DNA of 44,839 bases from a virus: positions 1 to 44,839 of the IMG/VR virus record IMGVR_UViG_3300045970_001009; one strand, 5' to 3'. This document shows, piece after piece, positions 1-44,839 of this stretch. Position 1 is the first letter of the stretch; every line of letters starts with the position of its first letter. The notes below the pieces were generated by a model, which was not told the origin of the DNA, did not search any database, and saw only the letters and a program-made list of their open reading frames with translations. Both the position numbers and the translations under genes were made by a program.

Positions 1-165
1 TGCCCGCACCGGTGCCACCTACCAACCCAAAGCCTCCCCCGCCGGTTGGCAGCGTGTGGATCGGCGGGTGCTCCAGCGCATCCAGTTCCCGATCAGCGAG
101 ACCAGAGATCACCAGCAGTTCCCGTGTGCGTCGTTGGACTGAGTTCATGGGGCACCTACGCGAGC
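1..165. repeat. Direct terminal repeat (circular genome junction), left copy
   Basis: Bases 1-165 are repeated at 44675-44839 with one difference (T at 125, A at 44799). The repeat covers the 5' part of the DnaC-like gene and its ATGA overlap with the replication gene. The mismatch changes a third codon position (ACA versus ACT, both Thr). The simplest reading is assembly overlap of a circular or circularly permuted genome with a minor variant. A true 165-bp packaged terminal repeat is less likely because it lies inside a gene and the phage has a lambda-type terminase. Confidence 0.9.
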
Positions 166-1059
166 GAGTTTGGGGACGATGAGGCGGTGAACCTGTGCTT
201 GGGTGGTGGCATCAGCAGCGATGCCCCCGGGCCGGGGTGGTGAAGCGCGGGCCGGTGCCCGAGTCGTTGCCCGTGCCTCGGCCACGAGCTTTTCTACTTG
301 GCCGTCACGCAGCAGGTAATCCAGCGGGCAGCGCCAATTCCGATCGCTGCCGCCTCGCATCCAGGCCGTGACAGGTGAGCGGGCCACATGGTCCAGCGCC
401 TCTCGAAACAGCGCCAGCCACCCCGGATCCTTCAGCCGGGCATCCAGCGCCTTCCGGCGCTTGTCGTCCAGCTTCAGCACCGCGGGCAGACCGGCCGGGA
501 CAGCCACCGCCGCCCAATGCGCCAAAACCTCACCACGAGGGAGGGCAAGGGCGGGCTGGGCCGCAGGCCCTTTCTTTTGTTCTTGGTCTTGGTCTTGGTC
601 TTGGTCTTGGTTGGTTGAGTTCCGGTTGAGCGTTGGTTCAACCATGGTTGAACCATGGTTGACAGTCGGTTGAACCGTGGTTGATTTTTGGGCTTTCTTG
701 GCCTCAGCCGAGGCTTTCCCCCGGTTGCTCTGGGCCTCGTAGAAGCCCATGACTTGCTCCCATTCCTTCACCAAGTAGGGAATGCCCACCCGGCCCGGCT
801 GACCCTCTATTGGCTGCAGCTTGTCCCACTTCGCCAGCAACTCGCCCAGCTCCGCTTCCGAGCACCGCGCGATCGCGGCCAACTTGCGCGGGTCCTCTGG
901 CAGCGATCCGCTTTTCGTCCACTGGTGCAGCATCAACAGAAACACGCTCCCCCATTCCTCCCGGTTGAGCGTTTCGTAATCCTCATCCATCAGCAGGTGC
1001 CGCGAGAACACCCGGAAATAGTCGGCGCGCTCAGGTCGGTCCATTTTGCAGCGGGCCAT
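145..1059 (-). CDS. DUF1376-like phage replication protein (lambda O position)
   Basis: A protein of 304 aa. The N-terminal ~100 residues (YFRVFSRHLLMDEDYETLN..., then a WxxLLxxW-like helical pattern) resemble the DUF1376/YdaU-type domain of phage replication initiators. A hydrophilic linker follows, with an 11-aa repeat (STTVQPTVNHG / STMVEPTLNRN) and an NQDQDQDQDQEQKK stretch, then a C-terminal basic/aromatic domain. The stop codon overlaps the start of the DnaC-like ATPase (ATGA at 145-148, continued at 44822), the usual initiator/helicase-loader pair. ATG 1059 is chosen because GGGAGG sits 5 bases upstream; GTG 1062 overlaps the preceding stop and is possible. The linker-coding DNA carries the iteron array at 613-689, so the gene probably contains its own origin as lambda O does. 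The family call rests on pattern and context. Confidence 0.7.
   Translation of the reverse strand: MARCKMDRPERADYFRVFSRHLLMDEDYETLNREEWGSVFLLMLHQWTKSGSLPEDPRKLAAIARCSEAELGELLAKWDKLQPIEGQPGRVGIPYLVKEWEQVMGFYEAQSNRGKASAEAKKAQKSTTVQPTVNHGSTMVEPTLNRNSTNQDQDQDQDQEQKKGPAAQPALALPRGEVLAHWAAVAVPAGLPAVLKLDDKRRKALDARLKDPGWLALFREALDHVARSPVTAWMRGGSDRNWRCPLDYLLRDGQVEKLVAEARATTRAPARASPPRPGGIAADATTQAQVHRLIVPKLARVGAP
582..611. repeat. Five tandem hexamers (CTTGGT)
   Basis: Five exact CTTGGT units run from 582 to 611 and lead directly into the 11-bp iterons. On the coding (minus) strand they encode alternating Asp-Gln. Upstream of them (571-581) is a short T-rich stretch. They may form part of the origin or be a slippage-prone linker. 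Confidence 0.85.
613..689. repeat. Seven 11-bp iterons; candidate replication origin
   Basis: GGTTGA (once GGTTCA) starts at 613, 624, 635, 646, 657, 668 and 679, exactly 11 bp apart. Several units extend to GGTTGAACCAT. The array lies in the linker of the putative replication initiator gene, the same arrangement as the lambda ori inside gene O. A short T-rich run (684-689) follows. Eleven is not a multiple of three, so protein-level selection cannot explain the period; the encoded 11-aa repeat is the by-product of 3 x 11 bp. That this is the origin is inference; the periodicity is directly visible. Confidence 0.75.
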
Positions 1060-1556
1060 CACGCCCTCCCTTTGAGGATCGCCAACATCAGCACACAGGC
1101 CTCGCCCATGGACTCCTTAGCCTTAGGTGCGCTGCCCAACATCATGCAGGCGTGGGCCTCGCGGGTCAGTTCCAATACTTTCGCTAGGTGTTTGCGGGCA
1201 CCTGGTCCTGCCAGTGCATTCAGTTCATTCAGCGCCTTGAGGATCGCCTCCTCCTCCAGCCCACTGCCCCAATGCTCACCCACCCCCAGACGCACCGCCA
1301 CCAGCTCCAGGAGGCCCGAGAGGCGCGCGTTCTCATCCTCGGGTGTCATGGGTTCCACCAGTGGGCTAGGGATAGCCTTGGCGTCCAGCGGACCCACCCA
1401 GTGGGTGACCGCACGGCAGGGAGCGCAGGAGCAGGCGAAGGGATAGGCACCCCGGGCATGCTCCACCATCATATGGACGCCCGCCCAGCGCAGATCCGTC
1501 AGTTCGGCCTGGCGGTCCATCAGTTCGGGGAGATTTGCAGCCATGGGGGAAGTCAT
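1059..1556 (-). CDS. Hypothetical early protein, 165 aa
   Basis: Not recognised. The N-terminal third contains a compact Cys pair (CSCAPC, about residue 43) with a nearby His, which could bind a metal; the rest is predicted helical and Glu/Ala/Leu rich. ATG 1556 is preceded by GAGG at a 7-base spacing. The stop codon TGA overlaps the GTG alternative start of the replication gene, so it belongs to the same polycistronic message and may be translated together with it. Confidence 0.7.
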   Translation of the reverse strand: MTSPMAANLPELMDRQAELTDLRWAGVHMMVEHARGAYPFACSCAPCRAVTHWVGPLDAKAIPSPLVEPMTPEDENARLSGLLELVAVRLGVGEHWGSGLEEEAILKALNELNALAGPGARKHLAKVLELTREAHACMMLGSAPKAKESMGEACVLMLAILKGRA

Positions 1557-1559
1557 CGG

Positions 1560-1826
<267 letters not shown>

Positions 1827-1828
1827 AA

Positions 1829-2176
1829 CTACTTCTCGGTGCTTGAGAGATCAATTCCCTCAGCGATAGGGATGATCTCCACAGCCTGAGTAAGCAGGAT
1901 GGACGAGACTTCGGAGCAGATCCGGCTCTCTTTGCGGTTCACGCCCTTGGTGGCGACCTCGTTGAGCGTGAAAGCACCCTTCCAGAACCAGAGGCGGCGA
2001 GCATTCGCTAATTCAACCTCAGTACCAGTTCGGCTAAGGATCGTCCCAATGTGGACGCCCGCAGAGTAGGTTCTGACTAGCACTTCAGGTCCCGTCTTGA
2101 TTGGAGCCGCCTCGCTTCCCTTAGGGACATAGGTGATGCCGTTGATGGTGAGTTCATTTGCCTTGATGTCGTTCAT
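1829..2176 (-). CDS. DUF6948-like small phage protein
   Basis: 115 aa from ATG 2176, which has an AAAGGGGAA ribosome site; an in-frame Pro-rich extension upstream to 2311 lacks one and looks non-coding. The core (VLVRTYSAGVHIGTI..., ARRLWFWKGAFTLNEVATKGV, then SRICSEVSSILLTQAVEIIP) matches from memory the DUF6948 family, found in many phages and of unknown function. The pattern suggests a small beta-rich protein. The stop codon is two bases before the Gly-X gene. The 16-bp leader including the ribosome site is identical to the one before the 46-aa gene at 2648. Confidence 0.7.
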   Translation of the reverse strand: MNDIKANELTINGITYVPKGSEAAPIKTGPEVLVRTYSAGVHIGTILSRTGTEVELANARRLWFWKGAFTLNEVATKGVNRKESRICSEVSSILLTQAVEIIPIAEGIDLSSTEK

Positions 2177-2317
2177 ATTTTCCCCTTTCGTGGGAGGAGT
2201 GCAGAGGCAGGCCCTGGGGGCCTTTAGAGGGTTATAGGGAGGCGTGGGTGGGAACCGCTTGGGCTTGGGTAGAGGGTGAATTGTTTGTTTGAAGTCAGGG
2301 GGTCCGGCCATAGACAG

Positions 2318-2497
2318 TCACAATTCCTCAACCAGGAACTTCTCGACCTGGTCGAAGTTAGGGTTATCGGGTGAAATGCTGATCTGACAGGCGCCGAGGA
2401 TGAGTTTCATATCCTCAAGCGTTTCGACTTTGCTCCACTCAACGGCTCGGAACGGTTGCGTGAGTCGAAAAGTCATTGGTTCGATGGTTTCGGGCAT
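2318..2497 (-). CDS. Hypothetical small protein, 59 aa
   Basis: Starts at ATG 2497 (MPETIEPMTFRLTQPF...), ten bases after the stop of the 46-aa gene; a GGA a few bases upstream is a weak ribosome site. A GTG/TTG extension to 2536-2539 is possible but would overlap the upstream gene. The sequence is acidic (calculated by eye), mixed helix and strand, with no recognised motif. Its place in the early operon and tight spacing support it as real. Confidence 0.55.
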   Translation of the reverse strand: MPETIEPMTFRLTQPFRAVEWSKVETLEDMKLILGACQISISPDNPNFDQVEKFLVEEL

Positions 2498-2507
2498 GGT
2501 GGTCCGA

Positions 2508-2648
2508 TCAATCCAGATACGCTTCAATCTCGTCACCAAGGGCTGTTCCGCGAATGCCGCCTTCGGTCATGCAGCGTTCAAGCAGCTCTTGGAGTGCGAT
2601 GGTAAAGGCGGTGGCTTTCAGTTCGGACGGTGTTTCGACTGCGTTCAT
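2508..2648 (-). CDS. Hypothetical micro-protein, 46 aa
   Basis: ATG 2648 (MNAVETPSELKATAFTIALQ...) ends in TGA at 2508. It is preceded by AAAGGGGAA, part of a 16-bp leader (2652-2667) identical to that before the DUF6948-like gene (2180-2195). The residues predict one or two helices with alternating Leu/Ala, and the protein ends in EIEAYLD. The strong ribosome site and operon position are the evidence; no homology is claimed. Confidence 0.6.
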   Translation of the reverse strand: MNAVETPSELKATAFTIALQELLERCMTEGGIRGTALGDEIEAYLD

Positions 2649-2690
2649 GGGTTCCCCTTTCGTGGGATGGGTGTGGAGGATGGACAGGTG

Positions 2691-2903
2691 CTACTTGGGC
2701 AAGGCTTCGAGGTAGTAGCGCACCCCGAAGCGAAGGATGTATTCCACGGCGGCGTCATCATAAAGACCGCCCAAACCCGCCTGGAGTGCTGTCTTGACGG
2801 TGGTGGCTGGGTTCTCTTTCCGCCCTCCTACATCGGTCAGCCGAAGGCGAAGCAACTTCTTGGCGGCGAACTTTAGGGCAACTGGATCGGGCCTAGCGGG
2901 CAT
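2691..2903 (-). CDS. Hypothetical small basic protein, 70 aa
   Basis: ATG 2903 with AAGGAGGAACC directly upstream, one of the best ribosome sites in the region. The first half is rich in Lys/Arg (LKFAAKKLLRLRLTDVGGRK), the second predicts a helix with Tyr/Leu. It could bind nucleic acid, but no motif settles this. Same-strand neighbours on both sides. Confidence 0.65.
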   Translation of the reverse strand: MPARPDPVALKFAAKKLLRLRLTDVGGRKENPATTVKTALQAGLGGLYDDAAVEYILRFGVRYYLEALPK

Positions 2904-2925
2904 GGTTCCTCCTTGTGGAAAGGAA

Positions 2926-3165
2926 TTACTTGATCACTTCGCCCGCTTTGAATCGTGTCCATAGCGAGATCATGTGATCGGCCAGGGCTGCGCGGGACCT
3001 TGGTGTAAGGTCGTTCGCGTCTCCTACTTCGTGGATCTTCTCTCTGGTTTCACCATCGAATACGCGAAGTTTGTCGGAGATTCCGAAGGCACCTCCCCAT
3101 GATTCCCAGGCACATCCTTTGGCGTGCTGGGGAATCAAAGCGTTTTCGGTCATTTCCTGCTTCAA
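2926..3165 (-). CDS. Hypothetical protein, about 79 aa
   Basis: The C-terminal sequence (ISDKLRVFDGETREKIHEV..., HMISLWTRFKAGEVIK) is not recognised. I chose TTG 3165 because AAGGAG lies six bases upstream; the ATG four codons later (3153) has its AGGA almost touching the start. Longer in-frame starts would run deep into the methyltransferase gene. A slight overlap of about 45 bp with nothing else is avoided by this start; the stop is followed by the ribosome site of the 70-aa gene. Confidence 0.55.
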   Translation of the reverse strand: MKQEMTENALIPQHAKGCAWESWGGAFGISDKLRVFDGETREKIHEVGDANDLTPRSRAALADHMISLWTRFKAGEVIK

Positions 3166-3200
3166 GGCGATCTCCTTCGCGAGGATCGTGCAGGACAAGA

Positions 3201-3710
3201 TCAGGTGGCAGGCTTCATGAACACCAACCAGTGGGTCATGCCGCGCCGACCTGAGACTTGGCCGAATAAGGGTTGAAGGGGTGTGAGGGCCAGCACTTCG
3301 CCGACCTTCACCTGGGTTTCGTTCCACTTGAAGACCATCACGCCGGAGGCCTCCAGAACCCGGAAGCACTCAGAGAAGCCACGGCGCAAGTCCTCACGCC
3401 AGTCCGGCCCGAGCTTGCCGTATTTCGCGGCCATCCAGCTTTGCGCCCCGGCCCGCTCCAGATGGGGAGGATCGAAGGCGATCAGTTTGAAAGAGCCATC
3501 AGGGAACGGGAGGTCTCGGAAGTCCATCACCATGTCCGGCTCGATGCGGAGGGTGCGCTGGCCGTCCTGCCGCCCGTGGGAGCGATCCGTCATGGTCAGG
3601 GTCTCGCTCCGCTTGTCCCCGAAGATGGCCTCGGGGTGCTGGCGGTCGAACCACCACATGCGGCCGCCGCAGCAGGGGTCTAGGATTCGCCTTCCTTCGG
3701 TGGGGTTCAT
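3201..3710 (-). CDS. SAM-dependent DNA methyltransferase, DPPH type
   Basis: 169 aa. Residues 10-16 (LDPCCGG) look like the SAM-binding motif at the start of the Rossmann fold, and FDPPHL (79-84) corresponds to the catalytic DPPY-type motif of amino-methyltransferases that modify adenine N6 or cytosine N4. The later GVMVFKWNETQVKV block fits the strand after the catalytic loop. No target-recognition domain is visible, so it is small and probably an orphan methylase. In a phage early operon it would protect phage DNA or mark it. ATG 3710 has only a weak TGAG upstream. The enzyme class is well supported; its substrate is inference. Confidence 0.75.
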   Translation of the reverse strand: MNPTEGRRILDPCCGGRMWWFDRQHPEAIFGDKRSETLTMTDRSHGRQDGQRTLRIEPDMVMDFRDLPFPDGSFKLIAFDPPHLERAGAQSWMAAKYGKLGPDWREDLRRGFSECFRVLEASGVMVFKWNETQVKVGEVLALTPLQPLFGQVSGRRGMTHWLVFMKPAT

Positions 3711-3721
3711 GGGCTCATTGC

Positions 3722-4036
3722 CTACTTCTTCCCCGACACCGACCCGGCCTCAAGCGCCGCGTGCAAGATGTAGATCAAAGTGGGCGAGGTGAACCCCTTC
3801 GCAATCCGTTCCTTCGCCGAGGAAATCTGCTCGGCCGTGAGGTCCATGCCTTTGTGTGAAAGCATGGCGATTTCTCCGATCTTGAACTTCTCGACCATGG
3901 ACAGCTTTTCGTCGTCGGGAAGAGGCATAGAGCAGGCGGCGACGATGGCCCCTCCGAGCGTCATGGACTTCCCACCTTCCATTTGGTAGGGCTGGCCTTC
4001 GAGGGTTTCGATGGTCTGGCTAAAATTGATTTTCAT
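3722..4036 (-). CDS. Small phage protein of the MKIDFS... type, 104 aa
   Basis: The sequence MKINFSQTIETLEGQP...MTLGGAIVAACSMPLPDDEK...MDLTAEQISSAKERIAKGF resembles a common short phage protein that begins with Lys-hydrophobic-Asp/Asn-Phe and has a DLTAEE block. Its function is not known. ATG 4036 (TTGGAG upstream) is chosen because it fits that conserved beginning. ATG 4081, in frame and preceded by AAGGAG that overlaps the upstream stop, would add 15 residues and is a real alternative. Confidence 0.65.
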   Translation of the reverse strand: MKINFSQTIETLEGQPYQMEGGKSMTLGGAIVAACSMPLPDDEKLSMVEKFKIGEIAMLSHKGMDLTAEQISSAKERIAKGFTSPTLIYILHAALEAGSVSGKK

Positions 4037-4085
4037 GTGGTTCTCCAAGAAGGCGCACGGCGCCGAGTTAAGCGATTTCATGGGT

Positions 4086-4403
4086 CTACTCCTTTGAATC
4101 CGCAGACACTTCGATAACCTCTGCAATCTCACAGGTGTCAATGCGCAGCTGCAGCCGCAGCAGCTTGTATTCGATGCGCTGCTCCACCGCACGAAGACCA
4201 TAGATCTTGGCCATCTGGCGCATCATGATCGTCACATCCGCGATCTCATCAATGATGGCCTCGGGCGTGAGTCTGCCTTGAACATGACGACCCGCCAGGG
4301 CGACGAATTCACCGCACTCGCCAAAGGCCATCATCATCTGTGAATTCACGCCCCAGGTATCGATGGCGGCCTGAAGGATGGCCTCCTGCTTTTCTGGTGT
4401 CAT
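4086..4403 (-). CDS. MazG-like nucleotide pyrophosphohydrolase
   Basis: 105 aa from ATG 4403 with GAGGAGGG upstream. The pattern E29-x2-E32 (GECGEF) and E53-x2-D56 (DEIADV) in two helices is the magnesium-binding signature of the all-alpha NTP pyrophosphohydrolase/MazG superfamily, which hydrolyses (d)NTPs to monophosphates. Length agrees with single-domain MazG-like phage proteins. With the HD nucleotidase nearby it would adjust the nucleotide pool or cleanse modified nucleotides. The C-terminal tail (residues 75-105) is variable. Substrate is not deducible. Confidence 0.75.
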   Translation of the reverse strand: MTPEKQEAILQAAIDTWGVNSQMMMAFGECGEFVALAGRHVQGRLTPEAIIDEIADVTIMMRQMAKIYGLRAVEQRIEYKLLRLQLRIDTCEIAEVIEVSADSKE

Positions 4404-4423
4404 GCGAAGTCCCTCCTCGTATT

Positions 4424-4702
4424 TCACTTGCTGGTTGTGGGTGTGCACAGCGTGTCGGACCAGGGCGTTTGCGGCCTACCCTTGGGTTTGGGGGAATCAG
4501 CCGCGGCTTTTCGCACATTGAAAGCAATGGGGTGTTCATGGGTGGTGATGCTGGATTGGATCCGTTCCAGCTCGGCCAGCCACACCCCGTGAAGCGCCTG
4601 CCAGGCCGAATAATCGGCGCGGCTCATGTCACAAAACCGCATGCCGGGCGTAGGACGCTTGGCACGGTGGGCGGCTAGCCGTTCCCTCAGTTCTTTGATC
4701 AC
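4424..4702 (-). CDS. Hypothetical protein, 92 aa
   Basis: Starts at GTG 4702, whose GTGA overlaps the stop of the preceding gene. The N-terminal part (ELRERLAAHRAKRPTPGMRF) is basic and helical; the middle (YSAWQALHGVWLAELERIQ) is amphipathic; the last 30 residues are Pro/Lys rich and probably disordered. Not recognised. Coupled start and same direction support it. Confidence 0.6.
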   Translation of the reverse strand: MIKELRERLAAHRAKRPTPGMRFCDMSRADYSAWQALHGVWLAELERIQSSITTHEHPIAFNVRKAAADSPKPKGRPQTPWSDTLCTPTTSK

Positions 4703-5394
4703 AGGCCATCCCTCTGAGGCGTGGACGACGGCGTGGACGACCTGCGGATCAGCTCGCCACCCAAAACCAAAGTCTTGGCCAACAGATCCATTTCATCTGC
4801 AGCCCTAACCGAGGCCTCAAAATCCAGGTCCTCAAGGCAGGGCAAGAGATCGAGGGCTTGGCTGCGGAGGGCGCGCAGGCGAAACGCAGCGCTGCTGGAT
4901 TCGCGCAGCATGGGCGACACTTGACTGGCTGTCTTCCGGTCGAAAGAAGCCCCTTCGGGCGGGTTGCACTCCAGGCATCCTGGGCATTCCTTTTGACGAC
5001 ACGACTCAGATCTAACCGTGGCGCTCGGAAGCCCCTTCTTTTTGGCTTCCCACCGCCTTTTGTATTCGCGGCGGGCAGCGGCCAGTTCATCAGGCGTCTT
5101 GCGCATTCGAGGCATGGGGATCTCCTCAGCCACACCAATGGCTGTTTCGGGTTCGGTGGGTTTCATGGCCGCAACCACAGGTTTCGTCGGCACTGCGGTT
5201 CGGATGGTGATGCGGGGACGAAGCGGGGTGGCATCTGGGATAGCCGGTTCACCCAGCTCGGCCAAATCATCCTGGAAACTGCGCTGCAAAATCAGGAACA
5301 AATCATGGCCAGGGCCGTCATGGGCACCAGGATCGCGCAGCTCATTCAGGCTTTCCCGAATCTCACGGATGCGGCGGCCGGTCTCGTTTCTCAC
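4699..5394 (-). CDS. Hypothetical protein with a Cys cluster, 231 aa
   Basis: Starts at GTG 5394 (GTGA overlap with the HD gene; GAGG upstream). Middle region has a basic coiled segment (DELAAARREYKRRWEAKKK, about 103-121), followed by a CRQKECPGCLEC cluster that may bind zinc. The C-terminal part is helical and Leu rich (LRALRSQALDLLPCLEDL). Not recognised. The basic helix plus Cys cluster suggests nucleic-acid binding, but this is only inference. Longer starts would lie inside the HD gene in another frame. Confidence 0.6.
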   Translation of the reverse strand: MRNETGRRIREIRESLNELRDPGAHDGPGHDLFLILQRSFQDDLAELGEPAIPDATPLRPRITIRTAVPTKPVVAAMKPTEPETAIGVAEEIPMPRMRKTPDELAAARREYKRRWEAKKKGLPSATVRSESCRQKECPGCLECNPPEGASFDRKTASQVSPMLRESSSAAFRLRALRSQALDLLPCLEDLDFEASVRAADEMDLLAKTLVLGGELIRRSSTPSSTPQRDGL

Positions 5395-5951
5395 GCCGCC
5401 GCCTCGCCGATCAATGTCGCGGGCACGCCGGCCGCCGCCAGGAATTCGCTCACCGCAGGGATCAGGATCGGCAAGCGGCTTCGGCAAACCCGGAAGGTAT
5501 CGAAAACCAACTCGATCGCCAGTTCCCGTTCCAGCCCGAACACCCAAAACCACACCGAGGCATCCAGGATGTCGGCAATGGCCACCAGATCCTGGGTGAG
5601 CAAGGAGGGCGACGGGTGTGCCGCCCCCCGATCGCGCCACCAGGTGGTGGCCACCAGGTCGTCATAAGGATGGCCGAGGCTCTTGTCTAACCACCGCTTC
5701 GCCGGATTTGGGATGTCACCATGCTCCGTCTCCGGCAGGTCATGCTGCAAGGCCCAGCACAGCGTCTCCAGGGCCGCTTCGTCATCGTAGCGATCGCCAA
5801 GTTGATGCCCCAGCTGATCGGCCATCAGCGCCACCTTGGCCAGGTGTTCGCCCAGGGTCTGCTGACGAGTGGTGGGCTTGTTGTGCCACCGGGTGAGGTA
5901 CGAAAGGGCCAGAAGATCCTCAGGGCGAGGGCCGGGCAGAGAAACAGTCAC
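5391..5951 (-). CDS. HD-domain 5'-nucleotidase, YfbR-like
   Basis: 186 aa from GTG 5951, with GGAG five bases upstream. RWHNKPTTRQQTLGEHLAKV, QHDLPETEHGDIPNPAKR and DLVAIADILDA place the HD metal ligands at about H36, H70-D71 and D127; this matches the YfbR family, which dephosphorylates deoxynucleoside monophosphates. Length is that of the family (about 190). In the early operon it would degrade host dNMPs or tune pools together with the MazG-like enzyme. The start overlaps the end of the small membrane gene (GTGA). Confidence 0.8.
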   Translation of the reverse strand: MTVSLPGPRPEDLLALSYLTRWHNKPTTRQQTLGEHLAKVALMADQLGHQLGDRYDDEAALETLCWALQHDLPETEHGDIPNPAKRWLDKSLGHPYDDLVATTWWRDRGAAHPSPSLLTQDLVAIADILDASVWFWVFGLERELAIELVFDTFRVCRSRLPILIPAVSEFLAAAGVPATLIGEAAA

Positions 5952-6103
5952 AAAAGCTCCACATGGTTGGCCCTGTCGATCTGCCGCTGGCGTTCCACCA
6001 GTTCGTCCGTCGTGGGGCGCGTATCGGGTTTCGGGGCGGGCGCCAGCAACGCCCAAAGAACGAACACCAGCAGCACGGCCAAGGTGAACACCATGCCGTC
6101 CAT
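5948..6103 (-). CDS. Small single-span membrane protein, 51 aa
   Basis: MDGMVFTLAVLLVFVLWALL (1-20) is one clear transmembrane helix, followed by a Pro-rich stretch and a charged tail (DELVERQRQIDR). ATG 6103 has GGGGAGG at six bases and directly follows the stop of the next membrane gene (TGAATG). The stop overlaps the GTG of the HD gene. Function unknown; third of three tiny membrane proteins in a row. Confidence 0.65.
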   Translation of the reverse strand: MDGMVFTLAVLLVFVLWALLAPAPKPDTRPTTDELVERQRQIDRANHVELL

Positions 6104-6262
6104 TCAAAACCTCCCCGGCTCGTGGTCGCGGCCCTGGCTGTTGGCCTCGTCGGTGCACCAGGACCCAGCCAAAATCAACATGCAGCCAGGGAAGGCCGCC
6201 GCCATGCCCACCAGCAGGGTGGCATTCCCCACCAGGTGCAGAATCCGAACGCGCAGGCTCAT
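6104..6262 (-). CDS. Small membrane protein, 52 aa
   Basis: MSLRVRILHLVGNATLLVGM then an Ala/Phe/Cys-rich stretch to about residue 33 gives one hydrophobic span, followed by a short charged tail. AFPGC and AGSWC each place a Cys near the span but neither is a standard lipobox. ATG 6262 overlaps the TGA of the upstream 54-aa gene. Confidence 0.55.
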   Translation of the reverse strand: MSLRVRILHLVGNATLLVGMAAAFPGCMLILAGSWCTDEANSQGRDHEPGRF

Positions 6263-6423
6263 CGTGGCCGCCGGATCGCAGCGCGGTAATCCCGCGACGC
6301 CCGAACGATGCGGCGGCGGTTGAGCCAGCACAACAGGCGCCACTCCCAAGTAGGGAAAGTCGCCACCAACAGGGGAACCAGGATGGCCGTGAGAATACCG
6401 AGGCCGAACAGGGCGGCGATCAT
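6259..6423 (-). CDS. Small membrane protein with basic tail, 54 aa
   Basis: Residues 2-23 form a hydrophobic helix (MIAALFGLGILTAILVPLLV...), then a Trp-rich juxtamembrane piece and a strongly basic tail (NRRRIVRASRDYRAAIRRPR). ATG 6423 overlaps the stop of the 71-aa gene and its own stop overlaps the next start, so the group is translationally chained. Function unknown. Confidence 0.6.
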   Translation of the reverse strand: MIAALFGLGILTAILVPLLVATFPTWEWRLLCWLNRRRIVRASRDYRAAIRRPR

Positions 6424-6635
6424 ACCGCCAACTCAAACGGCAGGGGCTGTGCGCCCATGGCCTCAGCCTTGGCCCGCTCCCAGGCATCGATGGCAGCCAG
6501 ATCAGCGGAGTCAAATAATTCCTCCACATGCAGTTCCACCAGCGTGTCACCGCGTTCGCGGGCCTGGATCTGCATGCGCTGCAGGAGACGCAGGCGGTGG
6601 GTGAGTTTTTCGGCAGCAGCCAGAAGGATGCTCAT
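6420..6635 (-). CDS. Hypothetical helical protein, 71 aa
   Basis: Strongly helical by eye (MSILLAAAEKLTHRLRLLQR..., LAAIDAWERAKAEAM), charged, no cysteine or membrane span. ATG 6635 overlaps the stop of the zinc-ribbon gene (ATGA). Not recognised. Confidence 0.6.
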   Translation of the reverse strand: MSILLAAAEKLTHRLRLLQRMQIQARERGDTLVELHVEELFDSADLAAIDAWERAKAEAMGAQPLPFELAV

Positions 6636-7348
6636 TCGTCACCTCCTTCGTTCTCCAGAAACTCAGCCACCGTCTGTTTCTTGGGCGACCTGGGTTTCTT
6701 GGGAGTTGCGACATTGGCCTGTTTCTTCTCGGCCTTAACCTTCGCCTTGCGCGCGGCGTCATCCCGCTTCCACTTGCAGGTGTGGCAGAGCACCTGGCCG
6801 TTGGCATCAGGGGTATCGGCGCACTGACAGTCCTCGCACCGATGTAGCCACTCGAAGGATCCAGAGGTGAGGATCTGCGAGACAAGCCAATCGAAGGTCC
6901 CATGACCCAGGCCACCCAAATCATCCATAACCAAATCGCGAATAGCCTCGTAATCCAGCCCGCGAGCCCGCGTGTGAAGGCGCAGCGCGAAGAGCATCTC
7001 CTGTTCCAGGGCTTCCTGCTTCATGTGGTTGAACTCGCAATAGGCGGCTTCGTTCATGGCGAGAATCGGATGCTCCTCGATTCGGAGGCCGATCCATTTC
7101 TCGTCAGCCACCTCAGCACCAGGCGCAGGGTCACCAGAAGCGTCGAACAGCGCCGGGCCCGGGGCCGGGATCTCGGCCTCCAGCTCCACCAGCACCGTGC
7201 GATGGGACGCAGCCAGATTGGCGGCGCTCTTGAAGTGATCCATGGCGTTGCGCAGGTGATCGGCAGTGGCCTGGGGAATCCGCAGGAAGGCGATGCCGCG
7301 CTCAGCTTTGGCGATGGCGCCAGCCAGGGTGGGGGATAGGGCGCTCAT
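6632..7348 (-). CDS. Hypothetical zinc-ribbon protein, 238 aa
   Basis: Start ATG 7348 overlaps the upstream stop (ATGA). Residues 1-60 are helical; the middle is mixed; CEDCQCAD...CHTCKWK (about 181-202) is a four-Cys ribbon; the C-terminus is a Lys-rich tail (KVKAEKKQANVATPKKPRS). Zinc ribbon plus basic tail suggests DNA or RNA binding, as in phage replication or transcription accessory proteins. No specific family recognised. Confidence 0.65.
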   Translation of the reverse strand: MSALSPTLAGAIAKAERGIAFLRIPQATADHLRNAMDHFKSAANLAASHRTVLVELEAEIPAPGPALFDASGDPAPGAEVADEKWIGLRIEEHPILAMNEAAYCEFNHMKQEALEQEMLFALRLHTRARGLDYEAIRDLVMDDLGGLGHGTFDWLVSQILTSGSFEWLHRCEDCQCADTPDANGQVLCHTCKWKRDDAARKAKVKAEKKQANVATPKKPRSPKKQTVAEFLENEGGDE

Positions 7349-7560
7349 GCCATCCTCCGGCCGCCCGACAGCCACGCCGCCTCGGCCTGGCAGTTCACGC
7401 ACTCGCCCAGGCCGATCTCCATTTCCATCTCCAGCGCCTCACCGCAGGCGCAGCGATCGGGCGTGGTGACAGTCATGGCGCTGGTGAACAGGTCGGGCGG
7501 CGGCGCAATCTGGTCAAGAATGGCGCGGGCGGCATCAGGGTGATACGCTGGGGATCTCAT
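7345..7560 (-). CDS. Small zinc-finger protein, 71 aa
   Basis: CACGEAL...GECVNCQAEA (about residues 37-58) has two CxxC-type pairs spaced like a treble-clef or DksA/TraR-like finger. GAGGAGGAACTGC before ATG 7560 is a very good ribosome site. N-terminal 30 residues are helical. Could modulate transcription as small phage TraR-like proteins do, but the DksA acidic coiled-coil tip is absent. Confidence 0.6.
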   Translation of the reverse strand: MRSPAYHPDAARAILDQIAPPPDLFTSAMTVTTPDRCACGEALEMEMEIGLGECVNCQAEAAWLSGGRRMA

Positions 7561-7586
7561 GCAGTTCCTCCTCGTTGAGGGCAGAG

Positions 7587-7611
7587 GCCCCAGGTCGTTC
7601 TGGGGCTTTTT
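7587..7611 (+). terminator. GC hairpin with T-run on the plus strand
   Basis: GCCCCAG (7587-7593) pairs with CTGGGGC (7600-7606) around a six-base loop and is followed by TTTTT. It would stop plus-strand transcription, yet the nearby genes are on the minus strand. On the minus strand it is a hairpin without a U tail between two genes. It may block antisense RNA or be a processing site. Confidence 0.6.
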
Positions 7612-7620
7612 GTTGGGGGA

Positions 7621-7911
7621 TTACGAAGCGAGTGAGGCGACGCGCAAGGGCGTCAGGCTGGCGCGAAGCCAGCGGTCAACAGCGGCCCGCTCGATGAGGT
7701 AGCGGGGATTTCTAAGGCGATCCAGGTGCAGGTGATCCACCAGCACCGGCAGGCGGCCCGAGGCGATCTCCTGCCCCAGCTTTCCCCGCCCCATCGGGCG
7801 GCCCATCTGGTGCAGGTACACCAGCACCTGGGGCAGTGTGAGCAGATCCAGCGTGGTCACATCCACGGGTGGCATAGGGGGACGGCCGCTGCGGCCGGGT
7901 TTGCCGCTCAT
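7621..7911 (-). CDS. Small putative DNA-binding protein (excisionase-like), 96 aa
   Basis: LDLLTLPQVLVYLHQMGRPMGRGKLGQEIASGRLPV...NPRYLIERAAVDRWL resembles the helix-turn-helix/wing pattern of MerR-type excisionases (choose-column, then R-V-x-x-x-x-V-D-x-W-L ending). Basic Pro/Gly-rich N-terminus. ATG 7911 overlaps the CII-like stop. An excisionase for the integrase is plausible; a general early regulator is an alternative. Confidence 0.5.
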   Translation of the reverse strand: MSGKPGRSGRPPMPPVDVTTLDLLTLPQVLVYLHQMGRPMGRGKLGQEIASGRLPVLVDHLHLDRLRNPRYLIERAAVDRWLRASLTPLRVASLAS

Positions 7912-8417
7912 GACTTCCTCACCGCTGGCTTGGCTTTTCGCTCATCCGTTTCAATCATTCGGTCCAGCAGCGCCCGCATCTTCCGCAACACGGGTAGGGC
8001 CTTGGTCCGCTCCTCCTGGGTGCGCACGCCGTCAGCCCACTGCTTAACCAGCAGGGCCACGGCATCTCCGCTCAGGTGGGCAATCTCGCCCGTGAGGCGC
8101 ACTTCATCCCTTAAGGGGGCGTCATCGCAGCCAATGCGTTTGAAGGTGTAGCCACAAAGGCTGAGCTGCTGCCGAACTGGAGATAGATCACCGCCCGTGG
8201 CCTTAAACCACGCGTGGATCAGATCAACCGGCAAGACGCCAGGGTAAGTGTTCGACAGATACCGACGCAGTGTGGCCGGGTCTAAACCCATCTCGTGGGC
8301 CACGCCGGGCGCGCTATATCCGAGCGAATCAAGACGAGCTCGCATACCGGCCTTCAGGCTGGCTGCGCGATCACTCAACTGGTTCGCGCAGTCTGTCTCG
8401 CTGAATATTCCAGACAT
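7908..8417 (-). CDS. Phage CII-like regulatory protein
   Basis: 169 aa. VAHEMGLDPATLRRYLSNTYPGVLPVDLIHAWFKATGG (about 38-77) matches the pattern of the P2-type regulatory CII family: HTH of the lambda-repressor type followed by a Asp-Leu-hydrophobic segment. The C-terminal part is helical and may multimerise. AGGAACCTCC precedes ATG 8417. Second gene of the early operon after the Ner-like gene. In P2-like phages such proteins act in early regulation or replication; the exact role here is not shown. Confidence 0.65.
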   Translation of the reverse strand: MSGIFSETDCANQLSDRAASLKAGMRARLDSLGYSAPGVAHEMGLDPATLRRYLSNTYPGVLPVDLIHAWFKATGGDLSPVRQQLSLCGYTFKRIGCDDAPLRDEVRLTGEIAHLSGDAVALLVKQWADGVRTQEERTKALPVLRKMRALLDRMIETDERKAKPAVRKS

Positions 8418-8467
8418 GGAGGTTCCTAGATGAGAAATCGAAGAGGGAAACGCTGCTCAGGAAGGAT

Positions 8468-8740
8468 TCACGAGGCCTTGCGTAGGCGGCGCTCGCGCAT
8501 CGGCAGGAGGGCGTCGGGCCAAATAGTTGTGACGAGAATCCCAAGGGCGTTTGCGATGGCCTGGCGACTTCTGCTGCCACACCGATCGCCTCGCACCGCC
8601 GCAAGGATGGCCTGGTGGGACATACCGCTGGTTTTTGCTATTTCAGAGGGCTCAATATCAGCAAGGATCAATGCAGCCTTGATCTGATTGGGGCTCCAGC
8701 CTGATTTACGGGGTATCCTTGGAACGCTTTTCTGTTTCAT
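8468..8740 (-). CDS. Ner/Nlp-like HTH regulator (Cro role)
   Basis: 90 aa from ATG 8740. GWSPNQIKAALILADIEPSEIAKTSGMSHQAILAAVRGD...QAIANALGILVTTIWPDALLP matches the Mu Ner / Nlp family: a HTH with the typical ANALG...IWP ending. It is divergent from the CI-like gene across a 98-bp operator region, the Cro position, and should shut off the repressor and tune early transcription. A TTG at 8776 would extend the protein into the operator and lacks a ribosome site. Confidence 0.75.
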   Translation of the reverse strand: MKQKSVPRIPRKSGWSPNQIKAALILADIEPSEIAKTSGMSHQAILAAVRGDRCGSRSRQAIANALGILVTTIWPDALLPMRERRLRKAS

Positions 8741-8838
8741 GTCAGCTCGCGTGTCGTGGGTGTTGATGTGGATCAATGAAACAAATTAAACCTTATCCAT
8801 AATATCTGCAAGCCTTTTTTTGGGGCTCATGTAAACAT
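8741..8838. promoter_or_regulatory. Divergent immunity promoter/operator region
   Basis: Lies between the Ner-like gene (minus) and the CI-like gene (plus). On the minus strand TTGCAG (about 8808-8813) and TTTAAT (about 8786-8791) form a plausible early promoter. On the plus strand CATAAT (8798-8803) is a -10 candidate with no good -35. ATGTAAACAT (8829-8838) is an inverted repeat at the repressor start, and GAAACA occurs at 8778 and 8842. These are operator candidates. Confidence 0.55.
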
Positions 8839-9342
8839 ATGGAAACACTTGGAGATAGGATAAAGATGGCGCGGGAAGCCGCAGGGCTTACGCAATCCGC
8901 GCTCGCTTCTGCCCTCCAAACGCAATGGCAGCAGGTATCTCGCTGGGAACGCGGCCAAGCCATTCCACGATCCCCGACGGTAACAAGGATCGCCGAAGAG
9001 ACCTGCACCACGCCGGTATGGCTGCGAACAGGGGATGAACCAAAACATCCCGGCACCCTTGCAGGTGTTATGGCCCGCGATTTTGGTATGTACCCCAACC
9101 ACCCAGAATCAGCCAAAGAGAACATCACAACCTTTCAAGCCCCTCTCCAGCCGATCGACCTGGCGCTCTTGGAATCGGCCATGCTCACCGTGCTGCAGCT
9201 GCTCCACCAACGGAAACTCACCCTGTCTCCCGAGCGCACCGTGGCCGGCATCATGGCCGTCTATGAAGCTGCTCGTGCACAGGGTCGCTCAAATGTTACA
9301 GAGGGCGATGTAACACCCCTTGTCAGGCTGTTTATGGCTTAA
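8839..9342 (+). CDS. CI-like repressor, HTH only
   Basis: 167 aa. Residues 5-55 (LGDRIKMAREAAGLTQSALASALQTQWQQVSRWERGQAIP) are a canonical HTH_3/XRE domain. The C-terminal 90 residues are helical and lack the Ser-Lys peptidase of LexA/S24-type repressors, so RecA-stimulated self-cleavage is unlikely and induction may need an antirepressor. ATG 8839 is needed to keep helix 1; a weak ribosome site only. Divergent from the Ner-like gene and first of the plus-strand lysogeny genes. Also possible: a general phage XRE regulator, but its position argues for the immunity repressor. Confidence 0.7.
   Translation: METLGDRIKMAREAAGLTQSALASALQTQWQQVSRWERGQAIPRSPTVTRIAEETCTTPVWLRTGDEPKHPGTLAGVMARDFGMYPNHPESAKENITTFQAPLQPIDLALLESAMLTVLQLLHQRKLTLSPERTVAGIMAVYEAARAQGRSNVTEGDVTPLVRLFMA
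9294..9315. promoter_or_regulatory. Inverted repeat TGTTACA-N8-TGTAACA
   Basis: Perfect 7-bp arms (9294-9300 and 9309-9315) near the 3' end of the repressor gene. It shares TGTAA with ATGTAAACAT at 8829 and ATGTAAAATTACAT at 9581, so it may be an operator for one of the phage regulators. Confidence 0.45.
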
Positions 9343-9375
9343 TGGCTCCCCGCATTCAGCGGAAGGAGACGCCCG

Positions 9376-9561
9376 ATGGCCCCAAAAGATCAAATCCGCC
9401 AGGCCTTCCAACAGATCGTTGCCGAGGCATCAGAGCCCACACCAAGCGGCAACCACAGGATGTTCGTGGTGGGCCAGATCGTGGTGAATGTTCAATCCGA
9501 AAGTCAACACCGGCAGCCGTGCCCAGGGGTCGATGGGTGCTGCGGTCGCTGTCAAAAATAG
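9376..9561 (+). CDS. Small Cys-rich protein, 61 aa
   Basis: ATG 9376 is preceded by AAGGAGACGCCCG, a strong site. The first half is a helix and a beta pair (MFVVGQIVVNVQ); the C-terminus CPGVDGCCGRCQK has four Cys. Lies 33 bases after the repressor stop and reads in the same direction, so it is probably expressed in the lysogen. Function unknown; metal or redox binding is possible. Confidence 0.55.
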   Translation: MAPKDQIRQAFQQIVAEASEPTPSGNHRMFVVGQIVVNVQSESQHRQPCPGVDGCCGRCQK

Positions 9562-9580
9562 TTAATCACTCCCAAGAATG

Positions 9581-9594
9581 ATGTAAAATTACAT
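9581..9594. promoter_or_regulatory. Palindrome ATGTAA-AA-TTACAT upstream of the lipoprotein
   Basis: Six-base inverted arms with an AA centre, inside an AT-rich stretch that also offers TAAAAT and CATAAT as -10 candidates. It sits 22 bases before the lipoprotein start with AGGAG in between. Likely an operator or promoter-linked site. Confidence 0.5.
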
Positions 9595-9615
9595 AATAAT
9601 AAACCAGGAGAAACC

Positions 9616-10347
9616 ATGCGTTATCTAATAACAATCATGTTTATAGCACTAGCGATGGGTTGTTCTAACCCCCGAAATACAAAGCTACCTAAAGATCTCA
9701 GCTCCATGGAAACAATCAAGCCAGTTATGGAAAGGCTTTCACAAGAAGAACGCGAATTACTGACGGCCTATCTCATAAGGCACACCATAGGATCAGCTTT
9801 CGATGCTGCCTTTGGGCAAAAATCAGCTCCGATTCCAGACGGGATGACTGTCGGCATGGCCATTGCCGAGCAGAGGGCCTTCGTTGAAAAAATGCGCATC
9901 GAAGAGGAAGCCAATCGGATAAAGAAAGAGAAGGCCATCGCCGTTCGAAAATCAATCACAGATCAGCTGACCCAGGTGTTATCCATTCGGTTGGTAGACA
10001 TCAAAACAGAAGGACCCCTCGGTTTTTCAACAGCAAAGCGGGTGACCCTGTTCTTTGAGGCAGAAAATAAAGGGCAAAAGGCCATTATTGGCATCAAGGG
10101 TGATGGGCTATTTATGGATCGTTTTGGGGATAAAATTGGCGAGACTGCCATAAAAGTGGAAGCCTCCTTCGCCCCAGGGAAAGTTATCAAGTTCACGGCC
10201 CGCGAGTATGCAGGTGGGTTTTCTACGGAAAACATGAAATTGGCGGGCGCCAGCGCTTCGAACACCTCCTTTTCCTTCTCTCCCTCTGTTGTTTTGTTTG
10301 AGGATGGGTCCAAGATCGAATCCCCGTCTACGGAAGAGCAGAAATGA
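9616..10347 (+). CDS. Prophage lipoprotein (moron)
   Basis: 243 aa. MRYLITIMFIALAMGC is a type II signal peptide with lipobox LAMG-C16, so the mature protein is a lipid-anchored envelope protein. A charged helical region follows (about 85-118, EKMRIEEEANRIKKEKAIAV), then a beta-rich C-terminal domain (VTLFFEAENKGQKAIIGIKGDGLFMDRFGD..., Ser/Phe-rich near the end) like an extracellular immunoglobulin-type fold. Codon use is more AT-rich than the neighbours by eye. In the lysogeny module, between repressor and integrase, it is a candidate superinfection-exclusion or lysogenic-conversion factor; that role is inference. ATG 9616 follows AGGAGAAACC. Confidence 0.65.
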   Translation: MRYLITIMFIALAMGCSNPRNTKLPKDLSSMETIKPVMERLSQEERELLTAYLIRHTIGSAFDAAFGQKSAPIPDGMTVGMAIAEQRAFVEKMRIEEEANRIKKEKAIAVRKSITDQLTQVLSIRLVDIKTEGPLGFSTAKRVTLFFEAENKGQKAIIGIKGDGLFMDRFGDKIGETAIKVEASFAPGKVIKFTAREYAGGFSTENMKLAGASASNTSFSFSPSVVLFEDGSKIESPSTEEQK

Positions 10348-10404
10348 ATCGTCAATAAGCTGTTCAACCACTGAACTAACGCCCTACCCCCACAGGGAGA
10401 AATA

Positions 10405-10647
10405 ATGGCCAAGCAACCCATGATCTGCTCATCCTGCGGCACCGCAGGTAATCCACAGACAGATACCCCAGGATCCTTCCTCATCGAACTCCTGCTTTGG
10501 TGCTTTTTCCTTCTGCCCGGCCTGATCTATTCCATCTGGCGCCTGAGCGCCCGAAAACAAGTCTGCCCGTCCTGCAAGGGGTCCGAGATGATCCCCCTCA
10601 GCTCCCCAAGAGGGCGCAAGCTGGCGCAGGAAATGAATCAGGCCTGA
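10405..10647 (+). CDS. Zinc-ribbon membrane protein, 80 aa
   Basis: C8-x2-C11 and C54-x2-C57 frame one hydrophobic helix (about 24-45, IELLLWCFFLLPGLIYSIW), and the tail has the IPLSSPRG motif. The same layout (Cys pair, PGLIYSxWR, Cys pair, IPLxSPxG) is known from small prophage and bacterial proteins of unknown role. ATG 10405 has GGGAG. It lies between the lipoprotein and integrase and reads with them, so it could act at the inner membrane in the lysogen. Confidence 0.6.
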   Translation: MAKQPMICSSCGTAGNPQTDTPGSFLIELLLWCFFLLPGLIYSIWRLSARKQVCPSCKGSEMIPLSSPRGRKLAQEMNQA

Positions 10648-10657
10648 GGGATAGTCC

Positions 10658-11824
10658 ATGCCCTCCCCCAAAGTCCGTCGAGGCATTTACTGGTCCGAGC
10701 GCACCAAAACCTGGCGCTATGAGTTCAAGCTGGATGGCCAGAAATACAACGGCAACACGGGCCACAGCAACGAGAAATTCGCCCGGGATTGGGTGGTGCT
10801 CAAGAAAGCCGCCCTCAAGAATGCCGAAGTGGGCATCCTGCCTGATCCCGAGCCTCCGCCCCCTGCCCTCACCTTGGCCCGCCTGGTCGAGCTGTACCGC
10901 GAGAAGCGCAGCGGGGGCGATCCAGGGTCCGGTGCCATCACTGATCACACCCTCGCGGTGGTGGAGCTGCGCATGCGCCTCCACTGGCAGGACCTGGCGG
11001 ATCGCCCCATCGACCAGATCACCGCAGCGGATGTGGAAGACCTCCGGCAGAAATACCTCACCGGCGAAGGCCGACGCTCCAAGGGCGGCGCCAACAAGGT
11101 GGTGGCCACCCTGCGCACCGTGCTGGGCTGGGCCATGCAGCGCGGCCTGGTGGCGGCCGTGCCCTTCAAGATCCCCAACCTAAAGCAACAGAAGGCAGTG
11201 CAGGCCGTGGTCTGGCCCGAACAGCTACGCCCCTTCCTGCGCGCCAGCAGGGCCTGCAGGAACGCCGACGCCCGCCTAGCACTCATGGCCTGCCTCACCA
11301 TGGGCCTGCGCGAAGGCGAGGCCCTGGGGCTGCGCTGGCAATGGTTCGACTGGACCGCCCAGATCTACCGCGTGGGCGAGGCCAAAGACCGCGATGTGCG
11401 GGCCATCCCCATGCACCCCCTCTTCCGCCGCGTCATGCGCACCCGCTGGCTGGCCCAAGGGAAACCCCACCACGGCCTGGTGCTCCCCGCCGAAGAGGAA
11501 GTGCCCCATCACCCCGGCTACCTGCGCAAACCCGTGGAGAACACCGCCCACCGCCTGGGCATCGTGGGCCTGCATCCCCACCGCCTGCGCGCCAGCTTCG
11601 CCACCGGTGCCTGGGAAGCTGGCGCCAGCATCGCCCAGATCCAAGCCTGGCTAGGCCACGAAGACCCGAGCACGAGCATGCTCTACATCGTCCAGCGCGA
11701 TCTGGATGGCCGCCAGGTGCAGGCCAGAGCAGCCGAGGCAGCCGGGTGGAAAACCTTCACACCCAAAAAGAAGATCCTCGCCAAACCTAAAACTTTGCGA
11801 TCTTCTCAAAACCATCCTGAGTAA
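10658..11824 (+). CDS. int: Tyrosine integrase (main, next to attP)
   Basis: 388 aa. Catalytic residues of the phage integrase/XerCD family: R in TMGLREGEALGLRW (about 217), H-x-x-R in HPHRLRASF (about 306-311), H in WLGHEDPSTSMLY (334) and the tyrosine nucleophile of the same block (342). The N-terminal region (YWSERTKTWRYEFKLDGQKY...) fits an arm-binding/SAM-like part. It lies beside the tRNA-Arg attP, with arm repeats to the right of the HicA operon. GAGGGATAGTCC precedes ATG 10658. The 3' end overlaps the convergent HicA gene by 38 bp, so the two messages could interfere. Confidence 0.85.
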   Translation: MPSPKVRRGIYWSERTKTWRYEFKLDGQKYNGNTGHSNEKFARDWVVLKKAALKNAEVGILPDPEPPPPALTLARLVELYREKRSGGDPGSGAITDHTLAVVELRMRLHWQDLADRPIDQITAADVEDLRQKYLTGEGRRSKGGANKVVATLRTVLGWAMQRGLVAAVPFKIPNLKQQKAVQAVVWPEQLRPFLRASRACRNADARLALMACLTMGLREGEALGLRWQWFDWTAQIYRVGEAKDRDVRAIPMHPLFRRVMRTRWLAQGKPHHGLVLPAEEEVPHHPGYLRKPVENTAHRLGIVGLHPHRLRASFATGAWEAGASIAQIQAWLGHEDPSTSMLYIVQRDLDGRQVQARAAEAAGWKTFTPKKKILAKPKTLRSSQNHPE

Positions 11825-12053
11825 GGGTGCACGCTACGAATTCTCCGAATTTTTCACGGCTAATCGTAAGCTGTCGGCTCATAAATCGGAGCAGATTATC
11901 TGATATCTCGATCTCGCCATGGGAAATCATGGTTGATATGGAACTCTTGCGCCCCTCGCTGGTGTAATAAATGAACCGGATATCCTTCGAGTTATCGCGA
12001 AGGAAGCCCTTCTTCTCCAGTGCGCGTATGACATCCCTGGCTTTCAGAGGCAT
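11787..12053 (-). CDS. hicA: HicA-type toxin (mRNA interferase)
   Basis: 88 aa. MPLKARDVIRALEKKGF...SISTMISHGEIEISDNLLRFMSRQLTISREKFGEFV has the HicA fold pattern: short helix, strands and the conserved His in a (T/S)-x-I-S-H-G motif, which is the catalytic residue in the dsRNA-binding-domain-like HicA RNases. Slightly longer than usual (about 60) with a C-terminal extension. It follows the HicB-like gene by two bases and overlaps the end of integrase convergently. Toxicity is inference. Confidence 0.7.
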   Translation of the reverse strand: MPLKARDVIRALEKKGFLRDNSKDIRFIYYTSEGRKSSISTMISHGEIEISDNLLRFMSRQLTISREKFGEFVACTLTQDGFEKIAKF

Positions 12054-12055
12054 AC

Positions 12056-12514
12056 CTAGCTCACCACCAAGGATCGGAAATTCCTGGCCTGCTCAAGAGC
12101 ACGCGGTGACATTCGGTCATCTCGCTCTAACCCGTATTGCTCCCAACGGAAGGCCAGTGCATCCATGAAATTTTTCAAGCATTCCGAGTAAGACTCACCA
12201 AACTCCAGGATCCCAAGATCAGGAACCTCAAGCTCATAATCGCCTTCACTTACAACTCCGTGGACCTGGAGTGGTTTGGTAAACGCAACAGTTCCACAAG
12301 CCGCTGAGAAACTGCGCACGATGACACTGAAGGCAGTGGTAGTGGCTTCAACAGCAACCTGATCAAGTCGGGGAACCATCCCCCAATCTTGGTCGAATTT
12401 TTTGAGCAATCCAGAGGTTTCGGAATAAATCGCACCCCGAACAAGGCACGAGCCACCCACCGGGTGGTTGCTTGATCTAGCAAAGACCGTGGCGGACCTC
12501 TCCATCACAGTCAT
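12056..12514 (-). CDS. HicB-like antitoxin
   Basis: 152 aa. The C-terminal half (EGDYELEVPDLGILEFGESYSECLKNFMDALAF...) has the strand-strand-helix pattern of HicB-like proteins, which fold as a partial RNase H and neutralise HicA. The N-terminal half is unfamiliar; no HTH or AbrB DNA-binding part is visible, so how it would autoregulate is open. ATG 12514 overlaps the stop of the upstream gene (ATGA) and the next gene is HicA, two bases downstream. Antitoxin assignment rests mostly on context. Confidence 0.55.
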   Translation of the reverse strand: MTVMERSATVFARSSNHPVGGSCLVRGAIYSETSGLLKKFDQDWGMVPRLDQVAVEATTTAFSVIVRSFSAACGTVAFTKPLQVHGVVSEGDYELEVPDLGILEFGESYSECLKNFMDALAFRWEQYGLERDDRMSPRALEQARNFRSLVVS

Positions 12515-12759
12515 TTTGCTTCAAACTCTTTGGTCTGAAAGGCGATTCCAAAATTGAGGTCAAACTCTGGAGAACCATCCGCATTTTTCGTCCCCTTGGG
12601 AACGACATTGATGATGGAAAGGCTGCAGGTAATGGTCCACTTCTTCCCATTCTCATCTGCCACCACAACCTGGGTCGGGCGTCCGGACCTAACTTCGAAC
12701 TCAACAGGCTCCATATTTCCCTCCAAGACCAGCGTGGAAATTCTATCTTTGAAGCCCAT
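12511..12759 (-). CDS. Third gene of the HicA operon, 82 aa
   Basis: MGFKDRISTLVLEGNMEPVEFEVRSGRPTQVVVADENGKKWTITCSLSIINVVPKG... is rich in beta strands; family not recognised. It starts at ATG 12759 (GTG 12792 possible); no clear ribosome site for either. The stop overlaps the HicB-like start, so the three genes form one unit transcribed from inside or beside the attP arm. Could be a third toxin-antitoxin component or an unrelated passenger. Confidence 0.5.
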   Translation of the reverse strand: MGFKDRISTLVLEGNMEPVEFEVRSGRPTQVVVADENGKKWTITCSLSIINVVPKGTKNADGSPEFDLNFGIAFQTKEFEAK

Positions 12760-12792
12760 GATTCTATCAGCAGACGGCAATGGTCCAGTCAC

Positions 12793-13111
12793 GCGATTCT
12801 AAGCGCACGCTCAAACCGGTCCCTCACAAGTCCAAGAATCCAAAGCACCCATCATCTAAAAAGAGATGGAAAGAGACTTATCCTAGTCTTTCGTTGTCCT
12901 CCGAAGCCAAAGGTCGCTGGTTCGACCCCAGCCGGGTACACCACCAAGAAAGCCCCGTCACCACTAGGTTTCGGGGCTTTTGCTTAGGTGTGTTTTTGTG
13001 TGTTTTTTAATGTTCGCCATGGTTTGTAAGTGTTGATAATTGCGTTTGAATTGCGAAACCGGTCCCTGGTTGGTCCAAGATTTTGGGCACTTCTTATCCC
13101 ATCATCTATGG
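12793..13111. other. attP region with tRNA-Arg core and candidate arm repeats
   Basis: No gene. Core 12899-12946 is the 3' half of a tRNA-Arg(CCG) gene: anticodon loop CTCCGAA (12899-12905), anticodon-stem half, complete T arm (stem GCTGG/CCAGC, loop TTCGACC) and acceptor end with CCA. The matching 5' half is absent and the anticodon stem has a mismatch at 12897, where identity to a host tRNA would end. Direct repeats flank the core: AAACCGGTCCCT at 12813 and 13056, GTCCAAGA at 12830 and 13073, CCCATCATCTA at 12848 and 13098. These fit integrase arm sites. The integrase gene is 1 kb to the left, beyond the HicA operon. Confidence 0.8.
12949..12980. terminator. Bidirectional terminator beside attP core
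   Basis: AAAGCCCCG (12949-12957) pairs with CGGGGCTTT (12972-12980) with a 14-base loop and T/A runs on both sides. On the minus strand it follows the last late gene (stop at 13112). On the plus strand it would be the terminator of the tRNA after integration. Confidence 0.75.
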
Positions 13112-13426
13112 CTAGACCGTCGCCACGCGCAGCAGCGCACGGCCCACGAGGGTGCGGCCGGTGTTGGTGGTGATGGTGGCCAGGAGGAGGTAGACGGTGC
13201 CTTCGATGCCGCCGGTTACATCCTGGAAGACTTCGGTGCCGGTGATGGTGGCGGCGCCGGAGATCATGGCGTCGGGGGTGGGGTCAGAGCCGCTGTAGAC
13301 CTGGGCGCTCCAGACGCAGGCTGCGATGGTTTCACCGGACTTCAGCCAGCCTTTTTGGGAGAAGTCCATGCTCAGGTTGAGCAGCTCGTTGGGTTTCTTG
13401 GGCATCTGGGGGGTGAACTGGATCAT
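13112..13426 (-). CDS. Fibre-tail adaptor-like protein, 104 aa
   Basis: MPKKPNELLNLSMDFSQKGWLKSGETIAACVWSA...DVTGGIEGTVYLLLATITTNTGRTLVGRALLRV has the pattern of small phage adaptor/Ig-like proteins annotated as fiber-tail adaptors: KxPxExLxxxxDxxxxGWLxxGxTI, then GGxxGxxYxxxxxITTxxGR. Probably a structural protein that links fibres to the tail or head. Last gene of the late operon, coupled to the 424-aa gene by ATGA and followed by the terminator. Confidence 0.6.
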   Translation of the reverse strand: MIQFTPQMPKKPNELLNLSMDFSQKGWLKSGETIAACVWSAQVYSGSDPTPDAMISGAATITGTEVFQDVTGGIEGTVYLLLATITTNTGRTLVGRALLRVATV

Positions 13427-14697
13427 GTGGGCTCCGATGGATCGGGCTGGATGGCGAGGGTGCGGGCATAGAGGGAGATGGCCACGCTGCGTGCGGGTGG
13501 CGTGACTGCGAGCGTGCGTGCGGGTGGCGTGACTGCGAGCGTGCGTGCGGGCAGGATCACTGAGCGCGGGAGGCCAATATCCTGTTGGATCAGGACCGTT
13601 CCGGCATAGCCGGTGAAGATCCGTTCGGCGGGAGCTGCTGCGTCAGGGATGGTGATGCCGAAGACCACTTGCCCCGCGTACCCCGTGAAGACCACGGAAG
13701 CGGTGGCGGCATCGGTGTGGCTGGTAACGACACTCCCGACCAGGCCTTCGGTGACGACTGAAGACGGCGCGGCATCGCTGATTTCGAAACGGACAGAACC
13801 GGCCAGGCCAGTCACGATCACCTGGGCCGGAGTGGTATCGGGCACGAGGTCGCCGGTGAGCACCTGGCCTGCGTAGCCGATGATGGTCAGGGCGGCGGGT
13901 GCGGTGTCGGTGTGGGTTTGGCGCACGCTGCCGGTCAGACCTGCCAGGGTGATCTGGGCCGGGGCGGTGTCGGGGATGACGAGGCCCTGAACGACGCTGC
14001 CTGCGAAGCCGGTGACGGTACGGCCGGAAGGGGCAGTATCAGCCACGGCCAACGCAACGGATCCAGCGAAACCTGAGACGGTCAGGGCCGCAGGCGCAAC
14101 ATCAGGCACGGTGAGGGCGACGAATCCAGCGAGACCGGCAACGACCCGATTGGCGGGCGCGGCATCGGTCTGGGTGATGGCGACGGCATCACCGCTCTGG
14201 CCCGCGAGGATGATGGCCGCCGGGGTGGTGTCCTGGATGGAGAGCCCGGTGAGGACCTGCCCGGCGTAACCAGTGAAGGTCGCGTTGGTAGGCCCCACAT
14301 CGGCGATGGAGATCAGCAAGGTGGCGGCAAGGCCGAGGATGGTCAGGCTGCTGGGGGTGGTGTCGGCCACCTGGTGCTGAACGGCATCGGAGCCCAGGCC
14401 GGTGATGGTCAGGTTGGTGGGCGCGGCATCTGCCAGAGCCAGTTGGACAGCGCCTGCCAGGCCGGCAACGGTGGCGTTGGCCGGGGTGGTATCGGCCAGG
14501 GTCTTGCTGTAGGTGTCGGAACCCTGCCCGGCGATAGTGAGCGCGGCGGGGGTGGTGTCGGTGATGGTGAGATTCGACCCATAACTTGGGACGCCAAGCA
14601 TGGCCTCACTGACGAGCATCCCCGGAGGCGTCCCGTCGAAGATGGCATCACCAGAGGACCAGGTGCCAGGGAATACGCCCCGCCAGGGTGCAGCCAT
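13423..14697 (-). CDS. 424-aa structural repeat protein
   Basis: About 15 copies of a ~24-aa repeat of the form D-[TAV]-x-P-x-x-x-T-[hydrophobic]-x-G-[LFY]-[AG]-G-x-V..., for example DTTPAALTIAG, DAAPTNLTITG, DTAPAQITLAG and DVAPAALTVSG, spaced evenly from residue 45 to 360. This predicts a long beta-solenoid or stacked-strand fibre. The last 60 residues change to a short PARTLAVTP repeat that is tandem in DNA (13491-13551). Virion fibre or adhesin is the likely role; alternatives are a receptor-mimic or spacer protein. Confidence 0.65.
   Translation of the reverse strand: MAAPWRGVFPGTWSSGDAIFDGTPPGMLVSEAMLGVPSYGSNLTITDTTPAALTIAGQGSDTYSKTLADTTPANATVAGLAGAVQLALADAAPTNLTITGLGSDAVQHQVADTTPSSLTILGLAATLLISIADVGPTNATFTGYAGQVLTGLSIQDTTPAAIILAGQSGDAVAITQTDAAPANRVVAGLAGFVALTVPDVAPAALTVSGFAGSVALAVADTAPSGRTVTGFAGSVVQGLVIPDTAPAQITLAGLTGSVRQTHTDTAPAALTIIGYAGQVLTGDLVPDTTPAQVIVTGLAGSVRFEISDAAPSSVVTEGLVGSVVTSHTDAATASVVFTGYAGQVVFGITIPDAAAPAERIFTGYAGTVLIQQDIGLPRSVILPARTLAVTPPARTLAVTPPARSVAISLYARTLAIQPDPSEPT
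13491..13551. repeat. 27-bp tandem repeat inside the 424-aa gene
   Basis: The unit beginning GTGCGGGTGGCGTGACTGCG occurs at 13491 and 13518 with a third partial copy at 13545; it encodes a 9-aa block (ARTLAVTPP). In-frame and slippage-prone. Confidence 0.85.
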
Positions 14698-14700
14698 GGG

Positions 14701-15510
14701 CTATCCGTTGCCGATCGAACCCTCTGCATACAGGGTGCCAGTGCTGGTCGTGGTCGCGTTGAACATCATGGCTAAGCAACTGTCGGCATAAATAAGGGGC
14801 ATTCCGGTCTCGAAGGGGCCCTTTTTCGGTCTGCCGATATTGGCGCTGACAATCGTGTGGTCCACGATATTCCGCTGGATGACGACATTGCCCTGCCCGG
14901 TGGTGTTCGTTGCACCGCCAATCGTCACGCTGTTGAGTTTCTGAATCCCGCTGGAATTGGCAAGACGGAACGGGTACATGCGATTCACGGGGGCACCCGT
15001 GAGGGACACAACATCGGTGATGGTCCCGGTTTGCGTGGCGTTGTTGCCATCCTGGTAGCTGATCGTGACGGTCGTCGCCGTGGCAGCAAAGACGGCCGTG
15101 ACTTCAAACCATGCCTCAAGCTGCGAGTAGTCGGTATTAGGCACCCGAACCAGTGCCGGTTGAGCGGCCAAGGTATCCGTGTGGAGCGTGGTGCCGATGA
15201 ACGGCCCGGCGTGGTAAAGCCGATCATAGACGGACAGCACTCCAGCCACCGAGCTGGAGGCGTCGAAGGTCATCAGATAACCAGTGTTTCCGCCCGTGAA
15301 CGCATTGATGATCGGGCAGCCTGCAGTGGCGTCGGTGGGGATCACGCCTGCTGCGATGTTGCCGATGGCCGCACCTGCACCCGGTTGGCCCGCCGTTGTC
15401 CAAAGGGTGTAGTAGAAGTTGGCAACCGCTGTGGCACTGGCCTTTTGCAGGACTATCCGCTGCCCACTGGCGATGGCTGCGGCAAGTCCGTCCATGGTCG
15501 TGATGGCCAT
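14701..15510 (-). CDS. Hypothetical virion-associated protein, 269 aa
   Basis: Rich in Ala, Thr and Gly with regular strand-like segments (LEAWFEVTAVFAATATTVTISYQDG..., NSVTIGGATNTTGQGNVVIQRN), as in phage tail or capsid decoration proteins. It lies in the accessory structural cluster after the lysis genes. Translation starts at ATG 15510 overlapping the previous stop (ATGA). No family recognised. Confidence 0.6.
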   Translation of the reverse strand: MAITTMDGLAAAIASGQRIVLQKASATAVANFYYTLWTTAGQPGAGAAIGNIAAGVIPTDATAGCPIINAFTGGNTGYLMTFDASSSVAGVLSVYDRLYHAGPFIGTTLHTDTLAAQPALVRVPNTDYSQLEAWFEVTAVFAATATTVTISYQDGNNATQTGTITDVVSLTGAPVNRMYPFRLANSSGIQKLNSVTIGGATNTTGQGNVVIQRNIVDHTIVSANIGRPKKGPFETGMPLIYADSCLAMMFNATTTSTGTLYAEGSIGNG

Positions 15511-15701
15511 CAGGCACCCCCAGCATCGATGAGGTCAGCCATGCGCGTGCAGGCCATGGCCACATCCCGCAACGACTGAGGCGTAAACCAGTCCTGTGGG
15601 ATGTTGAGGTCAGCAGCCGCGCCTCCGTCCTGCATCGACAATTCGCCCAGGAGGGTTTCCCCGTCCTGAGCGATGATCTTGATGGTCCGTTCTACGGTCA
15701 T
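15510..15701 (-). CDS. Hypothetical small protein, 63 aa
   Basis: MTVERTIKIIAQDGETLLGELSMQ... then a helical C-terminus (SLRDVAMACTRMADLI). GAGGCTAAGCC precedes ATG 15701. Coupled to both neighbours; probably a partner of the 269-aa protein. Not recognised. Confidence 0.6.
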   Translation of the reverse strand: MTVERTIKIIAQDGETLLGELSMQDGGAAADLNIPQDWFTPQSLRDVAMACTRMADLIDAGGA

Positions 15702-15710
15702 GGCTTAGCC

Positions 15711-16166
15711 TCAGGGCAGCGTGGTGGTGTACAGCCCGGCCGCGTTGATCTGGAAGGTGACCGTGGAACCCACGGCCACGGTCACATCGGCGGGCGTGGT
15801 GTCAACGAGCTTGTAGCCGATGAGGGGATCGACCTGGCCGTTGAGGGTTCCGCTGGCATACCAGACGAGGTAGCGCATGCCCCAGGAGGCGGTGGCACCA
15901 GTAAATGCAGGATCGGCGCTGTCGAAGGTGCAGACCTTGGCGACGCGGGTCCAGGTGCAGGCGACGGTGACGCCACCGGTGACATAGCCGTTACCGTTGG
16001 CCACTTCGCTGGCCACGATGTTGGCCTTGACGCTCTGGGTTTCAGCGTTCGGGGTCCAACCGCTGCCCATCGCCATGCACTTGATGGTGTTGGTATCCAG
16101 ATCGAGGGTGCCATCCCCCATGAACTTGTTGGCGGCGTTGAAGAGGGTGAAGGGGCCCATGGTCAT
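15711..16166 (-). CDS. Phage structural protein of the LFNAANK...GTxDLDT type, 151 aa
   Basis: MTMGPFTLFNAANKFMGDGTLDLDTNTIKCMAMGSGWTPN...VASEVANGNGYVTGGV has the pattern of a common phage virion protein family (F-N-x-x-K-x-x-x-x-G-T-[IL]-D-L-D-x-D-x-[IL]-K), mostly found beside tail fibre genes. TAGGAGACCTC precedes ATG 16166. Longer in-frame starts overlap the membrane gene and have no ribosome site. Confidence 0.65.
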   Translation of the reverse strand: MTMGPFTLFNAANKFMGDGTLDLDTNTIKCMAMGSGWTPNAETQSVKANIVASEVANGNGYVTGGVTVACTWTRVAKVCTFDSADPAFTGATASWGMRYLVWYASGTLNGQVDPLIGYKLVDTTPADVTVAVGSTVTFQINAAGLYTTTLP

Positions 16167-16191
16167 GAGGTCTCCTATTGAGTGGGTGCGC

Positions 16192-16461
16192 TTAATTCCA
16201 GCCGTGTTGGGCCTGTTTAAGTTCGAGTTCTTTAAGGCTTTCGCTGATCTTTTTGTCGCTGTTGGTGAGGCGTTCCATCTCTTCGTGGACGATCTTGAAG
16301 TCCTGTCTGCTGTTTTCCCCCCGTTCCATGACGACGGCCATCTGTTCACGGAGTCCCATGGTGGAGACGCACAGCCAGGCCACGAGCCCGGCGATAAGCC
16401 ACATCACCACCCGATCCATGGCGATAGGGAAGGTCAACTCTCGGCGCTCAGACACGGCCAT
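16192..16461 (-). CDS. Single-span membrane protein with coiled coil (spanin- or holin-like)
   Basis: 89 aa. MAVSERRELTFPIAMDRVVM then a transmembrane helix (about 18-36) followed by a charged coiled coil (EQMAVVMERGENSRQDFKIVHEEMERL...SESLKELELKQ). This N-in topology with a periplasmic coiled coil resembles inner-membrane spanins or accessory holins. ATG 16461 overlaps the stop of the holin. No lipoprotein partner is visible within it. Role in lysis is inferred from position. Confidence 0.55.
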   Translation of the reverse strand: MAVSERRELTFPIAMDRVVMWLIAGLVAWLCVSTMGLREQMAVVMERGENSRQDFKIVHEEMERLTNSDKKISESLKELELKQAQHGWN

Positions 16462-17003
16462 CAGGCCTTCTCCGTGGGGGTACTGAGGTGCAGCATTTCG
16501 CTGATGGCCGTATCGTTCGGGCCGCCACCGTAGAAGAACTTGACCTGGTTGCCCCATGCGAGGCCCAGGGCACCGAGCATGACATTCAGCAGGTCTCTGG
16601 ATCCGCCCGGTGCGGCGTGGAAGGCCAGGACGAGGAGGATGCTGAAGAATCCAGCGCTGGTGAAGTAGAACCCGATGGCTGGGGTCTTGTCGTGCAGCTG
16701 AACCGCCATGTTGCGGGCGCTACCACGGTCCTGCACCGCGAGGGCTTCAAGATCCTTCACCTCATTGATGTCTAACGCCTTCAACTGGACGGCGTAGGCC
16801 TGGTCGGCATTCTTCAGGGCCAGCAATTGCTCGGGGGTGATGCTCTGGACCAGTTTGGCCAGATCGTCGGGCGTGGCTTTTGTCTCGTCGCCACCTAGGG
16901 CGACGGCGATAAGCTTTCCGGCGGCGGCGCCGAGCGGCCCATAGAGCGAGGTGCCAAGAAGGGGGGCGGCGGTCTTGATGATGGCTTTCCAGTCGAAGGC
17001 CAT
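16461..17003 (-). CDS. Holin, 3-TM gene-transfer-release type
   Basis: 180 aa. A hydrophobic segment at 8-36, a helical hydrophilic middle (TPDDLAKLVQSITPEQLLALKNADQAY...DRGSARNMA) and two membrane spans at about 110-130 and 137-158. The D-x-x-S-A-R/N signature followed by two TMs is that of the 3-TM holin family. It would open the inner membrane so that the M15 peptidase reaches the wall. GGAGTAGCC precedes ATG 17003. Confidence 0.7.
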   Translation of the reverse strand: MAFDWKAIIKTAAPLLGTSLYGPLGAAAGKLIAVALGGDETKATPDDLAKLVQSITPEQLLALKNADQAYAVQLKALDINEVKDLEALAVQDRGSARNMAVQLHDKTPAIGFYFTSAGFFSILLVLAFHAAPGGSRDLLNVMLGALGLAWGNQVKFFYGGGPNDTAISEMLHLSTPTEKA

Positions 17004-17005
17004 GG

Positions 17006-17209
17006 CTACTCCACGACCTCTTTGACCACCAGATAACGGGTGGAGGTCAGGTAGCAATCGTAGCCGGTCATGGCGGTGGGATGATCGAGGCGGATGGTTT
17101 TGGCCAGGGTGTCGGGGCCGGAACCTTCTGGGTAGGCTTTGTCCCACACCTCCACGGCCACCTTATAAGGGGCGGTGTCGGCATTCTCGATGCGCACGCA
17201 TTTGGTCAT
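17006..17209 (-). CDS. Hypothetical small protein, 67 aa
   Basis: MTKCVRIENADTAPYKVAVEVWDKAYPEGSGPDTLAKTIRLDHPTAMTGYDCYLTSTRYLVVKEV reads as a small all-beta domain. AGGAGCAACCC precedes ATG 17209, which overlaps the stop of the 58-aa gene. Position is inside the lysis cassette, but it has no membrane span. Not recognised. Confidence 0.6.
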   Translation of the reverse strand: MTKCVRIENADTAPYKVAVEVWDKAYPEGSGPDTLAKTIRLDHPTAMTGYDCYLTSTRYLVVKEVVE

Positions 17210-17382
17210 GGGTTGCTCCTGGTGAGAAGGGAAACCAGGAGGGCTGACCCTCCGAGGAATCCGAAGGTGAGGGCGGTGAGGATCAGATAGACCTGCAGGA
17301 TGCTTCGCCAGTAAGCGAGGCTGCGGCGGCGCTGGCGCAACTTCTCGGCTTCCCAGGCGGCCAGGATGCGCGGGTCAGGCAT
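17206..17382 (-). CDS. Small membrane protein, 58 aa
   Basis: A basic N-terminal helix (LAAWEAEKLRQRRRSLAYWR), then one hydrophobic span (about 28-52, LQVYLILTALTFGFLGGSALLVSLL). Overlaps the end of the peptidase gene by 8 bp and is chained to the next gene by ATGA. Could be an accessory holin or antiholin. Start ATG 17382. Confidence 0.55.
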   Translation of the reverse strand: MPDPRILAAWEAEKLRQRRRSLAYWRSILQVYLILTALTFGFLGGSALLVSLLTRSNP

Positions 17383-17872
17383 GGGGAGCCTCCCAGTTGC
17401 CGAACAGTGGATAGGTCCGTTTGCCATTCACATCCTGGTCGAGGCGCAGCTCATGCCGGGGGATGTGGTTGTGCCTGGCGGTGGGCAGGCCGATGTGGAG
17501 GCACCCGCGCTCGATGATGAGCTGGTCTACCTCAGCCATGAAGGATGGGTGCATGCGCAGCACATCCCAGGCAGCGCGCAGGGTGTAGAGGCTTGCATCA
17601 GGCCGGAAGTCCACGCCCAGGGCTTCCATGTGGGCACTGGTCTCGCTCCCGCTACAGGCGGCGTTTTCGTCATGGCCCCGATAGCCGTAGATCCCGAAGA
17701 GGCGGCAGTCTTTCTGGGCGAAGTCGCTGAGGATGGCGCGGGCTTCTTCGGCTTTCTGGGCTGTCTTGAGGAGGTTTGCTGCCAATGCCTGGGGGCAGTC
17801 GTTGTTGAGCCCATGGTGGCTCGCGGTCATTTCTTCGAGGGTGATGTGCTCGGTGAGGGGCGTGCGCGTCAT
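17375..17872 (-). CDS. M15-type peptidase endolysin (D,D-/L,D-endopeptidase)
   Basis: 165 aa. LTEHITLEEMTASHHGLNND then SAHMEALGVDF (H81, D88) and CLHIGLP (H126) reproduce the zinc ligands of the M15A family (S-x-H-x-x-G-x-A-x-D and H-x-H type sites), which cleaves peptidoglycan peptides. No signal peptide, so it depends on the holin for export. Starts at ATG 17872; an earlier in-frame start at 17944 lacks support. With the holin and small TM genes it forms the lysis cassette, placed after the tail-fibre gene. Confidence 0.75.
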   Translation of the reverse strand: MTRTPLTEHITLEEMTASHHGLNNDCPQALAANLLKTAQKAEEARAILSDFAQKDCRLFGIYGYRGHDENAACSGSETSAHMEALGVDFRPDASLYTLRAAWDVLRMHPSFMAEVDQLIIERGCLHIGLPTARHNHIPRHELRLDQDVNGKRTYPLFGNWEAPHA

Positions 17873-17958
17873 GACTGCACCAAGGTGGGGAGGCCCAGCT
17901 TCACTCGGCCCCGGCGGCCGTAGGCGATCGAGATCATTGACCACGCCCCTGCGCGCAT
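17869..17958 (-). CDS. Possible 29-aa leader peptide before the endolysin
   Basis: ATG 17958 preceded by a G-rich stretch opens a short frame (MRAGAWSMISIAYGRRGRVK...) whose TGA overlaps the endolysin ATG, the coupling used throughout the operon. It may translate as a coupling peptide. It may also be chance. Confidence 0.3.
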   Translation of the reverse strand: MRAGAWSMISIAYGRRGRVKLGLPTLVQS

Positions 17959-17971
17959 GTGTGCCCCCCCA

Positions 17972-18018
17972 CCCAAGGTCGCCTTATTGAGGGGGGGGCG
18001 GTGTATGGTTCCGCACCA
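17972..18018 (-). promoter_or_regulatory. 47-bp two-part element, copy B
   Basis: On the minus strand, TGGTGCGGAACCATACACC is followed after exactly 16 bases by GGCGACCTTGGG. The same two blocks with the same spacing occur at 39160-39206. An 8-bp G/C hairpin (17963-17970 with 17992-17999) encloses the second block here. It lies between the 126-aa gene and the endolysin. Role unknown: late promoter, RNA processing or antitermination site are candidates. Confidence 0.8.
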
Positions 18019-18046
18019 TTATTTCAATTCATCGGCCAGCGGTTAT

Positions 18047-18427
18047 TCAGGGACGCAGCATCCCTGGCCCCATCGGCCCCGAGGCCACCGGGTTGGCAAT
18101 ATCCGCCACGATCGCCGCGTCCCACAGGTTCGACAGGATCTCCCCGAAGCAGGTATCGGTCCCGTCTGCGAGTTTCATGGGCGTGAGGTAAAGGGCCGTG
18201 GTCTGATCCTGGGTGAATCCGACATGTTTCTGATTCTCGTTCTGGGTGAGGAGCTTCACCCTCGCGCCCTTGGCGTCCACCAGATAGGTTTGGTCGCAGT
18301 AGGACATGCCCACATTGAACTGGACGGTGGGAGGTGTGCCAGCAACCGGTGTGCGGGAAATGTTGAGGCCCAGGCCCACGGTTTCGACCAGGACATTGCC
18401 GGTCAGGATGGATGTTTTTGCGCTCAC
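18047..18427 (-). CDS. Hypothetical protein after gpJ, 126 aa
   Basis: Starts at GTG 18427 with GGAG upstream. Predominantly beta (NVLVETVGLGLNISRTPVAG..., KLLTQNENQKHVGFTQDQTTALYLTPM). No recognised family. Its place directly after gpJ suggests a tail-fibre accessory or chaperone. Confidence 0.6.
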   Translation of the reverse strand: MSAKTSILTGNVLVETVGLGLNISRTPVAGTPPTVQFNVGMSYCDQTYLVDAKGARVKLLTQNENQKHVGFTQDQTTALYLTPMKLADGTDTCFGEILSNLWDAAIVADIANPVASGPMGPGMLRP

Positions 18428-18463
18428 GACTGCTCCATGAATGGGGACGATGCCCCGGTTTGA

Positions 18464-21400
18464 CTACATCAAAAATTCCCATCCAACCACGGCAGCGGAG
18501 CCGGTGCAGGATGCGTTGGTTACTTGGGCGTCGTTGGTGATCCTGATGTTGTCAACAACCACCATCACTCCGTATTGGGATGCGCTGGAGGACAGGTAGG
18601 ACGACACATCAATGGACTGCTGTCCCGGAGCCCATGAAGTTGACCCCGATCCGGTCTGCGAGGCGGTGGCCCCGGTTGATTGGTAAATCTGAGTTGTGGT
18701 TCCGGTGGTGAAGTTTTTGAGACTGACCGTGATTCGACCAACGATAGTTCCTGCGCCATTGGCGTTCACACACGAAATAGTGAGAGTAGGTGTGAACCGT
18801 AGATATTGCGCTCCACGCAGGTAGGCAGGGGACGAAAAACACTGGCTGAAGGCGTAGTTGTAGTAGGTGGAAACGGTCGGGTAGTAAGTCGATACGCCTG
18901 TGGCGCTGACGAGAACCTGTGACCATTGCGGCGTCCCGCCCCAATTCGATGTGCTGCCCCAAAAGTCGGGGTTCAGGATGCGGTTGGAGCGGGTCATCAC
19001 CCGAGCCACATCGCCAACGGGATACCCACCAAAGTTCGCCTCAGAACCCAGCTCCATGTAAGTAGAAGAGGTGCCTGCTCCAGAGGTAGTTAGGTAGGTC
19101 GTGGTAAACGGATTGCCGCTGAGTTTGAATCCGTAGGGCGCTGCCGATGCGTTTCCCGGCGTGTAGCCCGTTGATGTTAAGACTGAGGTCATCACGATAG
19201 TTGCGTTGAGCGCCTGGGCACCAATGGCACCCGCTGAGATCACGCCTGCCGTGATGCGCCCAACTACAACAGACGGGTTGCCCTGGTCAACCCATGCAGA
19301 CCCACTCCATCGGTAGAGTCTTCCATTCAATCCATCCGGCGCGGCTACATCGGTTGCATACCAGTAGGCCAGGATGCCGCCAGGGGTGAACGCGATCATC
19401 TCCGCGTAGGTTCCAACCATCGGAGCTGTGGCGTTGGCAATAGCGGCCTGGAATGTGGCGGCGTTGGTTCCGACATTGCCCGAGTGGTAAACCTGGACGA
19501 TCTTCGGGCTCAGGTCCACGATCTTCGTCACGCCGCCGGGGAACGCGGAATTGGTTGCGCTGATCACTTGATTCGAGCGCACACCAGCGGTGGTTACGAT
19601 TTTGCAGGAAACCTGGAACCCCTGCCAATACCCCATCGTTGGCATCCAGAAGCATAAGTGTCCGTTCTGCAAGAACGCTTTAAGCATCCCAGGCCACGGA
19701 CCAGTGGAGAACCCGCCGAAGTTGATGATGGTGCTGGCGTAGATGTAGCCTTGGGCCTTGAAGTGGAAAGGGATCTCGCTGCCGTAGCTGTTGCCTGTGA
19801 TTTCCAGCAACCATGAATCGCCGCTGGCCGTAGAGTAGTCGATGCCCGTTTCAATCAGCGTCCCAGCAGGGAAGTCCCGCAGGGTGGTGTAGGGCAGGAT
19901 GGAGTAACCATCCAGCAGTTTGTATGTCTCTGCCGCTACCGTTGACGCGAAGGTGGCCGCCCCGGCTGCGGTAACGGTTAGGTAGGCGGCTCCGTTATTG
20001 CCAAAGGTTGTGACCGTGTTTTCGTAGTTCCAGACCCATGCCTGCTTCAAGCTATCGGATTCGATCAAGAACCCGTTGACTGCGCCACCGCCGCGCACCG
20101 CTACCCGAGCGTTGGTTGCCATAGCCACGGTGACATTACCAGCGAAGTTCGCGGCCTGGGCGGTCATCAAGCCGCTGCCATCGACATTCCACGCGCGATT
20201 CCCAGCGTAGTCCCGAAGGCTGAGAATGTAGTGACCCGCGCAGGCTCCTTGAATTTCTACACCGTAGCCAGTCGCGCTGGAGTTTACGAAATAGCCGATG
20301 ACATCGCCAGGAATCGACGCTGAGGTGTAGATCAGGCCATAGCCACGGATAAACGAATTTGAGGTCAGGGATGCTGCGGTTACCGCATACCCGAAGGTGG
20401 TCGCGCTGTTGTTGACTAGCATCCAGGGCTGCCAATCTGTGCCAGCCGTATTAGCGACTAGACAGGTGAAGGCGTTGGGCATCATCAATTCGTTGGTATT
20501 CCCGCCGAACGCCCCTCCGGCAATTGTTCCGGGGTCGATGAACATAGCGATATGGTCACCCGTCTGCCCGATCTGAACCCCGCCATAAGGATTGGGTGCA
20601 TACCCCATCCCGCGAGATCGGATCAAGGGTTGGAGCCCCCCTGCGGTGTTGTAGCCATAATGCCAAGCGGCGTTGTTTTGGATCAGATCGCCCATGCTGA
20701 CGGAGTTGCTGTTGAAGCTCGATGTGCCGTTGGCATTGATTACGAGGCCCAGCGCCCCAATCGTCCCGTTCGTTGCCCCGACATAGAAGTAAAGGCTGCC
20801 GTCACCGTTATTGCCGATTCTCGAAACATTGTTGGGACTGGTCGCCTCAAAGGTGAGCATCGGATAATCAGGGGCCTGCAATCTGGCGGCCCACCTCCAG
20901 CCTCCTAGATTTGTGTAATCCCCCTGCACCGTGAGCTGTCTCGAAAACAGGCTGCCATCAAGGGTCGTGTCTTTCGTTATCCCATCAAAGAACGCGACCC
21001 TTGCGGTCTTCCCATCACCGACCCATAGGCTTCTGAACTGTGTTGTGCCCCCGGCGTATCCGGTGTAATTCAGGTAGATGTTGGCATGAGCATTTGTCAT
21101 GTGCTGGCCGATGGTGTCTTGCGCCATCCACAGGTAGCTATTTTTAACGATGTCGGAGGTGGTAACAATGCTTCCAGTCACCAACAGGCCGCTGCCCCCG
21201 ATGGAAACCAGACCCCCAAGGGGGTTCAACTGGAGCCCATAGCTGTTCCCATCTGCTGTGCTGTGCTTTACCTGCAAGCTAATTTGAGCAGGCGCGGTAT
21301 CAGCGGCAATCGCAAGCTGGATGTGGCCGGATGCCCTGAAATTTGCGAGGGCAACGGAGTTGACCAGCAAAGACGCGGACCCGTATTGGCCGCCAGTGAT

Positions 21401-24400
21401 GTCAAGGCCAGACACGACATTCAAGTAGGACGCCATGTTTACGGTCTGGTAGAAATAGAACCCACTTGTCGCAGCCGTATTGAAGTGACAATAGGAAGTG
21501 TTCAGCATCCCAATCTGACTGGCACCGTGAGCTGTTTCGATGCAGAGATTTTGGAAGCCGTTGGAATAGACAAAAACATTGTTGGGCAGATTGATGGAGC
21601 TACTGAGTGTCGCGCTGGTGGCCGATACTGCCCCGCCAATGCTCATGCCATAGTTTGTGTAGACTGTGCCGGATGAGTAAAGCATCGGGGACGAGTCCAT
21701 CGCTCCACCGACAAGCGCAGACCTATTTCCAATGGCAATGCTTGTTACTCCATTTACCATCGCAAGAATGCAGGAGCCCCCATTTGCTCCGCTTGCATTT
21801 CCGTTCGTGTAGAAGGAAGTAGGTGCCGAACCATTCCCGACATACAGCGTTGGGCCAGAGAACGCACCTGTGGTAGCTGATAGCGCGTTCATAAAAACAT
21901 TCGGGCCGTTCATGGTGACGGCTCCACTGGCCGCCAGGATCAGGCCATAGGACGACGATGGATCTCCATAGAGCGCGATGGAGGTGTTCCCGGTAAGCCA
22001 AGAGTTTGCAGTGGAGAGTTTGAGATTCCCTCCAACTGCCAATCCATAGCCAGCCATCGGGACGCCACCGTTGACCGATGCCGTTCCGGTAAAGGTCGAA
22101 CTGTTGTCTACACCACTGAATGTCGCAATGATGTTCTTTGCAACGACTGCCCCGCCTGTGACCCCTTCACGCTTGGCGCAAATATCCACTTGCCCGTAAT
22201 ATGCCTGAACAAAGGCGTGCCCGTAGGACGAGTGGCTTTGCTGGTAGCGCAGTTGGCCCTGAACCGTGTCGGCAATATCGACATAGATGTTGCTGCCAAA
22301 AACACACTGCGCTGACGAGTAGGTAACCCCAAGACCTAGCCATCCCCCAATTCGGATGCCGTCATTATTGAAGGCACCAGTTGTCGCAGTCAATGCACCC
22401 ATCGCTACGGAGCCATTGAACGAAGCGGCGGCGGTCGTGTAATTGATAGAAAGGGCCGTTCCGTAGCCGAATGAATAAATGTCGAACGAGTCTGACCCAG
22501 CGGTTTTATATAGTTCCCACTTACTTACGCCAGCGCGTTGGAGAACAATCCCGGCTTCGTTACCGGCTGCCCCGTTTACCCAAAGATACGCGCTGGCGGC
22601 CCCGTTGACTCTCGCATCCGTAGCGGTGAGCGCACCCATGGAGAGCGCCCCAATCCCCGTATCCCCCGCCTTGTTGATCGGGGTGTAGCCGAGGGCGGTC
22701 TGATAGTAGGCCGGGAGCTGCCCACCCAGCTTCGAGGAATCCGCAGCGGTGCCAGCTACCGCGAGAGCCCCGACTTCGGAGTAAATGTAGGACGGCTTCA
22801 CGCTGGCCTTGGCCCAGGCAAACACATCAGACGCAGGACGAGAATCGGCAAGCCGAGAATCACCCGTTGCAACATAGGTCGTGTTGTCCAACGCCCAGGT
22901 GTTTGCGGCGATCTTTTTGAGCAGGCCGCTGGTTCCTGCCAGGACTTCGATGGCGGCGAGGTCTGCCATGTCCGCCTGGCTTGCCAGGGTGCCCGAGATG
23001 CTTCCCCAGGTTGCCGTTGTCCCAAGGGCTCCGGAGGCATTGATCGTTCCATCGGGGTCGATGGTGATATTTGTTCCCTGCTTAACCGTTCCGAGTGCCG
23101 TTCCGTTTGCTGGCTTCGCTGCGATGGCCTTCATTAAATTCAAAGAGGAATTGTAGAGCCCCGCCATGTAGGTGACCCACATGGCCCTCTTCGTCCAGAG
23201 GGGGGATGCGTTGTAGTGCATCGGCCCGAAATCTCCGGCGAGATTTGCCCCAACAGCGACACTCCCCTTGGAGTCGTAAGTCTCTGCACCGTTGTAGCCG
23301 GTGTTGTAGTCGACAAAGCCAGAGATGGAATAGAAGACGGCCGCGAAATAGCGATAGGAGAGTTTCCAGACTCCATCACGGTAGGAGTTCGCCTCCGTCG
23401 TCATGCCAAGGGACACAGCCAGGTCGTAGGCGTTTTCCCAGCGGCTCTTTTCTGCAGCAAGCCAGCGTCGTCCTTCTGGCTTCTCTTGTTCAGTGATTAA
23501 AAAGTCGTCTGCGATATTCGCCATCATCGTCTCGATGGCCGTAATGTCACCATTCAGCTTGGACGAAATGTTGGCAGTTAGGTTTGCGATCTCGGCATAA
23601 ATCTCGTTCCACTTTGAAGTCCATGTCGCTGGAACCGGGATAGTGGTGTCATGTCCTGCCGCCGTGTCATTCCAAGAATAGGGTCCCAGGGAGGCGAGGT
23701 AGGCCCCAAGGGTGTGCTGGGTCGGGAGCGTTGCCCCAACGGAAAGTGCTTGCACTCTGAGGGCCGTCACCTGACTTGATAGTCCGGCATAGGCCATGAT
23801 TGCTGGAGGCTTCTCGCCGACACTCAGGATCCCATCCGAGGCGAGATCTGCAATTTGGGCAAGGGCGGAGTTGGCTGAGGTCTGAGCGGTATCGGCCAAA
23901 GTCTTTGCTCGATCCGCGATGGCGTTCAGCAGCGCCTGCCGTGCGGCGTAGACATCGGCAAACTTTTGCCTGAAGGTCTCACCGATAATGGCGGTGTTGT
24001 GGCCCTGAGTAAGATCTGTCCATAAGTAAGGCGCGGTGAGTGTGGCAAGGTAGGTTGTTAAAGCCGACGACGCCGTGTCATACATCGATTTCGCCGAATC
24101 TACTGCTGCGCAAGTAAAAACCACCGCATGGGCATCGATTCCGGCTCGTTCTGTCGCGAGCACATCCCGATCCTGAATAACTCGGGGCTTTTCGTCAGCC
24201 GTCAAAACAGCATCACTTGCGATATTGGCTAATTCTGTATTCGCTGCAGCGGCATCGGCCGCCGCGCCTGCTGCCGCTGCTGCAGCTGCAGCCGCGTCAG
24301 AGGCCATGACAGTGGGAGCAGCCACCACATGGGTGACCTCGACCCAGTTGGAAGTTCCCGTGGCGTAGATGGCTTTGACGCGCACGCGCCAGCTACCAGC

Positions 24401-26566
24401 CGTAATACCTTCAATCACTGCGGCCGCAGCGCAGATGTTCATCTGGCGCCATGGTCCATAATCTTGAGAGACCTCGGCCAAGTACCCCTGGGCGGTAGCG
24501 ACCCAACTAGCAGCCAGGACCTGCACCAATTTATCTTTTTCAATTCGGGTGCTATCGGTGGCAACCAAGCTGGTGGGGGCGGCCAGGTTATTAAGTGGAC
24601 GAGCGGGGGCGTTGGTGATCGTGATCTCTTCCACCAAAGCATATTTGGTCGGATCGTGCTGAATGCCGGTGATCTCGTAATCGAGGCCCTCACCCTTGCG
24701 GATGGACAGCGCCCGGTAGAGCACCTCCTGGCCCTGGGGGACCACGGACCACTGCGCCTGAGGGTCAGGCGTCTCGCTGAAGGCCGACGCGACGGTGACC
24801 GACTGACGCGTGCCCGCGGCGGTGGTGATGGCTCGAGTCTCGATGGCGCCGGAGGGCAGCCAGACCGACAGGTCATAGGTGGTGCCGGATTCCAGGACGA
24901 CCGAGCCATCCAGGTTCACGGTGGTGGGCGTAGCTGAGGTGATGCGGCCACCGTTGCGGCCCTTGCCTAGGCGGAATTGATCCCGAACCCCGTAGATGTC
25001 GCCAGGGCGCAGCACCATGCCCTCCAGGGCGGCGGTGTGGCCTTCGCTCTCGGTTTCGAGCTTCTCCGTCGTCAGGATATACATGCCCACCCGCTGCGCC
25101 TGGCCCTGGGAGGTGCTGCCGAGGGCGGGCACCTGGATGGGGTTGTAGCCGTACCGGGCTATGGCGTCGTGGTCTTCCACATATTCCACGCTGGTCTGGT
25201 AGCCGTTGTCGGGATCCACCCAGCTGACCAGGGCCGCGTTATGGCGGGCTTTGCGGGCGCTGCCACTGTAGGAGAACCGGCCACCCTTAACATTCGAGTT
25301 GCTGAAGAGTGCCGCCTTGCCTGCTGCGGCATCCTGCACCACAGTGACCTGCCCGCCCGCCCAGTAGGCCATTCCCCGGAAGACCGAAGCCAGGTCTGAC
25401 AAGAGCTTGATGGCGTCGTCCTGGGACTGCAGGTACAACGAGCAGCGGAAGCGAGGCTCCTGGTCACCCTTGCCGTCGCTCACCAGCTGATCACAGGTCT
25501 GGCCCAGGGCATAAAGGGCGAAACGGTCGATCTTCCCGCTGTCGAGATAGGCCCCGGCCCCCCAGCGTTTGTTGGTGGCCAACGCGTACCACAGCCAGGC
25601 CGGATTGTCGGTCCATGCCACCTTCATGGTGCCATCCCAGATCCCCATGGTGGTTCCCGGGCCGCTGATGTCGTAGGTGCGGGCCTCGGGATCGTAATTC
25701 GCAGGCACCTCGACCAACACACCCTTGGCGATGACCTCCAGTTTTGGGATGCTCCGGAACTGCTTGGAATCTACCTTGAAGACGACCTTGGCCGAGTATG
25801 GGGTGCGGACCTTGCCGTCGAAGATCTCGGTGTAGGCCTCCCAGAAGGTGTCATTCCGGGTGTAGCTATCGGGGGCATCCGGCCACATGCGAGTGACGCG
25901 AAGGGTCCAGGGACCAGCGGCAGGCGTGTCCACGCGCCAGCTCTTGGTGAACTTGCTCTCGAAGGGGCCGCCGTAGATCCAGCCATCACCTTCCAGGGGA
26001 ACAATCTCCCAGGCCCCCAGCGATCCGCCCGATGGCGTGTAGTTGGGGCTCTGGCGCTCGATCTTCATCTGGACATCCGCGCCGGACTTGGCCCCAGAAG
26101 TCGTATTCACGATGAAGAGCTGTGGCAGGGAAATCCGCACCCGGATGGCGCTGAGGCCCGTAGTATTGATGGTTCGGGAGACCGCCCCGGTGCTGACCTT
26201 CACCTGAATATCCACAGCCACTTCAGATTCGCTGCTGGACATGCCAGGGATGTGGGCCTGGGTGTTGGTGCCGAGCACCAGGGCCAGGGCGAGTCCGCTG
26301 AAATTCATGGAGTTGTCAGCGTTCTGGACGGGGGTTCCCTCCAGCAGGAATGACTTCAGACCGTTCACCGGCCCCGCGATCGGGCCTTCCGAAAGGATCT
26401 GGACCGCCGTCCCGAATTCTCGTGTGTTGGCTGCCGTGGCGTAGGGATCGAAGCCAGGTCCACCGCCGCTACCACCGCCGTTACCACCGGCGCCACTGCC
26501 TCCTCCACCCACCAGGATGCCCCCGCTGCCGCCACCCTCATTTCCAATTGGCCACTCTGATTTCAT
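18464..26566 (-). CDS. J: Tail tip / host specificity protein gpJ with giant C-terminal fibre
   Basis: 2700 aa from ATG 26566 (AGGGG upstream). Residues about 30-650 follow lambda gpJ: the hub blocks around WLWYALATNKRWGAGAYLD and LYLQSQDDAIKLLSDLASVFRGMAYWAGGQ (340-455) are clear. A fibronectin-III-like domain spans about 655-750, followed by an Ala-rich helical stretch and three repeats of D-[AGD]-x-L-[ST]-x-x-E-K-P (about 788, 912, 1024). The last ~1500 residues are a low-complexity, beta-rich fibre with many LSATTGAF/MGALTATT repeats. That is roughly double lambda gpJ and means a long side-chain fibre is fused in. It binds the host receptor. No intramolecular chaperone is visible. Confidence 0.85.
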   Translation of the reverse strand: MKSEWPIGNEGGGSGGILVGGGGSGAGGNGGGSGGGPGFDPYATAANTREFGTAVQILSEGPIAGPVNGLKSFLLEGTPVQNADNSMNFSGLALALVLGTNTQAHIPGMSSSESEVAVDIQVKVSTGAVSRTINTTGLSAIRVRISLPQLFIVNTTSGAKSGADVQMKIERQSPNYTPSGGSLGAWEIVPLEGDGWIYGGPFESKFTKSWRVDTPAAGPWTLRVTRMWPDAPDSYTRNDTFWEAYTEIFDGKVRTPYSAKVVFKVDSKQFRSIPKLEVIAKGVLVEVPANYDPEARTYDISGPGTTMGIWDGTMKVAWTDNPAWLWYALATNKRWGAGAYLDSGKIDRFALYALGQTCDQLVSDGKGDQEPRFRCSLYLQSQDDAIKLLSDLASVFRGMAYWAGGQVTVVQDAAAGKAALFSNSNVKGGRFSYSGSARKARHNAALVSWVDPDNGYQTSVEYVEDHDAIARYGYNPIQVPALGSTSQGQAQRVGMYILTTEKLETESEGHTAALEGMVLRPGDIYGVRDQFRLGKGRNGGRITSATPTTVNLDGSVVLESGTTYDLSVWLPSGAIETRAITTAAGTRQSVTVASAFSETPDPQAQWSVVPQGQEVLYRALSIRKGEGLDYEITGIQHDPTKYALVEEITITNAPARPLNNLAAPTSLVATDSTRIEKDKLVQVLAASWVATAQGYLAEVSQDYGPWRQMNICAAAAVIEGITAGSWRVRVKAIYATGTSNWVEVTHVVAAPTVMASDAAAAAAAAAGAAADAAAANTELANIASDAVLTADEKPRVIQDRDVLATERAGIDAHAVVFTCAAVDSAKSMYDTASSALTTYLATLTAPYLWTDLTQGHNTAIIGETFRQKFADVYAARQALLNAIADRAKTLADTAQTSANSALAQIADLASDGILSVGEKPPAIMAYAGLSSQVTALRVQALSVGATLPTQHTLGAYLASLGPYSWNDTAAGHDTTIPVPATWTSKWNEIYAEIANLTANISSKLNGDITAIETMMANIADDFLITEQEKPEGRRWLAAEKSRWENAYDLAVSLGMTTEANSYRDGVWKLSYRYFAAVFYSISGFVDYNTGYNGAETYDSKGSVAVGANLAGDFGPMHYNASPLWTKRAMWVTYMAGLYNSSLNLMKAIAAKPANGTALGTVKQGTNITIDPDGTINASGALGTTATWGSISGTLASQADMADLAAIEVLAGTSGLLKKIAANTWALDNTTYVATGDSRLADSRPASDVFAWAKASVKPSYIYSEVGALAVAGTAADSSKLGGQLPAYYQTALGYTPINKAGDTGIGALSMGALTATDARVNGAASAYLWVNGAAGNEAGIVLQRAGVSKWELYKTAGSDSFDIYSFGYGTALSINYTTAAASFNGSVAMGALTATTGAFNNDGIRIGGWLGLGVTYSSAQCVFGSNIYVDIADTVQGQLRYQQSHSSYGHAFVQAYYGQVDICAKREGVTGGAVVAKNIIATFSGVDNSSTFTGTASVNGGVPMAGYGLAVGGNLKLSTANSWLTGNTSIALYGDPSSSYGLILAASGAVTMNGPNVFMNALSATTGAFSGPTLYVGNGSAPTSFYTNGNASGANGGSCILAMVNGVTSIAIGNRSALVGGAMDSSPMLYSSGTVYTNYGMSIGGAVSATSATLSSSINLPNNVFVYSNGFQNLCIETAHGASQIGMLNTSYCHFNTAATSGFYFYQTVNMASYLNVVSGLDITGGQYGSASLLVNSVALANFRASGHIQLAIAADTAPAQISLQVKHSTADGNSYGLQLNPLGGLVSIGGSGLLVTGSIVTTSDIVKNSYLWMAQDTIGQHMTNAHANIYLNYTGYAGGTTQFRSLWVGDGKTARVAFFDGITKDTTLDGSLFSRQLTVQGDYTNLGGWRWAARLQAPDYPMLTFEATSPNNVSRIGNNGDGSLYFYVGATNGTIGALGLVINANGTSSFNSNSVSMGDLIQNNAAWHYGYNTAGGLQPLIRSRGMGYAPNPYGGVQIGQTGDHIAMFIDPGTIAGGAFGGNTNELMMPNAFTCLVANTAGTDWQPWMLVNNSATTFGYAVTAASLTSNSFIRGYGLIYTSASIPGDVIGYFVNSSATGYGVEIQGACAGHYILSLRDYAGNRAWNVDGSGLMTAQAANFAGNVTVAMATNARVAVRGGGAVNGFLIESDSLKQAWVWNYENTVTTFGNNGAAYLTVTAAGAATFASTVAAETYKLLDGYSILPYTTLRDFPAGTLIETGIDYSTASGDSWLLEITGNSYGSEIPFHFKAQGYIYASTIINFGGFSTGPWPGMLKAFLQNGHLCFWMPTMGYWQGFQVSCKIVTTAGVRSNQVISATNSAFPGGVTKIVDLSPKIVQVYHSGNVGTNAATFQAAIANATAPMVGTYAEMIAFTPGGILAYWYATDVAAPDGLNGRLYRWSGSAWVDQGNPSVVVGRITAGVISAGAIGAQALNATIVMTSVLTSTGYTPGNASAAPYGFKLSGNPFTTTYLTTSGAGTSSTYMELGSEANFGGYPVGDVARVMTRSNRILNPDFWGSTSNWGGTPQWSQVLVSATGVSTYYPTVSTYYNYAFSQCFSSPAYLRGAQYLRFTPTLTISCVNANGAGTIVGRITVSLKNFTTGTTTQIYQSTGATASQTGSGSTSWAPGQQSIDVSSYLSSSASQYGVMVVVDNIRITNDAQVTNASCTGSAAVVGWEFLM

Positions 26567-26568
26567 GC

Positions 26569-27282
26569 TTACCCCTGAGGCTGCAGCGACCACATGAAGG
26601 GCACGGTGTCGCCGTTGCCCCCCTGAGTTCCGATGTCATCTGGCGCCATCCCGCCGAACCCTTTGGGGGTATAAGCCTCCGAGGTGATGCCCGCGCTGAC
26701 GATGTTCCCGCCGATTTGGAGTGGCCCACCCAAGAGCACCGGCACCGGGCGGCCCTGGCCCACGGTCACCGTCGGAGAGCCGAAGGTATAGCTGGGTAGA
26801 CCATCCTCGCCGTTGGTGGACTGAGGCGAGACACCAGGCGAGGGCGAGAGCAGTTGGGCGACGCCCCCCATAGCCATGGACCAGCCGATCCCGATGGTGG
26901 CTGTTGAGAGGGCCGAGGTGCCCATGAGGGAGAAGCCCGCGCCGGCCATGCCCCCGGTGAAGTAGACCAGGGCGATCAGCGCCACACCGGTCAGGATCTG
27001 GCCCAGGGCATCCTTACCGCCGGCCACCACGGGCACGATCTTAATGACCTCGCTGGTTCCGGCTGGGCAGCGAAGGGTGTTCTCATCGCAGGGGGCATCC
27101 CCCACAAAGACGCGGTAGCCGGGAAGGCTGTGCTCCACCATGTGATCCCTGAATCCAGGGACCATGGTGCAGAGCGCGGAAAGCGCCTCGCTGGGAGACG
27201 AGACGGCCAGCTGGTACCGGCGGCCAAAGCGTTTTCGCAGGTGGCCGTAGAGCAGGATCTCCCTGCGAGCGTCAGAACCCAT
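26569..27282 (-). CDS. I: Tail assembly protein I
   Basis: 237 aa from ATG 27282. The beta-grasp/ubiquitin-like N-terminus (REILLYGHLRKRFGRRYQL...VPGFRDHMVEHSLPGYRVFVG) and hydrophobic helices in the middle (LGQILTGVALIALVYFTGG, STATIGIGWSMAMGGVAQLLS) match the lambda gpI family, which acts in tail-tip assembly and is absent from mature virions. Ends just before gpJ. Starts 11 bp inside gpK. Confidence 0.85.
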   Translation of the reverse strand: MGSDARREILLYGHLRKRFGRRYQLAVSSPSEALSALCTMVPGFRDHMVEHSLPGYRVFVGDAPCDENTLRCPAGTSEVIKIVPVVAGGKDALGQILTGVALIALVYFTGGMAGAGFSLMGTSALSTATIGIGWSMAMGGVAQLLSPSPGVSPQSTNGEDGLPSYTFGSPTVTVGQGRPVPVLLGGPLQIGGNIVSAGITSEAYTPKGFGGMAPDDIGTQGGNGDTVPFMWSLQPQG

Positions 27283-27964
27283 AGCGCACAACACCTTTCA
27301 GGCTTCGAACCCAGGCCCCGATGGGCTCGGCGATGGACAGTCGCCCCGGCAGGTGGTGGAGCATCCGACCATTCCCTAGGAAGATCCCGCAATGGTTGGT
27401 GACCTCCAGCCCACGGATACTGAACAGAAGGCCGTCCCCGTTCTGCAGCTCGCTATCAGGAACGGGTTTGAACCCAGCCTGGGCCAGACCGGCTCCGAAC
27501 AGATCCTCGCGGCGCCAGAAGTCAGGGGTGCGCGGGAAGTCGGCCAGGACGATGCCATGCTGCTTAAACCAGTCGCGCACCAGGCTGTAGCAGTCGGACA
27601 CGCCCCAGCAGAATTCGCGGCCTTCCAGGGGCACCCCTTCGGGCTGGAGCACCTTCCAGGAGTCGCCCTCGCCCAGGATCACCCAGGGAACCCCGCTCAA
27701 ATTGCAGGCCTGAACATCCGCTGGGCTTGGCTCCGTCGAACCACCCGGGTGAGAGTGCACCACCGCGGCGATGCGCCCCATGTCTTCAGCCGCAGCCCAG
27801 TCCTCCGGATGGATGGCGAACCGATCTAACTCTGGGCTGATATTGCGGGCGGGCCAGTAGTCCCCCACATGGGAACCCAACTGAACGACGATCAGGCCGC
27901 ACGCCTCGGCAGGCGCGGCCTCCTCGGCATAGCGCCGGGCGATGGCGAGCAGGGAGGGCATCAT
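27272..27964 (-). CDS. K: gpK-like JAMM + NlpC/P60 tail peptidase
   Basis: 230 aa, two domains. JAMM/MPN: E20, HSHPGGS..P..D with H70, H72, S80, D83. NlpC/P60: C125 (SDCYSLV), H191 (NHCGIF) and H203/204. As in lambda gpK the first processes tail-tip protein(s) and the second may cut peptidoglycan during entry. ATG 27964 overlaps the stop of gpL (ATGA). Confidence 0.9.
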   Translation of the reverse strand: MMPSLLAIARRYAEEAAPAEACGLIVVQLGSHVGDYWPARNISPELDRFAIHPEDWAAAEDMGRIAAVVHSHPGGSTEPSPADVQACNLSGVPWVILGEGDSWKVLQPEGVPLEGREFCWGVSDCYSLVRDWFKQHGIVLADFPRTPDFWRREDLFGAGLAQAGFKPVPDSELQNGDGLLFSIRGLEVTNHCGIFLGNGRMLHHLPGRLSIAEPIGAWVRSLKGVVRYGF

Positions 27965-28635
27965 CCGCGCAACCTGTTGGCGCCCTCGAACCCACCAAAG
28001 GGCAACGGGTTGTTGGCGCCGAAGAAGGACTTACAGGTGACCATGCGCCGGTCACAGTTCGTGACATGGGGGCAGATGTCGGTGTCGCTGTTCTTCCAGC
28101 CGCAGACGGTGGCCTGGATCACCCGGGCGGGCAAGCGCAGGCCCTGGGCATCCAGTGAACAGGCCAGCTGGAAGACCACCGCCTGGGCGGTTTCAGATGC
28201 CTTCTGCTCCACTTCGAAGACTTCATCAGGGAAGTATTCGGAGGGGTCGGAGGTGGGGTTCACGCCGCCGGGGAAGTTCACGGCATCCAGGTGCTTGGCC
28301 CAGACGCGCTTGATGATCACCTTGGCGCCCACCAGATCCTGGTATTGGCGCACCAGGCCGCCGATGGTGCTTTCCTCCAAAGTGCTGGAGATGTCCAGAT
28401 TGGCTACAGCGATGGTGGGCCGAGGCTGGGCACCCTTGCCTGTCCATTCCAGGCCATCGATCTTGACCGGCCAGGGCTGGTAGGTCTGCCCCTGCCAGAC
28501 CACGGCGCCGCCGAGTTGGTTGGTGCCCGCATGGAACCGGTACAGGGGGCCGCCCAGGATCGCCGTATCCAGGACCACCAGCACGAGCTGGGCGCCGGGA
28601 TCGAGCTGATAGACCTCCCGCGTGGGCGTGCTCAT
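27961..28635 (-). CDS. L: gpL-like tail tip protein with Cys-rich (iron-sulphur) end
   Basis: 224 aa. The sequence LDPGAQLVLVVLDTAILGGPLYRFHAGTN and KIDGLEWTGKGAQPRPTIAVAN are gpL-like, and the C-terminal VCGWKNSDTDICPHVTNCDRRMVTCK has four Cys at the positions reported to bind a [4Fe-4S] cluster in lambda gpL. Part of the tail tip hub together with gpM, gpI and gpJ. ATG 28635 overlaps gpM stop. Confidence 0.85.
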   Translation of the reverse strand: MSTPTREVYQLDPGAQLVLVVLDTAILGGPLYRFHAGTNQLGGAVVWQGQTYQPWPVKIDGLEWTGKGAQPRPTIAVANLDISSTLEESTIGGLVRQYQDLVGAKVIIKRVWAKHLDAVNFPGGVNPTSDPSEYFPDEVFEVEQKASETAQAVVFQLACSLDAQGLRLPARVIQATVCGWKNSDTDICPHVTNCDRRMVTCKSFFGANNPLPFGGFEGANRLRG

Positions 28636-28967
28636 GCTGGAACCTCTTTGAAGTCGGCCTGGATCGCCCAGAGGGGGGTGCCTTCAGGGCTGACTCGCCA
28701 CTTCTTGCACTTGAACTTCCGGGTGGCTGACTCCCGAGGAGGGGTCCAATCGAAAGAGGTGTGCCCCCCCTGGGTCTTCAGGAAGGCATCAATGGCATTG
28801 CAGGTCTCCACGCTCAGGCTGGTAAAGGTCACACTCCAGGCCTGCATGATGTAATTCAGGCCGTCCGGAATGCTTTGCTCATAGGCATCACCCATCCCAG
28901 ATTCAAGCAGGCGCGGCTCATAATCCAGAGCCGCCGCCGATGTGGTGGGCCAAGTGAAGACAGCCAT
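28632..28967 (-). CDS. M: gpM-like minor tail protein
   Basis: 111 aa. FTWPTTSAAALDYEPRLLESGMGDAYEQSIPDGLN...FLKTQGGHTSFDWTPPRE is characteristic of the lambda gpM family (GDGYxQRxxxGLN, then FLxxxGGxxxFxWTPP). Tail tip protein. GGAGGTAGC precedes ATG 28967. Confidence 0.85.
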   Translation of the reverse strand: MAVFTWPTTSAAALDYEPRLLESGMGDAYEQSIPDGLNYIMQAWSVTFTSLSVETCNAIDAFLKTQGGHTSFDWTPPRESATRKFKCKKWRVSPEGTPLWAIQADFKEVPA

Positions 28968-28968
28968 G

Positions 28969-31854
28969 CTACCTCCGCGCCAGTTCGCCACCAGGGCGGG
29001 ATTCATCAAGGATGATGGCGATGACCGCCTGTTTCATGCGCTGCGCCATGCCCAGACCTGAGCCATCTCCGCTCACAGAGCCCTTGCCCTGACTATCGAC
29101 AGTGATGTTGATCTCGCCGATGAGCGGCGCCGAACGGAATCCCTCCGATGCGTGGGAGCCAACCAGGCCGCCTTGGGCGAAACGAGGCACCCGCAGGCCA
29201 TTGAGGGCATCGAACAGGCCGGGGCCATACCTGGCCACCGCAGCGGCTTTGATGACAAATTCACCGTTGCTGAGGTAGGCCGGGATGCTGTCGCTGGTGC
29301 TGGTGCCGGGGCCAAGAATATGGCCACCTTCGGCATGGGGTGCACCAAACATCATGGAGGTGAGTTCGGTGGCGGCGCGCATGGCCATAGCCTGGGCGAT
29401 GGCATTGAGAATAGCCTTGCCCAAGGCCTTGAACTTGTCGGTCAGGCTGGTGGTCTGATCCCCGATGCTCACGAGGAGATCGGCTAAGCCATTCTGGAAA
29501 GCATCCCGGGCGGCGTTCTTTACATAGGCCAAGGAATCACTCAGGGAGCGGAGGTTGTCCTTGAGTGCCTCCACACCATCTGCATTCTGCTGGGCCTTGA
29601 GGAGGTCATCGGGATTACCTGTGGTTTTTGCCACCTCCAGCTGAACTTCCGCCAGCTTTTCCAAGACCGGAACGAATTCTTGGTATAGGGCGATTTTCTT
29701 GCGGACAGCCTCTTCCTCAGTGAGGAGGCCCTGGGCCTGTAGGTTGTCGATCTGGCCAAGGCCGATATTCAGAGACTGCTGACCTCGGTCCATGTTCTTG
29801 GAGGCATCGCCGAGGCGGGCCGAGGCGATAATCAAGGGCTTCTGGGCGACGAGGGCCGCCTTTTCGCGTGGGTCGTTATTCTTCCCCGCCAACTCGATCT
29901 TCTTGTCGTACTCCGCCTCCAGGGCCTTGATACCGGCCTCTCCTGTTCGGCCCTTCGCCTGGGCCAGATCCGCTTCCGCCCGCAGGGCTGCTTCTGTACC
30001 CGCTTCCCTGTCATCCCGGCCTTTCCGTTCCAGGGCGTTGAGTTGTTCCTCGCCCTGCTTCTGCCGGATGCTGATCTGGTTCCGGAGGTCCGCAACCTTG
30101 GTTTCACTGGCTATTTTATCTGATGGGGTCATTTCGCTGGTTCGTGAGTTGAGCTCCGCTGTTACCTGGGCCCTCAGCAGTTTTATTTCGCCAGCGGTGG
30201 TTTGCTCGATCGCGTTGCGCCGCGCCATCAGATAAGTGTTCAAATCTATGAGCCCACGCTGGTAGAAATCCTCGGTCAATGTGGTGAAGGCATCATTTTG
30301 AGCCTTCTGTTTATCAACCGAGGCTTTCGTATCCGCGACAGTTGCAGATAACTCAGCCTTGAGCTTGGCCAGGTCAACTTTTGGGACAAGTGGCTTGTTC
30401 GCGTCAGCCGCGTCCGCACTGAATGCGTCCAGCCCAAGTGATGCGCTCAGGGCCTTCAAGGCTTCGTTCAGCGTGTCTCTACGCTCTTTGAGGCCCTCGA
30501 TGACTGATTTGTTTAGTCCGCCCTGAAAGGGCATGACCTTTTCCCATAATCCGGGCTTATCAATGAATTTCTGCTGGGCAGCAATTTTTTGATCCAGCTC
30601 CGAGATGCTCTGTTCAAGGGTGGCCTTTCGGTTGGCGAGGTCGGTCTTGGTTGTGCCATTCAGGCGACTCATCGCGCCAGCTTTTTCGTTAATACCTTTG
30701 GTCTCATCTCCGAGAATCTTTTGATATTCAGGACTGATGGCAATGAGTTTTTCCTGAAGATCCTTGATCGCTTTTGTGTGCTTGGCAGCCGCTTCCTTAT
30801 TTGTTCCAGAGTTCCTAAGTTCCTGATTCTCTTGGCTCCATTGCTCAACCAATTTGTTGCCATCCGTGATCATTCGCCCCTTGGTGGCAATGTCCTTCAG
30901 GTCCTGCTGGTGGGCCCTTTCCATTTCGGCCACGAGCCCAATAACTCCCGCCGTCATAGCTGACAGGGCAACCACGGCAATGCCGATTGGACCGAGGCCA
31001 ACCAAGGCCGCGCCTACGGCACGAATGGCCACTGCCGCTGCAGTAGAGGCAGCACCAATCACCAGAAACCCGCCCGCAAAGGCTTTCATGCCTGCAGGTG
31101 TTTGAGCAAGAGCATCACTCAGAACATCGATGGATTTTGTCAACCCGGGCAGCATCCCCTGGGCGATCTGAATGGTGGCGCCCTGGGCGGCCAATTCCAT
31201 GCGCTTCATGCTGTCATTGAAATCCTGACTGGCTCGGGCCATGTCGCCGGTGAGCACCAGGCCGAGAGCTTCCAGTTTCTTCTTGGCGTTCTCAACCCCT
31301 CCGTTCGCCATGTCGTTCAGGAAGGGAATCATGTTTGCGCCCGATTTCCCCATCAGCGCGAGGGCCACATCCGCTTTGCCCGCTCCGTCTGCAAATTTCG
31401 CCTGGGCGTTGGCCACTTTCAGCAGGGCCTGGTCAAGGGAGAGGTCTTTCAGGTCCGAAGCGCTGAGCCCCAGTCGGCTGAAGGCGGCGGTGGCGGTTGC
31501 TTCGCCTGCCTGCAAACTTACGAGACTTTTGGCTAGTTTGATCATGCCCTTTTCAAGGTCTCCGTTGGAGAGGTCGGCCTGTTGCCCCATGTAAGTCAAG
31601 ACTGAGAGCTGTTCGACGGCTACCCCGGTCTTTTGGGACATCTTGTAAAGCCCATCGGCAGCATCTAGGGCACCTTTGGCGAAGCTGGCGATCTTGCCTG
31701 CCGCGAAGATCACGCCCAGGGATCCCAACGCATCGGCGGCCGTCCTCCCGGCTGCGCCGGTCTTCTCGGTCTGGTTTTGCACCTTTTTCAGGGCGTTCAT
31801 CACCTCACTGATGCCATCGGCAGTCAGTTTCACCCTTAGAACATCTTCAGCCAC
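28969..31854 (-). CDS. H: Tape measure protein
   Basis: 961 aa starting at GTG 31854 (AAGGAG upstream). Long helical rod with coiled-coil parts (LQEKLIAISPEYQ..., ALNEALKALSASLGL...), a hydrophobic block at about 258-311 (GGFLVIGAASTAAAVAIRAVGAALVGLGPIGIAVVALSAM) that would enter the host membrane, and a C-terminal AKFKALGKAILNA-like block (about 785-838) typical of tape measures. Length would predict a tail of roughly 140 nm at 1.5 A per residue (family rule). Sits between the chaperone and gpM. Confidence 0.9.
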   Translation of the reverse strand: MAEDVLRVKLTADGISEVMNALKKVQNQTEKTGAAGRTAADALGSLGVIFAAGKIASFAKGALDAADGLYKMSQKTGVAVEQLSVLTYMGQQADLSNGDLEKGMIKLAKSLVSLQAGEATATAAFSRLGLSASDLKDLSLDQALLKVANAQAKFADGAGKADVALALMGKSGANMIPFLNDMANGGVENAKKKLEALGLVLTGDMARASQDFNDSMKRMELAAQGATIQIAQGMLPGLTKSIDVLSDALAQTPAGMKAFAGGFLVIGAASTAAAVAIRAVGAALVGLGPIGIAVVALSAMTAGVIGLVAEMERAHQQDLKDIATKGRMITDGNKLVEQWSQENQELRNSGTNKEAAAKHTKAIKDLQEKLIAISPEYQKILGDETKGINEKAGAMSRLNGTTKTDLANRKATLEQSISELDQKIAAQQKFIDKPGLWEKVMPFQGGLNKSVIEGLKERRDTLNEALKALSASLGLDAFSADAADANKPLVPKVDLAKLKAELSATVADTKASVDKQKAQNDAFTTLTEDFYQRGLIDLNTYLMARRNAIEQTTAGEIKLLRAQVTAELNSRTSEMTPSDKIASETKVADLRNQISIRQKQGEEQLNALERKGRDDREAGTEAALRAEADLAQAKGRTGEAGIKALEAEYDKKIELAGKNNDPREKAALVAQKPLIIASARLGDASKNMDRGQQSLNIGLGQIDNLQAQGLLTEEEAVRKKIALYQEFVPVLEKLAEVQLEVAKTTGNPDDLLKAQQNADGVEALKDNLRSLSDSLAYVKNAARDAFQNGLADLLVSIGDQTTSLTDKFKALGKAILNAIAQAMAMRAATELTSMMFGAPHAEGGHILGPGTSTSDSIPAYLSNGEFVIKAAAVARYGPGLFDALNGLRVPRFAQGGLVGSHASEGFRSAPLIGEINITVDSQGKGSVSGDGSGLGMAQRMKQAVIAIILDESRPGGELARR

Positions 31855-32389
31855 GACGAAGCTCCTTGGTCACTTTCTGGACGGTTGCCCCATCAGCCAT
31901 GGAGAAGCTCGCTGCAGTGATATCCATAGCCAAATCCTCACGCTCCTGCCGCAAGCCTTCCTCTAGGAAGGCTTTGGCCTGGGCAAGGGTCATTTCCATG
32001 ATGGATTCACGAGGATGGCCTGCCTTCACCAGCCGCTGGATGATCTGCGCCCAGGTGAAGGAATCACTCGGGACTTCTGAGTGTTCGGGATCCCAGATGT
32101 TCTTATTGATGGCAAGCATGAGGCAGACCAGATGCTGAAAATCGGATTGGTCATAGGCCAACACGGTATTGCGCGTTGCCCCGATGGCCCCTCCCAGGAT
32201 GTCCAGAAAGGCATCCCAGGCCTCGGGGAGGATCACCTCGCCATCGGATTGCACCAACACGGCCCACCCCTCCATAACCCGCTCAACCATCCGCAGCTCA
32301 CGAAGGACGATAGGGCGAACCTCCACGCGCTCCCCAGCCACCCTTTCGGGTATGCCGGGGAGCAGAATGGAAAGTGAAGCGTCAGCCAT
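31847..32389 (-). CDS. Tail assembly chaperone (gpG position)
   Basis: 180 aa between the tail tube and tape-measure genes, the invariable place of tail chaperones. Mainly helical with acidic patches. Contains AQAKAFLEEGLRQEREDLAMD near the end. No second overlapping frame or GGGAAAG-type slippery site between it and the tape measure was seen, so a lambda GT frameshift product is not supported; the protein may be a single-form chaperone. Confidence 0.65.
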   Translation of the reverse strand: MADASLSILLPGIPERVAGERVEVRPIVLRELRMVERVMEGWAVLVQSDGEVILPEAWDAFLDILGGAIGATRNTVLAYDQSDFQHLVCLMLAINKNIWDPEHSEVPSDSFTWAQIIQRLVKAGHPRESIMEMTLAQAKAFLEEGLRQEREDLAMDITAASFSMADGATVQKVTKELRRG

Positions 32390-32392
32390 GGC

Positions 32393-33169
32393 CTAGGTCA
32401 GGTTGTAGATGGCGCCAAACTGACCCAGAACGCCGGCCGAGGAGCGGGCGCTGTCGTAGAGCAGGGCGCCATCCAAGGGGAACTTGCCCAGTTCATCCGT
32501 GATGAGATCCAAAGATTTGCTGGGGTCCAGGACGAAGCGGAAGAGGTCCACCACCACTGGGGCATTGCCATTGGCCGTGTTGAGGCCTTCGAAGCGGAGG
32601 AAGTATTCCTTGGCCGCATCGGTGAACAGGCCCACTTCGCTGCTGACGCCGGGGGTGTAGTCAGCCTTGAAGGGCTGAACATAGGGCCCGCCCGTGGTTA
32701 TATCGAGCAGCTCGATGTGGCCGCCGATGGCGTTGAGCTTGTAGTTGGTATTGAGGGTCAGCGTCTTCGGGCTACCGGTGCTGTCTTTGATGACAACAGC
32801 GCTGGCATTGCGCTTGGCGAAGACCAGGATGTCCCCGACGGCGGCGGTGGTGCTGCCGGCGCCCAGGACTTCACCCACAATCGCGACACCCGCGACGATG
32901 CTGTTGACCGTTCCCCGCAGGGCCATGGCCATGTTTTCCTTGGTGAAGTTTTCCATGGTCACGGTGGCGGTGGCCTTCTTGCCGACATCCTGGCGGAAGT
33001 CCTGCAGGCTCTGACCGCTGGTGCTTTCCTTGTGCTCCAGGGTGGTGGCTTCAAGGGCGATCTTCAGTTCAGGGACATTGCCCAGGTACCGAAGGTTTTT
33101 GGGGTTGCCGCTGGCGTCGCGCAGACCGAGGAATACTCGGCCCTGACCGCGGAAGAAGATGTCAGCCAT
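32393..33169 (-). CDS. V: Major tail tube protein
   Basis: 258 aa. GQGRVFLGLRDASGNPKNLRYLGNVPELKIALEATTLEHKESTSGQ is the usual beginning of phage tail tube proteins (beta-barrel with alternating strands), and KYNLT/ELLD...F blocks at the end fit. No C-terminal Ig-like domain as in lambda gpV. Multiplies to form the tail tube. ATG 33169. Confidence 0.8.
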   Translation of the reverse strand: MADIFFRGQGRVFLGLRDASGNPKNLRYLGNVPELKIALEATTLEHKESTSGQSLQDFRQDVGKKATATVTMENFTKENMAMALRGTVNSIVAGVAIVGEVLGAGSTTAAVGDILVFAKRNASAVVIKDSTGSPKTLTLNTNYKLNAIGGHIELLDITTGGPYVQPFKADYTPGVSSEVGLFTDAAKEYFLRFEGLNTANGNAPVVVDLFRFVLDPSKSLDLITDELGKFPLDGALLYDSARSSAGVLGQFGAIYNLT

Positions 33170-33182
33170 GGGTCATCCTTTC

Positions 33183-33635
33183 TCAGGGCCGCGTGGGATC
33201 CGCGGCTTGATGGCGGTAGGTGATGAGGTAGTGGAGATCCAGGTCGCCGAAGGGCGCCTGGGCAAGGTCGAAACCCCAGATCTTCTGGACGGGTTCGATG
33301 CGCTGGCAGAGACCGCCCAGGGACTGGTCGGTCATGACTTGCTGGTGAGTCCAGAGCCAGATCGGGTCCAGATCCTGATCGATGGGCGTGGCGCCTGAGC
33401 CCTTCTCCCAGAGGACGATCTTGATGACAAAGGATTCTTCGACTGAGAACCCTTTGCCCTGGGGTGTTTCGTTCAGCGGGTAGATGGAACCCGCGGGAAG
33501 CTGGGTAGGATTGAGGCCGCGCAGGCGACTGCGGTCGAAAACCAGACCGGTGGGTTTCTCAAGCGCGCCGAGGGCTGTCCCGTTGAGGCGGGCGAGCATT
33601 TCGGCGAGGATGAGCTGCCCACAGCTGGGGTTCAT
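33183..33635 (-). CDS. Tail terminator / gpU-like
   Basis: 150 aa. MNPSCGQLILAEMLARLNGT... then LDLHYLITYRHQA gives a helix-strand pattern with YxITYRH, similar to gpU/tail-completion proteins which cap the tail at the head side. Position before gpV supports this. ATG 33635 overlaps the next stop. Confidence 0.65.
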   Translation of the reverse strand: MNPSCGQLILAEMLARLNGTALGALEKPTGLVFDRSRLRGLNPTQLPAGSIYPLNETPQGKGFSVEESFVIKIVLWEKGSGATPIDQDLDPIWLWTHQQVMTDQSLGGLCQRIEPVQKIWGFDLAQAPFGDLDLHYLITYRHQAADPTRP

Positions 33636-33928
33636 GCGGTCTCCAGCAGGACGACGCCTTCAAGGCCATCGGCTTTGTGCCGGGGGCCATTCGATACGAT
33701 GTAGGCCACACTATCCAGTTCGATGAGGTGACCCACCACCAGGTCGGGTAGATCGGGGTAGGGATAGGTCAAGGAAATGTCTTCAATCCCAACTTGCGCC
33801 TGACCTTCAGGCCCCCAGCCGCGGCCCTCGAAATCGAGGAGTCCGACGGTGCTGTAGGCGCCGAAGGTGACGGCCACCGAGCCAGGAAGCCCGGCGAGCA
33901 TGGAGCGGTAGTCGGTCAGGAGAGACAC
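33632..33928 (-). CDS. Head-tail joining protein (gpFII-like)
   Basis: 98 aa from GTG 33928. A small beta protein (VAVTFGAYSTVGLLDFEGRG..., DLVVGHLIELDSVAYIVSNG) comparable to the lambda FII family, which binds the portal ring and tail. Placed between the FI-like and the tail terminator genes as in lambda. Confidence 0.65.
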   Translation of the reverse strand: MSLLTDYRSMLAGLPGSVAVTFGAYSTVGLLDFEGRGWGPEGQAQVGIEDISLTYPYPDLPDLVVGHLIELDSVAYIVSNGPRHKADGLEGVVLLETA

Positions 33929-33930
33929 GC

Positions 33931-34422
33931 TCAGGCCTTCAGGCTGTCAAGTTCGGCCTGCTCTTCGGGTGCGAGCTCGCCCTTGGCTTCCAGTTCCTGG
34001 ATGCGCTCCAGTTTGGCGAGCGCGGCATCGTCGGCTTCCTGTGCGGCCAGCATTTCATCCTGGCGGAGCTTGATGGCCTCAATGAGCTTGGGTTTGCCCG
34101 CGTTGGGATGGAACTTCGCCTCGATGGTGGTGGCGAAGGCCTTCAACTGGGTGGTGTCCATGTCCTCCAGGGAGGGCAGTTCATCTGTTTCATCCAGGGA
34201 GGGCAGTTCATCTGTTTCATCCAGGCAGTTGGCAATAGATTTGGGGATGGGTTGGTCATGGCCAAAGGTTTCCCCGGCTTTGAATTCCACGGCCCCGGTG
34301 ACCTGGTAGAGCCCGTCGCCGAGCGCTTCCAGGGCATTGTTTCGCACGGCAGCTTGCTCGGGGCTGAGGGACAGCACCCCGTCGGCCAGGCGCACGGTGG
34401 TTTTGGTGGTGAAGGTCTTCAT
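33931..34422 (-). CDS. gpFI-like head assembly protein
   Basis: 163 aa. An N-terminal domain (MKTFTTKTTVRLADGVL...), a duplicated acidic DETDELPSL linker and a C-terminal helical HeH/SAP-like part (DTTQLKAFATTIEAKFHPNAGKPKLIEAI) that may bind DNA, ending in an acidic coil. In lambda gpFI sits between E and FII and stimulates packaging. CAGGAGAACCC precedes ATG 34422. Confidence 0.55.
   Translation of the reverse strand: MKTFTTKTTVRLADGVLSLSPEQAAVRNNALEALGDGLYQVTGAVEFKAGETFGHDQPIPKSIANCLDETDELPSLDETDELPSLEDMDTTQLKAFATTIEAKFHPNAGKPKLIEAIKLRQDEMLAAQEADDAALAKLERIQELEAKGELAPEEQAELDSLKA
34167..34225. repeat. 27-bp duplication in the gpFI-like gene
   Basis: The unit beginning CCAGGGAGGGCAGTTCATC occurs at 34167 and 34194 and encodes DETDELPSL twice; a short third start follows. 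A recent in-frame duplication of an acidic linker. Confidence 0.9.
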
Positions 34423-34437
34423 GGGTTCTCCTGGGCA

Positions 34438-34461
34438 GGGGGAGGGCTTACACCCTCCCCC
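34438..34461 (-). promoter_or_regulatory. 9-bp GC hairpin after the major capsid gene
   Basis: GGGGGAGGG (34438-34446) pairs perfectly with CCCTCCCCC (34453-34461) around six bases. It lies between the capsid stop and the next gene and has no T-run, so it may attenuate transcription or protect the capsid mRNA. Confidence 0.7.
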
Positions 34462-34480
34462 GCCGGTTGGGGAGCTGAGA

Positions 34481-35422
34481 CTAGGTGAGCTGCACCAGCT
34501 GAGCGCCGCGCCACTGGTTGAGGCCCGTGTTGTAGGAGGCGTCGATGGCGTAGAGGTGCCTCTTGTTCTTCACCTCTTCGTCGGAACCCTCGGCCAGCAC
34601 GCTGGTGATGGGTTCCTCTTCCACCTGATAGACGAAGGGCTTGATAGCCGCATCCGTCCGGAAGATCGCGAACTTGTCGGACCAGGTGAGGCGAGGATTG
34701 ATGACGCCCTCGATGGTGAGACCCATGAGGCTGCCGACGGCGCGCATGTTGGAGCTGCGGGCCTGGCCGCCTTCGAGCAGCACATCCGCCTTGAGGGCGG
34801 AGGCCAGGGCGCGCATGCCGTTCAAGGGCACCATCACCGTGAAGTTCTTGGCGCTGGCGTTGGACTTGCGGCCCTTGTCATCGTAGACGCCATACATGTT
34901 CTGGATGGCCGTCAGGATGGCGGTCTCCATTTCAGCGGCAGTGGGGGCGGTGGGGGTGGCGATGTCCACGGTGGTGATGTTGGACTGGACCGGGCTTTCC
35001 CCTTCCTGGTGGTCGGTGTCGAAGAAATACTGACCGTCGTAGCACACGGTGGACCCGGCGCTATCGATGGTGGCGGAGAGCAGCTCGAACTTGTGGTCGG
35101 CGGCGCTCTCACCCAACTCAGCGATCTTCATGCGCAGCTGGCCGGTGTGGTCGCGGGTCAGCCAGCGTGTGGGGATCTCCAGCGAGGCTTCGAATTCGAG
35201 GTTGGGTACCCGGAATTCGTTCTGGCCGAGGGTGGAGGGCTTGCGGCCACCCTTCCAGGCGCGCATGCGAGGGGCGCTGCCCAGCCAGGTGTAAACCTCG
35301 GAATCCTTGTCCGAGGTGACCCGGTTGGCGAGCGCGTCGAACCAGGGTGCCACGGGGGCGTCCAAGGCGCCGACAATGAGGGGGATGATGTCGCGGGATT
35401 GCAGGCGATCGGTAAAAGGCAT
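34481..35422 (-). CDS. Major capsid protein, Mu gpT-like
   Basis: 313 aa from ATG 35422 (GAGGAGACACCC upstream). YTWLGSAPRMRAWKGGRKPSTLGQNEFRVPNLEFEASLEI..., then HKFELLSATIDSAGSTVCYDGQYFFDTDHQEG match the Mu-like head subunit gpT pattern (WLG-PxMRxWxGxR..., CYDGQxFFxTDH). HK97-fold. Head genes are thus Mu/HK97-like although the tail is lambda-like. Confidence 0.85.
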   Translation of the reverse strand: MPFTDRLQSRDIIPLIVGALDAPVAPWFDALANRVTSDKDSEVYTWLGSAPRMRAWKGGRKPSTLGQNEFRVPNLEFEASLEIPTRWLTRDHTGQLRMKIAELGESAADHKFELLSATIDSAGSTVCYDGQYFFDTDHQEGESPVQSNITTVDIATPTAPTAAEMETAILTAIQNMYGVYDDKGRKSNASAKNFTVMVPLNGMRALASALKADVLLEGGQARSSNMRAVGSLMGLTIEGVINPRLTWSDKFAIFRTDAAIKPFVYQVEEEPITSVLAEGSDEEVKNKRHLYAIDASYNTGLNQWRGAQLVQLT

Positions 35423-35432
35423 GGGTGTCTCC

Positions 35433-35843
35433 TCAGATGCCGGCGGACCAGAAATCCACGAAGGACTTGCCGGTGGCCACATCGTAGCCGCCGATCTTGC
35501 CCATCAGGGAGTTGGTGGCGGCGGTGGTGGTGAGGGTGTCATCGGCGCTGGCGTAGACGCTGGTTCCGATGGCGGTGGCGGCGGTGGCGCCGGTGACGGT
35601 CTCGAGGAGACGGCCTTCGCGCTTCACCTGGACATCCTTGGCGGCAGCAGCGCCACCGGTGTTATCCGAGCTGTCCTGAGCCACACCGGCAAACTTGTCG
35701 GCGGCCACCAGGGGGCGGAAGGTGTTGGTGCCAGCGACCTGGCCAATGAAGGTGTGCCGGTAGACCTTGGCACCCGCTGCGAGCGGCAGGTGCGAGTAGT
35801 CACCGATTTCGAACTGGAGGAACCGATCCTTGGTCGCGGCCAT
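35433..35843 (-). CDS. Capsid decoration / head-stabilising protein
   Basis: 136 aa. AGAKVYRHTFIGQVAGTNTFRPLVAADKFAGVAQDSSDNTGGAAAAKDVQVKREGRLLETVTGA has the capsid-cement pattern (KG-x-x-V-x-x-x-x-x-G..., FAGVAxxxxDNxxGAAAxxxVxV) of DUF2190/gpD-like proteins. Located just upstream of the major capsid as usual. Confidence 0.75.
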   Translation of the reverse strand: MAATKDRFLQFEIGDYSHLPLAAGAKVYRHTFIGQVAGTNTFRPLVAADKFAGVAQDSSDNTGGAAAAKDVQVKREGRLLETVTGATAATAIGTSVYASADDTLTTTAATNSLMGKIGGYDVATGKSFVDFWSAGI

Positions 35844-35846
35844 GGG

Positions 35847-36326
35847 TCACTTCGCTTTCTGAAGGATGCGGCCACTGGCAGCAGCGGCCTCGGCGCCCTC
35901 ATTGGCCTTCTGGTAGGCCTCGAAGGAACCGTAGAGGTTGCGGATGGAAGCGTTGGAACCCCAGCGGGCCTTGAGTCCGCCATCCTTGGCGGCTGCGGCT
36001 TGCTTGGCGCGCTCGATTTCGGCGACTTCGGGATCCTCGCCGACGGGCAGCACGGGGGCGCCATTGGAGGGATTCGTAGCGTCGGCGTGGGCGGTCTGGA
36101 GATCCGCCTTCTGTTTGCCGATGATGGCCAGGGCGGCTTCGCCAGGCGTGGTCTTGCCGTCCAAGGCGAAAGCCATAGCCTGGGCTTCGTAGCCTGGGAA
36201 CGAGGCATCAAGGCATCCCTTGACGCGCGCGGTCTCAGCAGCGGAACCCTCGGCATGGCCCTCCGCCTTAAGGGCGGTGATCAGTTCGGGCGCTTCGGCG
36301 CGGACCTGATCCAGGGTGATGGGCAT
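35847..36326 (-). CDS. Nested scaffold protein (Nu3-like)
   Basis: In-frame ATG 36326 inside the protease gene is preceded by AGGAGGGCACC. It would give a 159-aa product (MPITLDQVRAEAPELITALK...) equal to the protease C-terminus, exactly the lambda C/Nu3 arrangement. The strong internal ribosome site makes this likely. Confidence 0.75.
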   Translation of the reverse strand: MPITLDQVRAEAPELITALKAEGHAEGSAAETARVKGCLDASFPGYEAQAMAFALDGKTTPGEAALAIIGKQKADLQTAHADATNPSNGAPVLPVGEDPEVAEIERAKQAAAAKDGGLKARWGSNASIRNLYGSFEAYQKANEGAEAAAASGRILQKAK

Positions 36327-37238
36327 GGTGCCCTCCTGTGAGGTGGATTGTGGTTGCAGGGTGGTGTCTACCTGCACACCGGCAGGTGACGGCTTCCAGG
36401 CCTTGCGATCCTGGTTGAGCTGGGCGATGAGATCAGGCATGGAGGAAACACCGTCCACCAGTCCTGCCTCAACGGCCTGCTTGCCCAGGAACACGCGGCC
36501 TTGGGCCATTTGCTCCAGGACGGTGTCAACCGACACGCCCCGGAATTTCGAAACTGAATCGACGAACAGGGTGTAGATGTGGTCGAGTTGGGCCTTGATG
36601 TAGGCCCTGCCCTCTTCTGTAAGGGGTGCATACTGGCTCGCGATGCGCTTGTAATCGCCAGAGACCAACTCGGTGGTTTTCACCCCCTTCATGGCCTCCT
36701 GTTGGGAGATATCGGTGTGGGCAGTGACCACTCCAATCGACCCGACTTCGGTGGTGTTGCTGGTGATGTAGACCCGCTCGGCAGCCGCGCCCACCCAGTA
36801 GGCGGCGCTGCAGATGCAGCCATCGCCCAAGGCCACGATGGGTTTGACCTGGCGGGCGGCGTAGACGGCGTTGGCCAGTTCTTCGGTGCCATCCACCATG
36901 CCGCCGGGGCTATCGATCCAGAGCAGCACTGAGTGCGCCTGGCGGTCATCCATAGCGGCGCGGAGATCCTGCTGAGCCAGCTGGCTGGAGGTCATGCCGC
37001 ACAGGCGGTTCCACATGCTGTCGGCTTTGGTGATGATCCCCTGGATGGCGACCACGGCCACGCCATCCTGCAGGGTGTAGGGCTGGCGCTCGGACCCGGC
37101 AGGGCGGCCAGAGGCGGCCTCCCAGGCTTTGAGGTCGAGCTTTTCCCGGCGGGTGTGGGCGAAGTAAAGCTCACGGATCTCCTGGACCCGATCACCTGCC
37201 AGTGCCCACATGCCGTTGATGATGTCGAGGATGCGCAT
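35847..37238 (-). CDS. C: Head maturation protease (S49) with C-terminal scaffold
   Basis: 463 aa. Ser-protease of the SppA/S49 type: SVLLWIDSPGGMVDG, catalytic Ser in CICSAAYWVG (about 143) and Lys in VSGDYKRIAS (about 195). The segment after about residue 300 is helical and Ala/Glu rich and corresponds to a Nu3-like scaffold also made from an internal start (see 35847-36326). ATG 37238 overlaps the portal stop. Confidence 0.85.
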   Translation of the reverse strand: MRILDIINGMWALAGDRVQEIRELYFAHTRREKLDLKAWEAASGRPAGSERQPYTLQDGVAVVAIQGIITKADSMWNRLCGMTSSQLAQQDLRAAMDDRQAHSVLLWIDSPGGMVDGTEELANAVYAARQVKPIVALGDGCICSAAYWVGAAAERVYITSNTTEVGSIGVVTAHTDISQQEAMKGVKTTELVSGDYKRIASQYAPLTEEGRAYIKAQLDHIYTLFVDSVSKFRGVSVDTVLEQMAQGRVFLGKQAVEAGLVDGVSSMPDLIAQLNQDRKAWKPSPAGVQVDTTLQPQSTSQEGTMPITLDQVRAEAPELITALKAEGHAEGSAAETARVKGCLDASFPGYEAQAMAFALDGKTTPGEAALAIIGKQKADLQTAHADATNPSNGAPVLPVGEDPEVAEIERAKQAAAAKDGGLKARWGSNASIRNLYGSFEAYQKANEGAEAAAASGRILQKAK

Positions 37239-38935
37239 CAGGGTTTCCCTCCGGAGGGGTCTTGGGCAGGGTCTTCGGTTGGGTCAGCCGAGGGATCCGC
37301 TTCGGGGTCGGAGCTCGGATCTGCGTTCGGGTCCACCTCAGGATCTGGAGCGGGGGCAGGGGTGGGCGCAGGCGGCGCAGGCTTGGCAATCAGGCCGGCC
37401 TCATCCATCAACCGCTGCTCACGGGTCAGGCGCTCGTAGTTGGCTTCGAAATCCCCGCCAGTGAGGCGCATGGTCTGCTCAGCGCGGGTGCTGAGACCGG
37501 CGCTGATCATGTCCATGGCGGCTTTGACAGCCTTGTTCTCATCTAGGATCGGGGGATTGTCGCCAACCCAACGGGCGTTGCCATAGGCGGCGCGGAGCAG
37601 TGGATTCTGGAAGTAGCCGGGGGCTTTGGTACCTCCGGATGCCACATCTTCCGCCAGCCAGGTCTCATAGATGGGCTGACAGAAGTCAGGGGCCAGTAGG
37701 TTTTCACGCTCAACCAGCACCCACTTGAAGTACATCAATAAGGCGCCCTTGGCGGCGGTGTAGCTGGTGCTGAATTTCTTGAGTAGGACTTCCGGAGGGA
37801 TCTGGATCCGCATGGCGAGCTGGGTCACCATCGAATTCCAGTAGGGATCGAAGGCACCGTTGGGCCGTGCAGGGGCCACATTCTGGATTTCTTCACCGGG
37901 CGCGAGCTCGGCGACGATGGCGTGGCCCAGTTCAGTGAAGCCCTGGCCGGTGTCGTCACGCTGGATGGTGCCACCCAGAGGCCCTGCCCCGGGGCCGGTC
38001 TTCCTGATGACGACCGCGAAGAAGGAAGTGACCACTGCGGCGGCAAGCTCGGCTTCGCTGAGGCGGCTGAGCTGCTTCAGGGTGGCGATGACTGGGGCGA
38101 GCAGCGGGTACCCGCGCCGCAGATCGAGGCGGGTCTCGTGCATGAGGGGCAGCACCAGGCGGCTGCCATCGGGGCCCCAGGCAGGCACATAGATGCAGTC
38201 GGCTTTGCGGGGGCGGGCCAGGGTGACGATGGACTGATGTTTAGCGAACCAGAAGCCCTTGAACCCCCCATCTTCGTCAACCTCTACGCCTTGGGAGAGG
38301 GTGCGGCTCTCAACTAGATCGGCAGGGGTAACAACCCGGTCGCCTTCAATGATCTGAAATTTGGAGAACCAGGTGGTACCCGGGTGCCGCTTCCGGGGCA
38401 GTAGAACGAAGCAGTCACCTCGGCCGGCCACGGTGCGGTAGGCGATGGTCTGGCCCTGGAAAAAATTACGGCGACGAGCGATGTCGCATTCCCGGGGATC
38501 GCTCGCCCAGAGGTTGAAGCGAGCCTTACGCTCTTCGGCCCACTCCACGGCCTGGTCCTGGGACCAGCCAAGGATCTTGCGGTTGGGCTCGGGGTGCAGA
38601 CTCAGGCCGGTGCCCACGACACCCAGCACGGATTCGGCGACGGCCCCGCCGGCCAGGGCATCATTGCGCTCCAAATCGGTGGACCTTGAGACCAGATAGG
38701 GCCGATCCCAGCGCTGCTCTTCGTCGGGAGAGGTGGTCACGGGGTTCCAGTTCTTCATTTCAGGCAGGTCGCGGCGGGCGCCGGTCCAGGCCTTGCCACC
38801 CACGATCGCCATAGTGGCGCGGGCCTCCAGCCGCTTCAGGCCCCAGGTGGGCGCCAGACGGTTGATGACGCGGTCCAGAGCGGTGGGCTTGAAGCTCTCT
38901 TGGGCCTTCCGGATGAGGTCGCGCGGATCGGTCAC
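37238..38935 (-). CDS. B: Portal protein, lambda gpB family
   Basis: 565 aa from GTG 38935. SRDLERNDALAGGAVAESVLGVVGTGLSLHPEPN, EGDRVVTPADLV and GDCFVLLPRKRHPGT belong to the lambda portal family; the ring carries DNA through the head vertex. The C-terminus is an unusual acidic Pro/Asp repeat (DPEVDPNADPSSDPEADPSA...), likely disordered. Overlaps gpW stop and protease start. Confidence 0.9.
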   Translation of the reverse strand: MTDPRDLIRKAQESFKPTALDRVINRLAPTWGLKRLEARATMAIVGGKAWTGARRDLPEMKNWNPVTTSPDEEQRWDRPYLVSRSTDLERNDALAGGAVAESVLGVVGTGLSLHPEPNRKILGWSQDQAVEWAEERKARFNLWASDPRECDIARRRNFFQGQTIAYRTVAGRGDCFVLLPRKRHPGTTWFSKFQIIEGDRVVTPADLVESRTLSQGVEVDEDGGFKGFWFAKHQSIVTLARPRKADCIYVPAWGPDGSRLVLPLMHETRLDLRRGYPLLAPVIATLKQLSRLSEAELAAAVVTSFFAVVIRKTGPGAGPLGGTIQRDDTGQGFTELGHAIVAELAPGEEIQNVAPARPNGAFDPYWNSMVTQLAMRIQIPPEVLLKKFSTSYTAAKGALLMYFKWVLVERENLLAPDFCQPIYETWLAEDVASGGTKAPGYFQNPLLRAAYGNARWVGDNPPILDENKAVKAAMDMISAGLSTRAEQTMRLTGGDFEANYERLTREQRLMDEAGLIAKPAPPAPTPAPAPDPEVDPNADPSSDPEADPSADPTEDPAQDPSGGKP

Positions 38936-39156
38936 CGGGGCACCCCAATATGCAGGCGGCTCTGCCCAGAGGCGGACTCGCCGAGGCTGGCGACTTCGGC
39001 CTGCAGATCCTTGATGGCGGCTCTCACCTCGGCGAGTTCGACATCCCGGCGCCGCCGGGTGCCCACGGTGTATTCCTGGCCCGCCGACAGCAGGGCTGTC
39101 TCCCGGGCCAGGTAGGCTTCCAATCGAGACTGGGCGGTTTCAAGGGCAGTCGGCAT
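38932..39156 (-). CDS. W: gpW-like head-tail joining protein
   Basis: 74 aa. MPTALETAQSRLEAYLARETALLSAGQEYTVGTRRRRDVELAEVRAAIKDLQAEV has the helix-hairpin-helix of lambda gpW (helix, YTVG-x-R-x-R turn, helix). Starts at ATG 39156 close to the second block of the 47-bp element; its ribosome site is weak (GGGG). Overlaps the portal. Confidence 0.8.
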   Translation of the reverse strand: MPTALETAQSRLEAYLARETALLSAGQEYTVGTRRRRDVELAEVRAAIKDLQAEVASLGESASGQSRLHIGVPR

Positions 39157-39159
39157 ATC

Positions 39160-39206
39160 CCCAAGGTCGCCCCGGCTTCGCCGTCGTGGTGTATGGTTCG
39201 GCACCA
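39160..39206 (-). promoter_or_regulatory. 47-bp two-part element, copy A
   Basis: Minus strand TGGTGCCGAACCATACACC, then exactly 16 bases later GGCGACCTTGGG. It fills most of the intergenic space between large terminase and gpW. A small hairpin (CGGC/GCCG, 39173-39183) lies in the spacer. Identical layout to copy B at 17972-18018. Confidence 0.8.
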
Positions 39207-39233
39207 CAAACTTGCGCGGGTTCCGGAAGGTGA

Positions 39234-41168
39234 CTACCCGGCGGAACCCTTGCTCCGGATCCGGCGGCCGCTGGAGGAGGTGTAAGCCACCTGTCCCACC
39301 GCTTGGCTGGCGTGTTTAGCCAGATCATCGAGGTGCTTCCGGCCGTCTGGCCCACCCAGATGGGGGGCCAGGATCTTGGTGATAGCCCACCATCCGCTCA
39401 GGGCGTAGCTCCAGAGGTCGAGGGCTTCATTGCGGTTCCGAGTCTTGACCCAGCGGTAGGTGGTCTTCCTGGTCTTGATGTCGGTGACAGGCACGCGCTT
39501 CTCTCCAGCCAGCTGCTCAAGGTATTCATCGCTCACCCATTCAGCAAGGTGGATTCCCTTGGAGGCCGTGAGGCTCAGTCCCAGGCGGCCCACCACGGCC
39601 TGCTTTGTATCGTCGGTTGCGGTGAGGAAGTACCGCTGGGTGTTCTTCTTGGCTGTGCTTTCCTCGCACCACCCCTTGGAGGCAAGCACATCTACACCCA
39701 TCTGGGGGAAGATCCAGCGATCGCCTTTGTCCTCGCAGTATTTGAAGGCAGAAGGTCGCACCGCGCCGTCGCGCGCATCAATGAACACGATGTGGGGCGT
39801 CATCTGGGCGCCATTCTGGTGCCGCCACCCTTGAAGCAGCCACGCATCAAGGTCCTCAAAGACTAGGTCCTGCTTTGGATCCCCGGGGAAAACCTGGAAG
39901 TCGATAAGGAAGGAACGCTCATCAGGCATGAAGCCGACTGCCTGGGCCTCAAGGCGCCCGCAGGCGGCGGTCTGCACATCGACCGTGACCACGATCAGGG
40001 CCACGCCATCAGGGACAACCGCCCGTGGGGACTTGTCTTCATTTGCCCGCTTGCGCATTTCGCTGGGTTCAACGCTCTCGCCAGGGGTATTGAAGGTCTC
40101 GGCCAGGTGCAGATTCACGAAGGCTTTTAATTCAAGCTGATCACCTTGGGCGTCTACCCATTCCTGGGCCATCTTGGTCCAATGCCCATCGAAGATGGCA
40201 TACAGGCCGTTGGCCCAGAATCCCTTGACGGCCGAAATGGCTGGGCGGCGGTGATTCCAGCGCCCTGCTTCCATCATCCCGACTTTGCGGCGCTCCGCGA
40301 TTTGGTTGCCGCACCGAATACAGGTCCAGTGAACGCTTTCGGGAATGACCTGGTTGTCTTTGTCCTTCTCGAACTTCAGCAGGTAATCCGTGGGATTGGC
40401 TGGATTTCTCCACAGGAAGGGCTCCATGGCGTTGCACGCGGGGCACGGCACAAGGTAGATGCCCATAGAGGATCGGTTATAGGCCTTCTCGATTCTGCTG
40501 ATCCCGCTGGGCATGGCTGGGGTAGAACCGATCAGCAGGCGGCCGTCAGTGGAGAACTCATCCATGCGGCGCCGGACCAGCTTGTCGGGATCACCTTCGT
40601 CTGACACATCGTTTTTATAGCCATCGGCTTCGTCTTCGATGATGAACCGGGCGCGCTTTGAACGCAGTTCGCGGGGATTGCCCGCGCTGGCCACGAAGAA
40701 ACTTCCCCCATTCTTGAATCGCTTCATGCGGGTGGTGCTGCCCGCCTCTTTGGAGGTGGAGCGCCGGAGGATGTCGGAAAGGGTTGGGGTGCCCTCGATC
40801 ATTTCATCCAGCCGCTCTTTGCAGTAATCCTCTGCGGTGTCGCGGCTTGGCTGAAGCATGATCATGGCCATGCCATGGGTCGTGATTCCCCAGCCCAGGG
40901 CGTTGTTGCAGATTTCCGACCACCCCAGCCGGGTTGATTTCATGAAGACGACTTCCCGCACCTCCGGGTCGCAGCAGCTGGCCTGGATTTCTTGCTGGAT
41001 CGGATCGGCCACCCATTGACCTGGCCGGCCTGATGCGGATGGCAGCACGCGGTTGGCGTGTGCCCACTGTTCAATGCTGATGTCAGCTGGGGGTAACCAA
41101 AGGTTCAAGGCCCGGGCACGGGCGGCTTCCATCTCATCGAGGGCGGTAGGGTGGGTGCAGAGAGTCAA
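39234..41168 (-). CDS. terL: Terminase large subunit, lambda gpA type
   Basis: 644 aa. Starts at TTG 41168, with CAGGAG upstream and TTGA overlap of the small subunit. ATPase: Walker A KSTRLGWSE (77-84) and Walker B FIIEDEADG (about 175-182); zinc-like Cys pairs C242/C245 and C283/C286; nuclease-type aspartates in VDVQ and FIDARDG. Belongs to the cos-cutting gpA family, so packaging is probably of the cos type. Confidence 0.9.
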   Translation of the reverse strand: MTLCTHPTALDEMEAARARALNLWLPPADISIEQWAHANRVLPSASGRPGQWVADPIQQEIQASCCDPEVREVVFMKSTRLGWSEICNNALGWGITTHGMAMIMLQPSRDTAEDYCKERLDEMIEGTPTLSDILRRSTSKEAGSTTRMKRFKNGGSFFVASAGNPRELRSKRARFIIEDEADGYKNDVSDEGDPDKLVRRRMDEFSTDGRLLIGSTPAMPSGISRIEKAYNRSSMGIYLVPCPACNAMEPFLWRNPANPTDYLLKFEKDKDNQVIPESVHWTCIRCGNQIAERRKVGMMEAGRWNHRRPAISAVKGFWANGLYAIFDGHWTKMAQEWVDAQGDQLELKAFVNLHLAETFNTPGESVEPSEMRKRANEDKSPRAVVPDGVALIVVTVDVQTAACGRLEAQAVGFMPDERSFLIDFQVFPGDPKQDLVFEDLDAWLLQGWRHQNGAQMTPHIVFIDARDGAVRPSAFKYCEDKGDRWIFPQMGVDVLASKGWCEESTAKKNTQRYFLTATDDTKQAVVGRLGLSLTASKGIHLAEWVSDEYLEQLAGEKRVPVTDIKTRKTTYRWVKTRNRNEALDLWSYALSGWWAITKILAPHLGGPDGRKHLDDLAKHASQAVGQVAYTSSSGRRIRSKGSAG

Positions 41169-41614
41169 GGTATGAGCTCCTGGGTGACGCCGAGGCTCCG
41201 CAGGCTCCGGATGATCTCGGCCCCGACCCGGTCAGCGGCTTCAACCCCGATCACGGGGCGCAGTCTAGGGCGAATGGCGAGCAGCTCGTGCCGGGCGGGG
41301 ACGATGATGTCTGAAATGGCCTTCTCCCAGTCGGCGACGGTGACCAGTTGCTTCAGGTCGATGGCGAGGTTCAGCTCTTCCCGCCCGGCCTTGGCGTTGG
41401 CCAGACGCTCGCGGCCGCTGAGCACAGGGCCCGCTTCGCCCGGCGCAGCACCCCCCGCCTTCAGCTTGTCTTGCAGGTATCCCGCGTACCAAGAGAGACA
41501 GGCCACTTCGTCGTAGTTGCCCCTGGCAGACTTGGGCATTCCCTCCTTGGCCAGGCGCTGAACATGCCGCGGGGTCAGATGCATTAAGTCTGCAAGTTTC
41601 TGAATTCCGACCAT
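41165..41614 (-). CDS. terS: Terminase small subunit, Nu1 type
   Basis: 149 aa. MVGIQKLADLMHLTPRHVQRLAKEGMPKSARGNYD is a winged HTH of the Nu1 DNA-binding domain; the rest forms helices for oligomerisation. Recognises cos. ATG 41614, followed downstream by the large subunit with a TTGA overlap. Upstream is the promoter/cos candidate region. Confidence 0.85.
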   Translation of the reverse strand: MVGIQKLADLMHLTPRHVQRLAKEGMPKSARGNYDEVACLSWYAGYLQDKLKAGGAAPGEAGPVLSGRERLANAKAGREELNLAIDLKQLVTVADWEKAISDIIVPARHELLAIRPRLRPVIGVEAADRVGAEIIRSLRSLGVTQELIP

Positions 41615-41960
41615 TAGGCGTCATCCTGCGTTGAGGGGCTTGCACTCTTAGTTGTGCTCATAATGATTTAATCCTTAACCTCGATAAGCGATTGGAGGTC
41701 AAAGCGACATGGCCACCTTTTGGCCTACGCACTGACCCATACGCGGTTCGAATTACCCGCGAGGCATACACCCCCTGGAAGGACCCATTGATGCACATTG
41801 CCACGCATACAACACGATACAGGGCAAGAGTTGCGTTTTTTGTGTCGTTTTTCGGGGTCAATTTTGCCTTCCTTGTGACTTGTTTGATGACCTCGGCATA
41901 TCCTGCTTTTTTCTGAAGCACTACCCCGGTTAATTGAACAATCCAGTCGTGTCGCATGGT
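41615..41960. other. Gene-poor region: late promoter and candidate cos
   Basis: 346 bases between small terminase and integrase 2. It holds TTGACC (minus, 41702-41697) and TTAAGG (41678-41673) 18 bases apart as a promoter, an inverted repeat CGCGG-N10-CCGCG (41742-41761) and GGCCA-N5-TGGCC (41711-41725). In lambda the cos site lies just upstream of nu1. An open frame of 99 codons (41658-41957) exists but is not supported by sequence character. A 15-codon leader (starting ATG near 41663) may precede terS. Confidence 0.5.
41673..41702 (-). promoter_or_regulatory. Candidate late promoter before terminase
   Basis: TTGACC as -35 and TTAAGG as -10 with 18-base spacing, about 60 bases upstream of terS on the minus strand. 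Standard sigma-70 type by eye. No activator site identified. Confidence 0.4.
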
Positions 41961-43043
41961 TCAGCCCACCTCTGCCGCACTTTTGCGTTCTGCCCATCCC
42001 GTCTTCCTCGCCACCCTGCGCTGCGCCTCAGCAATGCGGCCCAGATCGATGCCCAGATAGATGGCTGTGGTCCTGATGTCCTTGTGTCCGAGGGCTGCCT
42101 GAATGTCCTGAATCGTTGCCCCGTTCTCACTTAGCCAAGTCGCATAGGTTCCGCGAAGGCGATGGGGGGTCATCCGTGGGATACCCACCGCCTTGCAGGC
42201 AGCCTCGAAAACCCGCCTTACTCGACCCGGGGTGACAGGCCTGCCCTTGATGGTCGGTGCCATCCATCCAAATGGCTTGGCCTTGGCCCTGAGCCGATCC
42301 ATCAACCAGGGCGGGATGGGGCGCGACCATGCCTCGCCGCCCTTGGTTCCACCTGGCGTGTAGGTCTCACGCTCCAGATCCAGCCATTCCCATCGCGCAC
42401 GCTGCGCCTCACTCCCGCGCAGGCCGATGCCGACCTCCAGAGCCAGCACCATGCCCAGGCCTGGCTCATGCTCGGTCAGGGCATCCACCTCATCCAGCCA
42501 TTCGCTTGCCTTTGTAGTCGGGATCAAGGGCTTGGGCTTCATCTTCAGCTTGGATTCAGCGACCTTGAACGGCATGGAGCGGATCATGTTGCGACCGATC
42601 GCCCACTTGCAGACGATTCGGATGTAGGTCAGCCACTGGTTGCCAGTCGATAGGGCATGGGTTCGCAGGAACACGGCCAGCTCATCTTCGACTTTCGGCG
42701 TGCTGACCTGGGTAAGCAGCAGATCAGCCAGGGCGCCCAGATGCAGCCGCCCGTATCGCTCGATATTCTCCAGGTGGCTCTGGCTCTTGCGTAGGACATT
42801 CAGCGGATGGTTCACCCACTGCACAAAGGCCTCTCGCAGAGTTGGCTCCGGCTCTTCCCCCCGGGATCTCATCAGGGCTTTCTCATGGATGTACAGCGCC
42901 ACCCGCTCAGCCTTGGCTGTGTTCCGAAGCGGCTCCTTGGTCGTCTTGGTGGTGCGCTGCTTCGAGATCTGGAATTCGCAGTGCCAGAAGCCCCCCCTGG
43001 GGACCATGGTCACCGGGCCGCATCGGTAGCGTTCAATCACCAC
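41961..43043 (-). CDS. Second tyrosine recombinase
   Basis: 360 aa from GTG 43043 (or GTG 43040), overlapping the gpZ-like stop. R in GIGLRGSEAQRARW (about 208), H-x-L-R in TPHRLRGTYATWL (296), H in LGHKDIRTTAIYL (318) and Tyr (327) are the catalytic set. N-terminal SAM-like/arm part includes HEKALMRSRGEEPE. Unlike the main integrase it is in the lytic operon and coupled to a virion gene. It could be a second integrase, a resolvase of concatemers, or a transferred element. Confidence 0.85.
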   Translation of the reverse strand: MVIERYRCGPVTMVPRGGFWHCEFQISKQRTTKTTKEPLRNTAKAERVALYIHEKALMRSRGEEPEPTLREAFVQWVNHPLNVLRKSQSHLENIERYGRLHLGALADLLLTQVSTPKVEDELAVFLRTHALSTGNQWLTYIRIVCKWAIGRNMIRSMPFKVAESKLKMKPKPLIPTTKASEWLDEVDALTEHEPGLGMVLALEVGIGLRGSEAQRARWEWLDLERETYTPGGTKGGEAWSRPIPPWLMDRLRAKAKPFGWMAPTIKGRPVTPGRVRRVFEAACKAVGIPRMTPHRLRGTYATWLSENGATIQDIQAALGHKDIRTTAIYLGIDLGRIAEAQRRVARKTGWAERKSAAEVG

Positions 43044-43816
43044 TTGGATACCTTGACGAGCATGCGCTGCAGTCCCTCACGGAAATGCTTTTCAAACACT
43101 TGGTGAAAAGTGAGTTCGATGGTTTTCCTGAAGTCGAGGGTCTTGTTATATTTGGCACGCTTCGGGACGAATTTCCAGATCTGCACCGCCTTTTTCCCTT
43201 TGCGTGTGTAGATCCCTGTCGGTGTCTTGTCTTTGATCGACCAAAGGACAAAGTATTTCGGACCTGCAGCGGCTTTGGCCTTGTCCCGTGCCGGGTTCCG
43301 ATGGGTTTTCCCGCTCGTGTTGAAATTCATCTTGTATCCTTGCTCGTTGAAAGCTCGCAGCGCTGAGAGCATGGCCGTATACCGACCGCCTGAAATGTTT
43401 CCATAGGCATCCAACGGCGCATCATCCCCAGGCTGCAACTGCCACCCAGGAGGAAGAATCCCCTTGGCGCGCAAGCGTGCTTCGCTCTTCTTGTTGGCCC
43501 GGTAGCCGCCCAGGACCAGTGCACGCAGATAACGGTTGGGGTTGACTTCCTTACCTCTGGCCCCTTCGTCCCAATCGTCTCCCTTGAGAAACACCATGTA
43601 TTCCGTGCGGTCCTTGTTGGCAATCTTGTAGCGCGTGGCACCCTTGGTGATGGGCCTTGGTCGATCAATTTTGCTTTGAATTTCTGCATCAAAAGCCGCC
43701 TTGGCATCTTTCGCCGTCCAAGTCATGGCCATGGCCACCGCGTAGCGAATGCCCTTGGTGCTCAAATCCTGGAGCTTTTGGATCATGGCTTTGGTGTCTA
43801 CAGAGATGCTGATCAT
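43037..43816 (-). CDS. gpZ-like minor tail protein
   Basis: 259 aa. LQDLSTKGIRYAVAMAMTWTAKDAKAAFDAEIQSKID...RPITKGATRYKIA and the C-terminal LDFRKTIELTFHQVFEKHFREGLQRML match the lambda gpZ layout (N-terminal A-AMAIN, C-terminal amphipathic helix). gpZ attaches the tail. It lies outside its usual place, between helicase loader and integrase 2 instead of between FII and U. Moderately long (lambda about 190). Confidence 0.6.
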   Translation of the reverse strand: MISISVDTKAMIQKLQDLSTKGIRYAVAMAMTWTAKDAKAAFDAEIQSKIDRPRPITKGATRYKIANKDRTEYMVFLKGDDWDEGARGKEVNPNRYLRALVLGGYRANKKSEARLRAKGILPPGWQLQPGDDAPLDAYGNISGGRYTAMLSALRAFNEQGYKMNFNTSGKTHRNPARDKAKAAAGPKYFVLWSIKDKTPTGIYTRKGKKAVQIWKFVPKRAKYNKTLDFRKTIELTFHQVFEKHFREGLQRMLVKVSKW

Positions 43817-44175
43817 CCTTCCCTCCGGAGGCTTCTAAGCACCAGTTCTTTCACCCGGGACTTGCGCCGACTCTTGAACCAGAGTTCGCGCACTCGATCA
43901 ACCGAGACCCCAACCTCTAGAGACACCGCTCGGAAAATCGCTTCTTTCGGAAGATCGGGGTGGTTCTGGGAAACAAACTCGCACCGCCATTTCAGCTCGT
44001 TGTCCTCCTGGTAGATCTCCAAAACTTCACTGAAGGCCTCCAGAATCGTCTTTCGCAAATGAGCAGCCTGATTGGGTTCCAATAGTGGGTGGATCACGCC
44101 ACGCCGGATCGCCGCGCGAACATCGTGTGGAAGATCTTCAGGAGAGGTCCACGACTTCCAGTTGATTTCATTCAC
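43813..44175 (-). CDS. Hypothetical HTH-like protein, 120 aa
   Basis: Helical. LPKEAIFRAVSLEVGVSVDRVRELWFKSRRKSRVKEL (about 79-115) reads as a helix-turn-helix with a basic end. ATG 44175 overlaps the helicase-loader stop and the stop overlaps the gpZ-like start. Function unknown; DNA-binding accessory of replication is a guess. Confidence 0.6.
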   Translation of the reverse strand: MNEINWKSWTSPEDLPHDVRAAIRRGVIHPLLEPNQAAHLRKTILEAFSEVLEIYQEDNELKWRCEFVSQNHPDLPKEAIFRAVSLEVGVSVDRVRELWFKSRRKSRVKELVLRSLRREG

Positions 44176-44822
44176 TGATCCCCCCCCGCCACCTTCTTGA
44201 GTTCAACCTGTGGCATCAGCGGGCAAAGTCTTAGATCCTGCCCCTCCACCTCGTAGGCAGGCCAACTGCCCAGGATGCGGCTGGCCAGGGCTGCGCCGTA
44301 GGTGCTCGACAGTTCATCCGCGTTCAAGTTGCTGGTCCAGAGCACTGGGCACTTGCGACGATGGCGCGTATCCAGCACCCGCACCAGCACAGCCCGCGCC
44401 GGATCTTTTGCGCCCTCAAAGCGCTCGCGGCCCAGGTCATCCAGCACCAGCAGCGGCACATCCTCAGCCCAGGTGGACCACGCATCCACCCACACATCAT
44501 CGAAGCGGCGGCGGTGGATGTCCTCCACCTGGTCGTGCCAGTTGACCCAAAGCACGCGCCGATCACGGGCCACCTCGCCATCCACCCAGATCAGTTTCGC
44601 CCGGCTGGGGTCCGGCTGGCGCGTCACCGCCTCAACCACCCCCCGCGCCACCTGGTGCACCAGCGCCCAGGTCTTGCCCGCACCGGTGCCACCTACCAAC
44701 CCAAAGCCTCCCCCGCCGGTTGGCAGCGTGTGGATCGGCGGGTGCTCCAGCGCATCCAGTTCCCGATCAGCGAGACCAGAGATCACCAGCAGTTCCCGAG
44801 TGCGTCGTTGGACTGAGTTCAT
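44172..44822 (-). CDS. DnaC/IstB-like helicase loader ATPase
   Basis: 216 aa. Walker A GGTGAGKT (44-51), Walker B LLVLDDLG (D128-D129) and sensor-1 in LWTSNLNADEL are AAA+ signatures of the DnaC/IstB group. It would load host replicative helicase at the phage origin. The gene starts at ATG 44822 inside the terminal repeat; its start overlaps the stop of the replication protein across the circle junction. Confidence 0.8.
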   Translation of the reverse strand: MNSVQRRTRELLVISGLADRELDALEHPPIHTLPTGGGGFGLVGGTGAGKTWALVHQVARGVVEAVTRQPDPSRAKLIWVDGEVARDRRVLWVNWHDQVEDIHRRRFDDVWVDAWSTWAEDVPLLVLDDLGRERFEGAKDPARAVLVRVLDTRHRRKCPVLWTSNLNADELSSTYGAALASRILGSWPAYEVEGQDLRLCPLMPQVELKKVAGGDQ

Positions 44823-44839
44823 GGGGCACCTACGCGAGC
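44675..44839. repeat. Direct terminal repeat, right copy
   Basis: Matches bases 1-165 with one mismatch (44799). Shows that the two ends of the window join. Confidence 0.9.

Follow-up and report, generated by a model that had tools for sequence, protein, structure and literature searches.

A probable replication origin inside a phage initiator gene, and the pairing of its iterons with a basic helix in DUF1376-like proteins

A short DNA repeat with a period of 11 bp runs through the middle of a phage replication gene, which raises the question of whether the DNA itself, rather than the protein that it encodes, is what is conserved there. The window analyzed is the entire 44,839-bp virus record IMGVR_UViG_3300045970_001009. 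Its ends carry a 165-bp direct repeat (1–165 and 44675–44839, 99% identical), so that the genome is probably complete, being either circular or terminally redundant, and the gene at the left edge runs on into the operon at the right edge. Genes for a DNA methyltransferase (3201–3710), a YfbR-like HD hydrolase (5391–6158), a GpA-type large terminase (39234–41168) and a tyrosine integrase (41961–43043), all on the minus strand, indicate a temperate tailed phage. The features discussed below are as follows.

145–1062, minus strand: putative initiator gene, 305 codons from the GTG at 1062, with matches to phrog_345, phrog_10469, phrog_6451 and PF07120.
730–1062, minus strand: N-terminal domain, residues 1–111, winged-helix-like (alignment, AlphaFold2 model and fold neighbours).
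685–729, minus strand: basic end of a long helix, residues 112–126, SNRGKASAEAKKAQK (AlphaFold2 helix and co-variation with the iterons).
613–684, minus strand: seven iterons T[CG]AACC (GGTT[GC]A on the plus strand), starting at 613, 624, 635, 646, 657, 668 and 679, with a period of 11 bp.
582–611, minus strand: ACCAAG array (CTTGGT on the plus strand), five hexamers directly after the iterons.
265–465, minus strand: C-terminal helical domain, residues ~200–266 (AlphaFold2, low to moderate confidence).
44172–44822, minus strand: DnaC-like helicase loader, a P-loop ATPase of 216 aa (phrog_50, E = 9.9e-20; phrog_3277, E = 9.7e-14).

The preliminary description of this DNA had reported seven GGTT[GC]A units beside five CTTGGT hexamers, and exactly those seven are found, 11 bp apart, with the hexamers at 582, 588, 594, 600 and 606. 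It had also remarked that the codons shift from unit to unit; the units occupy codon frames 0, 2, 1, 0, 2, 1 and 0 of the minus-strand ORF, and thus all three frames. Self-identity of the segment 612–684 is 0.68 at a lag of 11 and 0.69 at a lag of 22, against 0.38 or less at all other lags from 3 to 24. This lag-11 score was matched in none of 20,000 synonymous resamplings drawn with phage codon usage, which retained at most five in-phase units as compared with the seven observed. The iterons lie mid-gene, ~380 bp past the start of the gene, and the segment 577–690 has an A+T content of 52.6% (window mean 39.6%), at the 97th percentile of the window. No second array with at least four copies of any 6-mer spaced every 11 bp occurs elsewhere in the 44.8-kb window. 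Tandem repeats of other kinds are present: a GCCGGA-like hexamer in ~39 copies, with a higher period of 36 bp, extends over 1569–1804 and fills a small minus-strand ORF (1560–1826) that is translated as SGSGDGDG...YGYGRG and gave no convincing match in a family search, and 27-bp units recur in 2.2–2.4 copies with 100% match at 13488–13551 and 34166–34225.

The pattern (TCAACCN5)x4 was tried as a diagnostic in bacterial genomes and rejected, as its matches are mostly perfect intergenic microsatellites and the iteron pattern alone is therefore not diagnostic there; PF07120 had zero matches in nine genomes reached in this way. The same pattern is found mid-gene in replication-type ORFs of other phages (L018, L035–L038, L041, L042 and L044), whose 3' parts are low in GC and encode KEYKNKEYKK-like sequence. 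These look like instances of the same iteron core in apparently different initiator families.

The product of ORF 145–1062 matches the 'replication initiation O-like' family phrog_345 (E = 6.1e-14), the 'DnaD-like helicase loader' family phrog_10469 (E = 2e-7) and the primosomal protein family phrog_6451 (E = 1.9e-6), the first two matches extending to residue 260. The length of 304 aa given in the preliminary description is correct for a start at ATG 1059; from GTG 1062 the protein has 305 residues. The PF07120 (DUF1376) profile scores it at 22.2 bits, under the Pfam gathering cut-off of 30.1, and we therefore refer to it as DUF1376-like rather than as a member of the family; its relatives L005 and L006 score 28.3 and 25.1 bits. 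In a tree it forms its own clade, and a profile comparison of this clade with DUF1376, made with very shallow alignments, returned a probability of 5.9% and E = 0.0064. Searches of a phage collection with tblastn gave four weak matches for the full protein and three, also weak, for the N-terminal domain alone.

An AlphaFold2 model built on 41 sequences (mean pLDDT 64.6) comprises an N-terminal helical domain, a long helix spanning residues 94–129 (pLDDT 88–95 in most blocks) and a helical C-terminal domain, which is probably the contact with the loader or helicase. Confidence falls from 61 to 52 over the residues encoded by the iterons and lies under 50 for residues 148–197, the stretch into which the ACCA array falls. 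Fold neighbours of the N-terminal domain are MarR-family winged helices and the plasmid initiators 4pql, 5kbj and 4pta, at middling scores (Z ~5–6); Foldseek with this domain found no match under E = 0.2, and a sequence-profile search of the PDB found none. The domain is conserved in relatives that bear different iterons. We propose that the iterons are read by residues 112–126, where the long helix ends in a basic segment.

This proposal stems from a comparison of the helix end, which is encoded just 5' of the iterons in the coding direction, with the iterons themselves. Four pairings of helix and iteron emerged: GKASA with GTTSAAC (class S), ARW with ATGC (W), GKxGGRP with AACCC (G) and ANRIK with TCAGA (N). 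Two of these were fixed as a rule before fresh loci were inspected, '..A..RW' predicting ATGC and 'G..S[AGV]..[RK]' predicting TTSAAC. Among 51 clusters of fresh DUF1376 genes, all 17 with a W helix had ATGC and 20 of the 23 with an S helix had TTSAAC (Fisher p = 2.6e-8). The full set (n = 128) contains 60 S helices with S iterons, one with W iterons and six with none, together with 30 W helices with W iterons and two with none. Across 148 genes, at least two copies of the class motif occur in 92, 61, 74 and 100% of the S, W, G and N genes, respectively, as against 0–2% of the others. A second fresh set, whose loci were chosen using a query without the helix, had AACCC in 30 of 32 genes with a G helix and TCAGA with the single N helix, while two genes disagreed; because the G and N classes had been recognized only once data were inspected, the G test in this set is the only one of theirs that counts as predefined. 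Four W genes of a GKRGAAKRW-like subtype gave no iteron call in this set. A helix of the form GKRGAAKRW or GKKGAAIRW without ATGC iterons is seen in L636, L657, L660 and L698.

In a tree built from the domain with the helix left out, helix class changes ~10 times, at least four of them on well-supported branches, and the iteron follows the helix in all four supported pairs (p = 0.125; with four pairs, p = 0.05 is out of reach from the tree alone). For S, W and G the pairing holds in predefined tests on fresh samples, one W subtype excepted, and it also holds on the domain tree. Spacing is likewise shared: in class S, 93 of 137 distances between neighbouring sites equal 11 bp, the main peak is at 11 bp (and 22) in W and G, and it is at 11–12 bp in N. 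The combination of GTTSAAC with a small-small-x-x-basic helix bears a resemblance, taken here as an analogy, to that of AP-1 sites with bZIP basic regions. A separate DUF1376 branch (L285, L287, L288 and L289) bears other iterons, of GGGAC type and TGTAACGCC; in L287 the GGGAC-type iterons GGGGACAGGAC recur at 11 bp and are followed by GACAGT hexamers. Taken together, these data suggest that the signal-reading part of the protein is encoded immediately beside the iterons and that both change together.

Close relatives permit the same comparison at higher resolution. The N-terminal domain is 70–77% identical in seven viral loci; 11-bp TCAACC units are kept in L004 and L005, in line with the conserved spacing anticipated for related phages, and no close relative without repeats was seen. 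Four relatives (L006, L007, L012 and L015) have the helix end KAARGGAARW in place of NRGKASAEAR, and GATGCCC iterons, while ACCAAG hexamers are present in L004–L008. The nucleotide identity of L005 and L006 is 0.90 over the N-terminal domain and drops to 0.56 from the helix through the iterons and the array to the C-terminal domain; it is 0.92 over the tail and 0.91 for the gene that follows. On these identities, the pair is a natural and clean swap of the helix–iteron cassette.

The hexamers adjoining the iterons recur in a manner of their own. In the window, 8 bp separate the first ACCA of the array from where the TSAAC unit of the last iteron begins, and 29 S-class genes show an identical distance. 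Chains of ACCA at 6- or 7-bp steps are present in 51 of 88 non-redundant genes, as compared with a mean of 12.6 and a maximum of 18 under a synonymous null, and ACCA ranks first among all 256 4-mers for such chains. The array is common to the S and W classes and is also found in some G and unclassified genes. Its translations include DQDQ, NQNQ, PTPT and TKTK, while the 7-bp form is translated as NQEPITNNHKPIT, each of the three frames being used. When 2.9 million viral contigs were scanned for (ACCAN3)x5, at least 120 loci matched; among the matches listed, 110 of 120 are in DUF1376-type genes and 116 have ACCA on the coding strand, so that the 7-bp form appears nearly confined to such genes among these matches. 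The 6-bp form (ACCAN2)x5 was rejected as a diagnostic, with 8 of 119 matches in DUF1376-type genes and many in unrelated low-complexity proteins, and for the window the case for the array rests on its position beside the iterons. From this pattern, the hexamers are part of a putative second element, the ACCA array, and not extra iterons. We propose that the array is a strand-opening element; its hexamers are themselves 50% A+T.

The next gene downstream of the initiator gene, across the terminal repeat, is that of the DnaC-like loader. Among the 30 next genes scanned (the window's own and 29 taken from relatives), eight or nine match DnaC-like loader families and seven a lambda P-like loader family. 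The cumulative GC skew of the window has its minimum near 13 kb and its maximum near 40 kb, with no origin signal at 0.6 kb, and the 44,839-bp window contains no DnaA box; phage origins of the loader type are not known to require either.

In light of these results, the segment 577–690 is very probably the replication origin of the phage and the protein encoded by 145–1062 its initiator, as the preliminary description had predicted; the O-like homology, the DnaC-like loader gene alongside, the 11-bp spacing in relatives and the helix–iteron co-variation all point this way. The best reading is of a lambda-O-type origin that lies within a gene and is built from different parts. What was computed directly is the repeats with their conservation at the DNA level, their gene context, the co-variation of helix and iteron and the recurrence of the ACCA array next to the iterons; from these we infer a sequence of binding, filament formation, opening and loading. 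Initiator protomers would occupy the seven T[CG]AACC sites and, these being one helical turn apart, would all lie on one face of the DNA, forming a filament of ~77 bp. Specificity would reside at least partly in the basic helix end (residues ~112–126), encoded just upstream of the sites. Assembly may put strain on the duplex where the ACCAAG array adjoins; the array would open and expose a strand, and the C-terminal domain would recruit the DnaC-like loader, which in turn would place the host DnaB helicase on that strand.

The repeats could instead be a protein-level or neutral product, a disordered Q/N/T-rich linker extended by replication slippage with no role for the DNA. The encoded stretch is indeed predicted to be disordered or modelled with low confidence, in-frame ACCA arrays with a 6-bp step are frequent in unrelated low-complexity proteins as noted above, and exact 11-bp TCAACC microsatellites occur intergenically in bacteria. 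We nevertheless consider this explanation highly improbable: the period crosses all frames and far exceeds the synonymous null, the units are diverged rather than fresh copies, the out-of-frame 7-bp ACCA arrays listed fall overwhelmingly in initiator genes, and motif and spacing are kept class by class across distant genes. Plasmid iterons serve as operator or handcuffing sites, and the initiator might bind the array to repress its operon or limit copy number rather than to start replication, a role with which the silence of the GC skew at this locus would agree. The position of the iterons, far into the gene rather than at a promoter, argues against such a role, as does the recurrent second element with a helicase-loader gene following; the same layout in lambda is an origin (PMC7466680). 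An operator or handcuffing function is accordingly very unlikely, if slightly less so than a neutral linker.

Two further alternatives accept the origin and concern its parts. Since helix and iterons are adjacent, they could travel as a linked cassette without any contact between them, recognition being the task of the winged helix or the C-terminal domain. That the cassette exchanged between L005 and L006 extends through the C-terminal domain, that the neighbours by fold are winged helices, with plasmid initiators among them (4pql, 5kbj and 4pta, Z ~5), and that the basic helix end belongs to no known DNA-binding family lend this idea some weight, and we regard it as doubtful but the most credible of the four alternatives. 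Against it, the iteron can be predicted from a short motif in the helix even where the N-terminal domains are distant, and the winged-helix domain of L005 and L006 is 90% identical although their iterons differ, making it unlikely to be the sole determinant of specificity. The ACCAAG array, for its part, could be a recombination joint for the exchange of initiator halves, given that similarity is lost in the array-containing cassette of relatives and that C-terminal domains differ beyond the array. This is unlikely, as one border of the L005/L006 exchange precedes the helix and so lies outside the array, and the unit varies (ACCAAG, ACCAAC, ACCANNN and TCTCCA), offering little homology for recombination, while the array keeps its spacing and stays next to the iterons.

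With the origin reading retained, what the present analysis adds to the preliminary description is a putative helix-to-iteron code, cassette exchange and a second, class-independent element. More broadly, DUF1376-like proteins may constitute a large undescribed class of phage initiators with an exchangeable in-gene cassette of helix and target, a readable code of at least four pairings and a class-independent ACCA array as a new strand-opening element, a proposition for and against which we find the balance about even. If true, it would assign a role to a widespread 'domain of unknown function' and make the origins of many temperate phages readable from sequence. It would also provide a model for how an initiator is retargeted without loss of its origin, helix and target moving together within ~100 bp of one gene. 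The ACCA array, which is kept in different iteron classes and can be read in any frame, makes it directly testable how such phages open their origin. Neither DUF1376 as an initiator nor DUF1376 iterons are described in the literature searched, in which older work on phage replication modules is thinly covered, so that the novelty of single points is uncertain; the domain is mentioned there in five papers, once each and outside title and abstract, in one of them as an entry of a mutation table.

Comparison with known systems places the window closest in layout to lambda. The preliminary description had noted that lambda carries its iterons in gene O, and the lambda record does place four O-binding iterons (39034–39118) inside O. 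The parallel holds for the layout and not for the detail: the lambda spacing is 20–24 bp, and a BLASTP comparison with lambda O detected no similarity (E = 0.24), next to a match of the O-like profile phrog_345 at E = 6.1e-14. Taken singly, neither the resemblance to lambda O nor that to DUF1376 is strong. Like the window, the lambda origin and those of Stx phages have iterons in mid-initiator, an adjoining second element and a helicase-loader gene next; in lambda the AT-rich tract that adjoins the iterons in mid-O is needed for unwinding (PMC7466680). Lambda has four 18-bp iterons and this tract, whereas the window has ACCA hexamers and seven 6-bp cores at 11-bp intervals, and the loader is P-like in lambda but DnaC-like here. 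By analogy, the array holds the place of the AT-rich tract, and opening might occur there. DnaA-trio and other DnaA-type unwinding elements are also short repeats beside initiator sites proposed as an opening region, although the trio unit is 3 nt, while the array here has a 6–7-nt unit with the motif ACCA and no DnaA box. The RepA_N initiators 4pql, 5kbj and 4pta share a winged-helix N-terminal domain and some fold similarity with the window protein (VIA Z 4.9–5.4; Foldseek E = 0.43, not significant), with zero sequence match, and belong to plasmids rather than phages. The putative initiators of the DUF1376 family match in architecture throughout, with the domain, a class helix, iterons, an ACCA or hexamer array and a loader gene. 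Among them, ydaU of the Rac prophage in E. coli K-12 (L384:6120–6977) is annotated DUF1376 and has an N-terminal domain and basic helix, an S helix (AAGKASVQARR), in-gene repeats with several GTTSAA sites and an ATPase gene, ydaV, next; unlike those of the window, its repeats are degraded and its hexamers GATAAA-like. Rac is reported to carry an active origin, oriJ (PMC3945230), plasmids of which were studied by Potrykus et al. (2000), as cited in PMC11014345. We regard ydaU as a candidate location of oriJ, and YdaU, YdaV and oriJ in E. coli K-12 offer a laboratory system.
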